Source: a virus. Taken from it: DNA of 64,000 nt. The translations under genes were made by a program, and so were the position numbers. Shown here one piece after another: positions 1 through 64,000 of the stretch. The stretch lies in IMG/VR virus record IMGVR_UViG_3300034102_002265, positions 1 to 64,000 of that record; one strand, written 5' to 3'. The notes under the pieces were generated by a model. That model did not search any database and was not told the DNA's origin. It saw only the letters and a program-made list of their open reading frames with translations. The first letter of the stretch is position 1; the number at the start of each line of letters is the position of its first letter.

Positions 1-598
1 CAAGAACTCTCATTTTTTCTCTATGAGTTGCAGTTCCTTTATCCCACTTTTTATTAAGGTCTGCTCTATTTTTTTCTGCTGCTTTTCCATAAGCAAGCAT
101 TTTATTAACAGAAAGTTCATCAAGTTGTTCTACTTCCTCATTTGCCATTCTTCTTCTTCTTACTCCAGCAGCAAGTTTTTTTGCTCTTGCTTCTTTGTCT
201 GCAGCAGCAACAGTGTCTCTTACATTTTGAGGGGTACGAGCTTTATTTTCCCTATCAGCAGCAACACCAGTTCTTTCAATTCTTGCATTAACAACTTTGC
301 CAGCAAGACCGGCAGAGATTTCGTCAATCTGTTCTACTTCCTCATTCTGTTGCTCTGTTGACTTTCTTTCTGCCTTTCTTTTTGCCAGTTCTGCTCCCTT
401 TTTTCTCTTTTCTATGGTTTTCAATTGACCAATATCCTTATTCACGACACCTTTAGCAAAAGCACCAACCATAGACTTAACATTCTTTCCGGCATATTCC
501 TTTGCCTTTTCTGGAGTGTCTAACACTTCATCAATCTGTTCTGGAGCATAAACTTCAGAATATGATTCCATCAAACCGCGTAGTTCTTTGCTATCCAT
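1..598 (-). CDS. Partial virion or prohead-associated protein with EEVEQIDE repeats
   Basis: The frame is open from an ATG at 598 to the left edge, so the C-terminus is missing; 199 residues are visible. The protein starts MDSKELRGLMESYSEVYAPE and is highly charged, Lys/Arg/Glu/Ala-rich and probably helical. A motif NEEVEQ(I/L)DE(I/L)S occurs twice, about 55 residues apart, flanked by basic runs such as GVRRRRMA. From memory, T4-like cyanophages carry similar repeat proteins annotated as virion structural proteins; their exact role is unknown. A perfect late promoter, TATAAATA, lies 22 bases upstream, which fits late expression as a structural or prohead-associated product. No clear ribosome-binding site is visible. 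The family match is moderate and the function is inferred. Confidence 0.7.
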   Translation of the reverse strand, partial: MDSKELRGLMESYSEVYAPEQIDEVLDTPEKAKEYAGKNVKSMVGAFAKGVVNKDIGQLKTIEKRKKGAELAKRKAERKSTEQQNEEVEQIDEISAGLAGKVVNARIERTGVAADRENKARTPQNVRDTVAAADKEARAKKLAAGVRRRRMANEEVEQLDELSVNKMLAYGKAAEKNRADLNKKWDKGTATHREKMRVL

Positions 599-619
599 TT
601 TTTACAAATACTTTTTAGT

Positions 620-627
620 TATTTATA
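620..627 (-). promoter_or_regulatory. T4-type late promoter TATAAATA
   Basis: A perfect TATAAATA reads on the minus strand, giving a predicted start near 613 and a leader of about 15 bases before the ATG at 598. It lies just beyond the terminator of the preceding gene, so the edge gene is probably an independent late unit. Confidence 0.75.
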
Positions 628-650
628 AAAAAAGGAGGGTTTCCCCTCCT
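627..650 (-). terminator. Rho-independent terminator after the CobT-like gene
   Basis: On the minus strand the hairpin GGAGGG-GAAA-CCCTCC is followed by a run of seven T. It abuts the TGA stop of the CobT-like gene and ends where the late promoter of the next gene begins. Confidence 0.85.
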
Positions 651-2884
651 CATGCAACAAGTTCAATGAATTCGCCAAGAACTTTCTTATTCATTTTTTT
701 ACTCTTTAGAGACTTTGCAAATGCAGATCGGATCTGAGTTTTACTTGCATCATCAGAAACTTCAAACTCTGCATCATTAGAAAGAGCCGAACCAGAAAGT
801 CCGAAGTATGCATGATACCCAGATTTTTTAATCGCAAAAGATTTGTTTTTCTTCCAATCATTCGTGATTTCAATATATTCTTTATTCTCCCGACAATAAC
901 CAGAAGAATAATCTAAAGTTTCATAATAACGACGAATGAAACTATTTGCATCCCTACTTTCAAGAACACGAATACCAATGAAGTTTACATCAGTAAATCG
1001 GTCACGAAGATTGCGAAGAAGAACATCAGTAAAACTAGAAAAATCTCCTTCCAACTTATAAGTAGAACCGATTTTACGATCACGAAGAATAGTGTTCAGT
1101 CCAATAGAATTCAAACCGATATAAACCTCTTCAGTATCATAATTAAGACGACCTTTAAACTCTTTATGAAACTTTAGAGGAGAAGCTTCACCATCAGTCA
1201 AAACAACGCATTGAACTTTTTGAAGTTTGTTTTCTCGTTGGAATTTAGGAAGAATATGGTGAAGGGCTACCAATGATTCATTCAAAGGAGTACCAGAAAG
1301 AGAAAGTCGATGTGGATGAGTATACTCGGGTGCATCATTATAATTGTACCTAAATTGTTTTGCCAACCTAAAGATATTAATCATCTGTTCTTCGAGAACA
1401 CGATTGTTGACTTTACTGGTAAACAAATTCATGAGTGAGAAAGTTTCATCCACATAAATCAATCCGTGTTTCTTTTTATAATGGGGTTCCATAGATTTTG
1501 GACGACAATTCTCATCGTAATCATAACGACGCCACTCATTAGTGAAAGCATAAACCTCAAAGGGAATCGTAACTTTCTTACAAAACCACATCAGATTGTA
1601 AAGTTGTTTAAGAGTATCAACCATCACATTCGACATAGAACCGGACCAGTCCAGAATAAAGACTAGGCCATGATTCTTACCATTTGCAAGAGTGGTGACT
1701 TTCTTGAAAAGGTCTTCATTGTATTTGTAAGTATGAAGTTTGGAACAGTCTAGAACACCAGTACGAGCAGTAGTTGCACGAGCATAGGAATCTGCTGCCT
1801 TACGACATTCAAACTCTTTCACCAAATAGTTAACTTCCTTCTGTGCAGAACGTTTGAACTCCCTATAATCTTTGTCTACTTTACCGAAAAGATGTTCTTT
1901 AGGGTTATCATAACCGGAATATTTTGCAATAGTTTTATCCCACCAATCGTTAATTTCTTCATGAACCTCAGAGTTTGATCCAATCACTGTATTAAGATTC
2001 AGTTTAGGAAGTTCCAAATAAATGTTTTCGGATCCATTCATGTTCACAAGATCACGAAGAGCTTCCTCCAAGTTATCTGCAGTTTTAACTTCAGGTTCAG
2101 AAGTTTCGCCACCAAGATTAGAACTCTTATCAGTAGGAAGATTTGATTTATCCTCCGATTGACCATCAGAGGACGCCTGGCCACCTTCTCCAGAGGTTTC
2201 AAGATCATCCTCCCCAGATGGAGTTTGTTCCTCTTGAGGCGCACTTTCCGACCCACTACCGGGGGTAGATTCAAGACTATCAAAAGAATCAATCTTAGTC
2301 TGTTCTTGATCTTTCCTCTTACAATATTCGTAAAGTTTTACCGCAGCTGCAATAGCATCATCAAAAGTTTCTGCATCTGCAACCATATTCAGGATCTCAG
2401 TTTCTTCACCCCTTTCAATAGGAATCTGAGTAAATCCACCAATCTTAAACCACAGATTTACACGGTCTGCAAGATTATAAGTGGAAACATCATCATCCTT
2501 GATTTGGAAAAAATCATCCTCATGAAGTTCTTTATAACCCGCAAAGAACGATTTGTTCAATCCCGCATAACGACGCTTCATCATTTTTTCAATACGAGCG
2601 TCCTCAGTGACATTCACGAATTGTTGGGGAATAGTAAACTTCTTACTCCAATCCTCATTGGGAGTATATAGAGCATGACCAACTTCATGACCAACAAGCA
2701 TGTCATACACTGCGTTGGAAGCTTTCTCCCACATCGGCAGAGTCAAGACACGGGTATCGACATTAAAACATGCCGTAGGAACCTGTTTATGTTCTACAAC
2801 AAGATCTTCAGTTGCGAGTAGACGGGCAAGTTGACCCTTGACTTCGTGATTAACAGGCATGGACTTTGTTTCGTATGTAGTCAT
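650..2884 (-). CDS. CobT-like protein: HExxH zincin motif plus VWA domain
   Basis: About 744 residues. The N-terminal part carries a zincin motif, HEVGH, at residues 66-70, followed by VTEDARIEKMM, the usual position of further metal ligands. Residues about 195-270 form an acidic, Ser/Gly-rich linker. From about 405 there is a von Willebrand A domain with the MIDAS motif DWSGSMS (412-418). T4-like cyanophages have a conserved protein of this design, annotated as peptidase or CobT-like; VWA proteins of this kind partner MoxR/CobS-type AAA+ ATPases. No CobS gene is in this window. Start: ATG at 2884 (MTTYETKSM), because an in-frame ATG at 2905 lies within a strong hairpin. There is no Shine-Dalgarno. 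The substrate is unknown; metal chelation and proteolysis are both only possibilities. Confidence 0.85.
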   Translation of the reverse strand: MTTYETKSMPVNHEVKGQLARLLATEDLVVEHKQVPTACFNVDTRVLTLPMWEKASNAVYDMLVGHEVGHALYTPNEDWSKKFTIPQQFVNVTEDARIEKMMKRRYAGLNKSFFAGYKELHEDDFFQIKDDDVSTYNLADRVNLWFKIGGFTQIPIERGEETEILNMVADAETFDDAIAAAVKLYEYCKRKDQEQTKIDSFDSLESTPGSGSESAPQEEQTPSGEDDLETSGEGGQASSDGQSEDKSNLPTDKSSNLGGETSEPEVKTADNLEEALRDLVNMNGSENIYLELPKLNLNTVIGSNSEVHEEINDWWDKTIAKYSGYDNPKEHLFGKVDKDYREFKRSAQKEVNYLVKEFECRKAADSYARATTARTGVLDCSKLHTYKYNEDLFKKVTTLANGKNHGLVFILDWSGSMSNVMVDTLKQLYNLMWFCKKVTIPFEVYAFTNEWRRYDYDENCRPKSMEPHYKKKHGLIYVDETFSLMNLFTSKVNNRVLEEQMINIFRLAKQFRYNYNDAPEYTHPHRLSLSGTPLNESLVALHHILPKFQRENKLQKVQCVVLTDGEASPLKFHKEFKGRLNYDTEEVYIGLNSIGLNTILRDRKIGSTYKLEGDFSSFTDVLLRNLRDRFTDVNFIGIRVLESRDANSFIRRYYETLDYSSGYCRENKEYIEITNDWKKNKSFAIKKSGYHAYFGLSGSALSNDAEFEVSDDASKTQIRSAFAKSLKSKKMNKKVLGEFIELVA

Positions 2885-3029
2885 AATACGACGAAACCGC
2901 CCCATTGGAGCGGTTCATGTGACGCTTTTTGAACTGGGCCAGTCGTGCTTTTGCCTGGCGCAGTGCTTGCGGTTTGAGTTTTCGTTTCTGGGGTTTCCCA
3001 GAGTTGTGTTGCCAGTTTGGTGTGGTCAT
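2850..3029 (-). CDS. Small basic protein coupled to gp46
   Basis: Codes for 59 residues, beginning MTTPNWQHNSGKPQKRKLKP. The start overlaps the gp46 stop as ATGA, a strong sign of translational coupling. The first 37 residues are very rich in Lys, Arg and Gln (QALRQAKARLAQFKKRH) and look like a helical nucleic-acid-binding peptide. The last 22 residues overlap the hairpin and the start of the CobT-like gene in another frame, so the tail may be non-conserved. No known domain is recognised. Position after the gp46/gp47 nuclease genes suggests a DNA-metabolism role, but nothing in the sequence proves it. Confidence 0.6.
   Translation of the reverse strand: MTTPNWQHNSGKPQKRKLKPQALRQAKARLAQFKKRHMNRSNGAVSSYYDYIRNKVHAC
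2895..2915 (-). promoter_or_regulatory. Strong RNA hairpin just before the CobT-like start
   Basis: AACCGCTCC-AAT-GGGGCGGTT forms a nine-pair stem (one G-U) with a three-base loop, ending 10 bases before the ATG at 2884. It is followed by TCGTCGTATT rather than a T run, so it is not an intrinsic terminator. It could control translation or mark an RNA-processing site. Confidence 0.5.
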
Positions 3030-4744
3030 GACACTAGTTTACTGAATCCTTTTACTTTATCGAATTTCATCACCTTGTCAAATTTATCCATGAGATCGTC
3101 GGTCTTATGCGAGATTACGAACACATGAGCATCTTGAATTACATACCGAATAATATTTGTGAAGAAATCTGTTCCTGCACCATCCAAAGAACTATCAAAA
3201 ATTTCGTCTAAGATGAGAAGATTTGTACTAGCCGAATTTCTGAGTTTGGCAATGTCCCGCCAGGTAAACAAAAGAGAAAGGTCAATACGCATCTTCTCAC
3301 CTTCACTAAACGATTCATAACTAAAATCTTCGTGAACCGGTGACTTGATAACCTCCTTAAACTCTTCATCCAGTGTGAAATTGATGTAAAAGTCCATCAT
3401 CTGTAGATACTTGTTTATCTGCTGATTCATAAGAGGCAGATATTTTTTGATGATCTTTGACTTTACTCCACCATCTTTCATCAATGAATGAGCGAACTCG
3501 TAATAATTAACCTGTTCCTTTTCTGCAGATCTTTCTTTTTCTAATGTTTCAAGATCTTTTATTAAGTTTTCAAGGGCTTGACGCTCAGAATTTCGGTTTT
3601 GAATTTGTTCGGTAATTTCTTGAATTTCATGTCCAAGATTTCTGATTTGTTTGTTAAGCCCAGTAATTTTAACATTGTTGTGGGAAATGTCATTGTTGAG
3701 TCTATTAATCTCCGTAGAATAAGATAAAAATTGTTTGTCTTTTTCTTGTTCTACATTGATTGCATCCTCCAACTCTTGGTATCCGTCATTGAGTTCTTTG
3801 GATTTCTCCTCTATATCGGCAATCTTATTTAAGCGAAATTCATTTTCAATGCTTTGAGTGCATGTAGGGCAAACCGAATTTTCTTGAAAAAACCTATGAT
3901 CGGATACTAAAGTTTGAATCTTTTGTTCAAGTTTTGCTTTGATAGTACTAAGTTTCTTCAGAGTTGAGTTGGTATTGTTTAATTCTTCTAATTTTGGTTG
4001 AAGATCTTTTTGAATCTTTGCAATTAAAGTCTCATTTTCATCATTTAACTCAACGATTTCATTATCTAAAGATTTGGCCTGATCTTCTTTCTTTTCAATT
4101 CTCTCTTTACCACTCTTGTCAAGATCTTTGATGAAGTTTTCCTGCATATCAATCTTATCTTCAATCATATCTTTCTTGATTGAATATTCACGAATGAGTT
4201 CATTTGTTTTACGCATTCTATCCTTCAAGAGATTATTCATCGTAGAAAAAATCTTGATGTCTAAAAGATCTTCGACAATCTCTCTACGATTGGAAGAAGT
4301 CAACTGCATAAATGGGACAAAAGTGGCAGATCCCAAAATTACTGTTTGAGTAAAAGATTTATAATTGAGTTTTAAAATACCCTCTTCCAATTTCTTTTGT
4401 TGATCCTGAGCTGCGGAATCCTGATCCTGTACCTTTCCGTCAATCCAGATCTCAAATATATTTGGTTTAATACCTCTGACAACTTTATATTCCTTATTTC
4501 CGATAGAGAACTCGATTTCAACAAGACAGTCTTTTTCATTGACTGCATTAATGAGTTGTGGTTTATTGATCTTTCGGAATGGTTTATTATACAACACAAA
4601 AGTAAGAGCATCCAAAATGGTACTCTTACCAGAACCATTGGTTCCTACAATCAAATTTGTTTGAGCGTCTTGAAAGTTTACTTCAGTAAACTGATTTCCA
4701 GTAGAAAGAAAATTACGCCACTTAATCGTTTTGAACAAAATCAT
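3026..4744 (-). CDS. 46: gp46 recombination endonuclease subunit (Rad50-like)
   Basis: 572 residues; the SMC/Rad50-type ATPase of the gp46/gp47 complex, which resects double-strand ends for recombination-dependent replication. Walker A is GTNGSGKST at 34-42. Long coiled coils flank a zinc hook, CPTC, at 292-295. The ABC signature SEGEK is at 480-484 and Walker B with its Glu, LLILDE, at 509-514. Length agrees with T4 gp46 (560). The start overlaps the DUF3110 gene by 23 bases and the stop overlaps the next small gene. Genes 55, 47, DUF3110, 46 and the small gene overlap or are separated by only a few bases, so they probably share one transcript from the sigma70-type promoter upstream of 55. 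Confidence 0.97.
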   Translation of the reverse strand: MILFKTIKWRNFLSTGNQFTEVNFQDAQTNLIVGTNGSGKSTILDALTFVLYNKPFRKINKPQLINAVNEKDCLVEIEFSIGNKEYKVVRGIKPNIFEIWIDGKVQDQDSAAQDQQKKLEEGILKLNYKSFTQTVILGSATFVPFMQLTSSNRREIVEDLLDIKIFSTMNNLLKDRMRKTNELIREYSIKKDMIEDKIDMQENFIKDLDKSGKERIEKKEDQAKSLDNEIVELNDENETLIAKIQKDLQPKLEELNNTNSTLKKLSTIKAKLEQKIQTLVSDHRFFQENSVCPTCTQSIENEFRLNKIADIEEKSKELNDGYQELEDAINVEQEKDKQFLSYSTEINRLNNDISHNNVKITGLNKQIRNLGHEIQEITEQIQNRNSERQALENLIKDLETLEKERSAEKEQVNYYEFAHSLMKDGGVKSKIIKKYLPLMNQQINKYLQMMDFYINFTLDEEFKEVIKSPVHEDFSYESFSEGEKMRIDLSLLFTWRDIAKLRNSASTNLLILDEIFDSSLDGAGTDFFTNIIRYVIQDAHVFVISHKTDDLMDKFDKVMKFDKVKGFSKLVS

Positions 4745-4997
4745 ATTTTCTGGGAGGAATCACAAAGTCATCGGGAGTTATAATAGCGTATTTGTAATTA
4801 TACTGGTGACACGCTTTTATTGCAAGTTCTGGATCTATTTCAACAACTTCCATTTCAGGATGATCATCGGCTTCTAAAAGACCTGCAAATCTTTCTGCGT
4901 CATCTTCATCTTGAAAAAAGTACAAGGTCCTTTCGCCATGATCGTCCGCTACCGCATAAGCGCCGTCTTCGTCTCCATATGGCGTAATCATGTACAT
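4722..4997 (-). CDS. DUF3110-like small protein between 47 and 46
   Basis: About 91 residues from the ATG at 4997 (MYMITPYGDED); earlier in-frame starts lie inside gene 47. The sequence DDAERFAGLLEADD followed by MEVVEIDPELAIKAC resembles DUF3110, a family found in cyanobacteria and their phages. It is acidic, with no transmembrane segment or catalytic motif. In cyanophages a gene like this commonly sits between 47 and 46, so a link to the recombination complex is possible but untested. The start is 2 bases after the gp47 stop, and the end overlaps gp46 by 23 bases. Confidence 0.8.
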   Translation of the reverse strand: MYMITPYGDEDGAYAVADDHGERTLYFFQDEDDAERFAGLLEADDHPEMEVVEIDPELAIKACHQYNYKYAIITPDDFVIPPRKYDFVQND

Positions 4998-4999
4998 AC

Positions 5000-6046
5000 T
5001 TATTCTATTTCGCAAGCTTCTTGATAGACTTCTCGCAAAAGTTTTTTGACCTTTTCTTTATCTAGATCAAAATCAGAGTCTTCAACATATTTATTTAAAA
5101 TAGTGATTGTGTCCTCTATTTTTTCTTGGTCAAAATCTACATCATCGTCATTAACTTCAAAGTTTTCAACAATTTTAATATCTACAACTCCGGTCTTATA
5201 GATCTTATCTACAAACTTTTCGAAAAGAAGTTGGTCGGATTTTTTACGAACAATGATTTTTACAATTTTATCTTTACAAGAAGTTGTGTTGAATAAATTT
5301 GGATTTTGATCTTCATAATAAATCCTCTCAAACATGTTATGAGGATTTTGAACAAACTCTAACTCAAAACTTTCTGTGTCAAAAAAGTTAAATCCTCTTT
5401 TATCATCAACGTCATTCCAATAAAGTTGATAAGGATTGCCAAGGTAAAAAATCTTTCCATTGTTTGAACGGGTGTGATAATGTCCAGAACATACCATTCT
5501 AAACTTATCAAAAACATTCACTTCCATTCCATGTTGTTGGATATTACCAGGATAAACACTAAATCCCTGGAGTTCAAGATGACCAAAAACCGTTTTTGAT
5601 TTAGTTTTGGAAAGTTTCTCTAAAGTCTCTTCACGATTCTCAGGAGAGATCCAGGGAATCATAAATGTTTTTAATCCAGCAACTTCATATTCACCTGGGC
5701 TGGAAATGGGGACAATGTTATCATACTCTCTTAACAGGGACTCAATAGAGTTGACTTCATTGGTATTTTTATAGTATGCATCATGATTACCTACAATTTG
5801 GTATACGGTGATACCAAGATCTCGAAATTTATCATAAACATTTTCTTTTGCCCAGTTCAGACACCAGAAATCAATAGATTTACGACTATCAAATGCATCA
5901 CCTAAGTGAATACAATGTTTGATATTTCTCTTTTCCAATTCAGGAAAAAAGACATCTTCGTAAAACTTTTTAAAATAATCATGAAAGGTTTTACTACCTT
6001 TTCTAGCACCATAATGGGTATCAGTTATACAAGCAACTAAAGTCAT
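5000..6046 (-). CDS. 47: gp47 recombination endonuclease subunit (Mre11-like)
   Basis: 348 residues; calcineurin-like metallophosphoesterase and nuclease partner of gp46. Metal-binding motifs are in order: D9-x-H11 (TDTHYG), HLGDAFDSR, the GNHD motif, GHLELQG and the C-terminal GHYHTR. T4 gp47 has 339 residues. The ATG overlaps the gene 55 stop as ATGA, implying translational coupling. The C-terminal third, rich in Asp/Glu and Lys, probably contacts gp46. Confidence 0.97.
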   Translation of the reverse strand: MTLVACITDTHYGARKGSKTFHDYFKKFYEDVFFPELEKRNIKHCIHLGDAFDSRKSIDFWCLNWAKENVYDKFRDLGITVYQIVGNHDAYYKNTNEVNSIESLLREYDNIVPISSPGEYEVAGLKTFMIPWISPENREETLEKLSKTKSKTVFGHLELQGFSVYPGNIQQHGMEVNVFDKFRMVCSGHYHTRSNNGKIFYLGNPYQLYWNDVDDKRGFNFFDTESFELEFVQNPHNMFERIYYEDQNPNLFNTTSCKDKIVKIIVRKKSDQLLFEKFVDKIYKTGVVDIKIVENFEVNDDDVDFDQEKIEDTITILNKYVEDSDFDLDKEKVKKLLREVYQEACEIE

Positions 6047-6522
6047 TGATACATCTTTGTTTGAATTGCATCTTTAATACTATTATACTCTGCGGCATCA
6101 ATTCCGTCACCATCAACAGTAAACACTTCATCATATCCTGACCGTTCAATGATTTTGGAACGAATCTCCATTTGTTTCTTTTCTTTTTGAATTCTTCTCA
6201 GAAATGCATAGTGAATAATCTGAGTAAAATAAGCAAAAGGATTTGAAGATTTTTCTGGATTAAAATTGTGAATATACTGCACACAATTCTCAATACCGTC
6301 ACAGATCATGTCCTCACGGAACATGTAGTTGACAAAGTTTGGTTTGTAAGATAGGTGTGTAGCAATCTTAAGGAAACATTCTCCCAGATAGTTGGTAATA
6401 CGAGGTTTAGGATCACCCTTTTCTGCAGCTACCTTCACCTTCATTTTATACTCACATATCGCTTCAAGGAATTCTTTATTGTTTACATAATGTTCGGATC
6501 TTTTTCTTTTTGGTGCCAGCAT
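6043..6522 (-). CDS. 55: gp55 late-transcription sigma factor
   Basis: About 159 residues beginning MLAPKRKRSEHYVNNKEFLE. The phage sigma factor recognises the TATAAATA late promoters and works with the sliding clamp. It matches T4 gp55 in YVNNKE(F/L)L, EDMICDGIE (T4 QEMIADGIE) and HNF-N-P-AY-TQ. Start: ATG at 6522 with AGGA eight bases upstream. A longer reading from a TTG at 6582 is rejected because that TTG is part of the -35 box. The gene has its own host-type promoter, so it can be made before late transcription starts. It is shorter than T4 gp55 (185) at the C-terminus. Confidence 0.95.
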   Translation of the reverse strand: MLAPKRKRSEHYVNNKEFLEAICEYKMKVKVAAEKGDPKPRITNYLGECFLKIATHLSYKPNFVNYMFREDMICDGIENCVQYIHNFNPEKSSNPFAYFTQIIHYAFLRRIQKEKKQMEIRSKIIERSGYDEVFTVDGDGIDAAEYNSIKDAIQTKMYQ

Positions 6523-6553
6523 TTCATGAGTCCTGCTATTATTAGATGTTCTT

Positions 6554-6582
6554 ATTATAACAGAATATTCGGCTATTGACAA
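6554..6582 (-). promoter_or_regulatory. Near-consensus sigma70 promoter for gene 55
   Basis: The minus strand shows TTGTCA (6577-6582), a 17-base spacer and TATAAT (6554-6559). The predicted start near 6547 gives a leader of about 25 bases to the ATG at 6522. This is a textbook bacterial -35/-10 pair, unlike the late promoters elsewhere in the window. Confidence 0.85.
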
Positions 6583-6626
6583 TACCCCATAAAAGTTGGT
6601 ACAATTACTCTGTGGAGTTTCAAAGA

Positions 6627-7037
6627 TTAGCTTTCTTTAATATCTGATTGGCCTCTATAAAGTTTCTCAAGTCTTTTCCTTGCTTCAGATACTGATGAGA
6701 GATATCCCATCTCTTCTGTTAATGGATTTTTTGAGTTTTTATTCTGTTGTTGTTTTATAAATTTGTGATACATTTCAATAGTTTCTACATCACGAACTTC
6801 ACTGATGGTGAGAACTTTATCCATATCCAGTAAAAATGTATCATCATCTGCAAATTTAAGCCAAGGATCTATCTTATATCCTTGCATACCAATTTGTTTC
6901 ATAACAATAACTTCTATAGTAACTGGGTTATTCAATATTAACATTGTCTTTTCATCCTCTTCAGATGGACAAACAATTGAAAATATCTCTTCTCCAGAAA
7001 TTAATTTAATAACTGCATAGAAATCTTCTTCCATCAT
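6627..7037 (-). CDS. Conserved protein of unknown function between uvsW and 55
   Basis: 136 residues. The N-terminal 90 residues (FYAVIKLISGEEIFSIV, then VTIEVIV and DPWLKFADDDTFLLDMDKVLTISEV) look like a small beta-barrel of Sm-like type. The rest is helical and charged (MYHKFIKQQQNK). Similar proteins sit between uvsW and 55 in T4-like cyanophages. The ATG overlaps the uvsW stop as ATGA. About 100 non-coding bases follow, holding the gene 55 promoter. An RNA-binding role is a guess from the fold impression only. Confidence 0.75.
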   Translation of the reverse strand: MMEEDFYAVIKLISGEEIFSIVCPSEEDEKTMLILNNPVTIEVIVMKQIGMQGYKIDPWLKFADDDTFLLDMDKVLTISEVRDVETIEMYHKFIKQQQNKNSKNPLTEEMGYLSSVSEARKRLEKLYRGQSDIKES

Positions 7038-8497
7038 TCTTTTAAATTTACCTGTATAAATTCGTAATTGAAATTCTCTTCATTATAAATTTTTACTCTC
7101 TCTATTAGATGGTTGAGGGTATAATTTTTTCTTGAATTTTTAGTACAATCATCAGCGATATCGTATAAAACTGCTTGAGTTTTATTATCACCTTTTCTTA
7201 GAACTCTTCCAATTGATTGGAGATTACGGATTCTAGACTTCGAAGGTGAAGCAAAAATAACATTATGTAAATTCTTAATGTTAATTCCTGTACTAAACGT
7301 ACCATATGAAGCCACAATGATCGCATCTTTTTCTCTCTCAGTAATCTCCCTAACCAATTCCCTCTCTTCTGCGTCTATTCCGCCGTGAACATAAAAAACT
7401 TTACGACCATCCTTAGCAGAATTATTTATTGATTCGTAAAGAGGTTGACCATGAGATTCAACTCTGGAAAAAAGAATAAGAGTATTACCTTTGAGATCTA
7501 GTGCAAGATTCTTAATAAAGTTATTTCGTTTCGGGTGGCCAATAATAAATTGAACTTCATCTTCAAAGTTTTCAAATTGTTGTGGATTATGTTTGAGAAT
7601 AATGATTTTGATCTGAAGTTTAGATAGATGTCCCTTATCAATTAATTCTTTAGTTTGAGTCACTTTATAAGAAGGTCCAAATAAACCTTCTAATACCCAT
7701 TTATGCGTTTGAGTACCATCAAGTGTACCCGTAAAACCGAACCTATATTTTGTATTATCCATTTTGGTCATGATTCCAACCAAAGATTTGGATTTAAATT
7801 GGTGAGCTTCGTCTCCAATAACTACATCAAATGAATCATAAAAAGATCTAGGAAGTTTATAAATGGACTGCCAAGTAGTAATGACTACAGGAGATTCATT
7901 CGTCTTCTCACGACCGCTGTATATGCGGTGGCAGTAGTCCTCTGCGTTCCATCCGTAGTCCTGGAAGTCTTTGAACATCTGTTCAACCAAGGAGGTTGTA
8001 GGGACCACTAGGAGTATCTTTTGATTTCTCTCTGCAAAGTACCTGACAATAGAATAAATCATCAATGACTTACCAGAAGCCGTTGGTGAAATTAAAAGTT
8101 TACGATTATATTTGAGTGCATCATAAACTGCATCTACTTGATAATCTCGTGGTTTGTGTCTAGAAATCCGAGTCATATAATCTTTGACTCCTTCATAAGA
8201 GATCATTTCATTCTCTTCTAAAGGAGTTCCGTAGAATTTATTATTTTTAAATTCTACTTGATAGTCCCATTTTTTAGCCCACGAAACTACCTTATCAAGA
8301 AGACCAACATAGATCTCTCCAGTGTGTGTTGAAAAGAGACGAATCTTTCCATCCCAATACTTACTTCTATACTGGGGCATAAATTTTGCTCCAGGTACAT
8401 CGAAAGTAAAGTGTTCCGAAAGTTCCTGATAGATATGTGGTTCCGCTTCTATCTTCAGGAATACTTCATTCTTTTTTGCAATTACGATATCAGTCAT
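7034..8497 (-). CDS. uvsW: UvsW RNA/DNA helicase
   Basis: About 487 residues from the ATG at 8497. An SF2 helicase that unwinds R-loops and branched DNA and helps switch replication from origin- to recombination-dependent mode. Motifs from this start: Q-like PRDYQ 116-120, Walker A SPTASGKS 137-144, DEAH 229-232, GFTGT after it, and motif VI QSIGRVLRKG near the C-terminus. The ATG overlaps the end of uvsY and is preceded by AGAGGAT. A longer frame from 8530 is less likely because it runs further into uvsY. T4 UvsW has 503 residues. Confidence 0.96.
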   Translation of the reverse strand: MTDIVIAKKNEVFLKIEAEPHIYQELSEHFTFDVPGAKFMPQYRSKYWDGKIRLFSTHTGEIYVGLLDKVVSWAKKWDYQVEFKNNKFYGTPLEENEMISYEGVKDYMTRISRHKPRDYQVDAVYDALKYNRKLLISPTASGKSLMIYSIVRYFAERNQKILLVVPTTSLVEQMFKDFQDYGWNAEDYCHRIYSGREKTNESPVVITTWQSIYKLPRSFYDSFDVVIGDEAHQFKSKSLVGIMTKMDNTKYRFGFTGTLDGTQTHKWVLEGLFGPSYKVTQTKELIDKGHLSKLQIKIIILKHNPQQFENFEDEVQFIIGHPKRNNFIKNLALDLKGNTLILFSRVESHGQPLYESINNSAKDGRKVFYVHGGIDAEERELVREITEREKDAIIVASYGTFSTGINIKNLHNVIFASPSKSRIRNLQSIGRVLRKGDNKTQAVLYDIADDCTKNSRKNYTLNHLIERVKIYNEENFNYEFIQVNLKE

Positions 8498-8918
8498 ATC
8501 CTCTAATAAATTTCTGCCACTCAATTGCATTTTTGAGCTGATATGTTCTATTTAATATAGTTTTAAGAATGCTCTCCAGATAATTTAACATCATCTGATA
8601 GTACTCAATCTTAGTCTGACATTTAATTAAATCTTCATCAGCATCAAGATACTTATCCAAATCTGGTTTAAGTACCTTATGGTCAAATGGTTTTTCTATA
8701 TAAACTTCTGGTTCGGCTTTACCAGTGTAATACTGCCACTTTTCTTTTTTTAAGATCTTATATTTATTCTCTTGAGCTTTCTTAAGAGTGAGAATATTAT
8801 TAAAAATCTTATAGTATTTTGCGTGAAGACTTGGAATCTTTACGGATTCCACATGAAGATTATCTTGATCAATTTTGGAGTCTTCGTCCCAAAGATTTTG
8901 AATTTCATCCAGGTTCAT
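8490..8918 (-). CDS. uvsY: UvsY recombination mediator
   Basis: About 142 residues from the ATG at 8918 (MNLDEIQNLWDEDSKID), which aligns with the T4 UvsY start MRLEDLQ. It loads the UvsX recombinase onto single-stranded DNA coated with gp32. Helical and Lys-rich, with YKILKKEKWQYYTG resembling the DNA-binding stretch of T4 UvsY (KARLDYYSGR). T4 UvsY has 137 residues. An alternative ATG at 8942 would add eight residues. The start overlaps the end of the preceding tube-like gene by 14 bases. Confidence 0.9.
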   Translation of the reverse strand: MNLDEIQNLWDEDSKIDQDNLHVESVKIPSLHAKYYKIFNNILTLKKAQENKYKILKKEKWQYYTGKAEPEVYIEKPFDHKVLKPDLDKYLDADEDLIKCQTKIEYYQMMLNYLESILKTILNRTYQLKNAIEWQKFIRGYD

Positions 8919-9444
8919 AAGTGAAGATTTTATAAAGAGCATACTTAAATGTTACTGTAGCCACTGCATATTGAATATCAGTTTGAGTGGCATCGAAGTC
9001 AATATCAGAAAGAGATGTTGGGAACATTCCCTGAAACTTTACAAGTGTTGATGGTTGAAAATTACTATTGTATATTAATAATGTACCATCAGATACATTT
9101 GGATCTTGAGTTGGATTTATTGGATCACTTAATCTCCACTCAGTATATTCGTAAATACTTTCTGGATAACCTAGTCCACGCATCCAATTTTGAATAGTAT
9201 TGTAATTTTCTAAATTTTCATCAATGTTAAAAGTTAATCGAAAATCATCAAAAACAAGTTTATCTCCTGGAACGGGAATATCTTTTAGATAAGTTGGTTG
9301 AATAGCAACTCCTAGGGTTATTCCGGGAACATTTGCCGATTTCGAAAAGAAATCCACTTTTGGTGTCCTAGCAAGATTAAACTTAAATCCTAGAGGACTG
9401 AGAAAATTTCTATTTGTAATTTGATTTTCAAAAACACCAGACAT
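8905..9444 (-). CDS. Tail-tube-fold protein, gp3-like tail completion candidate
   Basis: 179 residues beginning MSGVFENQITNRNFLSPLGF. It has the sequence features of the gp19 tube family (SANVPGI, GDKLVFDDFRLTFNIDENLENY, KFQGMFPTSLSDIDFD) and is paralogous to the tail tube gene at 15142-15834. In T4-like cyanophages the gene downstream of 23 is often annotated as gp3, the tail completion and sheath stabiliser protein. Another tube-like baseplate role cannot be excluded. A late promoter lies 12 bases upstream, right after the gp23 terminator. No Shine-Dalgarno is visible. Confidence 0.8.
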   Translation of the reverse strand: MSGVFENQITNRNFLSPLGFKFNLARTPKVDFFSKSANVPGITLGVAIQPTYLKDIPVPGDKLVFDDFRLTFNIDENLENYNTIQNWMRGLGYPESIYEYTEWRLSDPINPTQDPNVSDGTLLIYNSNFQPSTLVKFQGMFPTSLSDIDFDATQTDIQYAVATVTFKYALYKIFTYEPG

Positions 9445-9456
9445 TGTTTTTATTTT

Positions 9457-9464
9457 TATTTATC
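9457..9464 (-). promoter_or_regulatory. Late promoter GATAAATA for the gp3-like gene
   Basis: One mismatch to TATAAATA, placed between the gp23 terminator and the ATG at 9444. The leader would be only about six bases, so translation may begin almost leaderless. Confidence 0.65.
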
Positions 9465-9469
9465 CCCAT

Positions 9470-9495
9470 AAAAAAAGAGGGTCCGAAGACCCTCT
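9470..9495 (-). terminator. Strong Rho-independent terminator after gene 23
   Basis: AGAGGGTC-TTCG-GACCCTCT is an eight-pair perfect stem with a stable TTCG tetraloop, followed by seven T on the minus strand. It lies about 20 bases past the gp23 stop and isolates the abundant capsid message from the recombination genes. Confidence 0.95.
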
Positions 9496-9515
9496 CGATT
9501 GAGTTGTGAAATGAA

Positions 9516-10910
9516 TCACATGAGGTTAGCAACCTTAACTCTTCTGTAGTAACGGTTTGCATTGAGGCGTAGTCTTCCGAGTCCCTGATCGGTTCCTTCT
9601 GCAAATGGGTTGGCAACAATACCATAACGGGTCTTGAAGCCAATTTTTGGTTGGAAGGTGTCCTGACCGACGGCACGAACCATCTGGAGAGGAACATATG
9701 GGCAGTAGAAGATACCAGCATCATATGCGCTAGAACCCTTATAACCTACAACGTAGTACTGATCAGCAGCAACGTTAGCAGCATATGGGTCAATATAAAC
9801 GCGATACTTACCTTGGAGAACACCAGCGAAGGTGTTACCAGTGTCATCAACGTTGAGGTTAGCGTTGAGTGCAGGGGTGTAATCAAGTACACCAGCCATG
9901 GTTAGAGCGGAAGCAACGTCTGCAGAACAGATGATAGTGTTGCCCTTTCCTCTACGAGTTCTTTGTGCAATTGCGTTTGCATCACGCTCGATTTGGAACA
10001 GAAGACCCTTGAACTTCTCAACTGACCAACGACCGTTGGAGTCAACGTCTAGGTCAAATACACCAGCGGTAGCAGTGTTAACAGCAGCACCTTGCTCAGC
10101 AACCTTATAGATGGTTCTGATAACTTCTCTGTTGATTTCAGCGAGGATCTCAGTGGAGAGAATGTTAGCAAGTTCTGCTTCTGCGTTTAGACCGTGGATA
10201 GCCTTGAGGTCTTGAGCGAGTTCTAGTGAATACTCGGCCTTGAGTGCTCTAGACTTAGCGGTTACGGTAACCTTCTCAATGCTGAATGCCATCTGGTTGA
10301 AGGCATTAGCTGCAGCATCTCCAAGAGCTTCCGAATCACCAGTGGTCATACCCTGACCAACGTTATATGGTGAGGGGTTGGTTGTAGCAGTTCCAACTGG
10401 GTTGAGAACGTTAGGATTGGTTCCATCCTGGTTAGTTGTACCGAAACCAACGAGACCATCGGAGAATCCGTTGGCAAGGTTACGGCTATTGTTCTGACCA
10501 GAGAAGGTGGTATCTACTTCATCGAAGAAGGTCTCAGTACCAGACTGGTTATCGTAGCGGGAACGCATTGCGAAGATGAGTCCAGTAGGACCGCTCATTG
10601 GTTGAACGCCACAGATGTCATAAGCAATGAGGTTAGGCATTGCACGACGAATGAGGCTGATTAGAACTGGATCGAAACCAGCAACTGGACCACCAGCGTT
10701 AGAAAGTCCACCAAAACCGCCAGTACCGGCAGAGTTGGTTGGGGAAGCTTCACCAAGGAACTCTGCAGACTCGCGGAGTTCTCTTTCTTGGTTCTCTAGC
10801 ATTTGAGCTGTTACAGCTCTTCTGTGGGAATCTTTGATGTCGCCTAGACCGTCGAAGTCTAGAACTGGAGCCCACTTCTCCATTAGCATTTGTGAATTAA
10901 TTCCGTCCAT
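9516..10910 (-). CDS. 23: gp23 major capsid protein
   Basis: 464 residues; forms the hexamers of the head. T4-type HK97-fold capsid protein, shorter than T4 gp23 (521) as is usual in cyanophages. The N-terminal scaffold-like segment ends at FLGE-A (residues 51-55), a predicted gp21 site matching the (L/I)xE consensus. The C-terminus is highly conserved (QPKIGFKTRYGIVANPFA). The ATG at 10910 has AGAGG 11 bases upstream. No good TATAAATA precedes it, so the message probably starts at the gene 22 promoter. Codon use appears more GC-rich than in the fibre genes, as expected for a highly expressed gene. Confidence 0.98.
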   Translation of the reverse strand: MDGINSQMLMEKWAPVLDFDGLGDIKDSHRRAVTAQMLENQERELRESAEFLGEASPTNSAGTGGFGGLSNAGGPVAGFDPVLISLIRRAMPNLIAYDICGVQPMSGPTGLIFAMRSRYDNQSGTETFFDEVDTTFSGQNNSRNLANGFSDGLVGFGTTNQDGTNPNVLNPVGTATTNPSPYNVGQGMTTGDSEALGDAAANAFNQMAFSIEKVTVTAKSRALKAEYSLELAQDLKAIHGLNAEAELANILSTEILAEINREVIRTIYKVAEQGAAVNTATAGVFDLDVDSNGRWSVEKFKGLLFQIERDANAIAQRTRRGKGNTIICSADVASALTMAGVLDYTPALNANLNVDDTGNTFAGVLQGKYRVYIDPYAANVAADQYYVVGYKGSSAYDAGIFYCPYVPLQMVRAVGQDTFQPKIGFKTRYGIVANPFAEGTDQGLGRLRLNANRYYRRVKVANLM

Positions 10911-10970
10911 TTGGTTTTAATACCTCTGTTAAAAGTGTTGTTGAACTGTGGTTTGAGTATTATCTAAAAA

Positions 10971-12155
10971 TCACTTTTTAGCAACGTTGGAAAGCGCACG
11001 TAGATAAGCATCCATAGAAGGTGAGTGATTAACTTCTTGGAAATTAGCTTCTTCAGTTAGACTTTCTGTTTCGTTTGCTGGAATACCAGCGTTTCTTGGG
11101 AAGTATGACTCCCTAAGAGTTACCAGTTTCTGGTAATAGTCAGCTTCACTCTCAAACTCAACACTTTCTACGAGGTTTGCAAGCTTATCCTTTTGGGAAA
11201 GTGCGAGACCCTCTGAAACTTGACCGAAGATTCTGTCAGCGGCAGATTCTGCAAGTTTAGCGTTTAGAACAACATTCTTTTGAATTTGTTCGTTGAGTTT
11301 TGTCTCCATTTCATCAAGTTTTTCTACCATGCTCTCTAGAACATCATATTTTTCTTCAGGCATTGATACATAATGTGCTTCAAAAAGTCCCTTCATACCA
11401 TCGATGAAGGACTCAGTGATCTCAGTCTTGAGACCACCTTCAACTGCTAGAGCATTCTCTTCTAACCATTCGGAAGAAACATACTCAAGGTATGAGTCAA
11501 CTCTTTCGGTTAGTTCTAGTTTAATTTCTTCAATCTCTTCTGCAAGAGCAATAGCATAGTGCTCTTCCATGACAGATTGAATTTCTTTTGTCTTAGCGTG
11601 AAGAGCGGATTCAAATACCAACTTTGCCTTTTCTCTGAATTCCTCAGAGAGCTCTTCTTCGCCAGAGAGGAGAGCATTTACGTCCTCATCAATGATGGAA
11701 TCTACGTCTTCTTCTACAACCTCTTCCTCTTCCTCTTCAGCATCAACCTCTTCGTCTTCGACTTCTACTAACTCTTCATCTTCTTCCACTTCTTCCTTCA
11801 TTCCACCACCTTGTCCAGGTGTTGAAACTGGAGTTGCGGAAGTAGCAGGAGCATCAGCTGCAGAAGCTTTAGCGTTTACAACATCCTTAACTTGCTTAAG
11901 GGTTGCACCTGGGGTTTTAAACGCATTAGAATTGTCGTCTGGACGACTATTTTCTGGAGTTGGGCCTCCTAGATCTTCCCATGCACCAGTTTGACCTGGA
12001 GTTGCAACTGGAGTTGCACTTTTTTCTGGGGAAGCCGGTGCAGATGCATTAGCATTTACAGCGGTTTTGGATTGTGAAGTGCCGCTTCCTGCGCCACCAC
12101 CCTGACCGGGGGTAGCAACAGATTCCATTTCTTGTAAATTCTTACCACGGGACAT
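10971..12155 (-). CDS. 22: gp22 prohead scaffold protein
   Basis: 394 residues. Main scaffolding core, degraded after head assembly. The N-terminal 125 residues are low-complexity with recurring (S/A)TPV(S/A)TPGQ and ATPGQGGG motifs. A very acidic tract (residues about 118-155) follows, then a long helical, coiled-coil region of the kind known for gp22, with several (L/I)xE motifs that gp21 could cut. It is longer than T4 gp22 (269), the excess being the repeat-rich N-terminus. Shine-Dalgarno GGAGAG is present, and a perfect late promoter is 36 bases upstream. Confidence 0.93.
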   Translation of the reverse strand: MSRGKNLQEMESVATPGQGGGAGSGTSQSKTAVNANASAPASPEKSATPVATPGQTGAWEDLGGPTPENSRPDDNSNAFKTPGATLKQVKDVVNAKASAADAPATSATPVSTPGQGGGMKEEVEEDEELVEVEDEEVDAEEEEEEVVEEDVDSIIDEDVNALLSGEEELSEEFREKAKLVFESALHAKTKEIQSVMEEHYAIALAEEIEEIKLELTERVDSYLEYVSSEWLEENALAVEGGLKTEITESFIDGMKGLFEAHYVSMPEEKYDVLESMVEKLDEMETKLNEQIQKNVVLNAKLAESAADRIFGQVSEGLALSQKDKLANLVESVEFESEADYYQKLVTLRESYFPRNAGIPANETESLTEEANFQEVNHSPSMDAYLRALSNVAKK

Positions 12156-12190
12156 TTGTACTCTCCGATTACCTTAGTATAATCTGTATT

Positions 12191-12198
12191 TATTTATA
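12191..12198 (-). promoter_or_regulatory. Late promoter TATAAATA for 22-23
   Basis: Perfect TATAAATA two bases after the gp21 stop; predicted start near 12184. It probably drives 22 and 23 together up to the strong terminator at 9470-9495. Confidence 0.8.
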
Positions 12199-12200
12199 AA

Positions 12201-12851
12201 TTAAAGATTTGATAAAAACTCATTGAATAGATTTAACTTCTGTTCATCTAGTTTTCTTTGATCAATAAGTGTATTAATTCTTCTTTGAGTCTTAGAAGCA
12301 AGTTGTTCACGAAGAATACCTCCTTCCCAAACCCACTCCTTACCTTCCATGATTCCCGAAACAAATGCATCAGGAGCAGAAGGATCGGCAACGATGTCAG
12401 CAGCAGTTGCCAACATAAAATCTTCACCAACAATTTTGTGACCTTCATTGGTCATTTTCAATGAACCAACACCACGAGAAGAAACGCCAAGCATTACACC
12501 TTCATCTAAGAGTGAAGATGCAATTTTTCCCATTGGAGTATTGAGAATTTGGGCTTTACCAATAAAATTGTTACCTTCTTGAGCCAAAGAAGTAATTTTA
12601 TGTGAAACCCGATCAAGGTTTACTGTTGGTCCATCAGGATGACCGAGTTCACCTAAAGCGCGTCCCTTGGATACAAATTGTTCATTGTATCTGCTTACTT
12701 CACGAGAAAGAGTAGTAATGGGATACATTCTACCATTTCTATTTTTAATTTCACCTTGAAGGAATACGCCTTCAATATAAAGTTTCTTATCAGCGCCTTT
12801 TCCTTCGCTGATAATTTTTACATTCGTTACTTCTTCGGTAATTAGTTTCAT
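12201..12851 (-). CDS. 21: gp21 prohead core protease
   Basis: 216 residues, close to T4 gp21 (212). Serine protease of the herpesvirus-assemblin type that cleaves scaffold, core and capsid proteins after (L/I)xE. The likely catalytic residues are H71 in GELGHPDG, S124 in LGVSSRG and an Asp in ADIVADPSAP (152 or 156). The start MKLITEEV is five bases after the stop of the 89-residue gene, so the two are co-translated or closely coupled. Confidence 0.96.
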   Translation of the reverse strand: MKLITEEVTNVKIISEGKGADKKLYIEGVFLQGEIKNRNGRMYPITTLSREVSRYNEQFVSKGRALGELGHPDGPTVNLDRVSHKITSLAQEGNNFIGKAQILNTPMGKIASSLLDEGVMLGVSSRGVGSLKMTNEGHKIVGEDFMLATAADIVADPSAPDAFVSGIMEGKEWVWEGGILREQLASKTQRRINTLIDQRKLDEQKLNLFNEFLSNL

Positions 12852-12856
12852 CGTTC

Positions 12857-13126
12857 TTAGTTGGTAAGTCCTACTTTAGCCGCTTTCACAGATGCAGAAG
12901 ATGCAAAAATTACATCCGTTGATGATTTCTGGAGAAATTCAACAGTGCCATCGGGCATTGTAAATGTACTAGTAGTTGCAGCTCCAACAGAAGTTGAAAT
13001 ACTAACTGTTGCTGCAGCTCCAGAACCATTGTATAATCTTACGCAAGTTGCTTCACTAATACTTGAAGCTGCACCTGCAGTTGTTGGCATTGCAACTTCT
13101 GTTGCAATTATTTTTGTTCTTTGCAT
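12857..13126 (-). CDS. Small conserved head-module protein
   Basis: 89 residues, Ala/Ser/Thr-rich and beta in character (ATCVRLYNGSGAAATVSIST, then FTMPDGTVEFLQKSSTDVIFA). A similar gene is common between the prohead core gene and 21 in T4-like cyanophages, where its role is not established. It occupies the position of T4 gene 68, but the sequence does not look like gp68. It may be a head decoration or internal virion component. The late promoter AATAAATA overlaps the stop of the gene before it. Confidence 0.75.
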   Translation of the reverse strand: MQRTKIIATEVAMPTTAGAASSISEATCVRLYNGSGAAATVSISTSVGAATTSTFTMPDGTVEFLQKSSTDVIFASSASVKAAKVGLTN

Positions 13127-13151
13127 CGTTATAATAAAGTTCTATAATAGT

Positions 13152-13159
13152 TATTTATT
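13152..13159 (-). promoter_or_regulatory. Late promoter AATAAATA overlapping the gp67 stop
   Basis: One mismatch to TATAAATA; it shares bases with the TAA stop of the gp67-like gene (13158-13160). Confidence 0.55.
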
Positions 13160-13364
13160 ATTCTGCATCTTCTTCAGACTCTTCCTCGTAGTTTTCTACT
13201 CCTACTTCCGATTCGACTTCTTCTCCACCAAATAGTGAAGCAGCTACAACTGGTCGAATAATGTCAATATTTTCTGCAGATTTCTGCATCAAAATTTCTT
13301 TGATTTTGTCGCTTATATCTGCTGGCGATTGATTAGTCACCATCATATCAATGAGGTCATCCAT
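13158..13364 (-). CDS. 67: gp67-like prohead core protein
   Basis: 68 residues: a helical N-terminus (MDDLIDMMVTNQSPADISDK, then SAENIDIIRPVVAASLF) and a strongly acidic tail (EEESEEDAE). T4 gp67 is 80 residues, also with an acidic C-terminus and in the same place after gene 20. It is a minor prohead core component cleaved during maturation. Identification rests on position, size and composition more than on residue identity. Confidence 0.8.
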   Translation of the reverse strand: MDDLIDMMVTNQSPADISDKIKEILMQKSAENIDIIRPVVAASLFGGEEVESEVGVENYEEESEEDAE

Positions 13365-13393
13365 AGCTTTAAATTCAGTGTTTACTTAAAAAT

Positions 13394-13401
13394 TATTTAT
13401 C
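13394..13401 (-). promoter_or_regulatory. Late promoter GATAAATA overlapping the gp20 stop
   Basis: Reads TGATAAATA, where TGA is the gp20 stop; one mismatch to consensus. It lies about 30 bases upstream of the gp67-like ATG. Confidence 0.6.
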
Positions 13402-15112
13402 AGATTCTGCCACCCTTTGGCATTGTGGCTTTTGGAGCTTCTTCAGTTGGCGGCATTTCAACAGATCCAGTTGAAGCTTCTGGATTCATTGGAACTTCTC
13501 CCATTGCAGATTGATCAACAGGGGGTTCTTGTCCAACTGGTAGTCCGGTATTTGGATCCATTGGTGGTGGAATGATTCCAGCTGCTTGTTCCGATCCAAT
13601 CTGTTCATCGATGTCTACAATTTCCCTATCAGTTTGTTTGAGAATATTTCTCCTCACATAGTCAACTGAGAAATACTTACCAATATAAGGTTCAGCAGCA
13701 ACAAGAACGTTTAATCTATTTTGAATAAGTTCCGCTTCTTTAAGTTCAGCAAAATGATTATCATAAACAAAATCAAACTGAATGTGATCTGAAAGAATCT
13801 TCCAGTCTTCTGGTGTTACTATATTTTTTAAAATAAGTTGAGTTTTCAACATATCCATAAAAAGATGAGAAAATCTTTTTCTCATTCTGCCGACAAACTT
13901 TGTAAATTTAATTTCATCTCTTAAAATTTCTGAAGATCTTCCGAGATTAAATCCACCACCTCCACCCAAACGTGACTCTGGAACTCCAAGTGCTCTATAG
14001 AGTTTTTTCTGGAAATATTCAATGTCAGCAAGTTCTCCAAGATTTTGCCCGCCTGGGAGTGTAGTGATCTCAGTTCCCCTACCACCTTCACGACGAGGCA
14101 ACCAGAAGTCCTCAAGCATTGACATCATTCTTTTATCATCACGAATCTCCCCAGTATTTGCATCATAAACTAACTTATTACGATACCGAGTCATTACATC
14201 TCGTAAGTATTGTTCAGCTTTAATCTTTGGGAGGTTGCCTACATCAATGTAGAAAATTCTTCTTTCTGGGGCACGAGATAAACGATAGATAACCAGGGAA
14301 TCCTCAATCATTCGTAGTTGATTGAGGGCTTTGATTGCTTTGTGTAGATATGAAAGTACAACCTGTTTATTTCGGTCTACTAAACCAGAGTGTACATATG
14401 TAATTGAATCTTTAGAAATTCTTGCAGTTCCACCAATTGCGTTCTTAAAGTTGCTAGTTGATTGACCTGCACCAGTTCCTCTGATATTTGGGTCATACTC
14501 ATAAAACTCTTCAACTTCTGGAGTTTCCATATTTCCATTTGCAGCCCTTCCATCAGTGACTGAAAAGGATGGATTCAATACATGTTTACCATTTTTCTTA
14601 ATTTTCCTCACCAGTTTAATTTTCATGGGATCAATATATCTTATTTCTTTGATCCCTTCTTCTGGTTTCTGTAAATCAATGACTTTATGATAATACACTC
14701 TACCATCAACATACCAATTCCTTAAAATTTCATGACATCTTTTATCGAAGTCTAAAATTTCTTTGATATACTTAAACTCATCTCTGATAATTGATTTCAA
14801 CTTATCTGAAGCCGGAACATTTTGCAAATCAATTTGAACAGGAGAATCATTTTGATCAGATACGATTGCTTCATTGATAATATCTTCGATGGCTCCATCA
14901 ACCTCTGGGTGAATAGCCATCTCACGATATCTTTTAATTAGATCATATTCGGATTTATATACACCTTCAATATCAACATATTGTCCATAAAATCCACTAG
15001 ACACATAAAAGTCCGAAGAATCTTCTTGATTCTCCGGAACAGGAGAGACGATAGATTTTTTTGATCTATCGTCCTCCGAATCTTGGATTTTAAAACCAAA
15101 TAATTTAGGCAT
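13400..15112 (-). CDS. 20: gp20 portal protein
   Basis: 570 residues (T4 524). Dodecameric portal at the head vertex and the initiator of head assembly. The marker stretches used for cyanophage typing are clear: YRLSRAPERRIFYIDVGNLP, TRYRNKLVYDANTGE, FWLPRREGGRGTEITTLPGG and RALGVPESRL. The C-terminal 70 residues are Pro/Gly/Glu-rich. A perfect late promoter is 27 bases upstream, overlapping the gp19 stop. Confidence 0.98.
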   Translation of the reverse strand: MPKLFGFKIQDSEDDRSKKSIVSPVPENQEDSSDFYVSSGFYGQYVDIEGVYKSEYDLIKRYREMAIHPEVDGAIEDIINEAIVSDQNDSPVQIDLQNVPASDKLKSIIRDEFKYIKEILDFDKRCHEILRNWYVDGRVYYHKVIDLQKPEEGIKEIRYIDPMKIKLVRKIKKNGKHVLNPSFSVTDGRAANGNMETPEVEEFYEYDPNIRGTGAGQSTSNFKNAIGGTARISKDSITYVHSGLVDRNKQVVLSYLHKAIKALNQLRMIEDSLVIYRLSRAPERRIFYIDVGNLPKIKAEQYLRDVMTRYRNKLVYDANTGEIRDDKRMMSMLEDFWLPRREGGRGTEITTLPGGQNLGELADIEYFQKKLYRALGVPESRLGGGGGFNLGRSSEILRDEIKFTKFVGRMRKRFSHLFMDMLKTQLILKNIVTPEDWKILSDHIQFDFVYDNHFAELKEAELIQNRLNVLVAAEPYIGKYFSVDYVRRNILKQTDREIVDIDEQIGSEQAAGIIPPPMDPNTGLPVGQEPPVDQSAMGEVPMNPEASTGSVEMPPTEEAPKATMPKGGRI

Positions 15113-15138
15113 TATTCAAATATTAACTCTATTTGTAC

Positions 15139-15146
15139 TATTTATA
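15139..15146 (-). promoter_or_regulatory. Late promoter TATAAATA overlapping the gp19 stop
   Basis: Perfect TATAAATA containing the TAA stop of gene 19 (15142-15144); it serves gene 20. Confidence 0.75.
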
Positions 15147-15834
15147 GAGGGTTCAGAACTTGGGGATCAGTACCCAATTGTGTTGTACCAGTAGAATCCA
15201 GTGCATCCCACCACTGTACCTGTAGATCTACGGTAAATTCTTCAATGGAATCTGAAGAATCATAGGATAGATCAATAGCACTAACCGCAGTTGGGAATAT
15301 TCCATAAAACTTATATGCTTTTAAAACTGGAATTGCATCCCCAGCTCTAGCGGTAACAGGAGAAATAACATTAGATTGAGCGGATGAAACTGAAGTTCTA
15401 CCAAATTGTTTTACAATAGCGTCTCTCTGATATTGAGCTGGATTAATCAATCCAGTGTTATCATCGTGTTTGTTAATCGCATTCATCCACTTTTCAAAAG
15501 CTGTTCTGATTGAAAAATCAACATCGTTAATGATTGTGATTGTCCAAACATCGAAAGTTCTATCTCCTGCAATTTTTAAAGTTCTTCCTCTAAAAGGAAC
15601 TTCAATAACACCAACATTTGATGCAGGTAGATTTGCGGATTTAATCATAAATCTAGAAAGCTCACTTACAGTTCTAGTTTGATCTGTATTTGCATTTGTA
15701 TTTGCTTCAGTTGCAAATGATGGGAAATTTAACTCAACTTCGAAAAGATTTGGACGAGCTGCTCCACCAATTAACCTTGCTTTAAAGTCTTCTAAAGTTC
15801 TGGAGCCGAAACTTGGGGTATTTGAAAATGCCAT
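15142..15834 (-). CDS. 19: gp19 tail tube protein
   Basis: 230 residues (T4 163). Forms the inner tail tube. Family signatures: ARPNLFEVELNFP (T4 ARPNLFQVEI), IAGDRTFDVWTITIINDVDF (T4 VAGDRTFDDWTVTVMND), KAYKFYGIFPTAVSAIDLSYD and the ending VDLQVQWWDAL. The excess length is at the N-terminal region (a TEANTNANTDQTRT loop) and at the C-terminus. Shine-Dalgarno CAGAGG is upstream. Confidence 0.96.
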   Translation of the reverse strand: MAFSNTPSFGSRTLEDFKARLIGGAARPNLFEVELNFPSFATEANTNANTDQTRTVSELSRFMIKSANLPASNVGVIEVPFRGRTLKIAGDRTFDVWTITIINDVDFSIRTAFEKWMNAINKHDDNTGLINPAQYQRDAIVKQFGRTSVSSAQSNVISPVTARAGDAIPVLKAYKFYGIFPTAVSAIDLSYDSSDSIEEFTVDLQVQWWDALDSTGTTQLGTDPQVLNPL

Positions 15835-15869
15835 TTTTTTACCTCTGTAGGGATTGATGTTTTAAAAAA

Positions 15870-18269
15870 TTAAACGGTTCCAACAACCTCTTCAAAACTA
15901 ATACCAGTTCTGTTAGCGACAAAAGTAAGACCAATAAAGTTAATTGATCTTGCAGGTTTGATGAAAATGTCAGCCCTAAATTGATTTGCGTCAATTACAT
16001 CTGGAGTATTGTTTGATTCATCACAAACAACTAGGAAGTCTGTAATTCCTCTCTTTGACTTAACATCACGAAGATATGGTTCAACAATGTTTACAAAATT
16101 TGTTCTGGTGATAACATCATTGAACTCAAAGAGTTGAGCTCTTGCAGCTCTAGAGATCGTATCCTCAACCGTCAAGAACAAACGACGAACATTGATTCTA
16201 TCAAAAGCACTAGCGTTAGATAGTCCAGTCTTATCACCGAAAAGAATTATTCCAGCGCCTGGTGAGAATACTACAGGGTTGATTCTCTTAGGATATAGTA
16301 AATCTCTTTGTGCTTGGGATGGATTGAAAGCGAGTTTAATCGCGTTATTAATAACACCTCTTGAAGATCCAGCAGGGGAGAACCAAGGGTAGTTATTAAT
16401 AGATGTTCTTGCCATTAATCCAGCCACATCACCATTCAATGGAACGTATCTAAACTCATTATTAAATCTATCATACATGTACTTGTATCCAGTATCAAAT
16501 ACTGCATATGATGAAGAACTTATAGCATCAAAGAATTTAATGACGTTATCTGTTTGTAAATCACTATTTGTTACATTGACAACTCCAGACTTTCTTGCAG
16601 AAATACATGCAATGCAGTCTTTTCTATTTTCAGCAATATCAATCAATCTATTTGCTTTTGCTTGGGCATCGAATAAACTATCTCCACTATCAGGACCTGC
16701 AATTAGGAAATTAATATCATATTCTACGGGATTTCTGAAGACTTCATATGAAGTTAGAATATCACCCAACGTGGCTGCCATTCCTCCACTAGCGGAAGAA
16801 TAATCGTATCCATTTGATAATGAATATGATTTATTTCCATAACATCCAAAATTAACTCCAGAAGCTTGTTGGCCAGAAGCTATTGTTCCACCACTAGCTT
16901 GGAGATAACCATTAATTGTAGTAAACTTAACTCCAGTAACTGAATCGCTAGAACCAGCAAAAACGTATGAAGATACATTAGAGAGGTAATTCTTTATGTA
17001 AATATTTTCAGAAGGAGAAATCTTCCCGTCAGTAGCTTTTGATAGATTAGTATATTTTTCTAGAATATTACCAGATGTACCAGTTATTGAACCACTTTCA
17101 TCTACAACAACAACGTGAATTTCATCGTTTTTTCCACCTCTTTCCTTAGAATATTGAGATGTTCCTGGTTTTGGTGCAATAGATTTCCAGTAAACGGTAG
17201 AATTTGATAATCCTAAAGTCTGTTGATCATACCAATCAACAGAAACATTAGTGGAATTGAGGAATAATCCTTCACCATATCCCAATGTCCCATCAGTAAC
17301 ATTTCTTGTATATCTTACTACCAAAGTAGTTGATGCATATGATACTGGAGATGCAGAGTCAATTAAAATTGTGCCTGTACTAATAGCGACAACTCTCGCG
17401 GATAAAGCTCCATTTTCACTTTGAATTAAATCCCCAACATTAACCAATCCTTCAGGAATGAGAGTTGGTGGATATGTAATTGTTGTGGATCCAATCCCAA
17501 TAGTTGTATTACCTGGGAATCTAAACTTTTCTATTGAAGTAGCAGTTCCAACATTATTAAAAATTTGATAATAGTTTCCAGGACCATCTGGGAATCTGTT
17601 TAGTCCGGATGCTGTATAAGAAATTTCTGTAGCAAGTCCAGTAAAGTTATTGTGAAGACTTACGACCTTAACATCAATGCTACCTACGTTTACTCTAGTA
17701 ATAATTCCTTTGACATAACCATCAAAAGTTTCAACAGTTCCAGCAGAAGTAGCATAACTGGTTCCGATTGAACAAGTAATAGCAAATCCTGCAGAAACAC
17801 CAAAAGTTCCAATAGCTATTCTCTGATCCGCTAAAGCATCAATAACACAAACTTTTAGTCCATTAGCCCAAGATCCTGGATTTTTAGCTGCGAAAATCCA
17901 ATCACTATCTGTGGCATGATTATTAATAAAATCTTCTTGACTGGCAATCTTTAGATTAACAGAAGTGGATACAGGATAATTTGCATTCAGTAAATTATCA
18001 GAATCCGTTCTAACTACCCGTAAAGTTCCTCCATATGAAAGATACGATGAAGCAGTTAACCAGTATTCAAACTGACTATCTGAATTTGATGGCTTACCGA
18101 AGGTGTTTAATAAATCTTGTTCGGTATCAATGAGAACTGGTTCGCCTACTGGACCCTTCACAAAAGGACCAGCAAAAGCACCTACTTGATCGTTTACTGC
18201 ATCAATTCTACCTACAGTAAGATCAATTTCTCGAACTTTTATGCCAGGTGATACTAAGTTTAGCGACAT
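15870..18269 (-). CDS. 18: gp18 contractile tail sheath
   Basis: 799 residues from MSLNLVSPGIKVREIDLT (T4 659). The start at 18269 has CAGAGGG nine bases upstream; an in-frame ATG eight codons earlier lacks this. The conserved core is at both ends: SPGIKVREID and GPFVKGPVGEPVLI at the N-terminus, NAIKLAFNPSQAQRDLLYPK and GAGIILFGDKTG near the C-terminus, ending in the handshake-strand region GLTFVANRTG. The middle (residues about 130-480) is an expanded variable, surface-exposed region. A late promoter AATAAATA lies upstream. Confidence 0.97.
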   Translation of the reverse strand: MSLNLVSPGIKVREIDLTVGRIDAVNDQVGAFAGPFVKGPVGEPVLIDTEQDLLNTFGKPSNSDSQFEYWLTASSYLSYGGTLRVVRTDSDNLLNANYPVSTSVNLKIASQEDFINNHATDSDWIFAAKNPGSWANGLKVCVIDALADQRIAIGTFGVSAGFAITCSIGTSYATSAGTVETFDGYVKGIITRVNVGSIDVKVVSLHNNFTGLATEISYTASGLNRFPDGPGNYYQIFNNVGTATSIEKFRFPGNTTIGIGSTTITYPPTLIPEGLVNVGDLIQSENGALSARVVAISTGTILIDSASPVSYASTTLVVRYTRNVTDGTLGYGEGLFLNSTNVSVDWYDQQTLGLSNSTVYWKSIAPKPGTSQYSKERGGKNDEIHVVVVDESGSITGTSGNILEKYTNLSKATDGKISPSENIYIKNYLSNVSSYVFAGSSDSVTGVKFTTINGYLQASGGTIASGQQASGVNFGCYGNKSYSLSNGYDYSSASGGMAATLGDILTSYEVFRNPVEYDINFLIAGPDSGDSLFDAQAKANRLIDIAENRKDCIACISARKSGVVNVTNSDLQTDNVIKFFDAISSSSYAVFDTGYKYMYDRFNNEFRYVPLNGDVAGLMARTSINNYPWFSPAGSSRGVINNAIKLAFNPSQAQRDLLYPKRINPVVFSPGAGIILFGDKTGLSNASAFDRINVRRLFLTVEDTISRAARAQLFEFNDVITRTNFVNIVEPYLRDVKSKRGITDFLVVCDESNNTPDVIDANQFRADIFIKPARSINFIGLTFVANRTGISFEEVVGTV

Positions 18270-18305
18270 GTCTTTCCCTCTGAAGAAGTTCAACTTAACT
18301 ACAAA

Positions 18306-18313
18306 TATTTATT
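18306..18313 (-). promoter_or_regulatory. Late promoter AATAAATA for gene 18
   Basis: One mismatch to consensus, 36 bases upstream of the preferred gp18 ATG at 18269. That start fits this promoter well. Confidence 0.6.
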
Positions 18314-18351
18314 ATTTGCTAACTTTATATTGGGGAAATCGCCAATGAACA

Positions 18352-18585
18352 CTACCAATCGGGATATTGCCAGTATAAATTGGTTGACTTTTGTTTTCTA
18401 TTACTAATAATTCTATGTTTAGTACACTCTTTGCATTCATATGAATACGCAGAAGGCAAGTGACCTCTATCACTACGAGTCAAATAAAATCCATCTATAA
18501 GATCTTTAATTTCCCCACAAACTCTACATTTCCTTTCAGTTAAAAATAAATGTTCTAATTCAAATTGATCATCAATATCCATCAT
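18352..18585 (-). CDS. Small zinc-ribbon protein between 17 and 18
   Basis: About 77 residues from the ATG at 18585, which overlaps the gp17 stop as ATGA. Two Cys pairs, CRVCGEIK and YECKECTKHR, separated by about 24 residues (FYLTRSDRGHLPSAYS between them), form a probable zinc ribbon; the C-terminus is basic then aromatic (NLYWQYPDW). It resembles the zinc knuckle of some HNH-type proteins but lacks an obvious His-Asn-His core. In this position it could assist the terminase or DNA packaging; that is inferred from coupling only. Confidence 0.7.
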   Translation of the reverse strand: MMDIDDQFELEHLFLTERKCRVCGEIKDLIDGFYLTRSDRGHLPSAYSYECKECTKHRIISNRKQKSTNLYWQYPDW

Positions 18586-20231
18586 TGGTAATCCCACATA
18601 AAGGATCTATCGCCATACTCATCAATATGCCAACGATCTCCATCCCCGTCTACAAAACTTTCTCCACCATCCAATCCATCAGAAATAAAACCAAAAGGAG
18701 CCATATCTTGTTCAATTTGATTTTTCTGTTCATCATATAATCTTTTACGAACATCATTGTCCGTCATTTCTTTAAAGTATGGTTGAGCAATTAACCATGC
18801 AAAAATTACCAGACACATTGCAAGGTCATCATTACAACCATCTTCAGCTTCGAAGGAATTTGACTTTTGAATAAATGTTGTGAGTTCACTGATAGTATCG
18901 TAATCCTTAATAATAAGTTTGTCACCTTCAATCAATGTCTTGAGATTCATGCATCCAATCTTTTTGACATTTTTAGACATCTTAACTCCCATCTGAGATT
19001 TCTTTCCAGAAAATCCCTGACCAACTAGTTGTCCTGCACGACCTCTCATGGTACACATGAGAACATTGTCATATTCCAAGTCCATGTGGAGAATCTGACC
19101 CACTTGTTCACCGATATCATTAACTTCTACAAGAATGTATGCTTTGTTATATGCAACTGCAAGATCTTTAATGATGCTGGGAAACAACATTGGTTTGATT
19201 TGGTTGTCCCTATATTTTGCTACAAGACGATATGGAAATGCTGTTGTATCACAAATGGTGAATGCAGAGTAATCTTTTTCCACACCACGAGCTACATCCA
19301 CTGTTAGAACATAATTGTGATCTTTCTGTGGTTCTTCAAAAATGTCCAAACCTGCGTTGGATTTAATTGGATCATCATATACTAAGGATCTGAGTTTTGA
19401 TGCAGATACAAGAGTATCAACAGATCCTAGGAATTCACATTCAAACTCAACCTTAAACTGTTGTTCGGATGTGTTTGCAATAGTCTGGGCTTTCCACTTA
19501 TCGTCCCTGCCAGGGACTTCTGACCAATGAACGTCCGTGGGTATATATTCATTCTTACCCCGTTCGGCGTCATGCCAAATGCGGTAGAAGTGGTTCATAC
19601 CCTTTGGGGTGGAAACAATCAGGACTTTTGTACTTTGACCTGACGAAATAGTAGGATAAACAGAGGCAAAGAATTCATCAGCAATGTGATTTGGGATGAA
19701 CGCGAATTCATCCAAAAAGATGACATTATATGATCCGCCTCGGACAGCAGATGCAGAAGTAGACGCTGCGATAATTTTGGAACCATTTTCTAGTTCTAAC
19801 GATCTTTTATTCCATGATACAATACCTTGTTGCATCCACTTTGGTAGTTTCTCATATGCAAATTGTAATCTACTGAGTAGATCTTGTGCAGTAGATGCTT
19901 TGTTGGCTAGAATAGCTATGTTGACATTATCATTAAAGACCGCATAATGTAACAAATATGAAACACAAGTTGTAGATTTGCCTGTCTGTCGAGGCATTCT
20001 ACAAATATTGAATCTATTCTCATGGAAATTAGTGATTAATTTCTCTTGGAAAGGATACATTTTAAAGGGTATCTCACCATAATCAAGAGAAACAATCTTG
20101 ATATAATTTTTAGCAAAATATACAGGATCATTCTTGCATTTAACAAATTCAAGAACTTGTTCCTGTGTAAATTCTACGGCTACATTAGCCTTCTTGAGGT
20201 TTGGGTTCCCCAAATAAACTTGATCAGACAT
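18582..20231 (-). CDS. 17: gp17 terminase large subunit
   Basis: 549 residues from MSDQVYLGNPN. ATP-driven packaging motor and headful nuclease. The ATPase domain has Walker A MPRQTGKST (about residue 80) and Walker B VIFLDEFAF. The nuclease domain has the RNase H-like acids in LTVDVARGVEKDYSAF, VEVNDIG and CNDDLAMCLVI. T4 gp17 has 610 residues. The ATG chosen is the second of two close ones. A 58-codon gene ends 11 bases upstream. Confidence 0.98.
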   Translation of the reverse strand: MSDQVYLGNPNLKKANVAVEFTQEQVLEFVKCKNDPVYFAKNYIKIVSLDYGEIPFKMYPFQEKLITNFHENRFNICRMPRQTGKSTTCVSYLLHYAVFNDNVNIAILANKASTAQDLLSRLQFAYEKLPKWMQQGIVSWNKRSLELENGSKIIAASTSASAVRGGSYNVIFLDEFAFIPNHIADEFFASVYPTISSGQSTKVLIVSTPKGMNHFYRIWHDAERGKNEYIPTDVHWSEVPGRDDKWKAQTIANTSEQQFKVEFECEFLGSVDTLVSASKLRSLVYDDPIKSNAGLDIFEEPQKDHNYVLTVDVARGVEKDYSAFTICDTTAFPYRLVAKYRDNQIKPMLFPSIIKDLAVAYNKAYILVEVNDIGEQVGQILHMDLEYDNVLMCTMRGRAGQLVGQGFSGKKSQMGVKMSKNVKKIGCMNLKTLIEGDKLIIKDYDTISELTTFIQKSNSFEAEDGCNDDLAMCLVIFAWLIAQPYFKEMTDNDVRKRLYDEQKNQIEQDMAPFGFISDGLDGGESFVDGDGDRWHIDEYGDRSFMWDYQ

Positions 20232-20241
20232 AATCATAAAA

Positions 20242-20418
20242 TTATAATTTCGCTAAACTTGATACGATCTCTTGTTGTTTGAGATAAAGTTTAAAATAAG
20301 CTTTTGCAAACTCTATTGCTTCTTCTCTATCCAATTTATCTATAACCCTTGACTGTTGTTCATAAACTAACATCTTATTAATATCCGAAAGTTCAATATC
20401 AGAAGGGTCAATGTTCAT
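20242..20418 (-). CDS. Small helical protein upstream of gp17
   Basis: 58 residues, MNIDPSDIELSDINKMLVYE at the start and mostly alpha-helical after that (RVIDKLDREEAIEFAKAYFKLYLKQQE). It fills the gap between the 549-residue protein and gp17, ATG at 20416-20418 and TAA at 20242-20244. The flanking spacers are very short, typical of a real phage gene. No family is recognised. A terminase accessory role is only suggested by its place. Confidence 0.6.
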   Translation of the reverse strand: MNIDPSDIELSDINKMLVYEQQSRVIDKLDREEAIEFAKAYFKLYLKQQEIVSSLAKL

Positions 20419-20419
20419 T

Positions 20420-22069
20420 TTACTTACCTTGAATAACTACAATTGGTTTAGATGGATCGGTAGGACTTGGATACCACTGCAGTATAACTGCGCCTGGGTA
20501 AAACTTTTCAATTTCCGTTTTTACTTCATCTTTAGAGGGTCTCTTCATATTTGGGAAGAAGAGTTGAAGATTCATCATTGGTCTACCTCTCCAAGAGAAA
20601 AGTATAGTATAAACATTACCAGTAGATTGTATCCGTTGATAATCCTCGTTTGTCAATTGTCCAGGTTGGATGACTGAATCTGCAAGAGGAAGTGAGGGTC
20701 CACTCAGTTTCCTGAGGGCAGCAGACTTTTCATTAGGATTATTAGTTCCTGTTGCAAGATTTCTAATCTTTGCTTGTTTCTGCGCCTGTTTATGTCCAGA
20801 ACCAATTTCAAAACTCATTCCTTCATTCGCAGGATGAACTTTTGCAATACTATATGGTTGTTCTGGTGATAATGATGCAGGAAGTGAGAACATTTTCCAA
20901 TATCCCTCACCATATCTACACTCCTTCATCGTCTCATTCTTTTTGCACTTAGGACAATATCTTTGAACTTCGCCCATTTCTTGAAGTTCAAAAGATTCTT
21001 TTTTAGTTTTATTACCCCAGTTCTTTGCGCCAACTTTACGACATTTAACCAGAGCACCCGATGCATATGCAGAAGGCCAAACCTTGTAACGGGATTTTAC
21101 CTTTGAATAACATGCATCTTTTTCTTCAGTCGCAACCATTTTAGCCTTACCCTTTCTGTCAGGATTTGGATCTTCTTGGTTCTTACGACGGAATGCACTT
21201 TCCTCTTCCTTATCGGAGAGGTCTGCCTTCATTTTACTTGAACCACACTTTGGTTTGGTTGTTTGTCCAGGTTGTTTTGCACAGGGTTTTCCTGCGTATT
21301 TACCACCCAATTGAACCCAACCAGGGGTGCCATCAGAAGAGCGACTCTTAGTAAACCAGTCACGCAAAGAATCATCACCACTCTTGTTCCCTTCATCAAT
21401 AGAATCCTCCTTCACGCAATTGGGAACTATCTTTTCACCCTTCTTTTTCATTCCAACTCGTTTGTACCCATCCCAACACTTTTCTGATACTGGTTGAGTA
21501 AAACTCTTAAACTTATAATCACTACCTTTAATAATATCAACAACATGTGCAAAAGTATTGCCATTTGCATCATGAATTTCTGTCCATTCTTCCTTCACTT
21601 TCTCCATCTTTTTGAGTTTAGAGTAGTAATTAGGAATCTCATCTAAATGTTGCAATGCAATATCCATTGCTTCATCATTATCTGTAGTATGTTCATGTTC
21701 AACTTTCATCCCCATCTCAAGTTGTTTTTGGATAGTTGATGGAGACACATTATGCTTTTTTGCGATTTCTTCTATCGACTTATGACCTTTGAATCCTTCT
21801 CTAACTTCTTTCTTTCTTTCCGTGTCATCTTCTCCATGAGAAAGATGATCAGATACAGTATCAAGATACTCTGCAGCTTTTGTGATCTTTGACTGTACCC
21901 ATGCCTCAAGATCTCCTTCACCTTTGAGTTTGGTCATTAATCTGGTGATAGCTGCTTGTGCAGTTTTAAGTTCTCCACGAGCCATGGAAAACTCAAAATC
22001 TTCACCAAGAGGTGCGATTGATTCTAGGTCTGCAAGAATAGACCATTCCTTAAAGGTAAGTTTATCCAT
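20420..22069 (-). CDS. Multi-domain protein of unknown function between 16 and 17
   Basis: 549 residues in an apparent mosaic. Residues about 85-115 (KGHKSIEEIAKKHNVSPS) look like a helix-turn-helix. Residues about 120-160 (EHTTDNDEAMDIALQHLDE, then PNYYSKLKK) resemble DUF5661. About 225-310 (SLRDWFTKSRSSDGTPGWVQ, GGKYAGKPCAKQPGQ) and about 325-360 (ACYSKVKSRYKVWPSAYASG) are motifs common in marine phage genomes and resemble DUF5872. A CPKC zinc-finger-like segment is near 380. The last 50 residues (FSWRGRPMMNLQLFFPNM, VVVIQGK) form a separate small domain. It may be a virion-packaged or DNA-associated protein. The join of several modules in one gene between the terminase subunits is unusual. 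Confidence 0.75.
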   Translation of the reverse strand: MDKLTFKEWSILADLESIAPLGEDFEFSMARGELKTAQAAITRLMTKLKGEGDLEAWVQSKITKAAEYLDTVSDHLSHGEDDTERKKEVREGFKGHKSIEEIAKKHNVSPSTIQKQLEMGMKVEHEHTTDNDEAMDIALQHLDEIPNYYSKLKKMEKVKEEWTEIHDANGNTFAHVVDIIKGSDYKFKSFTQPVSEKCWDGYKRVGMKKKGEKIVPNCVKEDSIDEGNKSGDDSLRDWFTKSRSSDGTPGWVQLGGKYAGKPCAKQPGQTTKPKCGSSKMKADLSDKEEESAFRRKNQEDPNPDRKGKAKMVATEEKDACYSKVKSRYKVWPSAYASGALVKCRKVGAKNWGNKTKKESFELQEMGEVQRYCPKCKKNETMKECRYGEGYWKMFSLPASLSPEQPYSIAKVHPANEGMSFEIGSGHKQAQKQAKIRNLATGTNNPNEKSAALRKLSGPSLPLADSVIQPGQLTNEDYQRIQSTGNVYTILFSWRGRPMMNLQLFFPNMKRPSKDEVKTEIEKFYPGAVILQWYPSPTDPSKPIVVIQGK

Positions 22070-22092
22070 TTATCTTTATAAGTTTCCTATTT

Positions 22093-22524
22093 TTATTTAG
22101 ATGTATCTGGATTCATGGAACTCTTCAAGAACTTTTGGAGTTCTGCAGTGGATCCTAAGAATACTGCATTATTAGTGACATTAGTTGGTACAGATCCCTT
22201 TTGTTCTTGATTGATATCTTTCATCTTCTTTTGGAGATCAAGAAGTTTGTCGGTAACATCTCCAACGTTTTTGATAAGTTGACCAGCAACCTCATATGCT
22301 CTTGGGGAATCGGATTCTTGTGCAAGTTCTAAAATACCATTAATTGCTTCTTGGCCCTTTTCAATAATAGAATAGAGTTGTCCCCTAGAATACTCATAAT
22401 CTTTTTGAAGTTGATCTGCAGATCCTTCAATTTTTTTTATTTCTAAAGATGATGTCTTAACAATCTCTGATTTAATTTCTGTCGGTTCAATATCTAAAGC
22501 TTTATCAATATCTTCAAAGTTCAT
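22093..22524 (-). CDS. 16: gp16 terminase small subunit
   Basis: 143 residues (T4 gp16 164). Regulates packaging initiation and the gp17 ATPase. The central coiled-coil region with YEYSRGQLYSIIEKGQEAIN and SPRAYEVAGQLIKNVGDV matches the T4 family. The C-terminus ends in FLGSTAELQKFLK. The start overlaps the gp15 stop as ATGA. Confidence 0.92.
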   Translation of the reverse strand: MNFEDIDKALDIEPTEIKSEIVKTSSLEIKKIEGSADQLQKDYEYSRGQLYSIIEKGQEAINGILELAQESDSPRAYEVAGQLIKNVGDVTDKLLDLQKKMKDINQEQKGSVPTNVTNNAVFLGSTAELQKFLKSSMNPDTSK

Positions 22525-23570
22525 ACATCAATTCCTTTCGTAGTGCTATAGACTTTACCATCTGCAAAATTGTAACGAGATTCACTAAATCCAAAATCAT
22601 CATCCAGATCAATTAACTCATCATCTGCACTATTAATAACATTAACTGCAGTTCCAGATGCATGAGTCATAACAGGAGTATTATCTTCGCCTCTATTCAC
22701 TAATAACGTATTTCCTGTAATCTTACGAATGAACATCGACTCTTCACCGAGCATAATATAAGATTTTTCAATTAACACAGATGCATCTACAACATTAAAT
22801 TGTGTAACCTCTTCAGAAATATCTTCAGAAATTTGAGTTATCTCATCATTATTATAATCTTGTAAGGCTCTAGGTTCTGCTACATATCTTAATTGTCTAG
22901 ATGCATTTACTTTATTGGTGTTGGTATGATAATCAACTTGAACTTGTTTAATTATGGCTTCATTAGGAGTACCAAGAGGTCCGAATAGATATGTCTTTGC
23001 AACAAAATCTAAAGTATAAACTAAAACTCTTCTCGTAGTAAAATCACCTTCATACTGATCATCCATTGCAATTCTTTCAAGAATCATTGGAATATCTCTT
23101 TTTTCTCCAATACTAGAAACTAAATCTACTGTAAGATTAAAATGAGGTTGAAAATATGGTAATATCTGTTCTACTACTTGCAATGCATCTTCATTCAATT
23201 TGGACATTATTGAGAGTCTAAAGTTTACATTATATGGAACTGGCATAAAAACTTTTGTCACTTCATTATTTGTCTTATCTAAAGCTTTAAAAGTTTGCAT
23301 CGTAGAAGATTTTCTACTAGCATCATATGATATTCCTGTCATTTCAAATGACATTCTTGGGAGAGTAATTGCAACTCTTTTCTTTAGATCAGGTACTTGT
23401 TCAATTCTCGCTAAAAACTTTTGAACAGGACCGTAAGCAATAGGTACAGTTAAGATACTGAAATCATCTCCAGCATTATCTTTATGTTTGATTTGAATAT
23501 CATTGAAAAGAGTACCGAAAGCCACAATGGTCTTTCTCAATATTTCGTGATAAAAATAATTTGAGATCAT
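22521..23570 (-). CDS. 15: gp15 tail terminator / sheath stabiliser
   Basis: 349 residues (T4 272). Caps the tail tube and sheath and joins the tail to the neck. Signatures: MISNYFYHEILRKTIVAFGT, VPIAYGPVQKFLAR, LPRMSFEMTGISYD and the VPYNVNFRLSIMSKLNEDA region. Residues after about 250 form an acidic C-terminal extension (ISEDISEEVTQFN). The stop overlaps gene 16. Confidence 0.96.
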   Translation of the reverse strand: MISNYFYHEILRKTIVAFGTLFNDIQIKHKDNAGDDFSILTVPIAYGPVQKFLARIEQVPDLKKRVAITLPRMSFEMTGISYDASRKSSTMQTFKALDKTNNEVTKVFMPVPYNVNFRLSIMSKLNEDALQVVEQILPYFQPHFNLTVDLVSSIGEKRDIPMILERIAMDDQYEGDFTTRRVLVYTLDFVAKTYLFGPLGTPNEAIIKQVQVDYHTNTNKVNASRQLRYVAEPRALQDYNNDEITQISEDISEEVTQFNVVDASVLIEKSYIMLGEESMFIRKITGNTLLVNRGEDNTPVMTHASGTAVNVINSADDELIDLDDDFGFSESRYNFADGKVYSTTKGIDV

Positions 23571-23597
23571 TACAAGTAATTATGGAGTAATAATTAT

Positions 23598-25028
23598 TTA
23601 GTATTCACCAAACGGGTTCTTTTGACTGAAATCTACAATTTGATCTGCAGCTAATTCAATTTCAATATTTTCTGCATATGCATCTAAGAATTCATTAGTT
23701 TGTACAGTTGATACTTTATAACTTGCAGCTACACCAACTATAGATTCTCCTCTTGCAAAAGTTCCGTCAACAACAGAAAGTTTGAGAACTCTATTTACAT
23801 AATCCCAACTCTTAACATATCCAGTAGTGCCTGTTCTAGAGCCAGTGACCACTTCATTGTAGTCATAATCTCCAAATGTAGTTGCAGTAGGATCTGTGAA
23901 AGATATTGTTGGCGTAAATGTGTATCCAGCTCCAGCATTTGAGTACCGAACCGCAACAACTTCACCATTAGAATTTACCACAGCCTCGGCTTGTGCATTT
24001 CTGATATTAGAAGAAATACCTGTACTGGTAGGAATAAAGATTCTTTGAATTATCGCTTGAGGAGTTGTACTATATCCAACACCTCCAGAAGAAATTCCGA
24101 TAACTCCAAGAACTCTTGTATTGATTACAGCAGTAGCAATTCCACCGCTTCCACCACCTCCAGAAATGGTTACGATTGGGGGTTCTATGTAACCAAAACC
24201 AGGATTCGTGATAAGGATTCTGTCAATTGCAAGTTTTTGATTTGGGGACCTACTTGTCATAATTGCAACCGCAGTTGCTGTTAGACCACCAGATGGTGCA
24301 GTAGATATAGAAACTGTAGGAGGTAAAGAATATCCAAATCCATCATTAATAAGATCAATATACTGGACTGACTTGGAATTTGGATTAGTTGTTGCAAATC
24401 CAACAGTTGCTACAGCCGTAGTTGCTCCAGATCCAACCATTTGAATGGTGTATACGTTTCCAAGATCCTTAATGGATTCATTGATTTCTATTCCAGTAGG
24501 ATCAACTTCAGGAACATCAATAATCTCATCTTCATATTCAAATCTTTCACATCTTAGTTCATAGACATATAGATTATTAAGTTGATAGAAAGGTTTTTTG
24601 CCCTCAACATACTTAATTTCAAATAAAGATTCATCCAAAGGAAACCAAATCAAATCTCCTTCTTGTGGTCTATATGCAACTTTTCTTTCATCTTCTGGCC
24701 ATAATTTTAATAATGGTGATATAAAATCATCATATCTTTCCTTTGAAATTACTAGATTGATTTCATCATTACTTCTGACTCCAAATTTACTTAGTAAATC
24801 CCCATTTCCACTAAATCCTTCAAAATTCATTAAGTAGGCTTCAATACGAAAACTATCATCAAATTTTGACGCAGTAACTTCTTTAATAACTGTATTTTCC
24901 CCAATAATTCTTCTGGGCATGTATAGAACGTCTTGTCCATACATTTTAAGTTGTTCGTTAATTAGATCTTGAATGAGTCTTTGTTCACTCGGAGATCCCT
25001 GAAGAAAATAAGAATTTAGTGGTGACAT
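23598..25028 (-). CDS. 14: gp14 neck protein with inserted beta-repeat domain
   Basis: 476 residues, nearly twice T4 gp14 (256). The N-terminal 180 residues (MYGQDVLYMPRRIIG, YLMNFEGFSG) and the last 90 (YDYNEVVTGSRTGTTGYVKS, QIVDFSQKNPFGEY) are gp14. Between them (about 190-385) sit four copies of a G(F/A)GY-x3-PxVxI unit, such as GFGYSLPPTVSIS and GFGYIEPPIVTISG, separated by Ala/Val-rich strands. These are probably surface beta-repeats. gp14 with gp13 forms the neck that closes the filled head. It is separated by 1 base from gene 13. Confidence 0.93.
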   Translation of the reverse strand: MSPLNSYFLQGSPSEQRLIQDLINEQLKMYGQDVLYMPRRIIGENTVIKEVTASKFDDSFRIEAYLMNFEGFSGNGDLLSKFGVRSNDEINLVISKERYDDFISPLLKLWPEDERKVAYRPQEGDLIWFPLDESLFEIKYVEGKKPFYQLNNLYVYELRCERFEYEDEIIDVPEVDPTGIEINESIKDLGNVYTIQMVGSGATTAVATVGFATTNPNSKSVQYIDLINDGFGYSLPPTVSISTAPSGGLTATAVAIMTSRSPNQKLAIDRILITNPGFGYIEPPIVTISGGGGSGGIATAVINTRVLGVIGISSGGVGYSTTPQAIIQRIFIPTSTGISSNIRNAQAEAVVNSNGEVVAVRYSNAGAGYTFTPTISFTDPTATTFGDYDYNEVVTGSRTGTTGYVKSWDYVNRVLKLSVVDGTFARGESIVGVAASYKVSTVQTNEFLDAYAENIEIELAADQIVDFSQKNPFGEY

Positions 25029-25029
25029 A

Positions 25030-25863
25030 TCAACCTATGAGATCAAGTGGTGGTAATTCGTATTCATCCTTAAGTTGTTGTTCCAACTTTTCTATTTCTG
25101 CAACTCCATCATCATAGATTTGTCTTCCATTCAATTGAACTCCACCTGGAAGTAAAACTCCATTGAATTTAATCATATTCTGTCCCCACTGCTTTTTGAT
25201 GAGAGCAGTAAGGTATTTTTTTAACCACCAATCATTATAAAGTTTTGGAGTATCTGATGGGTCTACGATTCGATAACAATCAATAATTACATATTCATTT
25301 TCACCAACTTGCTGCCAGTCTATATCTAAGTATAATTTATGATTTAATTTGTTAAAACGAATTTGTGCATTAGGATTTAAAAGAAAATCCAAATCTTCAA
25401 GATATCTTTTAACCATCGCATAATTAAGGAGGTCTAATGCACCATAATAATAAACATCATTTAAAAATATCTGATATTTAATATTGAAAAGTCCATCAGA
25501 GATGGTACTAGAATTTATTTTTAAGATATTATTTACACCAATAATTGAATCCGGTAATGGAAGATAGTTAACTCCCTCTACATAATTGAGAGAAGTTAAA
25601 CCAACTCCAACAACATCTGAAGAAGATGTTGTTGCGGAACCTACTGGTCCTGGTTGAGCTAATGTTGCTTTAGTTGCAGGAGTAAGTTTGTGTTTTAAAA
25701 ATACACGATCAATACCATCATAATGTCTTTCATGAAAATATTGAATAGCATCATCTACTAAATTATCGATTTGATCATCATCAACATTTATCTCTAATAC
25801 AGGTTTACCCAATTGACGAAGACAATATTCGATTAATTCCTTTCTGTTATTAGGTGATGCCAT
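25030..25863 (-). CDS. 13: gp13 neck protein
   Basis: 277 residues (T4 309). Head-closure neck component. The start MASPNNRKELIEYCLRQLGK and the following INVDDDQIDNLVDDAIQYF are the family hallmark. C-terminal half: WWLKKYLTALIKKQWGQNMI and GVQLNGRQIYDDGVAEIEKL. A late promoter, GATAAATA, lies about 36 bases upstream, back-to-back with the promoter of hldD, so gene 13 starts a new unit after the sugar cassette. Confidence 0.97.
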   Translation of the reverse strand: MASPNNRKELIEYCLRQLGKPVLEINVDDDQIDNLVDDAIQYFHERHYDGIDRVFLKHKLTPATKATLAQPGPVGSATTSSSDVVGVGLTSLNYVEGVNYLPLPDSIIGVNNILKINSSTISDGLFNIKYQIFLNDVYYYGALDLLNYAMVKRYLEDLDFLLNPNAQIRFNKLNHKLYLDIDWQQVGENEYVIIDCYRIVDPSDTPKLYNDWWLKKYLTALIKKQWGQNMIKFNGVLLPGGVQLNGRQIYDDGVAEIEKLEQQLKDEYELPPLDLIG

Positions 25864-25890
25864 ACATATTAAATGATTTTATAATGGTAA

Positions 25891-25900
25891 TATAAAAATA
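25891..25900 (+). promoter_or_regulatory. Candidate late promoter TATAAAAATA for hldD
   Basis: On the plus strand TATAAAAATA contains two frames matching TATAAATA at 7 of 8 positions. It overlaps by two bases the opposite-strand late promoter of gene 13. The predicted hldD leader is about 28 bases. It is the only late-promoter-like element I found for a plus-strand gene. Confidence 0.5.
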
Positions 25901-25906
25901 TTTATC
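25899..25906 (-). promoter_or_regulatory. Late promoter GATAAATA for gene 13
   Basis: One mismatch to consensus, placed at the divergent junction of hldD and gene 13. Transcription would start near 25892. Confidence 0.65.
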
Positions 25907-25934
25907 TCTACAATTTTTTCTTTTTTTATTTAAC

Positions 25935-26729
25935 ATGATTATATTAACAGGATCACAAGGTTTCATTGGAAAAAACTTTCTTTCCACTATTAAAGAGCCT
26001 ATAATAGAAGTGGAAAAGGATAATGCTTTTCGTTTTATATCTGGGTTTAATCAATGGGATCAAGTATCCTTAATTTTACATCAAGGAGCAATATCTTCAA
26101 CGACTGAGAGAAACATTCAAACGTTACATCACAATAATGTTGTCTTTTCTTTGTTTCTTTTTGAAAAAGCAATAGAGCATGGAATATCAGTAAAATATGC
26201 TTCATCAGCATCAGTATATGGAAATCAAACAAAAAAATCAAAAGTCATAAATCCACTAAATTATTATGCAATAACTAAACTTCAAATTGATTATTTTGTC
26301 CAAGATAATATAGAAAAATTTTCGAGTATTCAGGGATTTAGGTACTTTAATGTTTATGGGCAAGGTGAAGATCATAAAGGTGATCAAGCAAGTCCAATCT
26401 CTAAATTCACAAAACAAATTCGTGAATCAGGAAAATTGAACCTCTTCAGAGGATCAGACAAATTTTTAAGAGACTTCATCTGTGTTGAAGATGTTGTTGA
26501 TGTTGTTTTAAATAATAGCCATCCATCAGGAATCTATGATTTGGGAACAGGAAACCCTATTAGTTTTCAAGAAGTTGCAGAATTAGTCTCAGAAAAAGAA
26601 AAAGGGGAAGTCGAATATATCGACTTCCCCGAACATCTTAAAGGTAAATATCAAGATTATACTTGTGCTGACATGAAATGGATTGGTGACTATAAGTTTA
26701 AAACAGTTAGAGAGTATCTCCTTCAATAA
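25935..26729 (+). CDS. hldD: ADP-glycero-manno-heptose 6-epimerase (HldD)
   Basis: 264 residues; converts ADP-D-glycero- to ADP-L-glycero-D-manno-heptose. Short-chain dehydrogenase with the NAD(P) motif GSQGFIG (6-12), the HQGAISSTTE segment like E. coli HEGACSSTTE, catalytic Y111-x3-K115 and K148 in EDHKG, equivalent to the second acid/base of E. coli HldD. RYFNVYGQGEDHKG, LGTG and FPEHLKGKYQDYTCAD match E. coli closely. It is about 45 residues shorter than the bacterial enzyme, mostly by loss in the N-terminal domain. It is the only plus-strand gene in the window and converges on the cupin gene with a 23-base overlap. A minus-strand terminator lies within its codons. No Shine-Dalgarno is visible. 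Confidence 0.93.
   Translation: MIILTGSQGFIGKNFLSTIKEPIIEVEKDNAFRFISGFNQWDQVSLILHQGAISSTTERNIQTLHHNNVVFSLFLFEKAIEHGISVKYASSASVYGNQTKKSKVINPLNYYAITKLQIDYFVQDNIEKFSSIQGFRYFNVYGQGEDHKGDQASPISKFTKQIRESGKLNLFRGSDKFLRDFICVEDVVDVVLNNSHPSGIYDLGTGNPISFQEVAELVSEKEKGEVEYIDFPEHLKGKYQDYTCADMKWIGDYKFKTVREYLLQ
26592..26630 (-). terminator. Terminator of the sugar operon, embedded in hldD
   Basis: Plus strand 604-614 of this kilobase (GGGGAAGTCGA) pairs perfectly with 620-630 (TCGACTTCCCC) around a five-base loop. On the minus strand the stem is followed by TTTTTCTTTTT. It lies 77 bases past the cupin stop and is the natural end of the minus-strand operon. On the plus strand no T run follows, so hldD itself should be read through. 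Confidence 0.9.
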
Positions 26730-27072
26730 TACGAATACTATCACTATCGAAATGTTGAGTTGAGAATTCAAACAACTCAGTATCTTCTAAGGCATACATT
26801 CTATGTCTTAATCCAACAGGAACATGAAAGTTTTGACCCTTTTTAAGGGTCCTTTTTTGTGCCAAATTAATGTCATCATCATACCCATAAAAAAGAATCA
26901 ACATTCCAGACTGCACATAGAATGTCTCATCTTTTATGTTGTGATAATGCCAAGAACACTTTTTCCCTTTTACAAAATATAAAAGTTTTCCACAATATTG
27001 TTCATTGTTTACAATCCATTTTTCAAATCCCCATCCTTTGGGGACAAATTTAATTGAAGAAGTCATCTGCAT
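26707..27072 (-). CDS. Cupin sugar isomerase/epimerase-like protein
   Basis: 121 residues; a single small cupin barrel. The likely metal ligands are H42, H44, E49 and H90 (CSWHYHNIKDETF, HVPVGLRH). PKGWGFEKWIVNNEQYCGKL is typical of mannose-6-phosphate-isomerase-like cupins in cyanobacterial and phage sugar clusters. The substrate is not evident. A ketose-aldose isomerisation in this heptose pathway is possible because no GmhA isomerase is seen nearby. The start overlaps the HAD gene by 23 bases (an alternative ATG two codons in). Last gene of the operon; convergent with hldD. Confidence 0.75.
   Translation of the reverse strand: MQMTSSIKFVPKGWGFEKWIVNNEQYCGKLLYFVKGKKCSWHYHNIKDETFYVQSGMLILFYGYDDDINLAQKRTLKKGQNFHVPVGLRHRMYALEDTELFEFSTQHFDSDSIRIIEGDTL
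26835..26858 (+). terminator. Terminator of hldD, embedded in the cupin gene
   Basis: GACCCTT-TTT-AAGGGTC is followed by CTTTTTTG on the plus strand, about 105 bases past the hldD stop and inside the cupin coding sequence. On the minus strand the stem is followed by AAAAC, not T, so cupin transcription should pass. Confidence 0.75.
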
Positions 27073-27379
27073 TCACCGCTTTGTCATCAATGTACATATC
27101 CCCACTTGGTTTGCCCATGATTAATTCATGATACTTGCATCCCCAATCATCCAATTGTGTTTTTGTTAGATTATAAAAATCCGCATAAGCTAGATTTGAA
27201 TTATCAAGATGTCTTCCCATACCACGAGCAGTAAAGTACTTGATAATATGTCCTTCCTCGTAAAGACGATTGATGGTATCAATACGGTCTAACTTTGGAA
27301 TACTATTATGATAGTAACCATCTTCTCTGCAAATGGGTTTATCACAAATTGTTCCGTCGATATCAATTACATAATTCAT
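27050..27379 (-). CDS. HAD-family phosphatase
   Basis: 109 residues. Nucleophile motif DIDGT at 6-10, a Thr motif in FTARG and a late GKPSGDMYIDDKA acidic motif, so all main HAD motifs are present in a minimal, capless fold. The family includes small phosphatases of capsule and sugar clusters. In this operon it could supply the heptose-1,7-bisphosphate phosphatase step normally done by GmhB, but it lacks GmhB's characteristic DRDGT start and is much shorter. The specific substrate is therefore an inference. It overlaps the kinase gene by 17 bases and the cupin gene by 23. Confidence 0.8.
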   Translation of the reverse strand: MNYVIDIDGTICDKPICREDGYYHNSIPKLDRIDTINRLYEEGHIIKYFTARGMGRHLDNSNLAYADFYNLTKTQLDDWGCKYHELIMGKPSGDMYIDDKAVNADDFFN

Positions 27380-28118
27380 TCACATCTTCCTTTGATAATA
27401 CGTAAGTTCCTGGATATGATACAGCAATTGCGGCCGCCCTATTAGCAATGGGTATTGCTTCCTCTATTCTACCACAATTCAAATATCCGAACACAAGGGC
27501 AGATAAGAAAGTGTCCCCAGCTCCAACAACATCATAAACATTTACTTTTTCTCCCGGATATACTACTCCATTGTATTCAGCACCTTTTGATCCATGAGTG
27601 ATAATGACATTGGAGTTTTTTTCTTCTAACTTTTCATATTCATGTTCATTGATCTTGACATAACAATTGTATGAAGGAAGAATCTTCTTTTTACTGTCAA
27701 TAAATGTGGGACATTTCATGTTATAAACAATCTCAAATAATTTTGAACTCGTTATAAATCCCTTGTCATAATCACTAATTACGACCGCATCATATGGTTC
27801 ATTTGGAATTTCATATTCCATTGGTTTACAAACAACTTCTTCGTCAACTCTAAGAATTTGTTGATTTGTCCTTTCATCAATATAACGTGTCTTAATAATT
27901 TTTTCTTGATTTGTCATCATATAAACTTCAAGACCTAATGCTTTAAGATTGTTATAGACATTCCATGCCATCCCTTGTCTTGTTTCGGTTTTCTTGTAGT
28001 TTAAGATTGGAACAGGTGCTTCTGGATTCAATCGTTTAACTTCTCCATAAACATATTTGTCTATGCAACTATCTCCGATCAATAATACTTTGAATGATTT
28101 TTGTTGAGGAGTATTCAT
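27363..28118 (-). CDS. Heptose 7-phosphate kinase (HldE N-domain as separate gene)
   Basis: 251 residues. PfkB/ribokinase-type kinase matching the N-terminal domain of HldE/RfaE: GDSCIDKYVYGEVKRLNPEA (compare bacterial GD-LDRY-GD-RISPEAPVPV), VISDYDKG and the catalytic GAGDTF at 199-204 with D202 as base. Its role is to phosphorylate D-glycero-D-manno-heptose 7-phosphate at C1. It is about 60 residues shorter than usual; the region after TRQGMAWNVYNNLKALG runs straight into TRYIDERTNQQILRVDEE, so most of the lid and sugar-binding segment is deleted. Its first 50 bases overlap the nucleotidyltransferase gene in another frame. Activity therefore needs testing. Confidence 0.88.
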   Translation of the reverse strand: MNTPQQKSFKVLLIGDSCIDKYVYGEVKRLNPEAPVPILNYKKTETRQGMAWNVYNNLKALGLEVYMMTNQEKIIKTRYIDERTNQQILRVDEEVVCKPMEYEIPNEPYDAVVISDYDKGFITSSKLFEIVYNMKCPTFIDSKKKILPSYNCYVKINEHEYEKLEEKNSNVIITHGSKGAEYNGVVYPGEKVNVYDVVGAGDTFLSALVFGYLNCGRIEEAIPIANRAAAIAVSYPGTYVLSKEDVNELCN

Positions 28119-28470
28119 CTATTCTATCAAAAAAAATTAATCTTTTTGCAAACTGAGATCCAATTACTGGTTTATTTTTCCAATCAGAACCTACTATCAT
28201 TATATCTGGATTGAACCCTTTTATCAATTCTTCCAACTCTTTATCATTAGAAAAAGTCTCAACCTGATCTACAGGTTTTAACATATTCAAGAAAAATCTT
28301 CTTTCATCTTGATTGTGTATTGGTCTAGATGTTCCTTTCTTTTCCTTTACCCGTTCGTCGTCATCAATAGCAACTATTAAATAATCACCATAAGATTTTG
28401 CAAAATTCAAAAGTTGTAAGTGGCCTACATGAAGGACATCAAAGGTTCCATTAACAAATATTTTTTTCAT
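28069..28470 (-). CDS. Heptose 1-phosphate nucleotidyltransferase (HldE C-domain)
   Basis: 133 residues. Nucleotidyltransferase of the cytidylyltransferase family: FVNGTFDVLHVGHLQLLNFA with HVGH at 14-17, RPIHNQDERRFFLN, the GSDW motif and SSTKI at 121-125. It matches the C-terminal half of HldE, which adenylylates heptose-1-phosphate to ADP-heptose. Here it is a stand-alone gene placed before the kinase, the reverse of the bacterial fusion order. The ATG overlaps the carbamoyltransferase stop as ATGA. Confidence 0.92.
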   Translation of the reverse strand: MKKIFVNGTFDVLHVGHLQLLNFAKSYGDYLIVAIDDDERVKEKKGTSRPIHNQDERRFFLNMLKPVDQVETFSNDKELEELIKGFNPDIMIVGSDWKNKPVIGSQFAKRLIFFDRIDEYSSTKIIQSIIDRR

Positions 28471-30161
28471 TCGTTAGGAACTTTAACCAATTTTTGAATT
28501 TCGGGAAGATACATATATTCAATATCACTATTCTGAAGGGTATCAATTGCATCAACAATAGTTTCTACAAGAGGATCTCCGCCAAGATTGAATGAAGTAT
28601 TGAAGAGGATGGGAACATCACTCAATTTTTCAAAAGCATCAATAAGTCTATAATAATGATCATTCTGATCTTTTGTAACCGTTTGAATTCTACAAGTTCC
28701 ATCAACGTGAATTACTGAGGGAATTTTTTCTTCAACGCCAGGTAGACAATCTACAGCATACATCATATGAGGAGATTCTTCTCTTCCAGCAATATCAAAC
28801 CATTCATTCACTTTCTCTTTGAGAATTGTACAAGCAAATGGACGGAAGAACTCACGACGCTTAACTTGGTTTACGAGATCCTTGCCATTTTGAATGGTGG
28901 GATCAAAGAGAATTGAACGATTTCCTAGTGCTCTAGGTCCACCCTCTGAACGACCTTGGAAGATAGTAACAATATTACCATCACGAATAAGTTTTGCTAC
29001 CTCGTTATAAGTTGTGGGTTGAACATCCAGTCCTTCTAAATACTCTTCATAAGTTTCTGGATCATACTGAGGGCCATAATAAATTGAAGACTGTCTTTCA
29101 AATGGAGTTTCCATTTCAGTTATTTGTGCATGAGTATATTTTGCACCACCAATAGATGTTCCTCCATCATGGGAGATTGGTTCGCAGTAAATATTGAGAT
29201 CTGGGAATTCTTTCCAATACTTGTAGTTGGCAACACAATTTAGACCATAACCACCGCAGACAACGATATTAGTTTCACCAGTTTCTTCGTGAGCTTTACG
29301 AATGAGATCAATCATTCGGGTTTCAGTTTCCTTTTGTACTAAGAACGCTAAATCTTTTTGAATTTGAGTGTATTCACCTTTAGAATGATTTTTTACATCT
29401 TCGGAAAGAATATCATATCTTTGGTGATTTATTTTAGACCCATTTGGATAATTGGGTACAAATACTTCACGATTTGCCCACCCATTCCTAAAAAGTTCAG
29501 GAAGATCTTGATTTTCTTTTCCATATGGAGACAATCCCATTGTTTTTCCAGCATCTATGGAAGAAAATCCACAATACTCAGTTACCGCTTCATATGTTTT
29601 TGTTAGTCCTGGATATTCTGTGAGAATATATTTCCCATCCTCATCCAATTTAATAATACCGATACTTTCTTTGGATCCAAAATGTTTGTAAACAGAATCG
29701 AACTCTAATGGATATTTTGCTTTAAATATAGATTCAAATTCGTAAATGACTCCTGGACAAGCATCAGTCTGTAAGAAACTTCCAGCACCATCAGCAATCA
29801 CACACGCTGCAGTTTCAAATCCAGAATTTAAAAATGCACAAGCAGCGTGCATTTCATGATGTTTTGTGTCAATAAAATGAGTTTGATATTCAAATTTCTT
29901 TCTAGAAAGTTTTCTTATCCAACCATGATACAGATCTTCCCCAGTCCAATCTAGTTCAGGTCCGTTTCTATGAGTATGACATATTACTAAATGGTCAATA
30001 TGGTCTACATATTCAAATACTTTTAGTAGTCCTAGAAGTGGACTTCCATCGTGTTTCCAACGAGAAAGTCTTTCCTCTTCAACATAAAAAATTACTTCAC
30101 CATCAATCATCAGAGTTGTGCTTGCATTGTGTCCGCGAGCACAGGAAACAATAATACTCAT
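28467..30161 (-). CDS. NodU/TobZ-family O-carbamoyltransferase
   Basis: 564 residues. Transfers a carbamoyl group from carbamoyl phosphate to a sugar hydroxyl via carbamoyl-adenylate. The N-terminal Kae1-like domain has HHEMHAACAF (101-110) and IADGAGSF. The C-terminal domain has GRSEGGPRALGNRSIL, REFFRPFACTIL and ILFNTSFNLGGDPLVET, all diagnostic. Full length for the family. Related genes are known in T4-like cyanophages. In Pseudomonas aeruginosa a carbamoyltransferase (WapO) modifies the LPS heptose, a relevant precedent for this neighbourhood. Shine-Dalgarno TGAGGT; separated from GT9 by 9 bases. Confidence 0.95.
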   Translation of the reverse strand: MSIIVSCARGHNASTTLMIDGEVIFYVEEERLSRWKHDGSPLLGLLKVFEYVDHIDHLVICHTHRNGPELDWTGEDLYHGWIRKLSRKKFEYQTHFIDTKHHEMHAACAFLNSGFETAACVIADGAGSFLQTDACPGVIYEFESIFKAKYPLEFDSVYKHFGSKESIGIIKLDEDGKYILTEYPGLTKTYEAVTEYCGFSSIDAGKTMGLSPYGKENQDLPELFRNGWANREVFVPNYPNGSKINHQRYDILSEDVKNHSKGEYTQIQKDLAFLVQKETETRMIDLIRKAHEETGETNIVVCGGYGLNCVANYKYWKEFPDLNIYCEPISHDGGTSIGGAKYTHAQITEMETPFERQSSIYYGPQYDPETYEEYLEGLDVQPTTYNEVAKLIRDGNIVTIFQGRSEGGPRALGNRSILFDPTIQNGKDLVNQVKRREFFRPFACTILKEKVNEWFDIAGREESPHMMYAVDCLPGVEEKIPSVIHVDGTCRIQTVTKDQNDHYYRLIDAFEKLSDVPILFNTSFNLGGDPLVETIVDAIDTLQNSDIEYMYLPEIQKLVKVPNE

Positions 30162-30170
30162 AATTTTACC

Positions 30171-31253
30171 TCAATTTTTAATGTCGTTTAATTCCAGAAT
30201 TTGATCAATTGTTTTTTTCTTGGTTGGTTTTGGTTTTTGGAATCCAGGCATTACACTTGGATTTATCGGAAGATTATTTTGACTTGTTCCATTTTTTGAT
30301 ACACCTGATAAATTCAATGTATCATTATTGACCTTACTTACGCCAATTTTATCTTTAATTGATTTGGAAATTTCTTTTATTCTTTCATTACTTAAAATCA
30401 TCAAATCTTCATTATTTCTATCATATTGATCTTCAAAACTTATTCTTATTGGGCTATATTTCCTTCTATTTTTTCCATTATCTACGATATGGAAATTTTT
30501 ATTATTTGGATAGGAAATATTTTCAGGATAAGTTGAACCTATAACTACAGTACTTGGTTTGTTCAATGCATATGCAATGTGTTGACCCATGCTGTCACAT
30601 CCCAGAAAATAGTCGGCAGCATTAATTATACCACCCCATTGTGTAATTGGTACATTCTGAGGACAAGCGACTCCAAGTTTATCCCAATCTGGAATTGGAA
30701 TTTGTGTCATTAAGATGACGCCATAATTTTTCTTCAATTCATCAATAACTTTGTATATATCCGAAAGTTCAAAACTTCTACCTGTGACATCATAAGTAAA
30801 TTTTCCTTCAACTTTTGCAGAACTGCCAAAAGGTTGAAAAACTACAATTTTATCTTTTTTTAGAACTTCTCTTACTTCTTCTACTAGATTATATCCGAAT
30901 ATTTGTTCTTGTTTGTTTAATTCTAAATTAATTTTTTTAGTATCTGGTATATGATTCAGTTCATTGATTAATATATCAAATGCTTGAATCAAATTACACT
31001 CTTGAGTGAAATATGCATTGAGTCTATAGGGTTCTGGACTTACAATTTCCTTATCAAGTAAAAGCGACTCAAATAAATTTTTATGATTAATAGGATAAAC
31101 TTTATCCCTTAGTACTTTACTACAGGAATAAAATTCTCCCCATGATTCGGCAACGACTATAAAATCGTCATGTCTTTTGGCATATTCTTCCAAAGCGGGT
31201 ATGGAACAAAGGACCCTACCCGCACCACCATTGATGAAAAATGCTTTATTCAT
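30171..31253 (-). CDS. GT9-like heptosyltransferase-type glycosyltransferase
   Basis: 360 residues. The N-terminus FFINGGAGRVLCSIPALEEY fits the GT9 pattern G-GD-L-PAL. The C-domain has VVFQPFGSS and WGGIINAADYFLGCDSMGQH followed by AYALNKPSTVVIGST, matching the donor-binding domain of ADP-heptose:LPS heptosyltransferases. The last 50 residues are an unusual Asn/Pro/Lys-rich tail (KPKPTKKKTIDQILELND). It is the first gene of the operon, behind a late promoter (AATAAATA) and Shine-Dalgarno AAAGGTGG. The acceptor is unknown: host LPS, another glycan or a virion protein. Confidence 0.85.
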   Translation of the reverse strand: MNKAFFINGGAGRVLCSIPALEEYAKRHDDFIVVAESWGEFYSCSKVLRDKVYPINHKNLFESLLLDKEIVSPEPYRLNAYFTQECNLIQAFDILINELNHIPDTKKINLELNKQEQIFGYNLVEEVREVLKKDKIVVFQPFGSSAKVEGKFTYDVTGRSFELSDIYKVIDELKKNYGVILMTQIPIPDWDKLGVACPQNVPITQWGGIINAADYFLGCDSMGQHIAYALNKPSTVVIGSTYPENISYPNNKNFHIVDNGKNRRKYSPIRISFEDQYDRNNEDLMILSNERIKEISKSIKDKIGVSKVNNDTLNLSGVSKNGTSQNNLPINPSVMPGFQKPKPTKKKTIDQILELNDIKN

Positions 31254-31295
31254 TAATATTGTCCACCTTTAATAATTAAACTCGTTATACTCAGT

Positions 31296-31303
31296 TATTT
31301 ATT
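31296..31303 (-). promoter_or_regulatory. Late promoter AATAAATA for the sugar operon
   Basis: One mismatch to TATAAATA, 43 bases before the GT9 ATG. It implies that the six-gene sugar operon is made late, together with structural proteins. Confidence 0.6.
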
Positions 31304-31332
31304 TTACTACTTTTGGAGTGTTTTATCAAATG

Positions 31333-32397
31333 TTATTTAAAGCAAATACAAACCAATCCCATTTTACCAGAACAATCCCCATACATACCAACCGCACCAC
31401 CAAAAGCACTTGAAGGCCAACCACCCGCACTAGGAACTCTTAATCTGCCACAACATGCTTGGTTAGCCGAACCGCAACAGATACCATCATAGAAAACTGT
31501 ACACTGAGACTCGGAAAGGAATCCAAAAACTGGTGGGTGACAGTAACAAGCCGCATTATTATTACCGCAACTGCATAGAGATGAGAACATTCCTTTTATT
31601 CCATATATCGAGCCAACAGGAGATGATCCATAATAATTTGCTCCAGGGGTGAATGGATGAATGCAGCATACGCCAACACCAGTTGCTGACCAACATCCAA
31701 AACTACCTCCCCCACAAACAGCGTATCCACATCCTTGACTACATTTTGATCCAAAATAACAAGAAGATACGGCATATCTGCCATTACATACCATCCACTT
31801 ACCCAGTTCCCCAATACCACCATCTACACAGAAATTGCATAATCCCGGTCCTTGAACGAAGGATTTATCTCCGTCTGGTCTATGGCAACCATATGTACAG
31901 TATGCACAAATTCTTGGAGCACATCCACTATGGATTGTATAAGTTGCTCCAGCTGTTACAGGAATAATAAGTGATGCATATGCACCAGTTCCACCAAAAG
32001 GAGATATAGAACAACACATTCCTCCACTACCAGAACCAGATCCAGCACCCCAAATCTGGAATCTTGCACAAGTTACTCCACTAGGAACAGTCCAAGTACA
32101 ATCCTTACCCTGAGAGAAATATTGATTAACAACACCATCATCCCCACAAACAGTAAATCCACCAGTCCATCCGGAACCAGCTGCTACACAAGACCAAAGA
32201 CTTGTTTGAGCTGGATTTGCTAGTAATGAAGGTTCTATGCACCGAACCCAACAACTATATTCAGGAGTAAACAAACTTGCAGAAACCGCAAGAGCAGTAG
32301 TTTGGGGTCCTTTTACAGCTATGCAAGCGCTCTTTTCGGAAACTTGAGTAGTTAAATAGTCTTTTGCATTTTCTGCACTGTATCTTAATACATCCAT
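31333..32397 (-). CDS. Cys/Gly-rich adhesin-like virion protein, copy 1
   Basis: 354 residues with about 35 cysteines (near 10 percent) and many Gly. A module WTVPSGVTCARFQIWGAG, then PFGGTGAYASLIIPVTAG and long Cys/Gly loops (GCAPRICAYCTYGC, CCGSANQACCG), ends in GLVCICFK. The paralogue at 33105-34220 shares this layout. Similar proteins occur in T4-like cyanophage tail-fibre regions; Gly-rich loops recall T-even gp38-type adhesin tips. Host-range adhesin is the likely role, inferred from location and composition. The cysteines may bind metal or form disulphides outside the cell. Confidence 0.75.
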   Translation of the reverse strand: MDVLRYSAENAKDYLTTQVSEKSACIAVKGPQTTALAVSASLFTPEYSCWVRCIEPSLLANPAQTSLWSCVAAGSGWTGGFTVCGDDGVVNQYFSQGKDCTWTVPSGVTCARFQIWGAGSGSGSGGMCCSISPFGGTGAYASLIIPVTAGATYTIHSGCAPRICAYCTYGCHRPDGDKSFVQGPGLCNFCVDGGIGELGKWMVCNGRYAVSSCYFGSKCSQGCGYAVCGGGSFGCWSATGVGVCCIHPFTPGANYYGSSPVGSIYGIKGMFSSLCSCGNNNAACYCHPPVFGFLSESQCTVFYDGICCGSANQACCGRLRVPSAGGWPSSAFGGAVGMYGDCSGKMGLVCICFK

Positions 32398-32403
32398 GGA
32401 ATT

Positions 32404-33063
32404 TTACTGGTAATTTTTTAGAAGGTCTTGTATTTTTTCAGGAATCGGAAAAACTGATTCAAGAACATTATCAAAATTTGTATATTTCCAACTCATAAAA
32501 TATGGATTTTCTTCTATATACTTATCTATATCTTTTACGACTTCTGAAATTTGATCTAATAAGTCTAAAGAAACATCTTGGTCTTCACCTTTTTCTTTTT
32601 TTCCTTCTTCATTACTTAAAATAAAACCCAATCTATTACGAATAGCAGTTAAATTCAAAGTCACATAATTATCAAGATTATTTTTTGCAATCAGATTTAA
32701 TTTAATTGATTTTAATTCTGAGTCATAAACAGCGTCATAACAATCCAGTAAAGTTGGATTTTTTATTTTTTGATAAATATCTCCATTTTCCATAATCTCC
32801 TCTTCATATTCATATTCATGATTTTCTAAAAGATTTGTCAAATAATAACAAATTTCTGGTTGTTGTTCAGCATTAATTTTGATTAAACTGCAAGAATCAA
32901 CATCGTAATGTTCTGGATTAATGCCATTAATAATGCCAGTAGGGGTGTGAACCAATACATTTATGTATTTTGGTCCATCATAAGTTAAAGAAATTTCTTT
33001 CCCTTCATCAAAAGAATTGATATAAAGTTCATCTGGCATTGGATAGGAAAATGTTTTTATCAT
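32404..33063 (-). CDS. Acidic protein between the two Cys-rich adhesins
   Basis: 219 residues, mixed alpha/beta with an acidic middle (EEGKKEKGEDQDVSLDLLDQ). No Cys-rich segment and no recognised domain. A beta-rich N-terminal half (YPMPDELYINSFDEGKEISL, GPKYINVLVHTPTG) and a helical C-terminus ending in FPIPEKIQDLLKNYQ. Located between, and seven bases upstream of, Cys-rich genes, it may be a fibre-assembly chaperone or an adhesin partner. It has its own late promoter AATAAATA. Confidence 0.65.
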   Translation of the reverse strand: MIKTFSYPMPDELYINSFDEGKEISLTYDGPKYINVLVHTPTGIINGINPEHYDVDSCSLIKINAEQQPEICYYLTNLLENHEYEYEEEIMENGDIYQKIKNPTLLDCYDAVYDSELKSIKLNLIAKNNLDNYVTLNLTAIRNRLGFILSNEEGKKEKGEDQDVSLDLLDQISEVVKDIDKYIEENPYFMSWKYTNFDNVLESVFPIPEKIQDLLKNYQ

Positions 33064-33084
33064 GACTCAATAAAAATTTTTAGT

Positions 33085-33092
33085 TATTTATT
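33085..33092 (-). promoter_or_regulatory. Late promoter AATAAATA for the 219-residue gene
   Basis: One mismatch to consensus; it lies 22 bases upstream of the ATG at 33063, in a short AT-rich spacer. Confidence 0.55.
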
Positions 33093-33104
33093 AAAAGAAA
33101 CCGA

Positions 33105-34220
33105 TTATTTAAAGCAAACACAAACCATTCCCATTCTACCGGCATCACCACAAATCGATAAACAACCACCAGCAACTTGCATCGCAAAACCACCAGAACC
33201 AGGAAGTAAAAGAGATGCAAGTACTGCACCAAAAGTAGCGCTAGCCGAACAGTAGTTTCCACCACAACTGGTGGAACTACTGAGAGAAAATACGCACTGT
33301 GAAGATGATTCGAATCCATAAATTGGTGGATTTTTGTGATACCCACATTTACAGTAGTGGGCCATACAACTCTCTCCATATGCACCAGCAATACCATAAA
33401 CAGTTCCACCTGTAGCTGAACCATAAGATAATGCTGAAGAATGGTACGCAGGAAGCATCATGTGGGGATTACTTGAAAATCCACTTCCACAACACTGGAT
33501 AGTAGGAACTGCTTCATTGAATGGAGTACTAATCGTTGTAGAACAGAAACTAGATCCAGTACCACAAATGCAATATCCAAGAAATGACTGACAAGTATAT
33601 GCAGGTCTAGCGTCTATAATACCAGTTTTATAATAATAAACATCTCTATCAATCATTTGTTGACAAAGATTTCCTATTCCACCCATGGCACAGAAGTTTG
33701 TTAGTCCAGGCCCAGTGATATAAGAAGCACAACCATTTCCATTACTTATACAGTTCCAACATCCATAACAACATAGAGCGCAACCAGCACAAAGAATATA
33801 TTGACATCCAGCAGTTACAGGCATAATAACTGATGCATAAGCTCCACTTCCACCAAAAGGTGATCCTCCACAACAACCAGCAGCACCAGAAGAACCACCA
33901 GCACCCCAAATCTGGAATCTTGCACAAGTTGCCCCACCAGGCACTGTCCATGTACAAGTAGCTCCACATCTAAAAAATCCAGAAGTATCGCAAACTTTAA
34001 ATCCAGAAGTCCATCCAGAACCAGTCTCTACACAAGCCCACAGTTCTGGTCTAGGAATTTTACCATTAATAATACTAGGAGCATTAGTATTAACAGTGGA
34101 CAAATAAGTGCTACAATTACTATTTAAAGTAGAAATACATGATGTTAAGGTATTATTGCAAGTCCTTAAAGGTTGATTTTGTTTATTTAAGGAGTTGTAT
34201 GCTAAAACGTCTATTGTCAT
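33105..34220 (-). CDS. Cys/Gly-rich adhesin-like virion protein, copy 2
   Basis: 371 residues and about 36 cysteines. The core WTVPGGATCARFQIWGAGGS, PFGGSGAYASVIMPVTAG and GLTNFCAMGGIGN align with copy 1, and it ends in GMVCVCFK. The N-terminal 70 residues (MTIDVLAYNSLNKQNQ, TCNNTLTSCISTLNS) are probably a helical attachment segment unlike copy 1. Shine-Dalgarno GAGGG. Duplicated and diverged adhesins next to a large fibre gene are typical of phage host-range loci. Confidence 0.75.
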   Translation of the reverse strand: MTIDVLAYNSLNKQNQPLRTCNNTLTSCISTLNSNCSTYLSTVNTNAPSIINGKIPRPELWACVETGSGWTSGFKVCDTSGFFRCGATCTWTVPGGATCARFQIWGAGGSSGAAGCCGGSPFGGSGAYASVIMPVTAGCQYILCAGCALCCYGCWNCISNGNGCASYITGPGLTNFCAMGGIGNLCQQMIDRDVYYYKTGIIDARPAYTCQSFLGYCICGTGSSFCSTTISTPFNEAVPTIQCCGSGFSSNPHMMLPAYHSSALSYGSATGGTVYGIAGAYGESCMAHYCKCGYHKNPPIYGFESSSQCVFSLSSSTSCGGNYCSASATFGAVLASLLLPGSGGFAMQVAGGCLSICGDAGRMGMVCVCFK

Positions 34221-34225
34221 TTTTA

Positions 34226-34501
34226 TTATGCCCTCGTTATAGAAGTTACATTTCCGGTGCCGGAGTCATAAGTTATAGTAACTGTATAACTAGATGATCC
34301 TATAGTTTCGATGTATCCCGTAATTTTATTTTCAGAATCATAAGTAATACTACTCAACCTCTTATCACCATAAGTTACAGAAGTCACTCTTCCTAGGCCA
34401 TCTTCAACTAAGTCAGAACTCCTAGTAAAAGGTCTTGTTCTAAAATTATAAGCCTCTTCATCAGGATTTCTAGATGGAATGTTTCCAATATACCTAGCCA
34501 T
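34226..34501 (-). CDS. Small virion protein, fibre region
   Basis: 91 residues starting MARYIGNIPSRNPDEEAYNF. The C-terminal half is a run of short beta strands (VTSVTYGDKRLSSITYDSEN, YTVTITYDSGTGNVTSITRA), like a tiny YD-type repeat. It has a very strong Shine-Dalgarno, AAGGAGG. It may attach or space fibre components; the family is not firmly recognised. Confidence 0.7.
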   Translation of the reverse strand: MARYIGNIPSRNPDEEAYNFRTRPFTRSSDLVEDGLGRVTSVTYGDKRLSSITYDSENKITGYIETIGSSSYTVTITYDSGTGNVTSITRA

Positions 34502-34514
34502 TTAATTAGCCTCC

Positions 34515-34832
34515 TTACACAGCTTGAACAATGCCATAAACAGAAACCGAAACATTAGCATTGTTTGAATAAACAACAATGTTCTTGGTTGCAGTTAAAG
34601 TAACACCCGTTCTTTCCAAAACTCCATTGCCGGGAATAGTTGTATCATATTCAATCCACTCGGCATTAGTTGGGGTTCCTGAAGCTGATGCGGCAACTCT
34701 AACTACAGCAGCAGTTGTTCCTCTGTTTGCAATACTAATGTTCACTACTGCATAGTTACTTGCAGGAACTGTATAAACTGTAGTATTAGTTGTTGCGCTT
34801 GGTGCAGATTGAGATAAAATTGCAGAGGCCAT
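34515..34832 (-). CDS. Small beta-rich virion protein
   Basis: 105 residues, Ala/Thr/Val-rich (YTVPASNYAVVNISIANRGT, GVTLTATKNIVVYSNNANVS), typical of compact beta-sandwich decoration or fibre-associated proteins in tailed phages. A perfect late promoter precedes it. Its function is not known. Confidence 0.7.
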   Translation of the reverse strand: MASAILSQSAPSATTNTTVYTVPASNYAVVNISIANRGTTAAVVRVAASASGTPTNAEWIEYDTTIPGNGVLERTGVTLTATKNIVVYSNNANVSVSVYGIVQAV

Positions 34833-34859
34833 TTCTAATCAGATAATTTTCCTTTAAAG

Positions 34860-34867
34860 TATTTATA
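34860..34867 (-). promoter_or_regulatory. Late promoter TATAAATA for the small virion genes
   Basis: Perfect match, 27 bases upstream of the ATG at 34832. It probably drives the 105- and 91-residue genes and Cys-rich copy 2. Confidence 0.75.
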
Positions 34868-34884
34868 AACTTAATGAAAATAGT

Positions 34885-37800
34885 TTATGAAACTCCAATA
34901 AAATATGCAAATGCTTTAGCATCTTCTATAGCACCTTCCACATCAGCTCTACTTGTTCCACCTAAGAAATTAGCATTCAAATTAGTACATACTGTAGAAG
35001 AAGCAACAGAAACTGGTGCAGTTCCCTGAGCAACGTTAGATACAAATCTTGTTGCAGTTACGATGCCACTGATTGCAATACCATTATTGAATACAACGTT
35101 TCCAGTAAATGTTGGGTTAACCGTTTGGTTAAATGCAGTTCCGTTACCAAGAAGAATTGCGCCACTTGCTGGGAGTCCAGTTAAACCAGTTCCACCCTTA
35201 GTAATTGGAACAGCAGCAGATAAGTTTGCTGGATCAATATAATAAGAAGGCGATTGACTACCTAAAGTAGCAGCATCAATATCACCAGTAGTGGAATTCT
35301 TGATACTTACTTGACCGTCAACACCAACAGTAAATGTGGATGTCTTAAATCTAGCGACTCCAAGTGTAGAAAATGTATCTAAAGAAGAAGCGACACGATT
35401 TAGGGAGATATTAATATTTCCATAGTAAGTATTGACTCCTACACCACCTGGGGCAGAATCAAAACTTGTTGCAGTAACCTGGATTGGTTGGGTGGTTCCA
35501 ATTCCAACACTCTTAACTACTTTTTGGTAAGCTGAATTTCCTGCCAAGAATGTATCTTGAGTTGCAGATCCTGAACCAAGTCTTGTTGGAGAAACAGTTC
35601 CAGAAATAATATTAGAAGCATCAATATCAGACTTAGCGAGTAAAGACCAGTTACTATCTAAAGCAGAAGAAGTATTTACCGTCGCAGAGTATCTTACATT
35701 TTGTTTTGTTACAGTAAGTGTAGTTCCAACTCCAACTGTAGATATTCCTACAGCATTTAAAGTTACTCCATTAGCCGACTGAGTTGCATCAGATTGAGTT
35801 GTATGGAATGTAAATGCGTTGGTAGTTACTGATCCAACATAATAGAATCCACCTGTCGTAATTCCTGTTGGAGTTGCCCCAGTAACTTTAATTGCATCAC
35901 CAGATGCTAATCCATGATTAACAAATACTAAAGTATTTTTGTTTTCATCTATAGTATTTCTTATGAGGGAATGAGTTCCAGTTCCACTCGAAGTAAGTGA
36001 TATTGGTGAGGCAATTGCGTAAGTATTAAAAACTTGTACAGAACCAATACCAACTTTCTTAATGTAATAAGTATTTCCATTAATTAGACCACCAATTGAA
36101 TTACCACCATTATTTCTGTAAATAACTGGATCACCATCACCTAAGTTTGTATTGTCTATAATAATTCTATTATTAAAGAAGTCTACATTACCACCCGTAT
36201 TATAATCTGTTGGATCGAATGTTTTAGTTACGACAGTACTGAGATTAGTAGAAATAGCGACAGCGTTTCTATCTTGAATATAATCTGGAAGAGCCGTTGA
36301 TCCTGGGAATTTTTGGTTATTTGTGAGTTTTAAATATAGTCTAGTCTCTACATTCCCTATAGTAATCTGGAAATTAGATCCTCCAGTTCTACCACCAATT
36401 AGAGCTGGATTATTTAAAGTTAAAACATTCCCAGTAGCATAATATCTACCACCAGTACTGATAGCAACGTTTGAAACAGTTCCAGCTGCACTAACAGTAA
36501 CGGTAGCTGTAATACTTGTACCAATACCAGTTACTGAGTTTAGAGAAACACCTGTATAAATGCCTGGACTTGTATATCCCGATCCACCGCTAAGTGAAGT
36601 GAGATTGAGAGGGACACCCTTAACTAAACCTGTAGTTCCATATGCTACTGATGTTGGAGCAGTAACGATACCAATAGCGTTTCCAGCGGATAAAGCACTC
36701 GTAACAGTATCTCCATTCAAGAAATTATAATTTGTTGTTGGGGAATCTAAAATTAAATATTCTTGGATAGTATCTTGAACAAGGACATAAGAATTTTCTG
36801 GTTCAGCAGCAGTATCACCTTGTCTAATGTTTGCAGCAGGAATGTAGTTTACGAGAGAAGTTTTTCCACCAATTGTAGTAACAGTAATGAAATTAACCAC
36901 TTTTGGTGGAATTAAATCTGCATTAATTTGTCCAGATGCATTCAGTTGAACAATATTATTTGGAATAGCACTGGTACTTACTCTCTTATCAATAAAATCG
37001 CCTAAGCGATTATTCATGAATGTTCTTACTGCAAGTTGAGTGGATACTCTCTTATTCAGTGGTCCACCAATTTCAGTTTCACCTAAATTAACATCTGAGG
37101 AGAATTCTTCAATAACTGTACCACCAGAAAGACTCAATCTAAGTGAATCCAACTGACCAATTGTAACTTTATTATTGAAGATAATATTACCAGTTCTGTT
37201 ATATGCGGTAATAAAATCACCAATCTTAAAGTCACCTAGTTCATTAGTACCTGAGGAATATACTCTACCACCTTGTTCCGATACTTGTTCTGAAGAAGGA
37301 ATTGTTTTACCGCCATTTTGTGGTAAAGCATTATAGTCAATACCAGATCCAGAATATTCCCAAGTATGCGAAGAGGAGTTGATTATAGATGGTCTATGGA
37401 AGTGGAGTTTATATGTTTCTGGAAGATCTCCAATGTCTGGAATTACATTACCAGGTATAGTAGAGTCTACTTTTGTTTCTACAGTAAAATAAGTTGTAAT
37501 TCCAGCAACTGCAGTCACTCCTATCGATATTGGTGACGCAGTATGATCGGCAATTGGATTTGGTGAGGATGCAGAAAATAGATTTTTTATACCACCTACA
37601 GATTCTACAGAAACAATAAGACTTCTAGTAGATGACAAATAAGTTAATGCAATACCTACAGCAGTTCCACCACCAGCAAGAACTTGCGTTACTTCTCTAC
37701 CAGAAACAAACTTTAATGTAGAACTTGTAGATGCAAGACTTACTCTTTGATAGACATTATGTGCATCTATGATTTCATAAGCAAAGAAATCTTGATTGTT

Positions 37801-40728
37801 CTTAAGGAAAGTATTGATGCCTACAAATGTAGATCCTAATGATACAAGTCTTGTTAAGCTATCATCTTCATAAAGTCTAAAACTACTTGCATCAATATAT
37901 CCAATATAATATTGGTTTTTACTAACAAGTCCACCAATTACTTGTTGGGGAATGCTTTGTTCATTTCCAATATAAACGACACTTTCTCCATTAATAAATG
38001 GGTGTGCAGGTATTGTAATTACGCTAGTTGCAGTATTTACTGAACTACCTACATTAAACTGTTGTTGTACTAAGAGTGGTTTAAAGTTTGATGTTACATC
38101 ATTATCATTGTCATCGAAGAATCTTAGTACATATAGATCTTGTTCAGATCTCCCAAGTCCAACAGTTTTAAGAGTCTGAAGTCCTCCAGAAACTCCCGTT
38201 GCAGCAACTCTACCTCTATCAAATGTAAATGAATTTGGACTGAATCCGGTAGATCTAAGAGCATAATAACCAAAGTTAGTTGCTGAGTTGGTAATTGATA
38301 GATAGCCGCCAGACTGTGTTAATGAACCATATCGACAGAAGATCTGGAAACAAGAAACAACCTGAGCATAACCATCATTAATTGTTCTCCAACCAATACC
38401 ACCAAACGAAACCATGGTAAAGGTTGCTGCGACCATGGACTTACCGAATTTAGGTAAATCGCCAACTGGTGGTTTTTCTGCTTCTTCAGGTATTGCAGGA
38501 ATATTGTTATCCTGAACTTTAGATCCATCTACTAAAATACCATTTCCACCAAGGAATGAAAGAATGGAACAGTTCTGGATATATGGAGATTGGGTAATTT
38601 TTAATTTACCTAATTGAGCAGTTCCCCCTCCATCATAATAATGTTGTATTGTTGTAATTCCTGCTTTGATCGTAAATTCTACAGGAGATCCAGTAGAAAT
38701 AATATCAAAATCACGTTGACCATTTGCATTCGATTCTGGGTAGAAAACTGTTGTAACTCCAGCATCATAATTGCAAGTAAATCCTAATCCGGAAAGTCTT
38801 ACTACTTGTCCTTTAATCAATTGGTGAGGAATATCAGTAGTTATTGTTGTAATTCCAGTCGCATTATTATAATAAGCATCAACTACGTTAACAATGGTTC
38901 CACCATATCCAACTCTATTAACAGATGAATCAAATGGATCATCAAAAGCAACAGTATAATCAAATGTATGTTGTGGAACTCCATCAATAACATAATCTTT
39001 CATTGAAATGTTTGTTATATAACAACCATTTCTTACTCTGAATAAATCTTGTCCTGCATGTAAAGGTCTTACAATGGTATTTCTGAGTGAATCACCTGAA
39101 ACAGAAATGCCATCTGCAACAATAAGAGGGTTGTTTTCTACATAATCTCCACCTTGAACAAATACGGTAACCGCATCTAGAGTTTCTGGTTGTGGATAAG
39201 TTTTTGTTGGTGCAAAGCCAATTCCACCAGAAATAATAGCTGTTGTAATTCCAACATATGAACCTATTGCAGACCAAACATTAGCGCAAGATGCAATACT
39301 ATAACTATCTTTATCAACTGTTTGATCATACGCAATAGTAAGATCATATTGTTGAGTAAGAACTAACTGATATGTTGTTGGTACTGCAGTATTGTTTATG
39401 ATATATCTAGAAATAGTAGTAATATATTGGAAGGCAGCTACGGTTTCTGTAAGTCTATCATCAAATGAAGCCTTTACAAGTTGATAGTATTTAATTGTTG
39501 CATCAACAGTTTTTGAATTTCCTCCATAAGCTAAGTCATGGATAAATCCATCTAAAATGTATCCAATATAAAGTTTAGCGTTATTTGAATTGTATCCTGG
39601 ATCTCCAACTATGGATGGATATTGATTTTGAATATATGCAACAACTTCTGCCTTAATAAATTCTTTGTTTAATTTTACTAGATTGGAACCATCTATAAAT
39701 CTAGAATCGACAGTATTTTTTAGCCTTTGTGAGGCAAGTTGCAATCCTCTCCGTATAGTTTGTACTGGTAAAATTCTACCATCGTTACTATCATCACCGT
39801 CAAGAGCCGATACTACAATTCTAGTTTGTGCAGATGAACCAGCCGAACCAAAGGTAACATTTCCAGCTCCATCAGTTATTAGAGCTTGGCCGGGTCTACC
39901 ATCTACAGTTGGGAAACTTAATCCACTAATAATTGCAGATTCTAATGTTGAAATTCCTATAACATTTATAGCACTTAGGATACCTGCCTTACCTGTTATT
40001 GTACCATCTAGTACTAAATCGGATCCAAAACCTACAAAACCATCTACATAAAGACTTTGGCCAATACCAACACTTCTATCAACATTTAGGTTGTCATTAA
40101 GTTGTACAGAACCATCTACCTCTAGAGTGCCACCTATTTCAGTAAAAGAAGATACACTTAAGGTATTGCCTATACTAACAGAACCAGTTAAAGAAGATTT
40201 ACCACCTACACTAAGACTTGCTCCTACACCTAAGTTATAACCAATTTGACCAGCACCACCAGCGGTTAAATTGGAACCTATTCCTACGGATGTTCCTACA
40301 GAAAGGCTACTTCCTATAGAAACAGCAGCTCCAACTACTAAACTAGACCCAATGGAAACACCATTGACGACGGATAAATCGGAACCAAATCCAGCTAAGC
40401 CACCAACACTTAGGTCTCTAGTTACTGTTATATTTTTTTGAGCAAGTAGATTTGATGAAAATCCAACTGCTCCTGCAACATCTAATCCATCTTGCAAAAA
40501 GGTAGATCTATTAACAGTAAGATTATCCTCAACAATAACAGATCCAGCAATTGTTCCACCAACCGAATTGGTAAAATCTGTTCTTAACAACTCAAATCCA
40601 TTTGGTTGCGAACCATCGTGAACATGAACTGATTTGTTGGTAGTATTTACAGTAAGTTCACCGGACGCGCCAGTAAAAGCTACGTGTTCTTCCTTTGTAC
40701 CTCTTCTGAGTTGTACCTGTTTAGTCAT
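34885..40728 (-). CDS. Giant tail fibre protein
   Basis: 1947 residues. N-terminus MTKQVQLRRGTKEEHVAFTG followed by GELTVNTTNKSVHVHDGSQP is a fibre attachment domain common in phages. Residues about 60-270 are a run of VGIGSSL/SVGG repeats giving a fibrous shaft. From about 300 a DGDDSNDGRILPVQTIRRGL segment begins a probable right-handed beta-helix, with SFGGIGWRTINDGYAQVV and FCRYGSLTQSGGYLSITNSA further on. The second half has many beta modules and the end FLGGTSRADVEGAIEDAKAF. Parts resemble the gp7-like giant at 56298-64000. A likely long tail fibre of host recognition. Late promoter CATAAATA upstream. Confidence 0.85.
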   Translation of the reverse strand: MTKQVQLRRGTKEEHVAFTGASGELTVNTTNKSVHVHDGSQPNGFELLRTDFTNSVGGTIAGSVIVEDNLTVNRSTFLQDGLDVAGAVGFSSNLLAQKNITVTRDLSVGGLAGFGSDLSVVNGVSIGSSLVVGAAVSIGSSLSVGTSVGIGSNLTAGGAGQIGYNLGVGASLSVGGKSSLTGSVSIGNTLSVSSFTEIGGTLEVDGSVQLNDNLNVDRSVGIGQSLYVDGFVGFGSDLVLDGTITGKAGILSAINVIGISTLESAIISGLSFPTVDGRPGQALITDGAGNVTFGSAGSSAQTRIVVSALDGDDSNDGRILPVQTIRRGLQLASQRLKNTVDSRFIDGSNLVKLNKEFIKAEVVAYIQNQYPSIVGDPGYNSNNAKLYIGYILDGFIHDLAYGGNSKTVDATIKYYQLVKASFDDRLTETVAAFQYITTISRYIINNTAVPTTYQLVLTQQYDLTIAYDQTVDKDSYSIASCANVWSAIGSYVGITTAIISGGIGFAPTKTYPQPETLDAVTVFVQGGDYVENNPLIVADGISVSGDSLRNTIVRPLHAGQDLFRVRNGCYITNISMKDYVIDGVPQHTFDYTVAFDDPFDSSVNRVGYGGTIVNVVDAYYNNATGITTITTDIPHQLIKGQVVRLSGLGFTCNYDAGVTTVFYPESNANGQRDFDIISTGSPVEFTIKAGITTIQHYYDGGGTAQLGKLKITQSPYIQNCSILSFLGGNGILVDGSKVQDNNIPAIPEEAEKPPVGDLPKFGKSMVAATFTMVSFGGIGWRTINDGYAQVVSCFQIFCRYGSLTQSGGYLSITNSATNFGYYALRSTGFSPNSFTFDRGRVAATGVSGGLQTLKTVGLGRSEQDLYVLRFFDDNDNDVTSNFKPLLVQQQFNVGSSVNTATSVITIPAHPFINGESVVYIGNEQSIPQQVIGGLVSKNQYYIGYIDASSFRLYEDDSLTRLVSLGSTFVGINTFLKNNQDFFAYEIIDAHNVYQRVSLASTSSTLKFVSGREVTQVLAGGGTAVGIALTYLSSTRSLIVSVESVGGIKNLFSASSPNPIADHTASPISIGVTAVAGITTYFTVETKVDSTIPGNVIPDIGDLPETYKLHFHRPSIINSSSHTWEYSGSGIDYNALPQNGGKTIPSSEQVSEQGGRVYSSGTNELGDFKIGDFITAYNRTGNIIFNNKVTIGQLDSLRLSLSGGTVIEEFSSDVNLGETEIGGPLNKRVSTQLAVRTFMNNRLGDFIDKRVSTSAIPNNIVQLNASGQINADLIPPKVVNFITVTTIGGKTSLVNYIPAANIRQGDTAAEPENSYVLVQDTIQEYLILDSPTTNYNFLNGDTVTSALSAGNAIGIVTAPTSVAYGTTGLVKGVPLNLTSLSGGSGYTSPGIYTGVSLNSVTGIGTSITATVTVSAAGTVSNVAISTGGRYYATGNVLTLNNPALIGGRTGGSNFQITIGNVETRLYLKLTNNQKFPGSTALPDYIQDRNAVAISTNLSTVVTKTFDPTDYNTGGNVDFFNNRIIIDNTNLGDGDPVIYRNNGGNSIGGLINGNTYYIKKVGIGSVQVFNTYAIASPISLTSSGTGTHSLIRNTIDENKNTLVFVNHGLASGDAIKVTGATPTGITTGGFYYVGSVTTNAFTFHTTQSDATQSANGVTLNAVGISTVGVGTTLTVTKQNVRYSATVNTSSALDSNWSLLAKSDIDASNIISGTVSPTRLGSGSATQDTFLAGNSAYQKVVKSVGIGTTQPIQVTATSFDSAPGGVGVNTYYGNINISLNRVASSLDTFSTLGVARFKTSTFTVGVDGQVSIKNSTTGDIDAATLGSQSPSYYIDPANLSAAVPITKGGTGLTGLPASGAILLGNGTAFNQTVNPTFTGNVVFNNGIAISGIVTATRFVSNVAQGTAPVSVASSTVCTNLNANFLGGTSRADVEGAIEDAKAFAYFIGVS

Positions 40729-40763
40729 AGTACCACGGGTAAACGCAAATCTTTCTTCTGTTT

Positions 40764-40771
40764 TATTTATG
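40764..40771 (-). promoter_or_regulatory. Late promoter CATAAATA for the giant fibre
   Basis: One mismatch to consensus, about 36 bases upstream of the ATG at 40728 and just past the stop of the repeat protein. Confidence 0.6.
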
Positions 40772-40781
40772 GAGGTTTTAA

Positions 40782-43700
40782 TTAGATGATGATAACATAA
40801 GATCTTGGAATCTGATACGGATTATTAATACTAATTGAAGATGAATTCAATTGATCGATAAATACTGTTCCCATTCCAATATAAGTGGATCTACCAAAAG
40901 ATTCAAATCCACTTGAGATGGTAAATATACTTCTATTTCCGACAAGAGTTTCATGATATGTAGCACTTTCATTACCGATTCCATAAACATTAATGGATCC
41001 AGAAGTTCTTGGTGATGGTATAAATCTGATATTTGGATGGACGAGTTCTCCAGAAATAGAAATAGAACCAATTCCAGAATATATGCTGGATTTTTTGATC
41101 CTAGATTCTGCATTACCATAAAGATTAGTGGTGGTAATTCCAAAATATGGATATTCTTTGTTGAATGCAACCTTCGAAGATCCAGAAACAACAAATAGAA
41201 CACTATTATTAATACTGGTACTGGAGTATAATTTAGATTCAGTAGATCCAGAAAGTGCAAATAAAGTTCCCTTACCTACATACGAATCGACATCATATAC
41301 TTGACTTGCAGATAATTCGAATATAGTTCCTACACCAACATAGGAGTTTATTTTTCTTATTCTTCCAATAGATTCCGAAATTTGAATATTACCGAGACCA
41401 ATATACTCATTAGTGTGTATTTGATTGGTGTTTGCAAATCCAAAGACATTGAATAGTTGTGTAGATTCTGGTGGATTAGCTACAAATCTTATAGAAGCAC
41501 TATTTTCATAATCACAAGTAATATCTTCGGAATCACAAGTATCATAAGTATTATCAACCAGATGAGTTTTGAATCTGATTGTTCCTTGGCCAGAAATACT
41601 GGATGTAAATGTAACAACTGAGGAGGATTCTGCAAAGAGTATTTGACCAAATCCAGCATAAGCAAATCCCTTTCTTAGAACAGAATTTCCACTAAATTCA
41701 TAAAGTACCTCTGTTTCAGGTGTTTGTGCAATAAATCTTTCTCTTGCAGTTCCAGATGTATTAAAGAGAATTGTTTGTTCTGGAGTTTGAGAGGAAAGTG
41801 ATTCTTGAGCACTTGAAGTTAGTTTGACTGAACCATTACCAGAATAACTAAAGGCTCTCCTATTAACTCTTTGATCTGATAAAGTAATTGTTCCAGAGCC
41901 CGAATATGATTCGGTGTTCTTTTCAATTATTGGTTGAGTTTGAGTGGAAATCTGAATAAATCCAGATCCAATATTTGCATATACTGCAATTTCTCTATTA
42001 AAAGATCTTCCGGAGAAGGTTATTAATCCGGAACCTGTATAATTCGTTCTTATAAAGCTTTCATTACCAAAACCAGATACAAATATAGATCCCTTAGCTT
42101 TGTATGGTAGAGTTGCCCTGTAAATTGATCCTGCATCAACAATCTGGATAATTCCCTTTCCAGCATTAGGATCTCCAGAATTTATTGGATAAACTGGGGA
42201 GTAATTTCTAGAATCTCCACTAAGAGAAATTATACCAGATCCAATATAAGTAGTTCTGGTGAAACTTTCAAACTTGGAACCAGAGATATTAATTGATCCA
42301 AAACCACCATATCTCTGTACAAAACTTTCTAGTCCAGAAGAGAACCCAAAGAGTGATCCAGTAGCAACATAAGAATCTACATCCTTCGTTATAGCTTGTC
42401 CATATATCTGGAAGATCTGAGTAGTGTCAGAAGAGAATGTAAGTTTAATATCAGAAGCAGATCCAGAAATTTGAAATAGTTGAACTGACTTCAGATAATT
42501 TGAAGTAAATTTCTCTACAGCAGATCCAGAAATACTTAATGAACCATATGGAACTAATGGTTCGCTGTATCTGTAGCTTCTACTCTCTACTTTCTCCCCA
42601 AAGCTAAAGAGTGATCCAGAAGTTACATAAGTATCTGAATCTTTCTCTATAGCTTGTCCATATATCTGGAAGAGTTGGGTATTCTCTGTATAATATGTTC
42701 TAGTGTCAGAAGCAGATCCAGAAATTTCAAACAGTTGAGTTGATCCCGAATAGTCTGAAGTAGATCTTTCTACAGCAGATCCAGAAATACTTAATGAACC
42801 ATATGGGTACTGATTACTAAGGATACTTTCAATAATGGAACCATGATCAATTGTAGATGTTGGATCATTAATGATAAATTCATAATCCTGGAGTCCAGTA
42901 AGATCATCGTCTACAACAGATCCATAGTCGTCTGTGGGATCGTCTACGGAGTCTTCGCTGTATCTATAGGTCCTACTCTCTACTTTCTCGCCAAAGGTGA
43001 ATAGAGAACCTTGGCCAATATAGGTATCTGAATCTTTCTCTATAGCTTGTCCATATATCTGGAAGATCTGAGTAGTGTCAGAAGAGAATGTAAGTTTAAT
43101 ATCAGAAGCAGATCCAGAAATTTCAAACAGTTGAGTTGATTCTAGATAGTCTGAAGTAAATCTTTCTACAGAAGATCCAGAAATACTTAATGAACCATAT
43201 GGAACTAGTGGTTGTATGATATCTAAGGAAATCAATCCATAATCTAATATTGGTCCTGGGTTGTCAGTAATAAATCCAGAATCTTCAAATACTGTAAGAT
43301 TAGTATCTAAAATAGATCCATAATCGTTTATGGAATCTTCAATCGAATCTTCACTATATCTGTAGGTGATACTCTCAACTTTCTCTCCAAAGCTGAAGAG
43401 TGATCCTGAAGCTACATAAGTATCCGAATCTTTCTCTATAGCTTGTCCAGAAGCAACAAATGATCCCCTTCCATAGAATCTTGGGGTTACATTGAGTACT
43501 GCTTTACCATAAATTTCAAACAGTTGAGTTGATTCCGGTTGATCTAAAGTAAATGATTCTACAGCAGATCCAGAAATACTTAATGAACCATATGGAACTA
43601 ATGGTTCATTGTATCTGTAGCTTCTACTCTCTAGTACTTGTCCAAATCCAAATAGAGTTCCAGTTCCTTCTGGACTATACGTTACTTTTTCTACAGATGT

Positions 43701-44381
43701 TCCAGAGAGGTATAGTCTATAATTTACTTGAGTTATAGCTGATCCACTAAATGTTAATCCACCGAAAGGATAAAGACTAGTAGAAGTTAGTATAGAGCCC
43801 TGATCAAAACTAAATGAAGCCGGTACACTTACAAGTCCGTAGTCGTCCGGTGAATCAGATGTGACATTTAGATCACCGAGATCTTCTGTTGTGTAGAGAA
43901 GTACAGAAGATTCGTTATAATCGTAAGTTTTACTTTCTAATTTTTCACCGAATCCAAATAAAGTTCCACCAATATCATTTGGATGGTGAACAAAGTTATA
44001 TTTTGCAGATCCGTAAAAAATCTTATCAACATATTCAGTATTTGCTGATCCACCAAATGTTAATCCACCAAAAGGATACAGACTGGTAGAAGTTAGTACA
44101 GAACCATTGTCAACACTAATTGAAGCCGGTACACTTATGAGTCCATAGTCATCCGACAAATCATATACATCATTTATTTCGTCAAAAGTATGCGTTGTTT
44201 GACTAAAATTTATTGTATTATTACTAAAACCATTCGGTTGTAATATTCCCTGTAGTGTATCATAATCTTCCGTAGTGTAGAGAAGTACGGAAGATTCATT
44301 ATATGATATAGATATTTCTTCTAAACAAGTTTGTTGTAATTGAATATTTTGTGGTATTCCCTGATAACTGAAGTCAGTCAT
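40782..44381 (-). CDS. Repetitive fibre-like virion protein
   Basis: 1199 residues made almost wholly of degenerate beta repeats: YGSLSISGSAVERFTSDY, STQLFEISGSASD, TQIFQIYGQAIEKDSDTY and GSLFTFGEKVESRTYRYSE. This set recurs four or five times in residues about 90-720; shorter GSGxIxISG units fill the rest. No enzymatic motif. A long fibrous or whisker-like tail protein is likely. Some repeats are identical in DNA over 83 bases, so the gene can expand or shrink by recombination. The ATG overlaps the stop of the gene before it (ATGA). Confidence 0.8.
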   Translation of the reverse strand: MTDFSYQGIPQNIQLQQTCLEEISISYNESSVLLYTTEDYDTLQGILQPNGFSNNTINFSQTTHTFDEINDVYDLSDDYGLISVPASISVDNGSVLTSTSLYPFGGLTFGGSANTEYVDKIFYGSAKYNFVHHPNDIGGTLFGFGEKLESKTYDYNESSVLLYTTEDLGDLNVTSDSPDDYGLVSVPASFSFDQGSILTSTSLYPFGGLTFSGSAITQVNYRLYLSGTSVEKVTYSPEGTGTLFGFGQVLESRSYRYNEPLVPYGSLSISGSAVESFTLDQPESTQLFEIYGKAVLNVTPRFYGRGSFVASGQAIEKDSDTYVASGSLFSFGEKVESITYRYSEDSIEDSINDYGSILDTNLTVFEDSGFITDNPGPILDYGLISLDIIQPLVPYGSLSISGSSVERFTSDYLESTQLFEISGSASDIKLTFSSDTTQIFQIYGQAIEKDSDTYIGQGSLFTFGEKVESRTYRYSEDSVDDPTDDYGSVVDDDLTGLQDYEFIINDPTSTIDHGSIIESILSNQYPYGSLSISGSAVERSTSDYSGSTQLFEISGSASDTRTYYTENTQLFQIYGQAIEKDSDTYVTSGSLFSFGEKVESRSYRYSEPLVPYGSLSISGSAVEKFTSNYLKSVQLFQISGSASDIKLTFSSDTTQIFQIYGQAITKDVDSYVATGSLFGFSSGLESFVQRYGGFGSINISGSKFESFTRTTYIGSGIISLSGDSRNYSPVYPINSGDPNAGKGIIQIVDAGSIYRATLPYKAKGSIFVSGFGNESFIRTNYTGSGLITFSGRSFNREIAVYANIGSGFIQISTQTQPIIEKNTESYSGSGTITLSDQRVNRRAFSYSGNGSVKLTSSAQESLSSQTPEQTILFNTSGTARERFIAQTPETEVLYEFSGNSVLRKGFAYAGFGQILFAESSSVVTFTSSISGQGTIRFKTHLVDNTYDTCDSEDITCDYENSASIRFVANPPESTQLFNVFGFANTNQIHTNEYIGLGNIQISESIGRIRKINSYVGVGTIFELSASQVYDVDSYVGKGTLFALSGSTESKLYSSTSINNSVLFVVSGSSKVAFNKEYPYFGITTTNLYGNAESRIKKSSIYSGIGSISISGELVHPNIRFIPSPRTSGSINVYGIGNESATYHETLVGNRSIFTISSGFESFGRSTYIGMGTVFIDQLNSSSISINNPYQIPRSYVIII
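42390..42472. repeat. 83-bp direct repeat, copy A
   Basis: Identical over 83 bases to 43041-43123, 651 bases apart, both within the repetitive fibre gene and in the same reading frame (651 is divisible by three). Recombination between them would delete 217 codons in frame. Confidence 0.85.
43041..43123. repeat. 83-bp direct repeat, copy B
   Basis: Partner of 42390-42472. A shorter part of the same unit also occurs near 42641-42665. Confidence 0.85.
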
Positions 44382-44755
44382 TTTACTCCACCTCCAGATA
44401 CATCGGGAATAACTTGTCTTATTAATGAACTATTAGATTCAAATATAACATTAAATCCAATCCATCTGAATACAATTCCATGTAATAGAATAGATTTTTT
44501 ATTAATATCTTCAAATTTTCTAGCTTCGGAAGAAATTATTTTATAAGTCTCTTTTTCTTTAGATGGTTCTATTCTAATACTTCCAAAAGGAATTAAAGTT
44601 TCATTGCATGTAATATTTCCATAATTATCAACTACCTCACAATTACTACTCAATTTTTGGCAGTCAAACACTTCACTTGGAAAAGAAGTAATACTTCCAA
44701 AATCTTCTTCCAAGTATTCATTTATGGATGATGAGTTATACTCGTAGATATTCAT
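44378..44755 (-). CDS. Small protein paired with the repetitive fibre protein
   Basis: About 125 residues from the ATG at 44755 (MNIYEYNSSSINEYLEEDFG); an upstream TTG in frame is within the terminator region and is not chosen. The motif YNSSS followed by DFGSI and IPFGSIRI resembles the repeat style (YNESSVLLYT, PYGSLSI) of the fibre gene that follows, so this may be a related or split-off N-terminal piece. The stop overlaps that gene as ATGA. Function unknown; probably a fibre subunit or adaptor. Confidence 0.65.
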   Translation of the reverse strand: MNIYEYNSSSINEYLEEDFGSITSFPSEVFDCQKLSSNCEVVDNYGNITCNETLIPFGSIRIEPSKEKETYKIISSEARKFEDINKKSILLHGIVFRWIGFNVIFESNSSLIRQVIPDVSGGGVK

Positions 44756-44783
44756 CCGTAACCCTAATCCCCAATGAGTAAAC

Positions 44784-44816
44784 AAAAAAATGGGGATTGT
44801 TTTTATAACAATCCCC
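44784..44816 (-). terminator. Rho-independent terminator before the fibre genes
   Basis: GGGGATTGTT-ATAAA-AACAATCCCC is a ten-pair perfect stem followed by ATTTTTTTG on the minus strand, about 30 bases past the stop of the 335-residue gene. Confidence 0.92.
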
Positions 44817-44831
44817 CAAAAACGAATAATA

Positions 44832-44839
44832 TATTTATT
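44832..44839 (-). promoter_or_regulatory. Late-promoter-like AATAAATA upstream of a terminator
   Basis: One mismatch to TATAAATA, but the strong terminator at 44784-44816 lies between it and the next gene. Either this site is chance in an AT-rich spacer or the pair acts as an attenuator. Confidence 0.35.
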
Positions 44840-44845
44840 TAGATA

Positions 44846-45853
44846 TCAATCAAGAGCAACATTTAATGTAATTTTAATCTGGTCTCCATTATTTTGAATC
44901 GTGTAAGGACCATTCGTAAATCTTTCAGCGTACATTATAGAACTATAAAGAGTTGCTGTATTTAATCCAACAGTAGAATTTGAAACCGGAGTCAATGCAG
45001 GAGTTGTATAGAACTCATTTGCATTTGGGACAGAGAATACGGTATACGTATTTGATTGTACTGTTGTATTTCCAGTACCAGCAGCAACATAAAGAATATC
45101 TCCTGCTACTAATTGGTGTCCATTAGCTACAATCTTACCATAACTAAATGTAACGCTTGGATCTGTAGCAACTTGGATGTTATCGATAAGAGATTTATCT
45201 AGATATACAACTTTTAATGCTCTATCAACACCAATAACCTGAGTTCCTGTCTGAATGCCAGCATTACCACCAACAATCATTCCTAAAGTTAGGTCATCAA
45301 CACTCTGATCTGGATCAATTGTAATATATTGATTTCCAATAACTCCAATAACTGGATCGGTATTATCTCCCTTAGATACGGTTGTTCCGATACCAACAGA
45401 AGCATAGTGTACAACACCTTGCACAGCAACAGGCATATTATTTGCACGAGTTACATAATAACCATAGACATCTCCAGCTTCTCCAGTGAAGGTAAATGTC
45501 TGTTCTGGATATGTTGCAGTTGTACCAGAACCAACTTGATTAATTCTCCAACGAGAACCATTTAATAGAATGCCAGTCTGTGAAGTGTAAACTTGATCTG
45601 CTCTATTGTTTACACAATATGGATAACCAGTAGATGGTGCATATCCATAAGCATTTGTATTACCAATTCCATATGGTTCATAATATCTAACATCTGAAGG
45701 CACATCAGACTCTGCAGGAGTCGTGTTGCTGGTAAAAAGTTTTAAAATTAAATTTCTGGGAGACTGGTCAGCAAGACTGGCTGTGTGGTTGTTTTGTGCA
45801 ACCAGATATCTGAGTGACTCAAGTTCTCCAATATTTGGAACTAATAGTGCCAT
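44846..45853 (-). CDS. Conserved baseplate- or tail-associated virion protein
   Basis: 335 residues. MALLVPNIGELESLRYLVAQ and the body (WRINQVGSGTTATYPEQTFT, GDVYGYYVTRAN) recall a virion protein family of T4-like cyanophages. Beta-rich, no catalytic motif. It is in the region corresponding to T4 9-12. Shine-Dalgarno AGGGGAG and a perfect late promoter are upstream; a strong terminator follows. Confidence 0.75.
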   Translation of the reverse strand: MALLVPNIGELESLRYLVAQNNHTASLADQSPRNLILKLFTSNTTPAESDVPSDVRYYEPYGIGNTNAYGYAPSTGYPYCVNNRADQVYTSQTGILLNGSRWRINQVGSGTTATYPEQTFTFTGEAGDVYGYYVTRANNMPVAVQGVVHYASVGIGTTVSKGDNTDPVIGVIGNQYITIDPDQSVDDLTLGMIVGGNAGIQTGTQVIGVDRALKVVYLDKSLIDNIQVATDPSVTFSYGKIVANGHQLVAGDILYVAAGTGNTTVQSNTYTVFSVPNANEFYTTPALTPVSNSTVGLNTATLYSSIMYAERFTNGPYTIQNNGDQIKITLNVALD

Positions 45854-45894
45854 TTAAACAACTCCCCTACAGGACGATTTTTAATAACTATCTT

Positions 45895-45902
45895 TATTTA
45901 TA
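45895..45902 (-). promoter_or_regulatory. Late promoter TATAAATA for the 335-residue gene
   Basis: Perfect match that overlaps the TAA stop (45898-45900) of the preceding gene; about 42 bases upstream of the ATG at 45853. Confidence 0.75.
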
Positions 45903-46575
45903 ATTTTAATTTTAAAGAAATCAGAAATCTATTGATATTATTTACCGCAATAACATCAAAAGTCAAAATACTACCAGCAACCAAAGTTGTATCCCAATTA
46001 GTTAAATTATCATCTCTAACTTTTCTAGCATTTGTAATTTGTGGATATACTCCACCAACTATGGAAGTAAAAGTTGGAAATGTTGAATATGTTGATTTCT
46101 TAATGTCCAGAGTCAGATCACCTTGTTGATCGGACAAGATAACCAAAGACTCAATAATTCCACTTACATCTAAGGTTACGGAGCCCTTGTTACCCGCAAT
46201 CATTGCGATAGATCCACTATCAACAACATAATTAATAGTTCTGGTTAAGTCTGCTGTCGTTGCAAGAGCAATAATAAAAACATCATCTCCAACATCTGGA
46301 GCATTTGTAAAAATAATATTATTATTTGATATTACAAAGTCTTGAAGTGGTTCTAGAATTACATTATTTAAACTAACTATGAGTTGTTGTTCATTTATTG
46401 GAACATAATTATCTCCAGTATAAAATAATCCAAATGTATGAGCAACTCCGGTAAATTGGGAATTTATATTGTCAAGAATTATGTTCCCGTATTGTATTGA
46501 CTTTGTAGGAATTTCATAGTCAACACCAATTCTATATGGACCTGGTTCGTTTAACGTTACTAAGTAATCAGTCAT
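45898..46575 (-). CDS. Small tail/fibre-associated virion protein
   Basis: 225 residues. VAHTFGLFYTGDNYVPINEQ then LIVSLNNVILEPLQDFVISN and IIFTNAPDVGDDVFIIALAT form the beta module seen in many phage fibre proteins (function-free attachment domain). The C-terminal half (GNKGSVTLDVSGIIESLVIL, TTLVAGSILTFDVIA) is a second beta domain. It overlaps the gene before it by TAATG. Probably part of the baseplate periphery. Confidence 0.75.
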   Translation of the reverse strand: MTDYLVTLNEPGPYRIGVDYEIPTKSIQYGNIILDNINSQFTGVAHTFGLFYTGDNYVPINEQQLIVSLNNVILEPLQDFVISNNNIIFTNAPDVGDDVFIIALATTADLTRTINYVVDSGSIAMIAGNKGSVTLDVSGIIESLVILSDQQGDLTLDIKKSTYSTFPTFTSIVGGVYPQITNARKVRDDNLTNWDTTLVAGSILTFDVIAVNNINRFLISLKLKL

Positions 46576-46907
46576 TATGATACTCCGGGAGTTACCAGAA
46601 CGTTTCCTTGAACAGCTCGGGTTCTGTAAGAATTAGGAGAAATAAGAATAATATCATAAACATAACGACCGCCTTCAATCGCGTCAGTTGCAGTATATCC
46701 CATAGAAACTGCAATTTTTCCATTGATTCTATCGGGAAAAGCCAGTGTTAGTGGGTATGTTGTTGAAGATGCGGGATGTTTCCTAATTGAGGAAATGCCG
46801 GTGTATCCAGTTAAGTTTAGTGGTGCGTTATTAGTATTCCTGATTGTAAAGGTGGCTTGAAAGTCAACCCCTTGTTCAAGAACTAAGTTTACATTCCTTG
46901 CCGCCAT
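46575..46907 (-). CDS. Small beta-sandwich virion protein
   Basis: 110 residues: VNLVLEQGVDFQATFTIRNT, LNLTGYTGISSIRK and GRYVYDIILISPNSYRTRAV resemble the N-terminal beta-sandwich of phage baseplate BppU-type proteins. It may bridge the baseplate and fibres. The stop overlaps the next gene. Late promoter CATAAATA is 20 bases upstream. Confidence 0.75.
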   Translation of the reverse strand: MAARNVNLVLEQGVDFQATFTIRNTNNAPLNLTGYTGISSIRKHPASSTTYPLTLAFPDRINGKIAVSMGYTATDAIEGGRYVYDIILISPNSYRTRAVQGNVLVTPGVS

Positions 46908-46927
46908 TATTGGAATCCGTTTTTAAG

Positions 46928-46935
46928 TATTTATG
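46928..46935 (-). promoter_or_regulatory. Late promoter CATAAATA overlapping the stop of the 80-residue gene
   Basis: One mismatch to consensus and shares bases with the TAA stop at 46931-46933. Confidence 0.6.
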
Positions 46936-47173
46936 ATCCAGAATCTAATTTGGACAAAATCAATTTCATCATATCTTTCATTTCACTTACATCAGACTTC
47001 AATTGATCTATTTCATTAACCTTGTTGTCAATTTGATTTAATCTATCAACTTCGTTTATTCGTTCTGTTTTCAATTCCAAATACTTTTTGTACTCGGAAT
47101 CAGAACAGTTTAGAATAGCATTGGAGTTCTCATCTCGAAACAACCCCATGTTTCCTTCTACAGGTACTAACAT
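46931..47173 (-). CDS. Small coiled-coil protein
   Basis: 80 residues from the ATG at 47173 (MLVPVEGNMGLFRDENSNAI); a TTG three codons upstream overlaps the giant's stop. A short N-terminal motif (GLFRDENSNAILN) is followed by a long coiled coil (LKTERINEVDRLNQIDNKVN, LKSDVSEMKDMMKLILSKLD). Similar small genes are found in T4-like cyanophages near baseplate genes. A trimeric connector or assembly factor is possible. Confidence 0.7.
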   Translation of the reverse strand: MLVPVEGNMGLFRDENSNAILNCSDSEYKKYLELKTERINEVDRLNQIDNKVNEIDQLKSDVSEMKDMMKLILSKLDSGS

Positions 47174-47178
47174 AATTT

Positions 47179-50100
47179 TCAAATCGTTGCAATAACTCTA
47201 AAATCTCTAATTTTTGGAACAAATGCTGAATTAGTTCCCGACATTAAGATCTTTATCTGGAATCCATTAAACTGCGGTAAATTAACAGCAGTAAATTCAT
47301 AAGAATTGAAATTGTCTTCAGATGTTGAACTTGTTACATTTTTGTCAGGTCTTCCATTATTTTTAGCCGAATTAATGACTTGTAGATTTGCATCCAAGTT
47401 ATCATATCCCGGGAACAACTGCCAAAGTTGAGGTTCTGAAGGAGCATCAGATCTAAAGATTCTATAACATACTCTAATATCATTTGTTGAATGTCTGAAA
47501 GCATCAAAGAACACTTTCAAATTATCAGCAGCCTTATCCAAAATAACAATGTTACTTAGATATGTTGCTGCAGTTGGATCATCTTTCAGAGAATTAACTC
47601 TTGGATCAGTAGAATAGTCTACAACTTTAGAATTAATTCTATTTGCAATAGTAACTAAATTTACTCTATCCAAATCAATCATTGGAGAAACTTTTTCATT
47701 TTGAGTTGATAATGTCAACTCCATAGTGAATGATTTTTTACCAGGGAAACTCGATAGATATGTTTCTTCGTTAACTTGAGAAGAAATAATTCTTGGAGAA
47801 TTAAATTCATTATTGGAATTCAGAGATATATCAACAAATCCTTGATCTAAAAATGGAGTTAAATCACTATCTGGAGTAGATCCACTAAAGGTTCTTACCT
47901 TTGCGGATACAGAGGTTTTTTGTGGTAATAATGTTTGAATATTTGGTCTAATAACGTTAAATGGTATGTTCTGAGTCGCTTTAGGTCCTTTTGGTGATCC
48001 AAGTAATGGAACAATATCATATGACCCACAAGACTTATCATCGTTAAAATATAAAGCAGGATATCCAAGAACATTTCCTGGTGTTCTATCAATACCTCTA
48101 CTACTCATTCCAACCTTAACATAATAATAATCTAAATCAGTTGGATAAGTTACTAAGTTAGTGTCGGATAAATTATGAGTTTTATTTATTCTTCTCAGAG
48201 ATACTCCATTCAGTTCATATTTAAAGATAGGAAATTCAATATCGTATGATCCAGAAATGGTGTCGTCAATGTTTCTAGTTATTCCAATTAGACTATTTGT
48301 AGATGTAACTACTCCAGTGTATTTGATAACTTCATTATCAATTAAAATATATCCGGGATTTACGGAAGATACTGGAACATTCTCAAAGCTTGTAAATATT
48401 CCAACAGAACTTACTGAAATATTACTTGTAGATGTTGAATCATATAAAGCTTTTAATGTTTCAGGTTTTTGATCTGGTTGCATTCCCGAAAGTGCAACTT
48501 TATCAGCCAAAGAATACATTCCGTGATTGTTGTGACTTACTTTAAAATGTAATCCATCAGTCAAATCGGTTATGGTATTTACCGTTGCATTAGAAAGAAG
48601 TGAAGTTCCAGAAGAACCAACATAGTACAGACTATCTACAGTATTTTGATTTAGAGTTCCTTGTACTCTGTCTACTAATAGAGAATTGAAAGAAGAAATA
48701 ATTCCTACATTGTTTGGAATTGTAAGAATTAAATTATTACCAAGTCCGTCTGTTTGGGAATAATTAACTTCTAATGAATCTCCATAAGCGTATCCAGTAC
48801 CTCCAATAGAAACTGTGGCTGCAATAGCAACTCCATTTTGAACACTTAAATTTACTTTGGCCCCAAAACCAAAACCAGTCATGGAAACTAAATCTACATT
48901 GGAATAAGTTTTAAATGTAGATGTAAATGCGGCTCCTGCAGAAGTTACTACTAATGTGCTTCCAATTCCTACAGAACCAACTATACTCTTTAAATTAGAT
49001 CTAAAAGTTTGATTGTTACGTTGCAATATTGGACTTCCGGGGGTTAATCCAGTAACCTCCGTTGAAGTCAGACTCTTCCCTAGTCCAATCAAAGTTGATT
49101 TGGAAATACAATCTAATGGATTAGGTCTTAAAGTTACAATTTGATTATTACCAATATCTAATTTTGGATTATAGAATCTAACTGTAGAAGATCCTGTAAC
49201 AAATTTTGCTCTATAAAGAGTTAGTTTGAGATCTTCTAATTGGCTAGGATCCCATGTAGCACCATTCTGAGACTTAAACATAGATCCTAATAAAGGTTGT
49301 TGCGATACAACTATTTTTTGTGACTCTGGTAGATTCAATGTTGTTACATCTTCCTCACCCATTCTAGAAATCCATACAGTGTATTCATTAGATACTGAAA
49401 GTAATACTACACAATAATCATTTCCACTCTCAAGATAAACTGGAGATGGGAAAGTAAATGTTGTTGGAGTTCTACCATCTTCCGATACATTAACCTGACT
49501 TGGATCTAAGACAACTTCAGCAAAAGGAATAATTGTTGTCGTTGGCAAACCAGTTTGCATGGTTCTGATTTGCATAGTAATTGGTAAACTGTTAGTATCT
49601 TTAGTTCTGAAGAACAAATCACATTTTGTAATAAAAATTCCAGTTTCTTCAGGGACTTCAAAAGACTGTGCAATTGGGTCAACCCATCTGGTTTGAACTA
49701 CAGTACGGTTTATAAAAGTAGTTCCTGCTGTCAGTGCTGTTTCTTGAGAAGTTGAAGTTCTTTCTTCAGTTCTACTAGTTCTCTCAACATTTGCATTCCT
49801 TGTTCTTAAAGTAACCTCTTCAGTATTGTTTATAGTTCCCGATGATCTAAATTTAACATCAGCTATACTATCTGTAGCGCCAATAATTGGTGTATTTGTG
49901 GAACTGGTTGTAAGAGTAAAAGTCTTTGTTCCGGTTTCAAATGATGGAGTAGACTGCAATCTTGAATCGGGGATAAACAATGATCCAATCACAGTGCCAG
50001 AGACATCACTAACTAATCTAACATCCGTTACTTTTGCGACTGCCTTAGAAGTTTCGCCTCTCAGTTGCATGTTTGTAATAATATGTCCATAGAATCCAGA

Positions 50101-53100
50101 AGCAGATTGTAATTCTAGAGAAGCTGTATCAACATTCAATATGGTTGAAGTTGTTGAATAGGATATGGGTATTAGTTGTGTAGGTGAATATGGATTATCA
50201 GTATAAACTTGTTCAGGTTGATTGTATGGTCCGTACTTATGGTTAGCAGTTGACAATCTAAATTTAATTGATGTTGTTCCTACTGTACCAACGACTGTTT
50301 CTCCAACAGTGAAAGTACCACTTTCCATTTGGACTTCAATAAGCTTTGGAACAACATATTTGTTCATATCAACGTTATCAAAAAACGCATAAACTTTTGT
50401 TTTTGGTTTTAATCTTTTTGCTATGAACTCAATATTTCTAGATCTCATTACATGAACAATTTCTGTAGATACAACAGAAGTTCCCAAGTTGACAGAATCT
50501 ATTCTTTCGCCAACTTTATATTGAATACCTTGTCTAGATTGTTGCGAAGTAGTAAGAGTAGTAACATTTGCAAAGGTCAAAAACTGATCTCTGAAAGTTT
50601 GTTCTTCTCTCCACCAATTACCTGTAGATCCAACGAAAGTAGTTCCTTGGAATATAGTATGCACATTTTGTCTGGCAATTTCTTGTCTACCAGTCCAAGT
50701 AGTTTCCCAAGAACCCCAATCTATTGGAGATAACCCAGTATTAGTATCCGCACCAAGAGCTCTTAGTGTAGCTTCATAATTTCCTTCTTGATCGATTGTC
50801 CTTTTTGATCCTCTAGTTTCAATCCAAGTATCCGTTGATGGATTTAATTCGATAGATCCAATCCAGTTAACAACATTAAATGGGTTGACATTTTCAACTC
50901 TAGTTGCAAAAGTATTCTTTAAAAATACTTCATCACTATACTTTAAACAAACAACATCGCCAACTTTAACTGTATTTGGATTTCCTAAATCTTTTACAAA
51001 CCTTAAATCAGCATCTGGATTTGAAATATTAGATATTCCCGTTACAGATTCTGATCCTAAAAGAAGATCTATTGAAGTGGTGTAATGTTGAGGTCTAAGT
51101 AATCCTTCTATGGTATCAATACTACACTTATGTTGAGAATCACCCAAGGATCCTGAACGTATTGATTTAAAATTATCTACAAGAAAACCACATTTAAATC
51201 TATCTAACTGAGTTTGTGAATCTCTTAAAGATAGATTCTTAGTATCAGTCTCTAAGAGAGATAGTGAAGTATAGTATTCAATATTTCTTATTCTATCTTC
51301 AAGTCTTGCAATATCTTGCATCCTATAACGTTTGTGTGAGGACAATTTAACGATTACATCCTTAACGTTATAAACATATGGACTCATGGAAATAGTAGCT
51401 ACTTCCATAGCATTTTCAATATTATTTGGAGCAATTGGAGTTTGTGATGCTACTCCTTTTGTAACAAAAAATTCTCCATATCGGTTAAGATATAATTTAT
51501 CAATTCTACCAAGATAGTAAGAATATGATAAAAATAGGTCCTTATCTTTAGCAAAATTATATGGACTAGAATTTGTTGCAGGTAAAAACTTTCTTGAATC
51601 AAATTCAAACGGAGAAAACGGAGTTAAAGTACTATTATATGGGCTAACTCTAGGTCTTAAGTCTACAATATCGCTTGCTCTATAATAAGAAATTCTTGGC
51701 AAGTCTTGTGAGTATCTTTCACGTTCATATGAACTAACAGTTACGAAGTCTCCCGTATCGTTAGGATCTATGTAGTAATAATCATATATTATTTTTAACC
51801 TCTTTGTTGGCGAAGTTACGCCAGACTTTCTTCTCAAAGAAGAATAGTCAACTATTTCCAAAGTTTGACCATTATCAAAAAGAAAATCAGTCATTATATT
51901 TCTATCGCCTTCTATTAAAGCGCTTATTCTTGCACTAACATTTGACTCCCCAAATAGGATTTTTTCGCCTTTAATAAAAGCATTTTCATTAATATATACA
52001 AATTCTAATTGATTTGTTCCGTTAGTTGCAACAAACTTTGCTATTGCATTACTCGATTGTCCATAAATTATCTCACCTTTAATTGCATTCAAAATATTTG
52101 CATTTAAATCAACAACTTCCAATCTTGGTAACTCAGCATCATTAGAATCTGAAGATTCAAAAACACCTGCAACGAAGATTACATCGGGTACATTTAACGA
52201 TATTCTGGAGTCTTGCACTCTTGTGCCATAATATGGACTATATGTTAGTCCATCATTGAGAGTTGTGCTACCTATTCCAGATGAACGAGTACTAGAATTC
52301 CTGATATCTAAAACTGCACATCTATTAAAAATTTTCTTCCTTGATTTTAATCTTCTTTTTCTTAAAGTGACCGTTAATGTTGCAGAACCATTTTTACTTA
52401 AATTAACTAATGTTAAAGTTCTTCCTGAGGTAATCGTAAATTGACTGGAAGTTAATGTTTCAACAGTACCATCAGAGAACACTAAAGAATAGTCTTCCTC
52501 ATCAAATGTCTCTAAAGTGATATTAGTATCACTTTCTAAAGTCGCTGTCAAACCATTAGATGCAACGGTTACAGAATATGATTTTCTATAAACTATTTCA
52601 GCATCAGAAACATCAACGCTTGCAACATTTTGATTTTGCAGTTCGGCGAATAAAAATGATTGTTTGTTATTTAATAATGTAGAAACTCCTTTAAACAATC
52701 CACTCGTAGTTGTTGTGCTTGCGGGTAATCCTCCACTATTGATGCCAGAAACACTTGTGGTTGCTTCAATAGTTATAGATTTTGCAGAAACACTTACAGA
52801 AGTAACTCTATTGTAAGTAGGTAATATTTCCCCAGACTTAGTATAAACAAAAATGTCTCCAGTGTTAATCCCTACCCCAAAAGTTGAGGATGATGTTGTT
52901 ACAGTGCTTATTCCCCCAGAGCCTGCAGAGATGGTAAAAGTAGTTCCTTGTGGTGCAATAGGAACTCCTACAGATATTGCAGTGTCTGCAGTAAAAGATG
53001 TTGTAGTTCCAACATATCCAACTAGTTGTCTTATATCTCCCAGATCATAATCCCTAACACTAACTATTGTTCTGGAAATATCTTGACCATCAATTTTTAA

Positions 53101-54663
53101 TTGTTCACCTACAATAAAATCTCCAGAAGTTTGATATAGTACCAATTGATTGCTATTTGTAACAGATGACGATAAATATCCAGATGCAGAACTATTTTTA
53201 CCCTCAACAAACGATGGTTTGGATAGGGTTATGGTAGTATTTAATGTCAAATATGTATAAGTTTGTACATCATAAACCGATGCTTCAAAAGGAGTAGAAG
53301 AATTGGAATATGCAGTATTTTTTAATTTTAAATCATAAATCCTAGCTACTCCTACTGGAATTCCAGAAGGAAGACCTGGTGTTGCAGTTCTTTTTGAATA
53401 TAATGTTACTTGACTAGTTGAACCAAATCCAACAGGAACTGATCCATAAACATTATTAACTTCTACTTGGTTACCTAAACTAAAAGGAACAGTTACGTCG
53501 TTAACAGTTGTTGTAGTTCTGGGTTTTTCCAGATCTGCATTTACTGTTACAAGAGTTTCTACTTCGTATCCTTTGACATATGCTTTTCCTGGAGAAATTT
53601 GCAATGTCAATAGGTCGTCTGAAGGGGTACTTCCTTGTTTAGTTAATTGACCTAAATTATAAACACCATTATTTCCTATTTTGTCATTTAATGATTCTTT
53701 TGGAACAACTCTGAATGGGGTTACATAATAATCTCCAGACTCATCGGTTGTTCTTCTTGCTAACTCATCTGTTATTAGAGAGGGAATATCTTCTTTTTTA
53801 AGAATTCTCTTAATATTTCCATTTTCAATCCTCAATAACTCAATAAAGTTCTCATCATTAAAATCATTTAAAGATTTTTTTATTAAAGTTGTTACAATTC
53901 GAAGTCTGTCTGCTCCAGGAGCAGCAAAGTTTGAAAATCCCCTAGCATTATCAAATAAATCAGAATTTTCTTGGGAAGGTACGGCTATATCTTCAAAAAT
54001 AGATAGTCCAATTCTATAGGATGGTAAATTTGAATATTGATCTAATATTACTGTTTGAGGAAAAACGTCTACAAAAAATCCCCTTATGAAATAAACACCT
54101 GATTCTATTTTTGCTGCAGATCCTGTTGCAGTTGAATTGGATATAATTGTAGTTGCAAATGATGATTCTAGTCTAATAACACCTAATCCATAATCAATAT
54201 TTTCTAGAACGATTAAATTTTCTCCATCAATAAAAGTACTACGAGTAAAATCAGTTTCACTAGAACTTTGGTACTTTATATACAAAGTAAAGCTATCATT
54301 TTCAGATTCTTCACTAGTAATATAATTTTCAATCTTAGCAAATACTCCACTCGATTCGCCTTTTATTTGTTTACCAATCAAATATGACAAATAAGTTATT
54401 ACTGGAATACTTAAGTGAGTTGGGTCAATTTGAACACAAGTATATTCTGAATCATATGCAATATTTCCGGGAATTACTACAGATCCTTCTTTGAAAAAGT
54501 GTTTACCAAATTTTTCAACCTGATTCTGTAGAATAGATTGTAGTGTTGTTAGTTCTCTTGCTTGAATTGGAGTTCCTGGCTTAAATAAAACTCTTTGATA
54601 ATTTTTTGTTGGATCAAAATCATCAAAATATGGAGATGTATTTAAATTAGTGTTTTGTGCCAT
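47179..54663 (-). CDS. DUF4815-family giant baseplate protein
   Basis: 2494 residues. The N-terminus (TSPYFDDFDPTKNYQRVLFK, GTPIQARELTTLQSILQNQV) is a DUF4815 domain, the hallmark of a large virion protein in T4-like marine phages. Then long beta-rich stretches, several SGYGFGxxV modules, and QTRWVDPIAQSFEVPEETGI with VFITKCDLFFRTKD in the middle, a conserved region in these proteins. It occupies the place of T4 genes 9-12, for which no clear homologue is seen. It probably forms the outer baseplate to which fibres attach. The start is five bases after gp8. Confidence 0.88.
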   Translation of the reverse strand: MAQNTNLNTSPYFDDFDPTKNYQRVLFKPGTPIQARELTTLQSILQNQVEKFGKHFFKEGSVVIPGNIAYDSEYTCVQIDPTHLSIPVITYLSYLIGKQIKGESSGVFAKIENYITSEESENDSFTLYIKYQSSSETDFTRSTFIDGENLIVLENIDYGLGVIRLESSFATTIISNSTATGSAAKIESGVYFIRGFFVDVFPQTVILDQYSNLPSYRIGLSIFEDIAVPSQENSDLFDNARGFSNFAAPGADRLRIVTTLIKKSLNDFNDENFIELLRIENGNIKRILKKEDIPSLITDELARRTTDESGDYYVTPFRVVPKESLNDKIGNNGVYNLGQLTKQGSTPSDDLLTLQISPGKAYVKGYEVETLVTVNADLEKPRTTTTVNDVTVPFSLGNQVEVNNVYGSVPVGFGSTSQVTLYSKRTATPGLPSGIPVGVARIYDLKLKNTAYSNSSTPFEASVYDVQTYTYLTLNTTITLSKPSFVEGKNSSASGYLSSSVTNSNQLVLYQTSGDFIVGEQLKIDGQDISRTIVSVRDYDLGDIRQLVGYVGTTTSFTADTAISVGVPIAPQGTTFTISAGSGGISTVTTSSSTFGVGINTGDIFVYTKSGEILPTYNRVTSVSVSAKSITIEATTSVSGINSGGLPASTTTTSGLFKGVSTLLNNKQSFLFAELQNQNVASVDVSDAEIVYRKSYSVTVASNGLTATLESDTNITLETFDEEDYSLVFSDGTVETLTSSQFTITSGRTLTLVNLSKNGSATLTVTLRKRRLKSRKKIFNRCAVLDIRNSSTRSSGIGSTTLNDGLTYSPYYGTRVQDSRISLNVPDVIFVAGVFESSDSNDAELPRLEVVDLNANILNAIKGEIIYGQSSNAIAKFVATNGTNQLEFVYINENAFIKGEKILFGESNVSARISALIEGDRNIMTDFLFDNGQTLEIVDYSSLRRKSGVTSPTKRLKIIYDYYYIDPNDTGDFVTVSSYERERYSQDLPRISYYRASDIVDLRPRVSPYNSTLTPFSPFEFDSRKFLPATNSSPYNFAKDKDLFLSYSYYLGRIDKLYLNRYGEFFVTKGVASQTPIAPNNIENAMEVATISMSPYVYNVKDVIVKLSSHKRYRMQDIARLEDRIRNIEYYTSLSLLETDTKNLSLRDSQTQLDRFKCGFLVDNFKSIRSGSLGDSQHKCSIDTIEGLLRPQHYTTSIDLLLGSESVTGISNISNPDADLRFVKDLGNPNTVKVGDVVCLKYSDEVFLKNTFATRVENVNPFNVVNWIGSIELNPSTDTWIETRGSKRTIDQEGNYEATLRALGADTNTGLSPIDWGSWETTWTGRQEIARQNVHTIFQGTTFVGSTGNWWREEQTFRDQFLTFANVTTLTTSQQSRQGIQYKVGERIDSVNLGTSVVSTEIVHVMRSRNIEFIAKRLKPKTKVYAFFDNVDMNKYVVPKLIEVQMESGTFTVGETVVGTVGTTSIKFRLSTANHKYGPYNQPEQVYTDNPYSPTQLIPISYSTTSTILNVDTASLELQSASGFYGHIITNMQLRGETSKAVAKVTDVRLVSDVSGTVIGSLFIPDSRLQSTPSFETGTKTFTLTTSSTNTPIIGATDSIADVKFRSSGTINNTEEVTLRTRNANVERTSRTEERTSTSQETALTAGTTFINRTVVQTRWVDPIAQSFEVPEETGIFITKCDLFFRTKDTNSLPITMQIRTMQTGLPTTTIIPFAEVVLDPSQVNVSEDGRTPTTFTFPSPVYLESGNDYCVVLLSVSNEYTVWISRMGEEDVTTLNLPESQKIVVSQQPLLGSMFKSQNGATWDPSQLEDLKLTLYRAKFVTGSSTVRFYNPKLDIGNNQIVTLRPNPLDCISKSTLIGLGKSLTSTEVTGLTPGSPILQRNNQTFRSNLKSIVGSVGIGSTLVVTSAGAAFTSTFKTYSNVDLVSMTGFGFGAKVNLSVQNGVAIAATVSIGGTGYAYGDSLEVNYSQTDGLGNNLILTIPNNVGIISSFNSLLVDRVQGTLNQNTVDSLYYVGSSGTSLLSNATVNTITDLTDGLHFKVSHNNHGMYSLADKVALSGMQPDQKPETLKALYDSTSTSNISVSSVGIFTSFENVPVSSVNPGYILIDNEVIKYTGVVTSTNSLIGITRNIDDTISGSYDIEFPIFKYELNGVSLRRINKTHNLSDTNLVTYPTDLDYYYVKVGMSSRGIDRTPGNVLGYPALYFNDDKSCGSYDIVPLLGSPKGPKATQNIPFNVIRPNIQTLLPQKTSVSAKVRTFSGSTPDSDLTPFLDQGFVDISLNSNNEFNSPRIISSQVNEETYLSSFPGKKSFTMELTLSTQNEKVSPMIDLDRVNLVTIANRINSKVVDYSTDPRVNSLKDDPTAATYLSNIVILDKAADNLKVFFDAFRHSTNDIRVCYRIFRSDAPSEPQLWQLFPGYDNLDANLQVINSAKNNGRPDKNVTSSTSEDNFNSYEFTAVNLPQFNGFQIKILMSGTNSAFVPKIRDFRVIATI

Positions 54664-54668
54664 TTCTA

Positions 54669-56264
54669 TTAGAACTCCAGTACAATTTTAATGTCTTCTT
54701 TTTGGTTAGCTGATCTTGGAATTGGTTGTCTATTATCCAAATAGATAATATCACCGGACTTTTTATTATATTCAGCAGAAGAAATGCCAGCTACAAACTC
54801 TTGACCTAACTGATATATTCTATTATTTATTGTGGTACTTACCCCACTAAAATTAGAATTAATTGATAATGTTGGGCCAATGATGGATGAACAATTAATT
54901 GTTAATCCATATCCAACATCTGGATTGGAAGTGAATGGAATGATTTTAAATCCGGTTTCACTTGAACCTAACCCAGTCGGTTGATAATATTTTAAAACAC
55001 CAGTTATTGAATCCCAAGAGGATACAAATCCAATTGCAGTAGAACCTAGTCCAACAGTCTGTTTAATTACAGAGTCCACACCATACGTTGTATTAGTTGT
55101 AACTCCAGATAGTTTTAAAGCATTTAGTCCACTAACCAAAGATGCATCTAACAGTTGATTACTACTTCCAACAATAGTTGGATTTTTCAAAATTCCAACT
55201 CTAGCGAAATCATTTCCCAAAATAATATCTGGGTTACTTTCTAGAGTTTCATATCTAGAGTATAACAATACTCTGTATGCGCCTAATTCTCGATAAACAT
55301 CGTACCCATGACCACCTTTTGGTGGAATAATAACATTAAAAGAAGATATGGATGTACTTCCTATTCCAGTATTACTCAATTGACGAAGAGGACCATCAAT
55401 TTCAGATCCAGGAGCTCCTGGATAAAACTGAATTGTCCCATAAGTATATCCTTTTCCCCCATCAGTAACAAAAATTTCAGAAACTTTTCCAAAAGAATCA
55501 ATAGTTATTGTAGCTTTTCCACCAGAACCATCTCCCAAAATTGGAACATTTGAAAAAGATGTTGAAATTGGTTGATAATTCGAACCTCTATTATTAATCA
55601 ATATGACTTCGATTTTACCATCAATTGCGTTATTTTTTGTGGATATTGATTCTCCGGTATTTCCCCAATTTTCTGGTACTGGAATAAATTCAATAGAATC
55701 AAACTTAACGATTTCAGAAGGTTTAATAGTGTACAAATATTTCCAGATATACCCATCACCACTAGCGCCAGCTGCTCTGGGTTCTAGGTCAATAAAAGTT
55801 GGTTGATCAAAAGATGGTCTTCCTTTGGGATTTTCTGGGTCAGTTCCATTTTGTAAACATATATAAACTCGCAAATCTTCATTTATTACATAATAATTTG
55901 CTTCATATAGACTCGTTTGAGAGGTAACAGAAGTTACATTAAAGACATTATAATCATGCCTGTACATTTCATAAGTATTTCCCGCAACCCAAGTGACTTT
56001 TCTAACAAGTCTTCTTACATCTTGACTTGCAATTTGTTTCAAAGATATAATGCTTTCCTTAACCTGAAACTCTTCCTTAAATCCATCTAAAGGAGATGGA
56101 GTATTTGAAACCCAAGTTGGAGATCCCCCAGCAGCTGGATTATTACTATTAGGAAGTCCTATAAAAGTATAATATTTGTTTGAAGTATCACCTACTCCAG
56201 AAACACTTTTTACAAAGTTATCTGCATTTAAGATTCTAAATTGATCTGATATTATAGCGGGCAT
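54669..56264 (-). CDS. 8: gp8 baseplate wedge protein
   Basis: 531 residues (T4 334). MPAIISDQFRILNADNFVKS followed by YYTFIGLPNSNNP and the YNVFNVTSVTSQTSLYEANY region is the gp8 family; RVYICLQNGTDPENPKGRPS and GYIWKYLYTIKPSEIVKFDS are further marker segments. An insertion in the C-terminal half has the G(K)GYTYGTIQFYPGAPGSEI module also seen in gp14 and the giants. T4 gp8 is a dimer in each baseplate wedge. Confidence 0.95.
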   Translation of the reverse strand: MPAIISDQFRILNADNFVKSVSGVGDTSNKYYTFIGLPNSNNPAAGGSPTWVSNTPSPLDGFKEEFQVKESIISLKQIASQDVRRLVRKVTWVAGNTYEMYRHDYNVFNVTSVTSQTSLYEANYYVINEDLRVYICLQNGTDPENPKGRPSFDQPTFIDLEPRAAGASGDGYIWKYLYTIKPSEIVKFDSIEFIPVPENWGNTGESISTKNNAIDGKIEVILINNRGSNYQPISTSFSNVPILGDGSGGKATITIDSFGKVSEIFVTDGGKGYTYGTIQFYPGAPGSEIDGPLRQLSNTGIGSTSISSFNVIIPPKGGHGYDVYRELGAYRVLLYSRYETLESNPDIILGNDFARVGILKNPTIVGSSNQLLDASLVSGLNALKLSGVTTNTTYGVDSVIKQTVGLGSTAIGFVSSWDSITGVLKYYQPTGLGSSETGFKIIPFTSNPDVGYGLTINCSSIIGPTLSINSNFSGVSTTINNRIYQLGQEFVAGISSAEYNKKSGDIIYLDNRQPIPRSANQKEDIKIVLEF

Positions 56265-56297
56265 TTTAGAACATACTTTTTTTTATTTAGTTGCATT

Positions 56298-59200
56298 TTA
56301 CTTACTTATTACACTTCTGGTCCTTATAATTTTTGGAGAAGAAGAAATTCCAGAAATCCCATTATCATTAAAAACTTCAAAAGTCTTTGGATTGCCTAAG
56401 ATTCTATTTTGGTAATCATAAATTTTAGCCCAACTATATTTTCCATAATAATTATTTGTTCCAACTCCAGTATTATTTAAACCTCTTGTATAAACTTTGA
56501 CATAATTATCAACCATAGGAGCAAAATTACAAGTAACGGTAACAATACCAACTGATGGTGTGGTTACGTCTTCTACAATATAAATTCCATCTATAAAAGA
56601 TTTTGCTATACCAATTTTAGAATTCGGATAGTTACTCATACCACCAAGAAGTGTAGTAATTCCTACTAAGTCTCCACCAGTTTCAACATTACTATCGGTA
56701 ATGACAAAATAATCACCTTTAGATAATTGACTATTGAGAACTCCAAAAATATTGAGAGATGAATACCCAATACCTAAAGTACTATTATCATATTGTTCGG
56801 ATTTTAGTGTAAAAGAAATTTTTGGAGACGTTGTTCCAATTCCGGGAGTTCCGGAAATATATGTTGTGACCCCAATAATAACTCCGTGATCACCAGTAAC
56901 TTTGAATGATTTAATTAATTCAGTATTATAACTATCTGGTTCTATTATTACTGGTGGGGGATTATTTAAATCATAACCAAATCCACCATTAATAATCTGT
57001 ATTGAAGTAACAACTCCAGAAGTTACACTGGAAATCGCCTCAGCCCTGTTATAAATGGGTTCTGCATATATCGCAGTAGCTCCAGATCCTATGGCAACAT
57101 ATCTTCCATCTGAACCAAGATTATCAACAAATACTAAACTATTGATAAAATTCGATTGTGATGTTGATCGATAAATCCAATTGCTCAAATCAAATGAATA
57201 GTATAAATCACCCAAAGCTGTAATAATTACATAGAAACCATAGTTATAATAAATGTTTGTTATGTTTACAATTCCAAGATTATTTGAAACGATTTCATAA
57301 GAAGTTCGATCTATTGATCTAATGACTACACCATAATCCCCAACAGCAACATATTTCCCATCAACATAAATTACCTTATTTAAATTAGTAATTACTGGAG
57401 AACTTACAAATTCCCAAATATTACCATCATTCGAAGTTCTAATTACTCCATCATCACCAACAGAAACAAAATATTCAGCTCCAAAAGCCACACTATTCAA
57501 ATCAGATAAAGTTTCAGAATATCTACTGACAAATGAATCAGTACCTACTCCTGTTCCTACAAATATTGATCCAGCTGCACCTACTGTAACCCAAGTATTT
57601 GTAATACTAGAATATGCAATTTCATTAAATGTTCCGGTATATCCACTACTTACTCTATTGACCGCTCCAAAACCAGGAATTGAAACATCTTCTTGTAACG
57701 GAATCTGTGTCCATGGAGATATTACATTTCCATAATCTGTGGCTTTTATTATTTGTCCAAGATTTCCTACGGAAAGTAAGAAATTACTTGTTCCAACCCC
57801 AACTACTTCAAGTGAATTGAAATTAGAAGACTGACCAAATCCAACTGTAGAAACTTGCCAATTTATTCCATCAAAACTTGTAGAATATACTGAGTTGTTC
57901 CCGACAGAAATAAATTTATTTTTATACTTAATAGATTTCAAATCATATGAAGTTGATAATCCAATAGAACCACTCCAATTAAAAATAGGATCTTTTCTAA
58001 TAATTAAAGACTCGGAAACAATTACTTTAGGTGATTGTGTATTAGCATATCCTACCCCTCCATCATTAATAGTAATTGATGAAATTGTAGATGATGTTGA
58101 TACTACACATTGACCTAGAGATTCCTGAATGGATCTATTTTCTAATACTAATACATCTCTTATATCTTCAGGGAGAGAGTCTAAATCTGAGAATAGTGGA
58201 TATGCATTGTCAACATATATTACAGTGTCTGTAGGTTCGATTTTCTTAATGATAGTTGCAGATGGTTTAACACTACTCTGTAGATTTGGTCTAGATTTAG
58301 AATATAAAGAACCATTGATAACAGTATCATTAAGTTGTTTTTTCCAAGTAAGAGGTCTAATTTTTGTTGGGTCTGTAATAATACCAACAGAATAATAATT
58401 AAAAGTTTCAAATTGATCAGCAGCTGTAATTTTTTTAACAACTCTATCAAATTGAGAGATATCAAATAAATCTTCAGGATTCTCCTGTATTATTATACTA
58501 TCTCCCGGTTTAATTGTTTTAGGTGGATCAATTAACTCAACATCAATTGAAGAACCTCTATAATATAGAATAACACACTTGGATCCTGCTTTTGGTGGTT
58601 CAGTAAATATTACTCTACTTCCAGAAAACTTATATGATACATTAGGAACTTGTAAAATATCATTTACGTATATAAAAATGTTATTAGTTATATCCAAATC
58701 AGTTCCATCGGGAACCCTCAATCCTAAAACTTGTTTTACGCCATTTAAAGTAGTTGTAAGTGTAAATTTCTTTGTAAATCCATTGAAGAATTCTGAGATA
58801 TCATCAAATTGTACAAATTGTCCAGGATAGAATCCATAGAAACTATCAGTCTCCACCTCTTCAACTGTTAGTACAAGGGGTTGGAAACTTAGTGATGGAT
58901 CAGTTACTATTCCGATAGGGGTAAGTTTATCCCCAACTTTATATCCAATTCCGGATTCATCAAACTTGTATGTTATTACACTTGATCCCATACCAACTTC
59001 AACTGTAAGTTTTGCTTTTTGGCCAACTCCAGAAGTTCCACCAGTATAACCTAAACTTAGATTACTATATCCTGTTGGGATTCCAATTGCAACTTCTGGT
59101 CTTGAAGTAGTTGTATATCCAGATCCAGCATTAATAATAGTAAACCCAGAAATTGTACCTGCAGCACTTACTGTAGCCACAACACTTGCACCAAATCCAA

Positions 59201-62200
59201 TGGTGGACGCAATACTAATAACGGGAGGATTTCTATATCCAGATCCAGATCCAGTAACAATTACACTACTAATAGTACCAGCGGTAGAAACTATTACGGT
59301 AGCAGCTGCTCCAATTCTAGGAGCATACCCATAACTAGTCGATATTGATACTTTTGATATTTTTCCAGAATTTGGAGTTCCCGATAAGAATTTAATTACG
59401 TTTGTTCCAACTCCATCAACTGTATAATCACTTGTTGGATTTTGAAATACGTTGTTAATAGTTACTATAGGATTATTATTAATATTGGTAGAACTATTCA
59501 CGTTGTTAAAAATAGTATTCGTAGTTTGTCCATCAGATTTTAAAGTGAATTCTGTTGCTGCAATACCAGTAAAAGATAATGAGATATCATCAAACAGAAT
59601 ATTTCTATCTTGTGAGATATTGGGATCAAACTTTCTACTAAAAACTCTACCACCAAATGCGGATCCTGTTTCCAACCCTACTGGTCCAATTTTTCCATTT
59701 GGAGATTGGTCAAAATATATTACATCTCCAACAATATTAAAATCACCCACTAATACTGTTCCACTAGCGCCTACAGTGTGTGCTAATGCAACTGTCCCAA
59801 AATAACCACGTACAACTTCTATTTGATTCGTAGAGGTTATGCCGATAGTTTTAATGGAAACATATTCACCATCAATATCAATAACATCACCAGTAGATAA
59901 AGATGAAATTCCCGAAGAAATACTTATTATTGTTGTTGAAGCTGAAGAAACACTAGAAGCAAAAGAAACATTCAGTGATTTTCTAGTTACAGCTTTTTGT
60001 ATTATTCCATCTATAGTAATTATTACACTAGAATTTGGTTCTTTATATGAAAGTGAATGTGTTGCTGTGCCTACACCAGTTAAATTTAAAAATACACTTG
60101 TAGATAATCCAGAAAGTTTAAATTCATTGTCATTTAATTTATATACAAAAACTGAAGTTGGTAAAGTTTTTGTACCAAGTTCTAATGGACTAAATGATAA
60201 ATCATCTTTAGATCCTGTTCCACCAATATAAGTTCCTGCTATAGAAATAACTGAATTGGTAGTATAGCCAGACCCACCATTTAAAACTTTTACATATGTA
60301 ATCGCACCAGTCGAATCCCTAGAAACATCAAAAGTTGCTCCACTTAAATCTAATGAAGGAACCGACAAATAACTTGTATTTGCTTCGGATTGTATCACTG
60401 TTGGACCGGTTTTTGAGATAATAAATGTTAGATCATTAGTTGGACTTGTTCCTGCAAAGTACGTTCCGGATATAGAAACCTGTTCCCCAACATTATATCC
60501 ATATCCACCATAAGTAGGAATAATAGAAGTGGATATAGCAACTCCTCCACCATTATAATTAATCAATACATTGAATAAGGCATTTGTTCCAAATCCAGTG
60601 GTATTAAATCCCAAAACTTGAGTATAATTTATAGTCCCAGTTGGACCTGTTGGAACTATTCCAGAAATACTTGTTGTAATTGCAACGTTATATCCATTTT
60701 CTAAAATAGCAGTTCCATCATAATTAAAAATATTCAATAATGTATCAAGATTACCATTAACATAAGAAGTAGTTGCAATTCCAATAGGACTGCCACCAGA
60801 ATATGAATACAATAACTCTTGACCAGACTGAAAATTATGATTAGCAATTATAAATTTATCATTAACTATATCAACGTTACTGCCAGGAAATTCATGTTTG
60901 AATAAAGAAGTTCCTTTATTTTTTAATTTAAAAGTACTCAATCCAACTGTAGATCCACCTTTCGCTAAAGATGGATATATTATATTATTTGGAGCTCCTG
61001 TTGTACCAATTCCAATTATAGTGGTTATTATTCCAACATAATTACCAATTGCAGTCCAAACATCGGCACAACAATTTTCACTATAGGTTAAACTACAATC
61101 AACATCGGGTAGAATTGTAGTATTGGTGTACTGGGATGTAGATATGAAAGCTTTTTGAACTGTGCCGCCACTAGCATAATTGTACGAAATAGTGGATGGT
61201 CCAGGATTTACTCTAAATCTAACCGAATCAATAACTTCTACTTGATAAACAAATTTTTGAGTCGTTAATGGTCCTGTAGTTGATGTTGAATTTGGGAAAA
61301 CTGTAGTGGTTATTCCGCTACCAGAATTAAAAAAGAATGATATATTTTTTAAAACAACATAATTCGTAGTTGTTGTTGATAATCCATGAGCACTTGAAGT
61401 AATTATTGTGGTTATCCCAGTTATATTGTTATAAATTGCTGTAGAAATACTGACAGTATTTCCAAGTTGATATGATGTTTTAACTCCCACATTATTAATA
61501 ATGTATTTGGAAAGATCTATAATGTACTTAAACGATTCTATAGTTTCTGTAGATATTCCAGAAACATAAGTAGTACTTAATCCACTCCAATAATTTAATC
61601 CTTCTTGAACAGATTTATTATTGGACTTATATTTAACATCATTAGATATTGCATCAACAATATTTCCAACACTGTCATAAAATACAGTTTTACTCCAACC
61701 AACATTTGTAGTAATGCCTGAATATTTAGTAGTAACGAATCCAACTACCTCTTCTTGAATAAATGTTTTGTTGCCATCCAATAAATCAGATGCGTCCGCA
61801 AAACGTCCATCTAGTTGTTGTTCAGATGTTCCATCGAATTGAGCACTAATATCATCTATTTCTACAACTTTGTTTGTTTTATTAATTATATAAGAAGTTA
61901 AATCAATACCTTCATCAAGAAAAACATTCTGAATGGATCCATCAGGCAATAACTCTTCCTCATAAACTCTTGCAAAATTTGTTTTAAGATTTATAGGTAC
62001 TGTCTGGTCAATATTGATAAATGTAAAGGAATCTGTTGCTGATAATCTTGGTTTCATGTCTGAAGATTTAGCAATTCCTAAATTAACTTCATTCAAAGTT
62101 GGTTTAGTTAAAATTTCTAAATCTGAAAATTCTTTAAATCCAGAAGGATGAACAATTGACCTTACAGACTCTCTCCACACATTATAAGGAATATTTCCTT

Positions 62201-64000
62201 TAATGGAATATGAAAACTTCTGATAGTAGAAATTATCAGAAATTTTTTGCAAAGAATCATTCAGAATACCGGAAGAAAAATCTATAGAGGATGTTTTATC
62301 TCTAGAAACTCCTAAAGTAGCATATAAATTAAATACATCAAAATATTCTACTGTACCATTAATTTTGGATATTTCTCCAAAAATTTTATCTCCAGTGTTT
62401 ATTTCACCAGAAATATTTTTCAATCTCATTTGATTGAGTTTATTATCCCAACCATTTTCCATGACTGTACCGGAAAATGTTTCTGAGGTTACTTTTTCAT
62501 TTGAAATATAACTTACATCATCCTTTAGAACCATATTAAACTCAGGCATGTTATTTTTATTAATAACAATACCCAAATTAAATTCGTCACTATATGTACC
62601 AAAAGAACCGGTAGAAATTCCCGACATGTTATAAGTTACAGTATTATTACTGGTACTTACGCCAACAACGTCAAAGAAAGAATAATTATATGAAGATGAA
62701 TTGAAATTAGATTGATCGGATGTGGAATCGGTCAGTCTACAATTTTCAATAAAAATTTTGTCTCCGATTTTAAATGGATATACATAATCAGTTCTTCCAA
62801 ATCCGGAAGATATAAAAGGATTAAATGTAGGATTATTTGTTAACTCTAATGTTACTAAATCGCCTGCTATCGAAATTGCATCAATTTCATATCCATTTGA
62901 ATTGTATATTGAAATAATATCCAATGGTGCTGATAGTGAAGTAGAATTTTTGATGATATCTACAGAAGTTACGGATCCTCCAGATATTTTAGCGTTAAGT
63001 TCAATTCCACTAGTATCATTTTTTACTATTAATTTTGGTGAACTATTATATCGTTGACCCCCAGTAACAATTCCAATGTAATCTATAGTTCTTATATCTT
63101 TTATTCCAATAACAGTTGGTACACTAAGAGATGGTGAAAGTGTAGGATCTGTTGGATAATCAAATCCATCTTTGACTCTACTAAAAGTCTCAACTCTTCC
63201 TATATTTGGTGATATAAGTTTTAATACTGCATTTTTACCAGAAACACTTTGTACTCCTCTAATATTAGGTAATTTTTTGTATCCTCTACCTGGGAAATTA
63301 ATTTTTAATTTGGATATTGGTCCTAATGCACTGGTGGAGGTGGTTTTATATGAAAACTCTGTAACACTTTGACTAATAATATTAGTTTCAACAAAAGTTA
63401 ATTTTTTAGTATTAAAGAAAGAGAATGTTTTGTCAGAAGAAACTGATACTTTAAATTTACTATTCAGTTGGTGATTTATTATTGAAATTTTATTATAAGA
63501 TTTTACATCATTATCTGATGATATTTGTTTCTTAGTTTCATCAGATGATCCCCTAGGGAATAAATTATAATAAATTGGGAAAAACTGCGCTGAAAGGTCC
63601 AAAATAACTTTAGAATTGTCACTTCCAGGAACTCCTTGTCTACTTACAAAAAATCCCGCTCTTTCATTAATTTTTTGAATAAAATTAGAATCAAAGTAAA
63701 ACTGTAGGTCTAGATTATTCAAACTACTATCAGATAAATCAAATTCTATTTTTGCAGTTCTTACACACGAAATTTGTGGATTTACAAAATACAATTTGTG
63801 AGTAGTTCCAACACCTCCATCCGAAGAAAAATTAATGAACTTGGATTCATTTATATCACTCCTATACTGACATAATTTTATAAAATTAAAATCAGTTTTT
63901 AAGACATAATAAACACCATAGTTGGTTAGTCCATTTATAGGAGAAGTAGCAATATAAACAACTTTATCACCGGTTTCTATATTACCGTTATATGAAGAAA
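56298..64000 (-). CDS. gp7-like giant baseplate protein, partial at N-terminus
   Basis: The frame is open from the stop at 56298 to the right edge; about 2567 residues are visible and no real start is present (the apparent TTG at 63794 is internal, with open codons on to 64000). By order, immediately before gene 8, it takes the place of T4 gp7 (1032 residues), but it is far larger. It is beta-rich, with many GxGYxxxPxVxI modules, a repeated YVGI-T module shared with the giant fibre, and near the C-terminal third (about 57100-57950) a run of VxVGxxGxI and S-x-D-G-x-x-W motifs that look like a beta-propeller. The homology with gp7 itself is by position, so the identity is moderate. Confidence 0.8.
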   Translation of the reverse strand, partial: SSYNGNIETGDKVVYIATSPINGLTNYGVYYVLKTDFNFIKLCQYRSDINESKFINFSSDGGVGTTHKLYFVNPQISCVRTAKIEFDLSDSSLNNLDLQFYFDSNFIQKINERAGFFVSRQGVPGSDNSKVILDLSAQFFPIYYNLFPRGSSDETKKQISSDNDVKSYNKISIINHQLNSKFKVSVSSDKTFSFFNTKKLTFVETNIISQSVTEFSYKTTSTSALGPISKLKINFPGRGYKKLPNIRGVQSVSGKNAVLKLISPNIGRVETFSRVKDGFDYPTDPTLSPSLSVPTVIGIKDIRTIDYIGIVTGGQRYNSSPKLIVKNDTSGIELNAKISGGSVTSVDIIKNSTSLSAPLDIISIYNSNGYEIDAISIAGDLVTLELTNNPTFNPFISSGFGRTDYVYPFKIGDKIFIENCRLTDSTSDQSNFNSSSYNYSFFDVVGVSTSNNTVTYNMSGISTGSFGTYSDEFNLGIVINKNNMPEFNMVLKDDVSYISNEKVTSETFSGTVMENGWDNKLNQMRLKNISGEINTGDKIFGEISKINGTVEYFDVFNLYATLGVSRDKTSSIDFSSGILNDSLQKISDNFYYQKFSYSIKGNIPYNVWRESVRSIVHPSGFKEFSDLEILTKPTLNEVNLGIAKSSDMKPRLSATDSFTFINIDQTVPINLKTNFARVYEEELLPDGSIQNVFLDEGIDLTSYIINKTNKVVEIDDISAQFDGTSEQQLDGRFADASDLLDGNKTFIQEEVVGFVTTKYSGITTNVGWSKTVFYDSVGNIVDAISNDVKYKSNNKSVQEGLNYWSGLSTTYVSGISTETIESFKYIIDLSKYIINNVGVKTSYQLGNTVSISTAIYNNITGITTIITSSAHGLSTTTTNYVVLKNISFFFNSGSGITTTVFPNSTSTTGPLTTQKFVYQVEVIDSVRFRVNPGPSTISYNYASGGTVQKAFISTSQYTNTTILPDVDCSLTYSENCCADVWTAIGNYVGIITTIIGIGTTGAPNNIIYPSLAKGGSTVGLSTFKLKNKGTSLFKHEFPGSNVDIVNDKFIIANHNFQSGQELLYSYSGGSPIGIATTSYVNGNLDTLLNIFNYDGTAILENGYNVAITTSISGIVPTGPTGTINYTQVLGFNTTGFGTNALFNVLINYNGGGVAISTSIIPTYGGYGYNVGEQVSISGTYFAGTSPTNDLTFIISKTGPTVIQSEANTSYLSVPSLDLSGATFDVSRDSTGAITYVKVLNGGSGYTTNSVISIAGTYIGGTGSKDDLSFSPLELGTKTLPTSVFVYKLNDNEFKLSGLSTSVFLNLTGVGTATHSLSYKEPNSSVIITIDGIIQKAVTRKSLNVSFASSVSSASTTIISISSGISSLSTGDVIDIDGEYVSIKTIGITSTNQIEVVRGYFGTVALAHTVGASGTVLVGDFNIVGDVIYFDQSPNGKIGPVGLETGSAFGGRVFSRKFDPNISQDRNILFDDISLSFTGIAATEFTLKSDGQTTNTIFNNVNSSTNINNNPIVTINNVFQNPTSDYTVDGVGTNVIKFLSGTPNSGKISKVSISTSYGYAPRIGAAATVIVSTAGTISSVIVTGSGSGYRNPPVISIASTIGFGASVVATVSAAGTISGFTIINAGSGYTTTSRPEVAIGIPTGYSNLSLGYTGGTSGVGQKAKLTVEVGMGSSVITYKFDESGIGYKVGDKLTPIGIVTDPSLSFQPLVLTVEEVETDSFYGFYPGQFVQFDDISEFFNGFTKKFTLTTTLNGVKQVLGLRVPDGTDLDITNNIFIYVNDILQVPNVSYKFSGSRVIFTEPPKAGSKCVILYYRGSSIDVELIDPPKTIKPGDSIIIQENPEDLFDISQFDRVVKKITAADQFETFNYYSVGIITDPTKIRPLTWKKQLNDTVINGSLYSKSRPNLQSSVKPSATIIKKIEPTDTVIYVDNAYPLFSDLDSLPEDIRDVLVLENRSIQESLGQCVVSTSSTISSITINDGGVGYANTQSPKVIVSESLIIRKDPIFNWSGSIGLSTSYDLKSIKYKNKFISVGNNSVYSTSFDGINWQVSTVGFGQSSNFNSLEVVGVGTSNFLLSVGNLGQIIKATDYGNVISPWTQIPLQEDVSIPGFGAVNRVSSGYTGTFNEIAYSSITNTWVTVGAAGSIFVGTGVGTDSFVSRYSETLSDLNSVAFGAEYFVSVGDDGVIRTSNDGNIWEFVSSPVITNLNKVIYVDGKYVAVGDYGVVIRSIDRTSYEIVSNNLGIVNITNIYYNYGFYVIITALGDLYYSFDLSNWIYRSTSQSNFINSLVFVDNLGSDGRYVAIGSGATAIYAEPIYNRAEAISSVTSGVVTSIQIINGGFGYDLNNPPPVIIEPDSYNTELIKSFKVTGDHGVIIGVTTYISGTPGIGTTSPKISFTLKSEQYDNSTLGIGYSSLNIFGVLNSQLSKGDYFVITDSNVETGGDLVGITTLLGGMSNYPNSKIGIAKSFIDGIYIVEDVTTPSVGIVTVTCNFAPMVDNYVKVYTRGLNNTGVGTNNYYGKYSWAKIYDYQNRILGNPKTFEVFNDNGISGISSSPKIIRTRSVISK

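Follow-up and report, generated by a model that had tools for sequence, protein, structure and literature searches.

A two-module heptose and carbamoyl cassette in a virus of ocean cyanobacteria, proposed to act on the phage's own cysteine-rich tail proteins

The viral DNA considered here (the window, 64,000 nucleotides) belongs to a virus of ocean cyanobacteria, and seven genes within it make up two separable modules, a donor module of predicted ADP-heptose type and a transfer module of a glycosyltransferase (GT), usually together with a NodU-type carbamoyltransferase. The reading that we favour, with middling confidence, is that the cassette is a late-expressed two-module system which would glycosylate the phage's own Cys-rich tail proteins and not the host LPS. 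Intact genes, the failure to find GmhA, conserved active sites and gene sets, the fold of the GT, its linkage and a promoter match are computed, and from these we infer every reaction, including use of ADP-heptose as the GT donor.

Gene order and conservation of the cassette

A preliminary description of this DNA had placed the seven-gene set at 25935-31253, and all of its reading frames are open and intact with the bounds as claimed. The features of the locus are as follows.

25935..26729, plus strand: HldD-like putative ADP-heptose 6-epimerase, an optional part of the donor module, convergent with the other six genes
26707..27072, minus strand: cupin with a D-lyxose isomerase-like profile, proposed sedoheptulose-7-phosphate isomerase replacing GmhA
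27050..27379, minus strand: HAD phosphatase (EcbF/BcbF-like; EcbF-BcbF 3.1e-7), proposed heptose-1,7-bisphosphate 7-phosphatase (GmhB role)
27363..28118, minus strand: HldE-type putative heptose-7-phosphate kinase (PfkB), shortened (rfaE_dom_I 2e-41)
28069..28470, minus strand: HldE-type putative heptose-1-phosphate adenylyltransferase (rfaE_dom_II 1.6e-31), overlapping the kinase start
28467..30161, minus strand: NodU/TobZ-type putative O-carbamoyltransferase (Carbam_trans_C 9.3e-59)
30171..31253, minus strand: glycosyltransferase of predicted GT9 fold (AF2 model), GGxGRV variant, first gene of the probable late operon
31296..31302, minus strand: match to the core of a T4-type late promoter (ATAAATA), lying 43 bp ahead of the GT on its upstream side
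31333..32397, minus strand: Cys/Gly-rich tail-region protein (35 Cys in 354 aa), proposed acceptor
32404..33063, minus strand: 219-aa ORF separating the two Cys-rich genes (weak PHROG match, 1.5e-5; 3 Cys)
33105..34220, minus strand: second Cys/Gly-rich tail-region protein (36 Cys in 371 aa), proposed acceptor

Profiles of the kinase, the GT or the cupin served to collect related loci, with the best 80 matches kept from each profile scan. Since related contigs are not independent (the 187 GT loci include repeats of the same contigs prior to clustering), counts for the GT and the kinase were repeated on clusters, and the alignments A1-A7 omit truncated or near-identical rows such as L001, L009, L015 and L025. 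The order of the seven genes is identical in P-SSM2, S-CAM1 and S-CAM3, is the same with inserts in S-SSM7 and Sf-FS3, and recurs in 33 of 202 non-redundant loci among the best 80 matches per scan. A scattered, non-conserved gene set in related phages, the outcome that the preliminary description itself named as fatal to its proposal, was looked for and is ruled out by this shared order together with the kinase-locus counts; judged by sequence, the set is not a chance assembly, its order being conserved and its catalytic residues invariant in many phages. The position claimed for it, between adhesins and neck genes, stands only in part. The set does follow Cys-rich ORFs, but neck genes are not always next: they come directly after it in the window (gp13 at 25030-25863, PHROG head-tail adaptor Ad2, 4e-47), S-SSM7 and Sf-FS3, whereas P-SSM2, S-CAM1 and S-CAM3 have more fibre genes there, and neck or terminase genes were found at 26 of 72 loci tested, with window proteins as the gp13-gp17 queries and limited flanks.

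That the modules are separable, a point which the preliminary description had missed, is seen in the flanked kinase loci (best 80 matches per scan), where the adenylyltransferase (NT), kinase, HAD and cupin occur together in 82 of 90, 24 of these 82 having no other cassette gene, and where HldD is present in 63 of 90. Expression late in infection, which had been assumed earlier, is likely on promoter sequence, given the ATAAATA core 43 bp upstream of the GT; this motif lies upstream of the GT in 38 of 123 loci as against 0-2 for each other cassette gene (best 80 matches per scan).

The donor module and the proposed GmhA replacement

An ADP-heptose-type pathway is supported at the sequence level, in agreement with the preliminary description, in that HldD, the kinase and the adenylyltransferase match the Hld families although all score below the equivalog cut-offs. 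The window HldD matches the heptose_epim profile (2.5e-64) and scores 217.4 bits against the TIGR02197 cut-off of 274.6, this nevertheless being its best-scoring NCBIfam family, and the family profile A5 matches E. coli HldD (1eq2, 4.6e-59). Its Y111, the Tyr of Y-x3-K, and K148, in a GEDHKG motif, are invariant in 18/18 sequences and K115 nearly so; the corresponding positions of E. coli HldD would be Y140, the Tyr in YxxxK, and K178, a second-site Lys in GHKG. The kinase reaches 142.1 bits, in three stretches, against the TIGR02198 (NCBIfam) cut-off of 345, has Burkholderia HldA (4e84) as its best solved relative (4.3e-27, the next at 1.6e-11) though it is without an internal stretch found there, and keeps its GAGDTF motif and D202 in 19/19. 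For the adenylyltransferase the score is 109 bits against 181.5 for TIGR02199, the best among its NCBIfam families, and H14-x-G16-H17 is invariant in 18/18; the best PDB matches of its profile (3elb, 5x9q, 1coz) are named cytidylyltransferases, which counts against the favoured reading. The HAD protein, with PDB matches to 9iqw (6.5e-16) and 1xpj (6e-13), keeps D6, D8, T50, K90, D98 and D99 in 18/18 and belongs to the EcbF/BcbF group, the GmhB family TIGR00213 being found in 0 of 16 records. It is on the HAD that the PHROG label 'phosphoheptose isomerase' (phrog_1238) falls.

The pathway as listed earlier includes GmhA, whose absence from the seven genes had been missed. Searches for GmhA (TIGR00441) gave no match in 16 records or in 4 others, nine complete phage genomes being among them, and the E. 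coli control was positive. Seventeen of these 20 records carry this kinase; the exceptions are the L234 contig, with a cupin in the locus and no kinase seen there, and MT838225 (a 5.5-kb fragment) and LR756501 (735 kb), which have only a distant kinase of 26% identity and in which neither GmhA nor the cupin was found. Elsewhere the cupin goes with the kinase, in 90/90 flanked loci and 40/40 of the kinase-fetched subset (best 80 matches per scan), and in 73/73, 48/48 and 17/17 kinase cluster representatives at 90, 70 and 50% identity. On sequence evidence the cupin apparently stands in for GmhA as the proposed first-step isomerase, and only if it does so would the donor module cover the whole four-step route that starts at sedoheptulose-7-phosphate and ends at ADP-heptose.

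The window cupin matches Cupin_2 (3.2e-7), and its family profile matches the D-lyxose isomerases 2y0o (6.6e-4) and 7nzo (9.8e-4); against the Pfam D-lyxose isomerase family PF07385 it scores 14.6 bits, below the cut-off of 20.8, and a weak match (E<=0.1) is seen in 21/21 members. Counted against an isomerase role is that cupin folds are promiscuous: the Foldseek and VIA-align lists single out no isomerase, and lyxose isomerase fits the model no better than do CapF (an epimerase), KdgF and Pac13. A putative metal site of three His and Glu with a catalytic Lys (H42, H44, K47, E49, H90) is invariant in 22/22, the five-residue motif is present in 202 of 206 cupin domains (best 80 matches per scan), and these residues correspond to the TsLI active-site residues H75, H77, K86, E88 and H143 (PMC8378251). 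The cellular homologues amount to 11 loci in a genome-contig scan, all on MAG contigs that are possibly misbinned phage, and the scan gave no cyanobacterial lead.

A cysteine dioxygenase has a three-His metal site without Glu. The PHROG label of that name, and with it a reading in which the cupin acts on the Cys-rich proteins, is rejected because the Glu ligand (E49) is kept in 22/22 and because kinase loci that have no GT carry the cupin as well, 0 of 40 such loci having a Cys/Gly-rich ORF within 6 kb.

The glycosyltransferase and its cysteine-rich neighbours

By sequence the GT has no significant match in the PDB and scores 19.5 bits against PF01075 (GT9; cut-off 22), so that its assignment to GT9 rests on the predicted fold. 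The AF2 model (pLDDT 83) gives VIA-align Z scores of 22.2 for the GT9 entry 3tov, 20.9 for WaaF, 20.2 for TibC and 18.8 for WaaC, with all GT9 and TibC entries at 22.2 to 18.6; plant NDH-complex chains rank amid them (19.5-18.9), and other GT-B folds and UDP-GlcNAc epimerase rows reach 12.1 and less. The GT9-like transferase proposed earlier is therefore borne out as to its modelled fold and not as a standard heptosyltransferase, for Arg occupies the position of the WaaF catalytic Asp13 in an hhalign alignment with E. coli GT9 proteins. Arg is found in every phage GT of the alignments of 17, 18 and 10 rows, and a GGxGR-type motif in 181/181 GT proteins with a readable motif, a constancy partly built in for the IMG/VR loci as many were fetched by patterns that contain GGxGR. 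The motif Arg is also present in all four GTs that tblastn recovered from Vibrio and Aeromonas phages; as the sole query of a further GT scan, the Aeromonas protein gave no match. At 10 of 12 GT loci tested no kinase lies on the contig, the contigs being fragments, and so the donor may differ from ADP-heptose in some of them.

The NodU protein exceeds the Pfam cut-offs for both Carbam_trans_C (9.3e-59, 198.2 bits) and Carbam_trans_N (5.5e-22, 79.1 bits), matches the carbamoyltransferase 7xb6 (5.7e-75) and TobZ (8.6e-64), and keeps H101, H105, D124 and D332, candidate metal-site residues, in 12/12. It is present in 48 of 50 flanked kinase loci having the GT (best 80 matches per scan).

The two Cys-rich proteins of the window are paralogues (40% identical), and the second has homologues in 7 phage records. 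If ORFs with 10 or more Cys per 100 aa are called Cys-dense and the distance limit is set at 5 kb, such an ORF accompanies 90 of 91 GT loci, whereas among kinase loci that have no GT it does so in 1 of 44; clusters, scored if any member has one, give 91 of 97 (best 80 matches per scan), leaving 6 of 97 (3 of 14 at 50% identity) with none within 5 kb. In the fibre-neck region it occurs in 5/5 GT-positive and 0/8 GT-negative cyanophages. In 4/4 Vibrio and Aeromonas outgroup phages it is the gene adjoining the GT, and the kinase and cupin profiles are unmatched in these genomes although they match in other records. By sequence the partners form several groups, between which BLASTP gives nothing better than E 0.02. 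In 14 proteins that were compared, Ser and Thr together make up an ordinary 15-22 per 100 of the Cys-dense stretches. The position of the GT gene beside unusually Cys-rich proteins, here and in unrelated viruses, suggests decoration of the tail by the virus itself. Three fates had been offered for the heptose, namely a block to superinfection, an altered host envelope for release and virion decoration, and the last is favoured because the GT is linked to tail-region Cys-rich ORFs and not to heptose genes; shared descent of the fibre locus could also yield the linkage, and this counts against it.

Proposed mechanism, competing readings and known systems

In the mechanism that we propose the cupin would convert sedoheptulose-7-phosphate to D-glycero-D-manno-heptose-7-phosphate in GmhA's place, the kinase would add a 1-phosphate, the HAD enzyme would remove the 7-phosphate, and the adenylyltransferase would yield ADP-heptose for epimerisation by HldD. 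The GT9-fold enzyme would then transfer the heptose to the Cys/Gly-rich proteins encoded just upstream, presumed to be tail parts, and NodU would O-carbamoylate the transferred sugar; the acceptor residue and the site of carbamoylation are equally conjectural, and the decoration might serve adsorption or tail protection.

A bolder and rather improbable form of this proposal makes the GGxGRV GTs a new S-glycosyltransferase family that places heptose on many Cys of Cys-dense tail adhesins, the heptose being phage-made via the cupin isomerase where hosts lack it, and a thiol acceptor accounting for the missing catalytic Asp. Were that so, it is by Cys density and not by sequence that the tail proteins of the system would be recognised across unrelated phages. 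Somewhat doubtful, yet to be taken seriously, is a reading of the Cys-rich proteins as adhesins stabilised by disulfides or metal, with the GT acting on Ser/Thr there or in another tail protein, the Cys link then reflecting common ancestry of the fibre locus and carrying no information on the acceptor residue. Ordinary Ser+Thr content and the several GT clusters without Cys-dense ORFs are in keeping with this; that partners in unrelated phages are Cys-dense despite dissimilar sequence, and that GT-negative cyanophages are without such an ORF in the same region, speak against it.

We think it unlikely that the heptose, with or without carbamoyl, is placed on host LPS or capsule so as to block superinfection or aid release, as proposed before for the 'LPS genes'. 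In P-TIM68, Sf-CH8 and S-T4 the donor module does lie within LPS-type clusters that hold several glycosyltransferases, and in S-SM2 it is beside other sugar genes; core heptose is O-carbamoylated in P. aeruginosa. However the GT tracks Cys-rich ORFs even where heptose genes are not seen, and neither a flippase nor a ligase is among the seven proteins that constitute the cassette. Moreover the lack of heptose and Kdo in marine Synechococcus LPS, noted in the preliminary description, is on record for the strains WH8102 and CC9311 (PMC4515613). There is but a slight chance that a nucleotide heptose is the end product, as a soluble metabolite or decoy, or that the genes are functionless filler DNA. 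Sullivan 2010 (PMC3037559) left open whether they work, but against filler the catalytic residues are invariant across alignments of 12 to 21 sequences for each protein, and cupin (17/17) and HAD (15/17) accompany the kinase in clusters at 50% identity. To DNA modification, with NodU carbamoylating a hydroxymethylated base, we give hardly any credence: a 5-hydroxymethylcytosine carbamoyltransferase of the same superfamily as NodU has been reported (eLife 2021, PMC8670742), and in the cyanophages S-RIM44 and Sf-FP1 a match to carbamoyltransferases lies across or next to a thymidylate synthase gene, but DNA-linked carbamoyltransferases co-occur with thymidylate synthase according to that same study, while NodU here goes with the GT (48/50) and no cassette protein is thymidylate synthase-like.

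Overall the proposal offers a specific and testable function for the 'LPS genes' of cyanophages, a matter left open in 2010. It also predicts a second phosphoheptose isomerase, unrelated to GmhA, and sets right two database labels that mislead, 'phosphoheptose isomerase' on the HAD and 'cysteine dioxygenase' on the cupin. If virion decoration is correct, tail-fibre glycosylation would be widespread among aquatic phages, and genomes would reveal it by one transferase and one composition signature.

Among the closest known systems is that of P-SSM2, where PSSM2_307-313 (T4-GC 302-308) are the same seven genes in the same order, with the same kind of Cys-rich ORFs adjoining, and are annotated piecemeal as 'hypothetical', 'phosphoheptose isomerase' and 'cysteine dioxygenase'; parts of the set were published as cyanophage "LPS genes", with their use left open (Sullivan 2010, PMC3037559). 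With the bacterial ADP-heptose pathway the phage kinase, adenylyltransferase, phosphatase class and epimerase appear homologous or analogous, but the phage has no detected GmhA or GmhB family, has a cupin that goes with the kinase, and has HldE split with its order reversed. NodU/TobZ O-carbamoyltransferases resemble the phage NodU in both domains and the candidate metal-site residues, the phage protein differing in being usually, not always, with the GT (48/50). D-lyxose/D-mannose isomerase cupins (YdaE, TsLI, E. coli O157 3kmh) share with the phage cupin the metal tetrad and Lys and also the YCxK and KxETF neighbourhoods, but the phage protein has about 120 aa as against 171-223 in solved chains, lies below the Pfam cut-off and is proposed to act on a heptulose phosphate. 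As to the TibC/Aah autotransporter heptosyltransferases, the phage GT is predicted to share their GT9-like fold (TibC Z 20.2), and the same ADP-heptose donor and neighbouring adhesin acceptor are proposed for it, but where TibC has a catalytic Asp, D110 (PMC4358343), the phage family has Arg according to the WaaF alignment.

Conservation and timing of the cassette

The preliminary description had placed an ADP-heptose and carbamoylation cassette at 25935-31253 of the window, and its seven ORFs (HldD, a cupin, a HAD protein, a kinase, an adenylyltransferase, a NodU-type carbamoyltransferase and a GT9-fold glycosyltransferase, GT) are confirmed as given there. The family assignments hold, but all the Hld proteins score below the NCBIfam equivalog cut-off and the GT9 match is below that of Pfam. 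The source record is a virus contig of 76.7 kb, and by PHROG assignment gp13 adjoins the cassette. Megablast of the window against a phage collection gave only two records, in each of which a single piece matched, covering 12% and 5% of the query, and tblastn with the kinase, GT, NodU and HldD found cyanophage matches for all four proteins. Conservation of the seven-gene set in related phages is borne out by its identical order in P-SSM2, S-CAM1 and S-CAM3 (GT, NodU, adenylyltransferase, kinase, HAD, cupin, inverted HldD) and by the exact order in 33 of 202 non-redundant loci, from 257 collected. In S-SSM7 and Sf-FS3 the same set, with gp13 one gene away, is interrupted by 2OG-Fe(II) oxygenases and other genes. 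T4-GCs 304, 305, 307, 308 and three others are reported to co-occur in P-SSM2, S-SM2 and S-SSM7 (Sullivan 2010, PMC3037559), and that paper leaves undecided whether they are functional or filler; SynMITS9220M01 has been reported with heptose-LPS genes (PMC7378029).

The S-SSM7 cassette also encloses a tryptophan halogenase, and in locus L177 (12759-15985) GT-NodU is followed by four 2OG-Fe(II) oxygenases; the oxygenases of all three loci and the halogenase are possible further modifiers of tail proteins. S-SCSM2R (PQ898602), with a gp13 77% identical to that of the window, has 4.1-kb and 10.2-kb adhesin-like genes at 87252-101622, the latter an exoprotein gene, where the window has its Cys-rich genes and cassette, and so the adhesin locus is swapped between the two.

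ATAAATA occurs 21 times on the virion-gene strand of the window, 14 of these 10-75 bp 5' of a gene start (zones making up 4.4% of the window), although the two strands together hold 24, fewer than the mean of 33.7 in shuffled sequence. One copy lies 43 bp 5' of GT. Across related loci the core is found 5' of GT in 38 of 123, of NodU in 0/126, of the adenylyltransferase in 0/153, of the kinase in 0/148, of HAD in 0/119, of the cupin in 1/130 and of HldD in 2/107. Since it stands 5' of GT and almost never 5' of the other cassette genes, GT is, judged from sequence, probably the first gene of a late operon, in keeping with the late expression proposed earlier.

The donor module and its cupin

The cassette consists of two modules, the donor set being separable from GT-NodU. 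The five-gene donor set of S-SM2 and P-TIM68 sits in a different LPS-type cluster, from which GT and NodU are absent, and Sf-CH8 and S-T4 have the adenylyltransferase, kinase, HAD and cupin (recognised by profile) with no adjoining annotated HldD homologue. In 90 flanked kinase loci (at least 6 kb on either side of the kinase) the partners are the adenylyltransferase (90), cupin (90), HAD (82), HldD (63), GT (50) and NodU (49); the full set is present in 44, and the adenylyltransferase, kinase, HAD and cupin alone in 24. The cupin is found in 40/40 kinase-fetched loci of the flanked subset and with every representative when kinases are clustered at 90, 70 and 50% identity (73, 48 and 17 clusters), and in the reverse test 79 of 82 flanked cupin loci hold the kinase. 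Kinase ORFs of about 380 aa in L141 (15167-16318), L146 (12594-13736) and L178 (15320-16462), where no separate adenylyltransferase ORF is called and L141 retains an adenylyltransferase domain match, are probably HldE-like fusions.

Bacteria convert sedoheptulose-7-phosphate to ADP-heptose with four enzymes, GmhA, a kinase, GmhB and an adenylyltransferase. The GmhA profile (TIGR00441), which matches the E. coli control, found nothing in 16 and then 4 records, including nine complete named phage genomes, 17 of the 20 carrying the cassette-type kinase; the GmhB family was likewise not found in 16 records, and a HAD with GmhB's motifs is present. The missing step would be a ketose-aldose isomerisation of manno configuration, and the cupin would take GmhA's role. 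Its profile matches one uncharacterised cupin and then D-lyxose isomerase 2y0o, the D-lyxose/D-mannose isomerase 7nzo and L-ribose isomerase 5avp. Window cupin residues H42, H44, K47, E49 and H90 align with H75, H77, K86, E88 and H143 of the D-lyxose isomerase TsLI, which belong to the metal site and to the enediol mechanism proposed for that enzyme (PMC8378251). None of the five varies among 22 sequences, down to 33% identity, and the motif is kept in 202 of 206 domains, the others being one incomplete, one without the Glu and two of another type. The AF2 model (pLDDT 94) has a cupin fold, and because its structural neighbours include CapF, KdgF and Pac13 as well as lyxose isomerases and phosphomannose isomerase, the fold alone does not settle function.

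L134, in which GT is seen and the kinase is not, has a cupin (13375-13746) missing the metal-ligand Glu, as though constraint were relaxed in the pathway's absence. The phage cupin is also encoded, at 60-67% identity, on MAG contigs (L258-L268) whose assignments span archaea and several groups of bacteria; these are possibly misbinned phage DNA. The PHROG labels 'phosphoheptose isomerase' (phrog_1238) and 'cysteine dioxygenase' (phrog_7851), repeated in RefSeq cyanophage records, suit neither of the cassette proteins so labelled.

Cysteine-rich neighbours of the transferase

A same-strand ORF with at least 7% Cys and 10% Gly lies within 4 kb of GT in 85 of 92 loci, and in 26 of 28 lacking a visible kinase, and of 40 kinase loci without GT, none has such an ORF at 6 kb or less from the kinase. 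Cys-dense ORFs (at least 150 aa, with at least 10 Cys in 100 residues) are found within 5 kb in 90/91 GT loci against 1/44 kinase loci without GT. With distant GTs added they accompany 91/97, 57/62 and 11/14 clusters at 90, 70 and 50% identity, a cluster counting as positive if any one member has one; the exceptions at 90% are L302, L308, L316, L325, L339 and L132, which has one about 7 kb off. By distance, 305 of 983 ORFs of at least 150 aa at up to 2.5 kb from GT are Cys-dense; the figure is 74 of 1125 farther out in these loci, and 3 of 1369 where GT is absent. The gene adjoining GT is Cys-dense (10-13 per 100) in three Vibrio phages (D505, K479, SBP1) and in Aeromonas phage HJ05, where no other examined gene is, and the kinase and cupin profiles have no match in these genomes.

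As a control, the 36.8-kb fibre-neck region was taken from eight T4-like cyanophages without GT genome-wide, S-SCSM2R among them (two GT-positive genomes were matched as a check), and none of its 146 ORFs of at least 150 aa is Cys-dense; five GT-positive cyanophages have 2 to 4 each in that region. The Cys-rich partners form groups between which BLASTP is never better than E 0.02, and common descent could be hidden by fast fibre evolution. Virion proteomics in Sullivan 2010 concerned S-SM1, with S-PM2 and Syn9 data, and so does not decide if virions contain the Cys-rich proteins. Neither the linkage of GT to Cys-rich ORFs nor a cupin acting as GmhA was found described in searches of the open-licence PMC literature, which does not prove absence.

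Two GT-NodU loci without heptose genes, L120 (7990-9163) and L150 (3650-4348), have a ferredoxin-dependent bilin reductase 3' of NodU, L120 also with heme oxygenase and, farther along, a T4-type neck gene. In S-RIM44 (KX349294, 193924-195512) and Sf-FP1 (PV340854, 196656-198286) a carbamoyltransferase match overlaps or adjoins one for thymidylate synthase, a pairing tied to 5-carbamoyloxymethylcytosine in DNA (eLife 2021, PMC8670742), making these candidates for a DNA modification distinct from the cassette.

Proposed destination of the heptose and comparison with bacterial enzymes

The phage appears to have its own supply of ADP-heptose, spent on its own Cys-rich tail-region proteins, onto which the heptose would be transferred, with O-carbamoylation as the likely finish. 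Vibrio and Aeromonas hosts make heptose-containing LPS, and their phages with the same GT would take ADP-heptose from the host. The phage of the window would provide its own perhaps because heptose is absent from the LPS of those marine Synechococcus strains that have been analysed (PMC4515613). Against transfer of ADP-heptose to the tail, 10 of 12 tested GT loci have no kinase in the contig, contigs being fragments, and the family scores of the predicted Hld proteins and GT fall below their cut-offs.

The AF2 model of GT (pLDDT 83) has the GT9 family as best structural match (3tov, Z 22.2, rmsd 3.6, 275 aligned), with Z of 20.9 for WaaF (1psw), 20.2 for TibC (4rap), 18.8 for WaaC, up to 19.5 for plant NDH-complex chains and 12.1 for other GT-B folds. 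Alignment with E. coli GT9 proteins sets the phage loop GGAGRV opposite VGDM of WaaF, and so Arg occupies the position of the Asp regarded as catalytic base, D110 in TibC (PMC4358343). This Arg is present in 181/181 GT proteins with a readable motif, a constancy partly built in for IMG/VR loci partly fetched by the GGxGR motif itself; the four Vibrio and Aeromonas GTs, fetched independently of it, also carry the Arg. The C-terminal donor-side motif CDSxGxH is mostly retained.

The minimal phage set, for which the GmhA and GmhB families were not found in the records searched, resembles the bacterial pathway in having four enzymes, and its transferase, unlike WaaF and TibC in carrying Arg for the catalytic Asp, has in the predicted model the GT9 fold in common with them.
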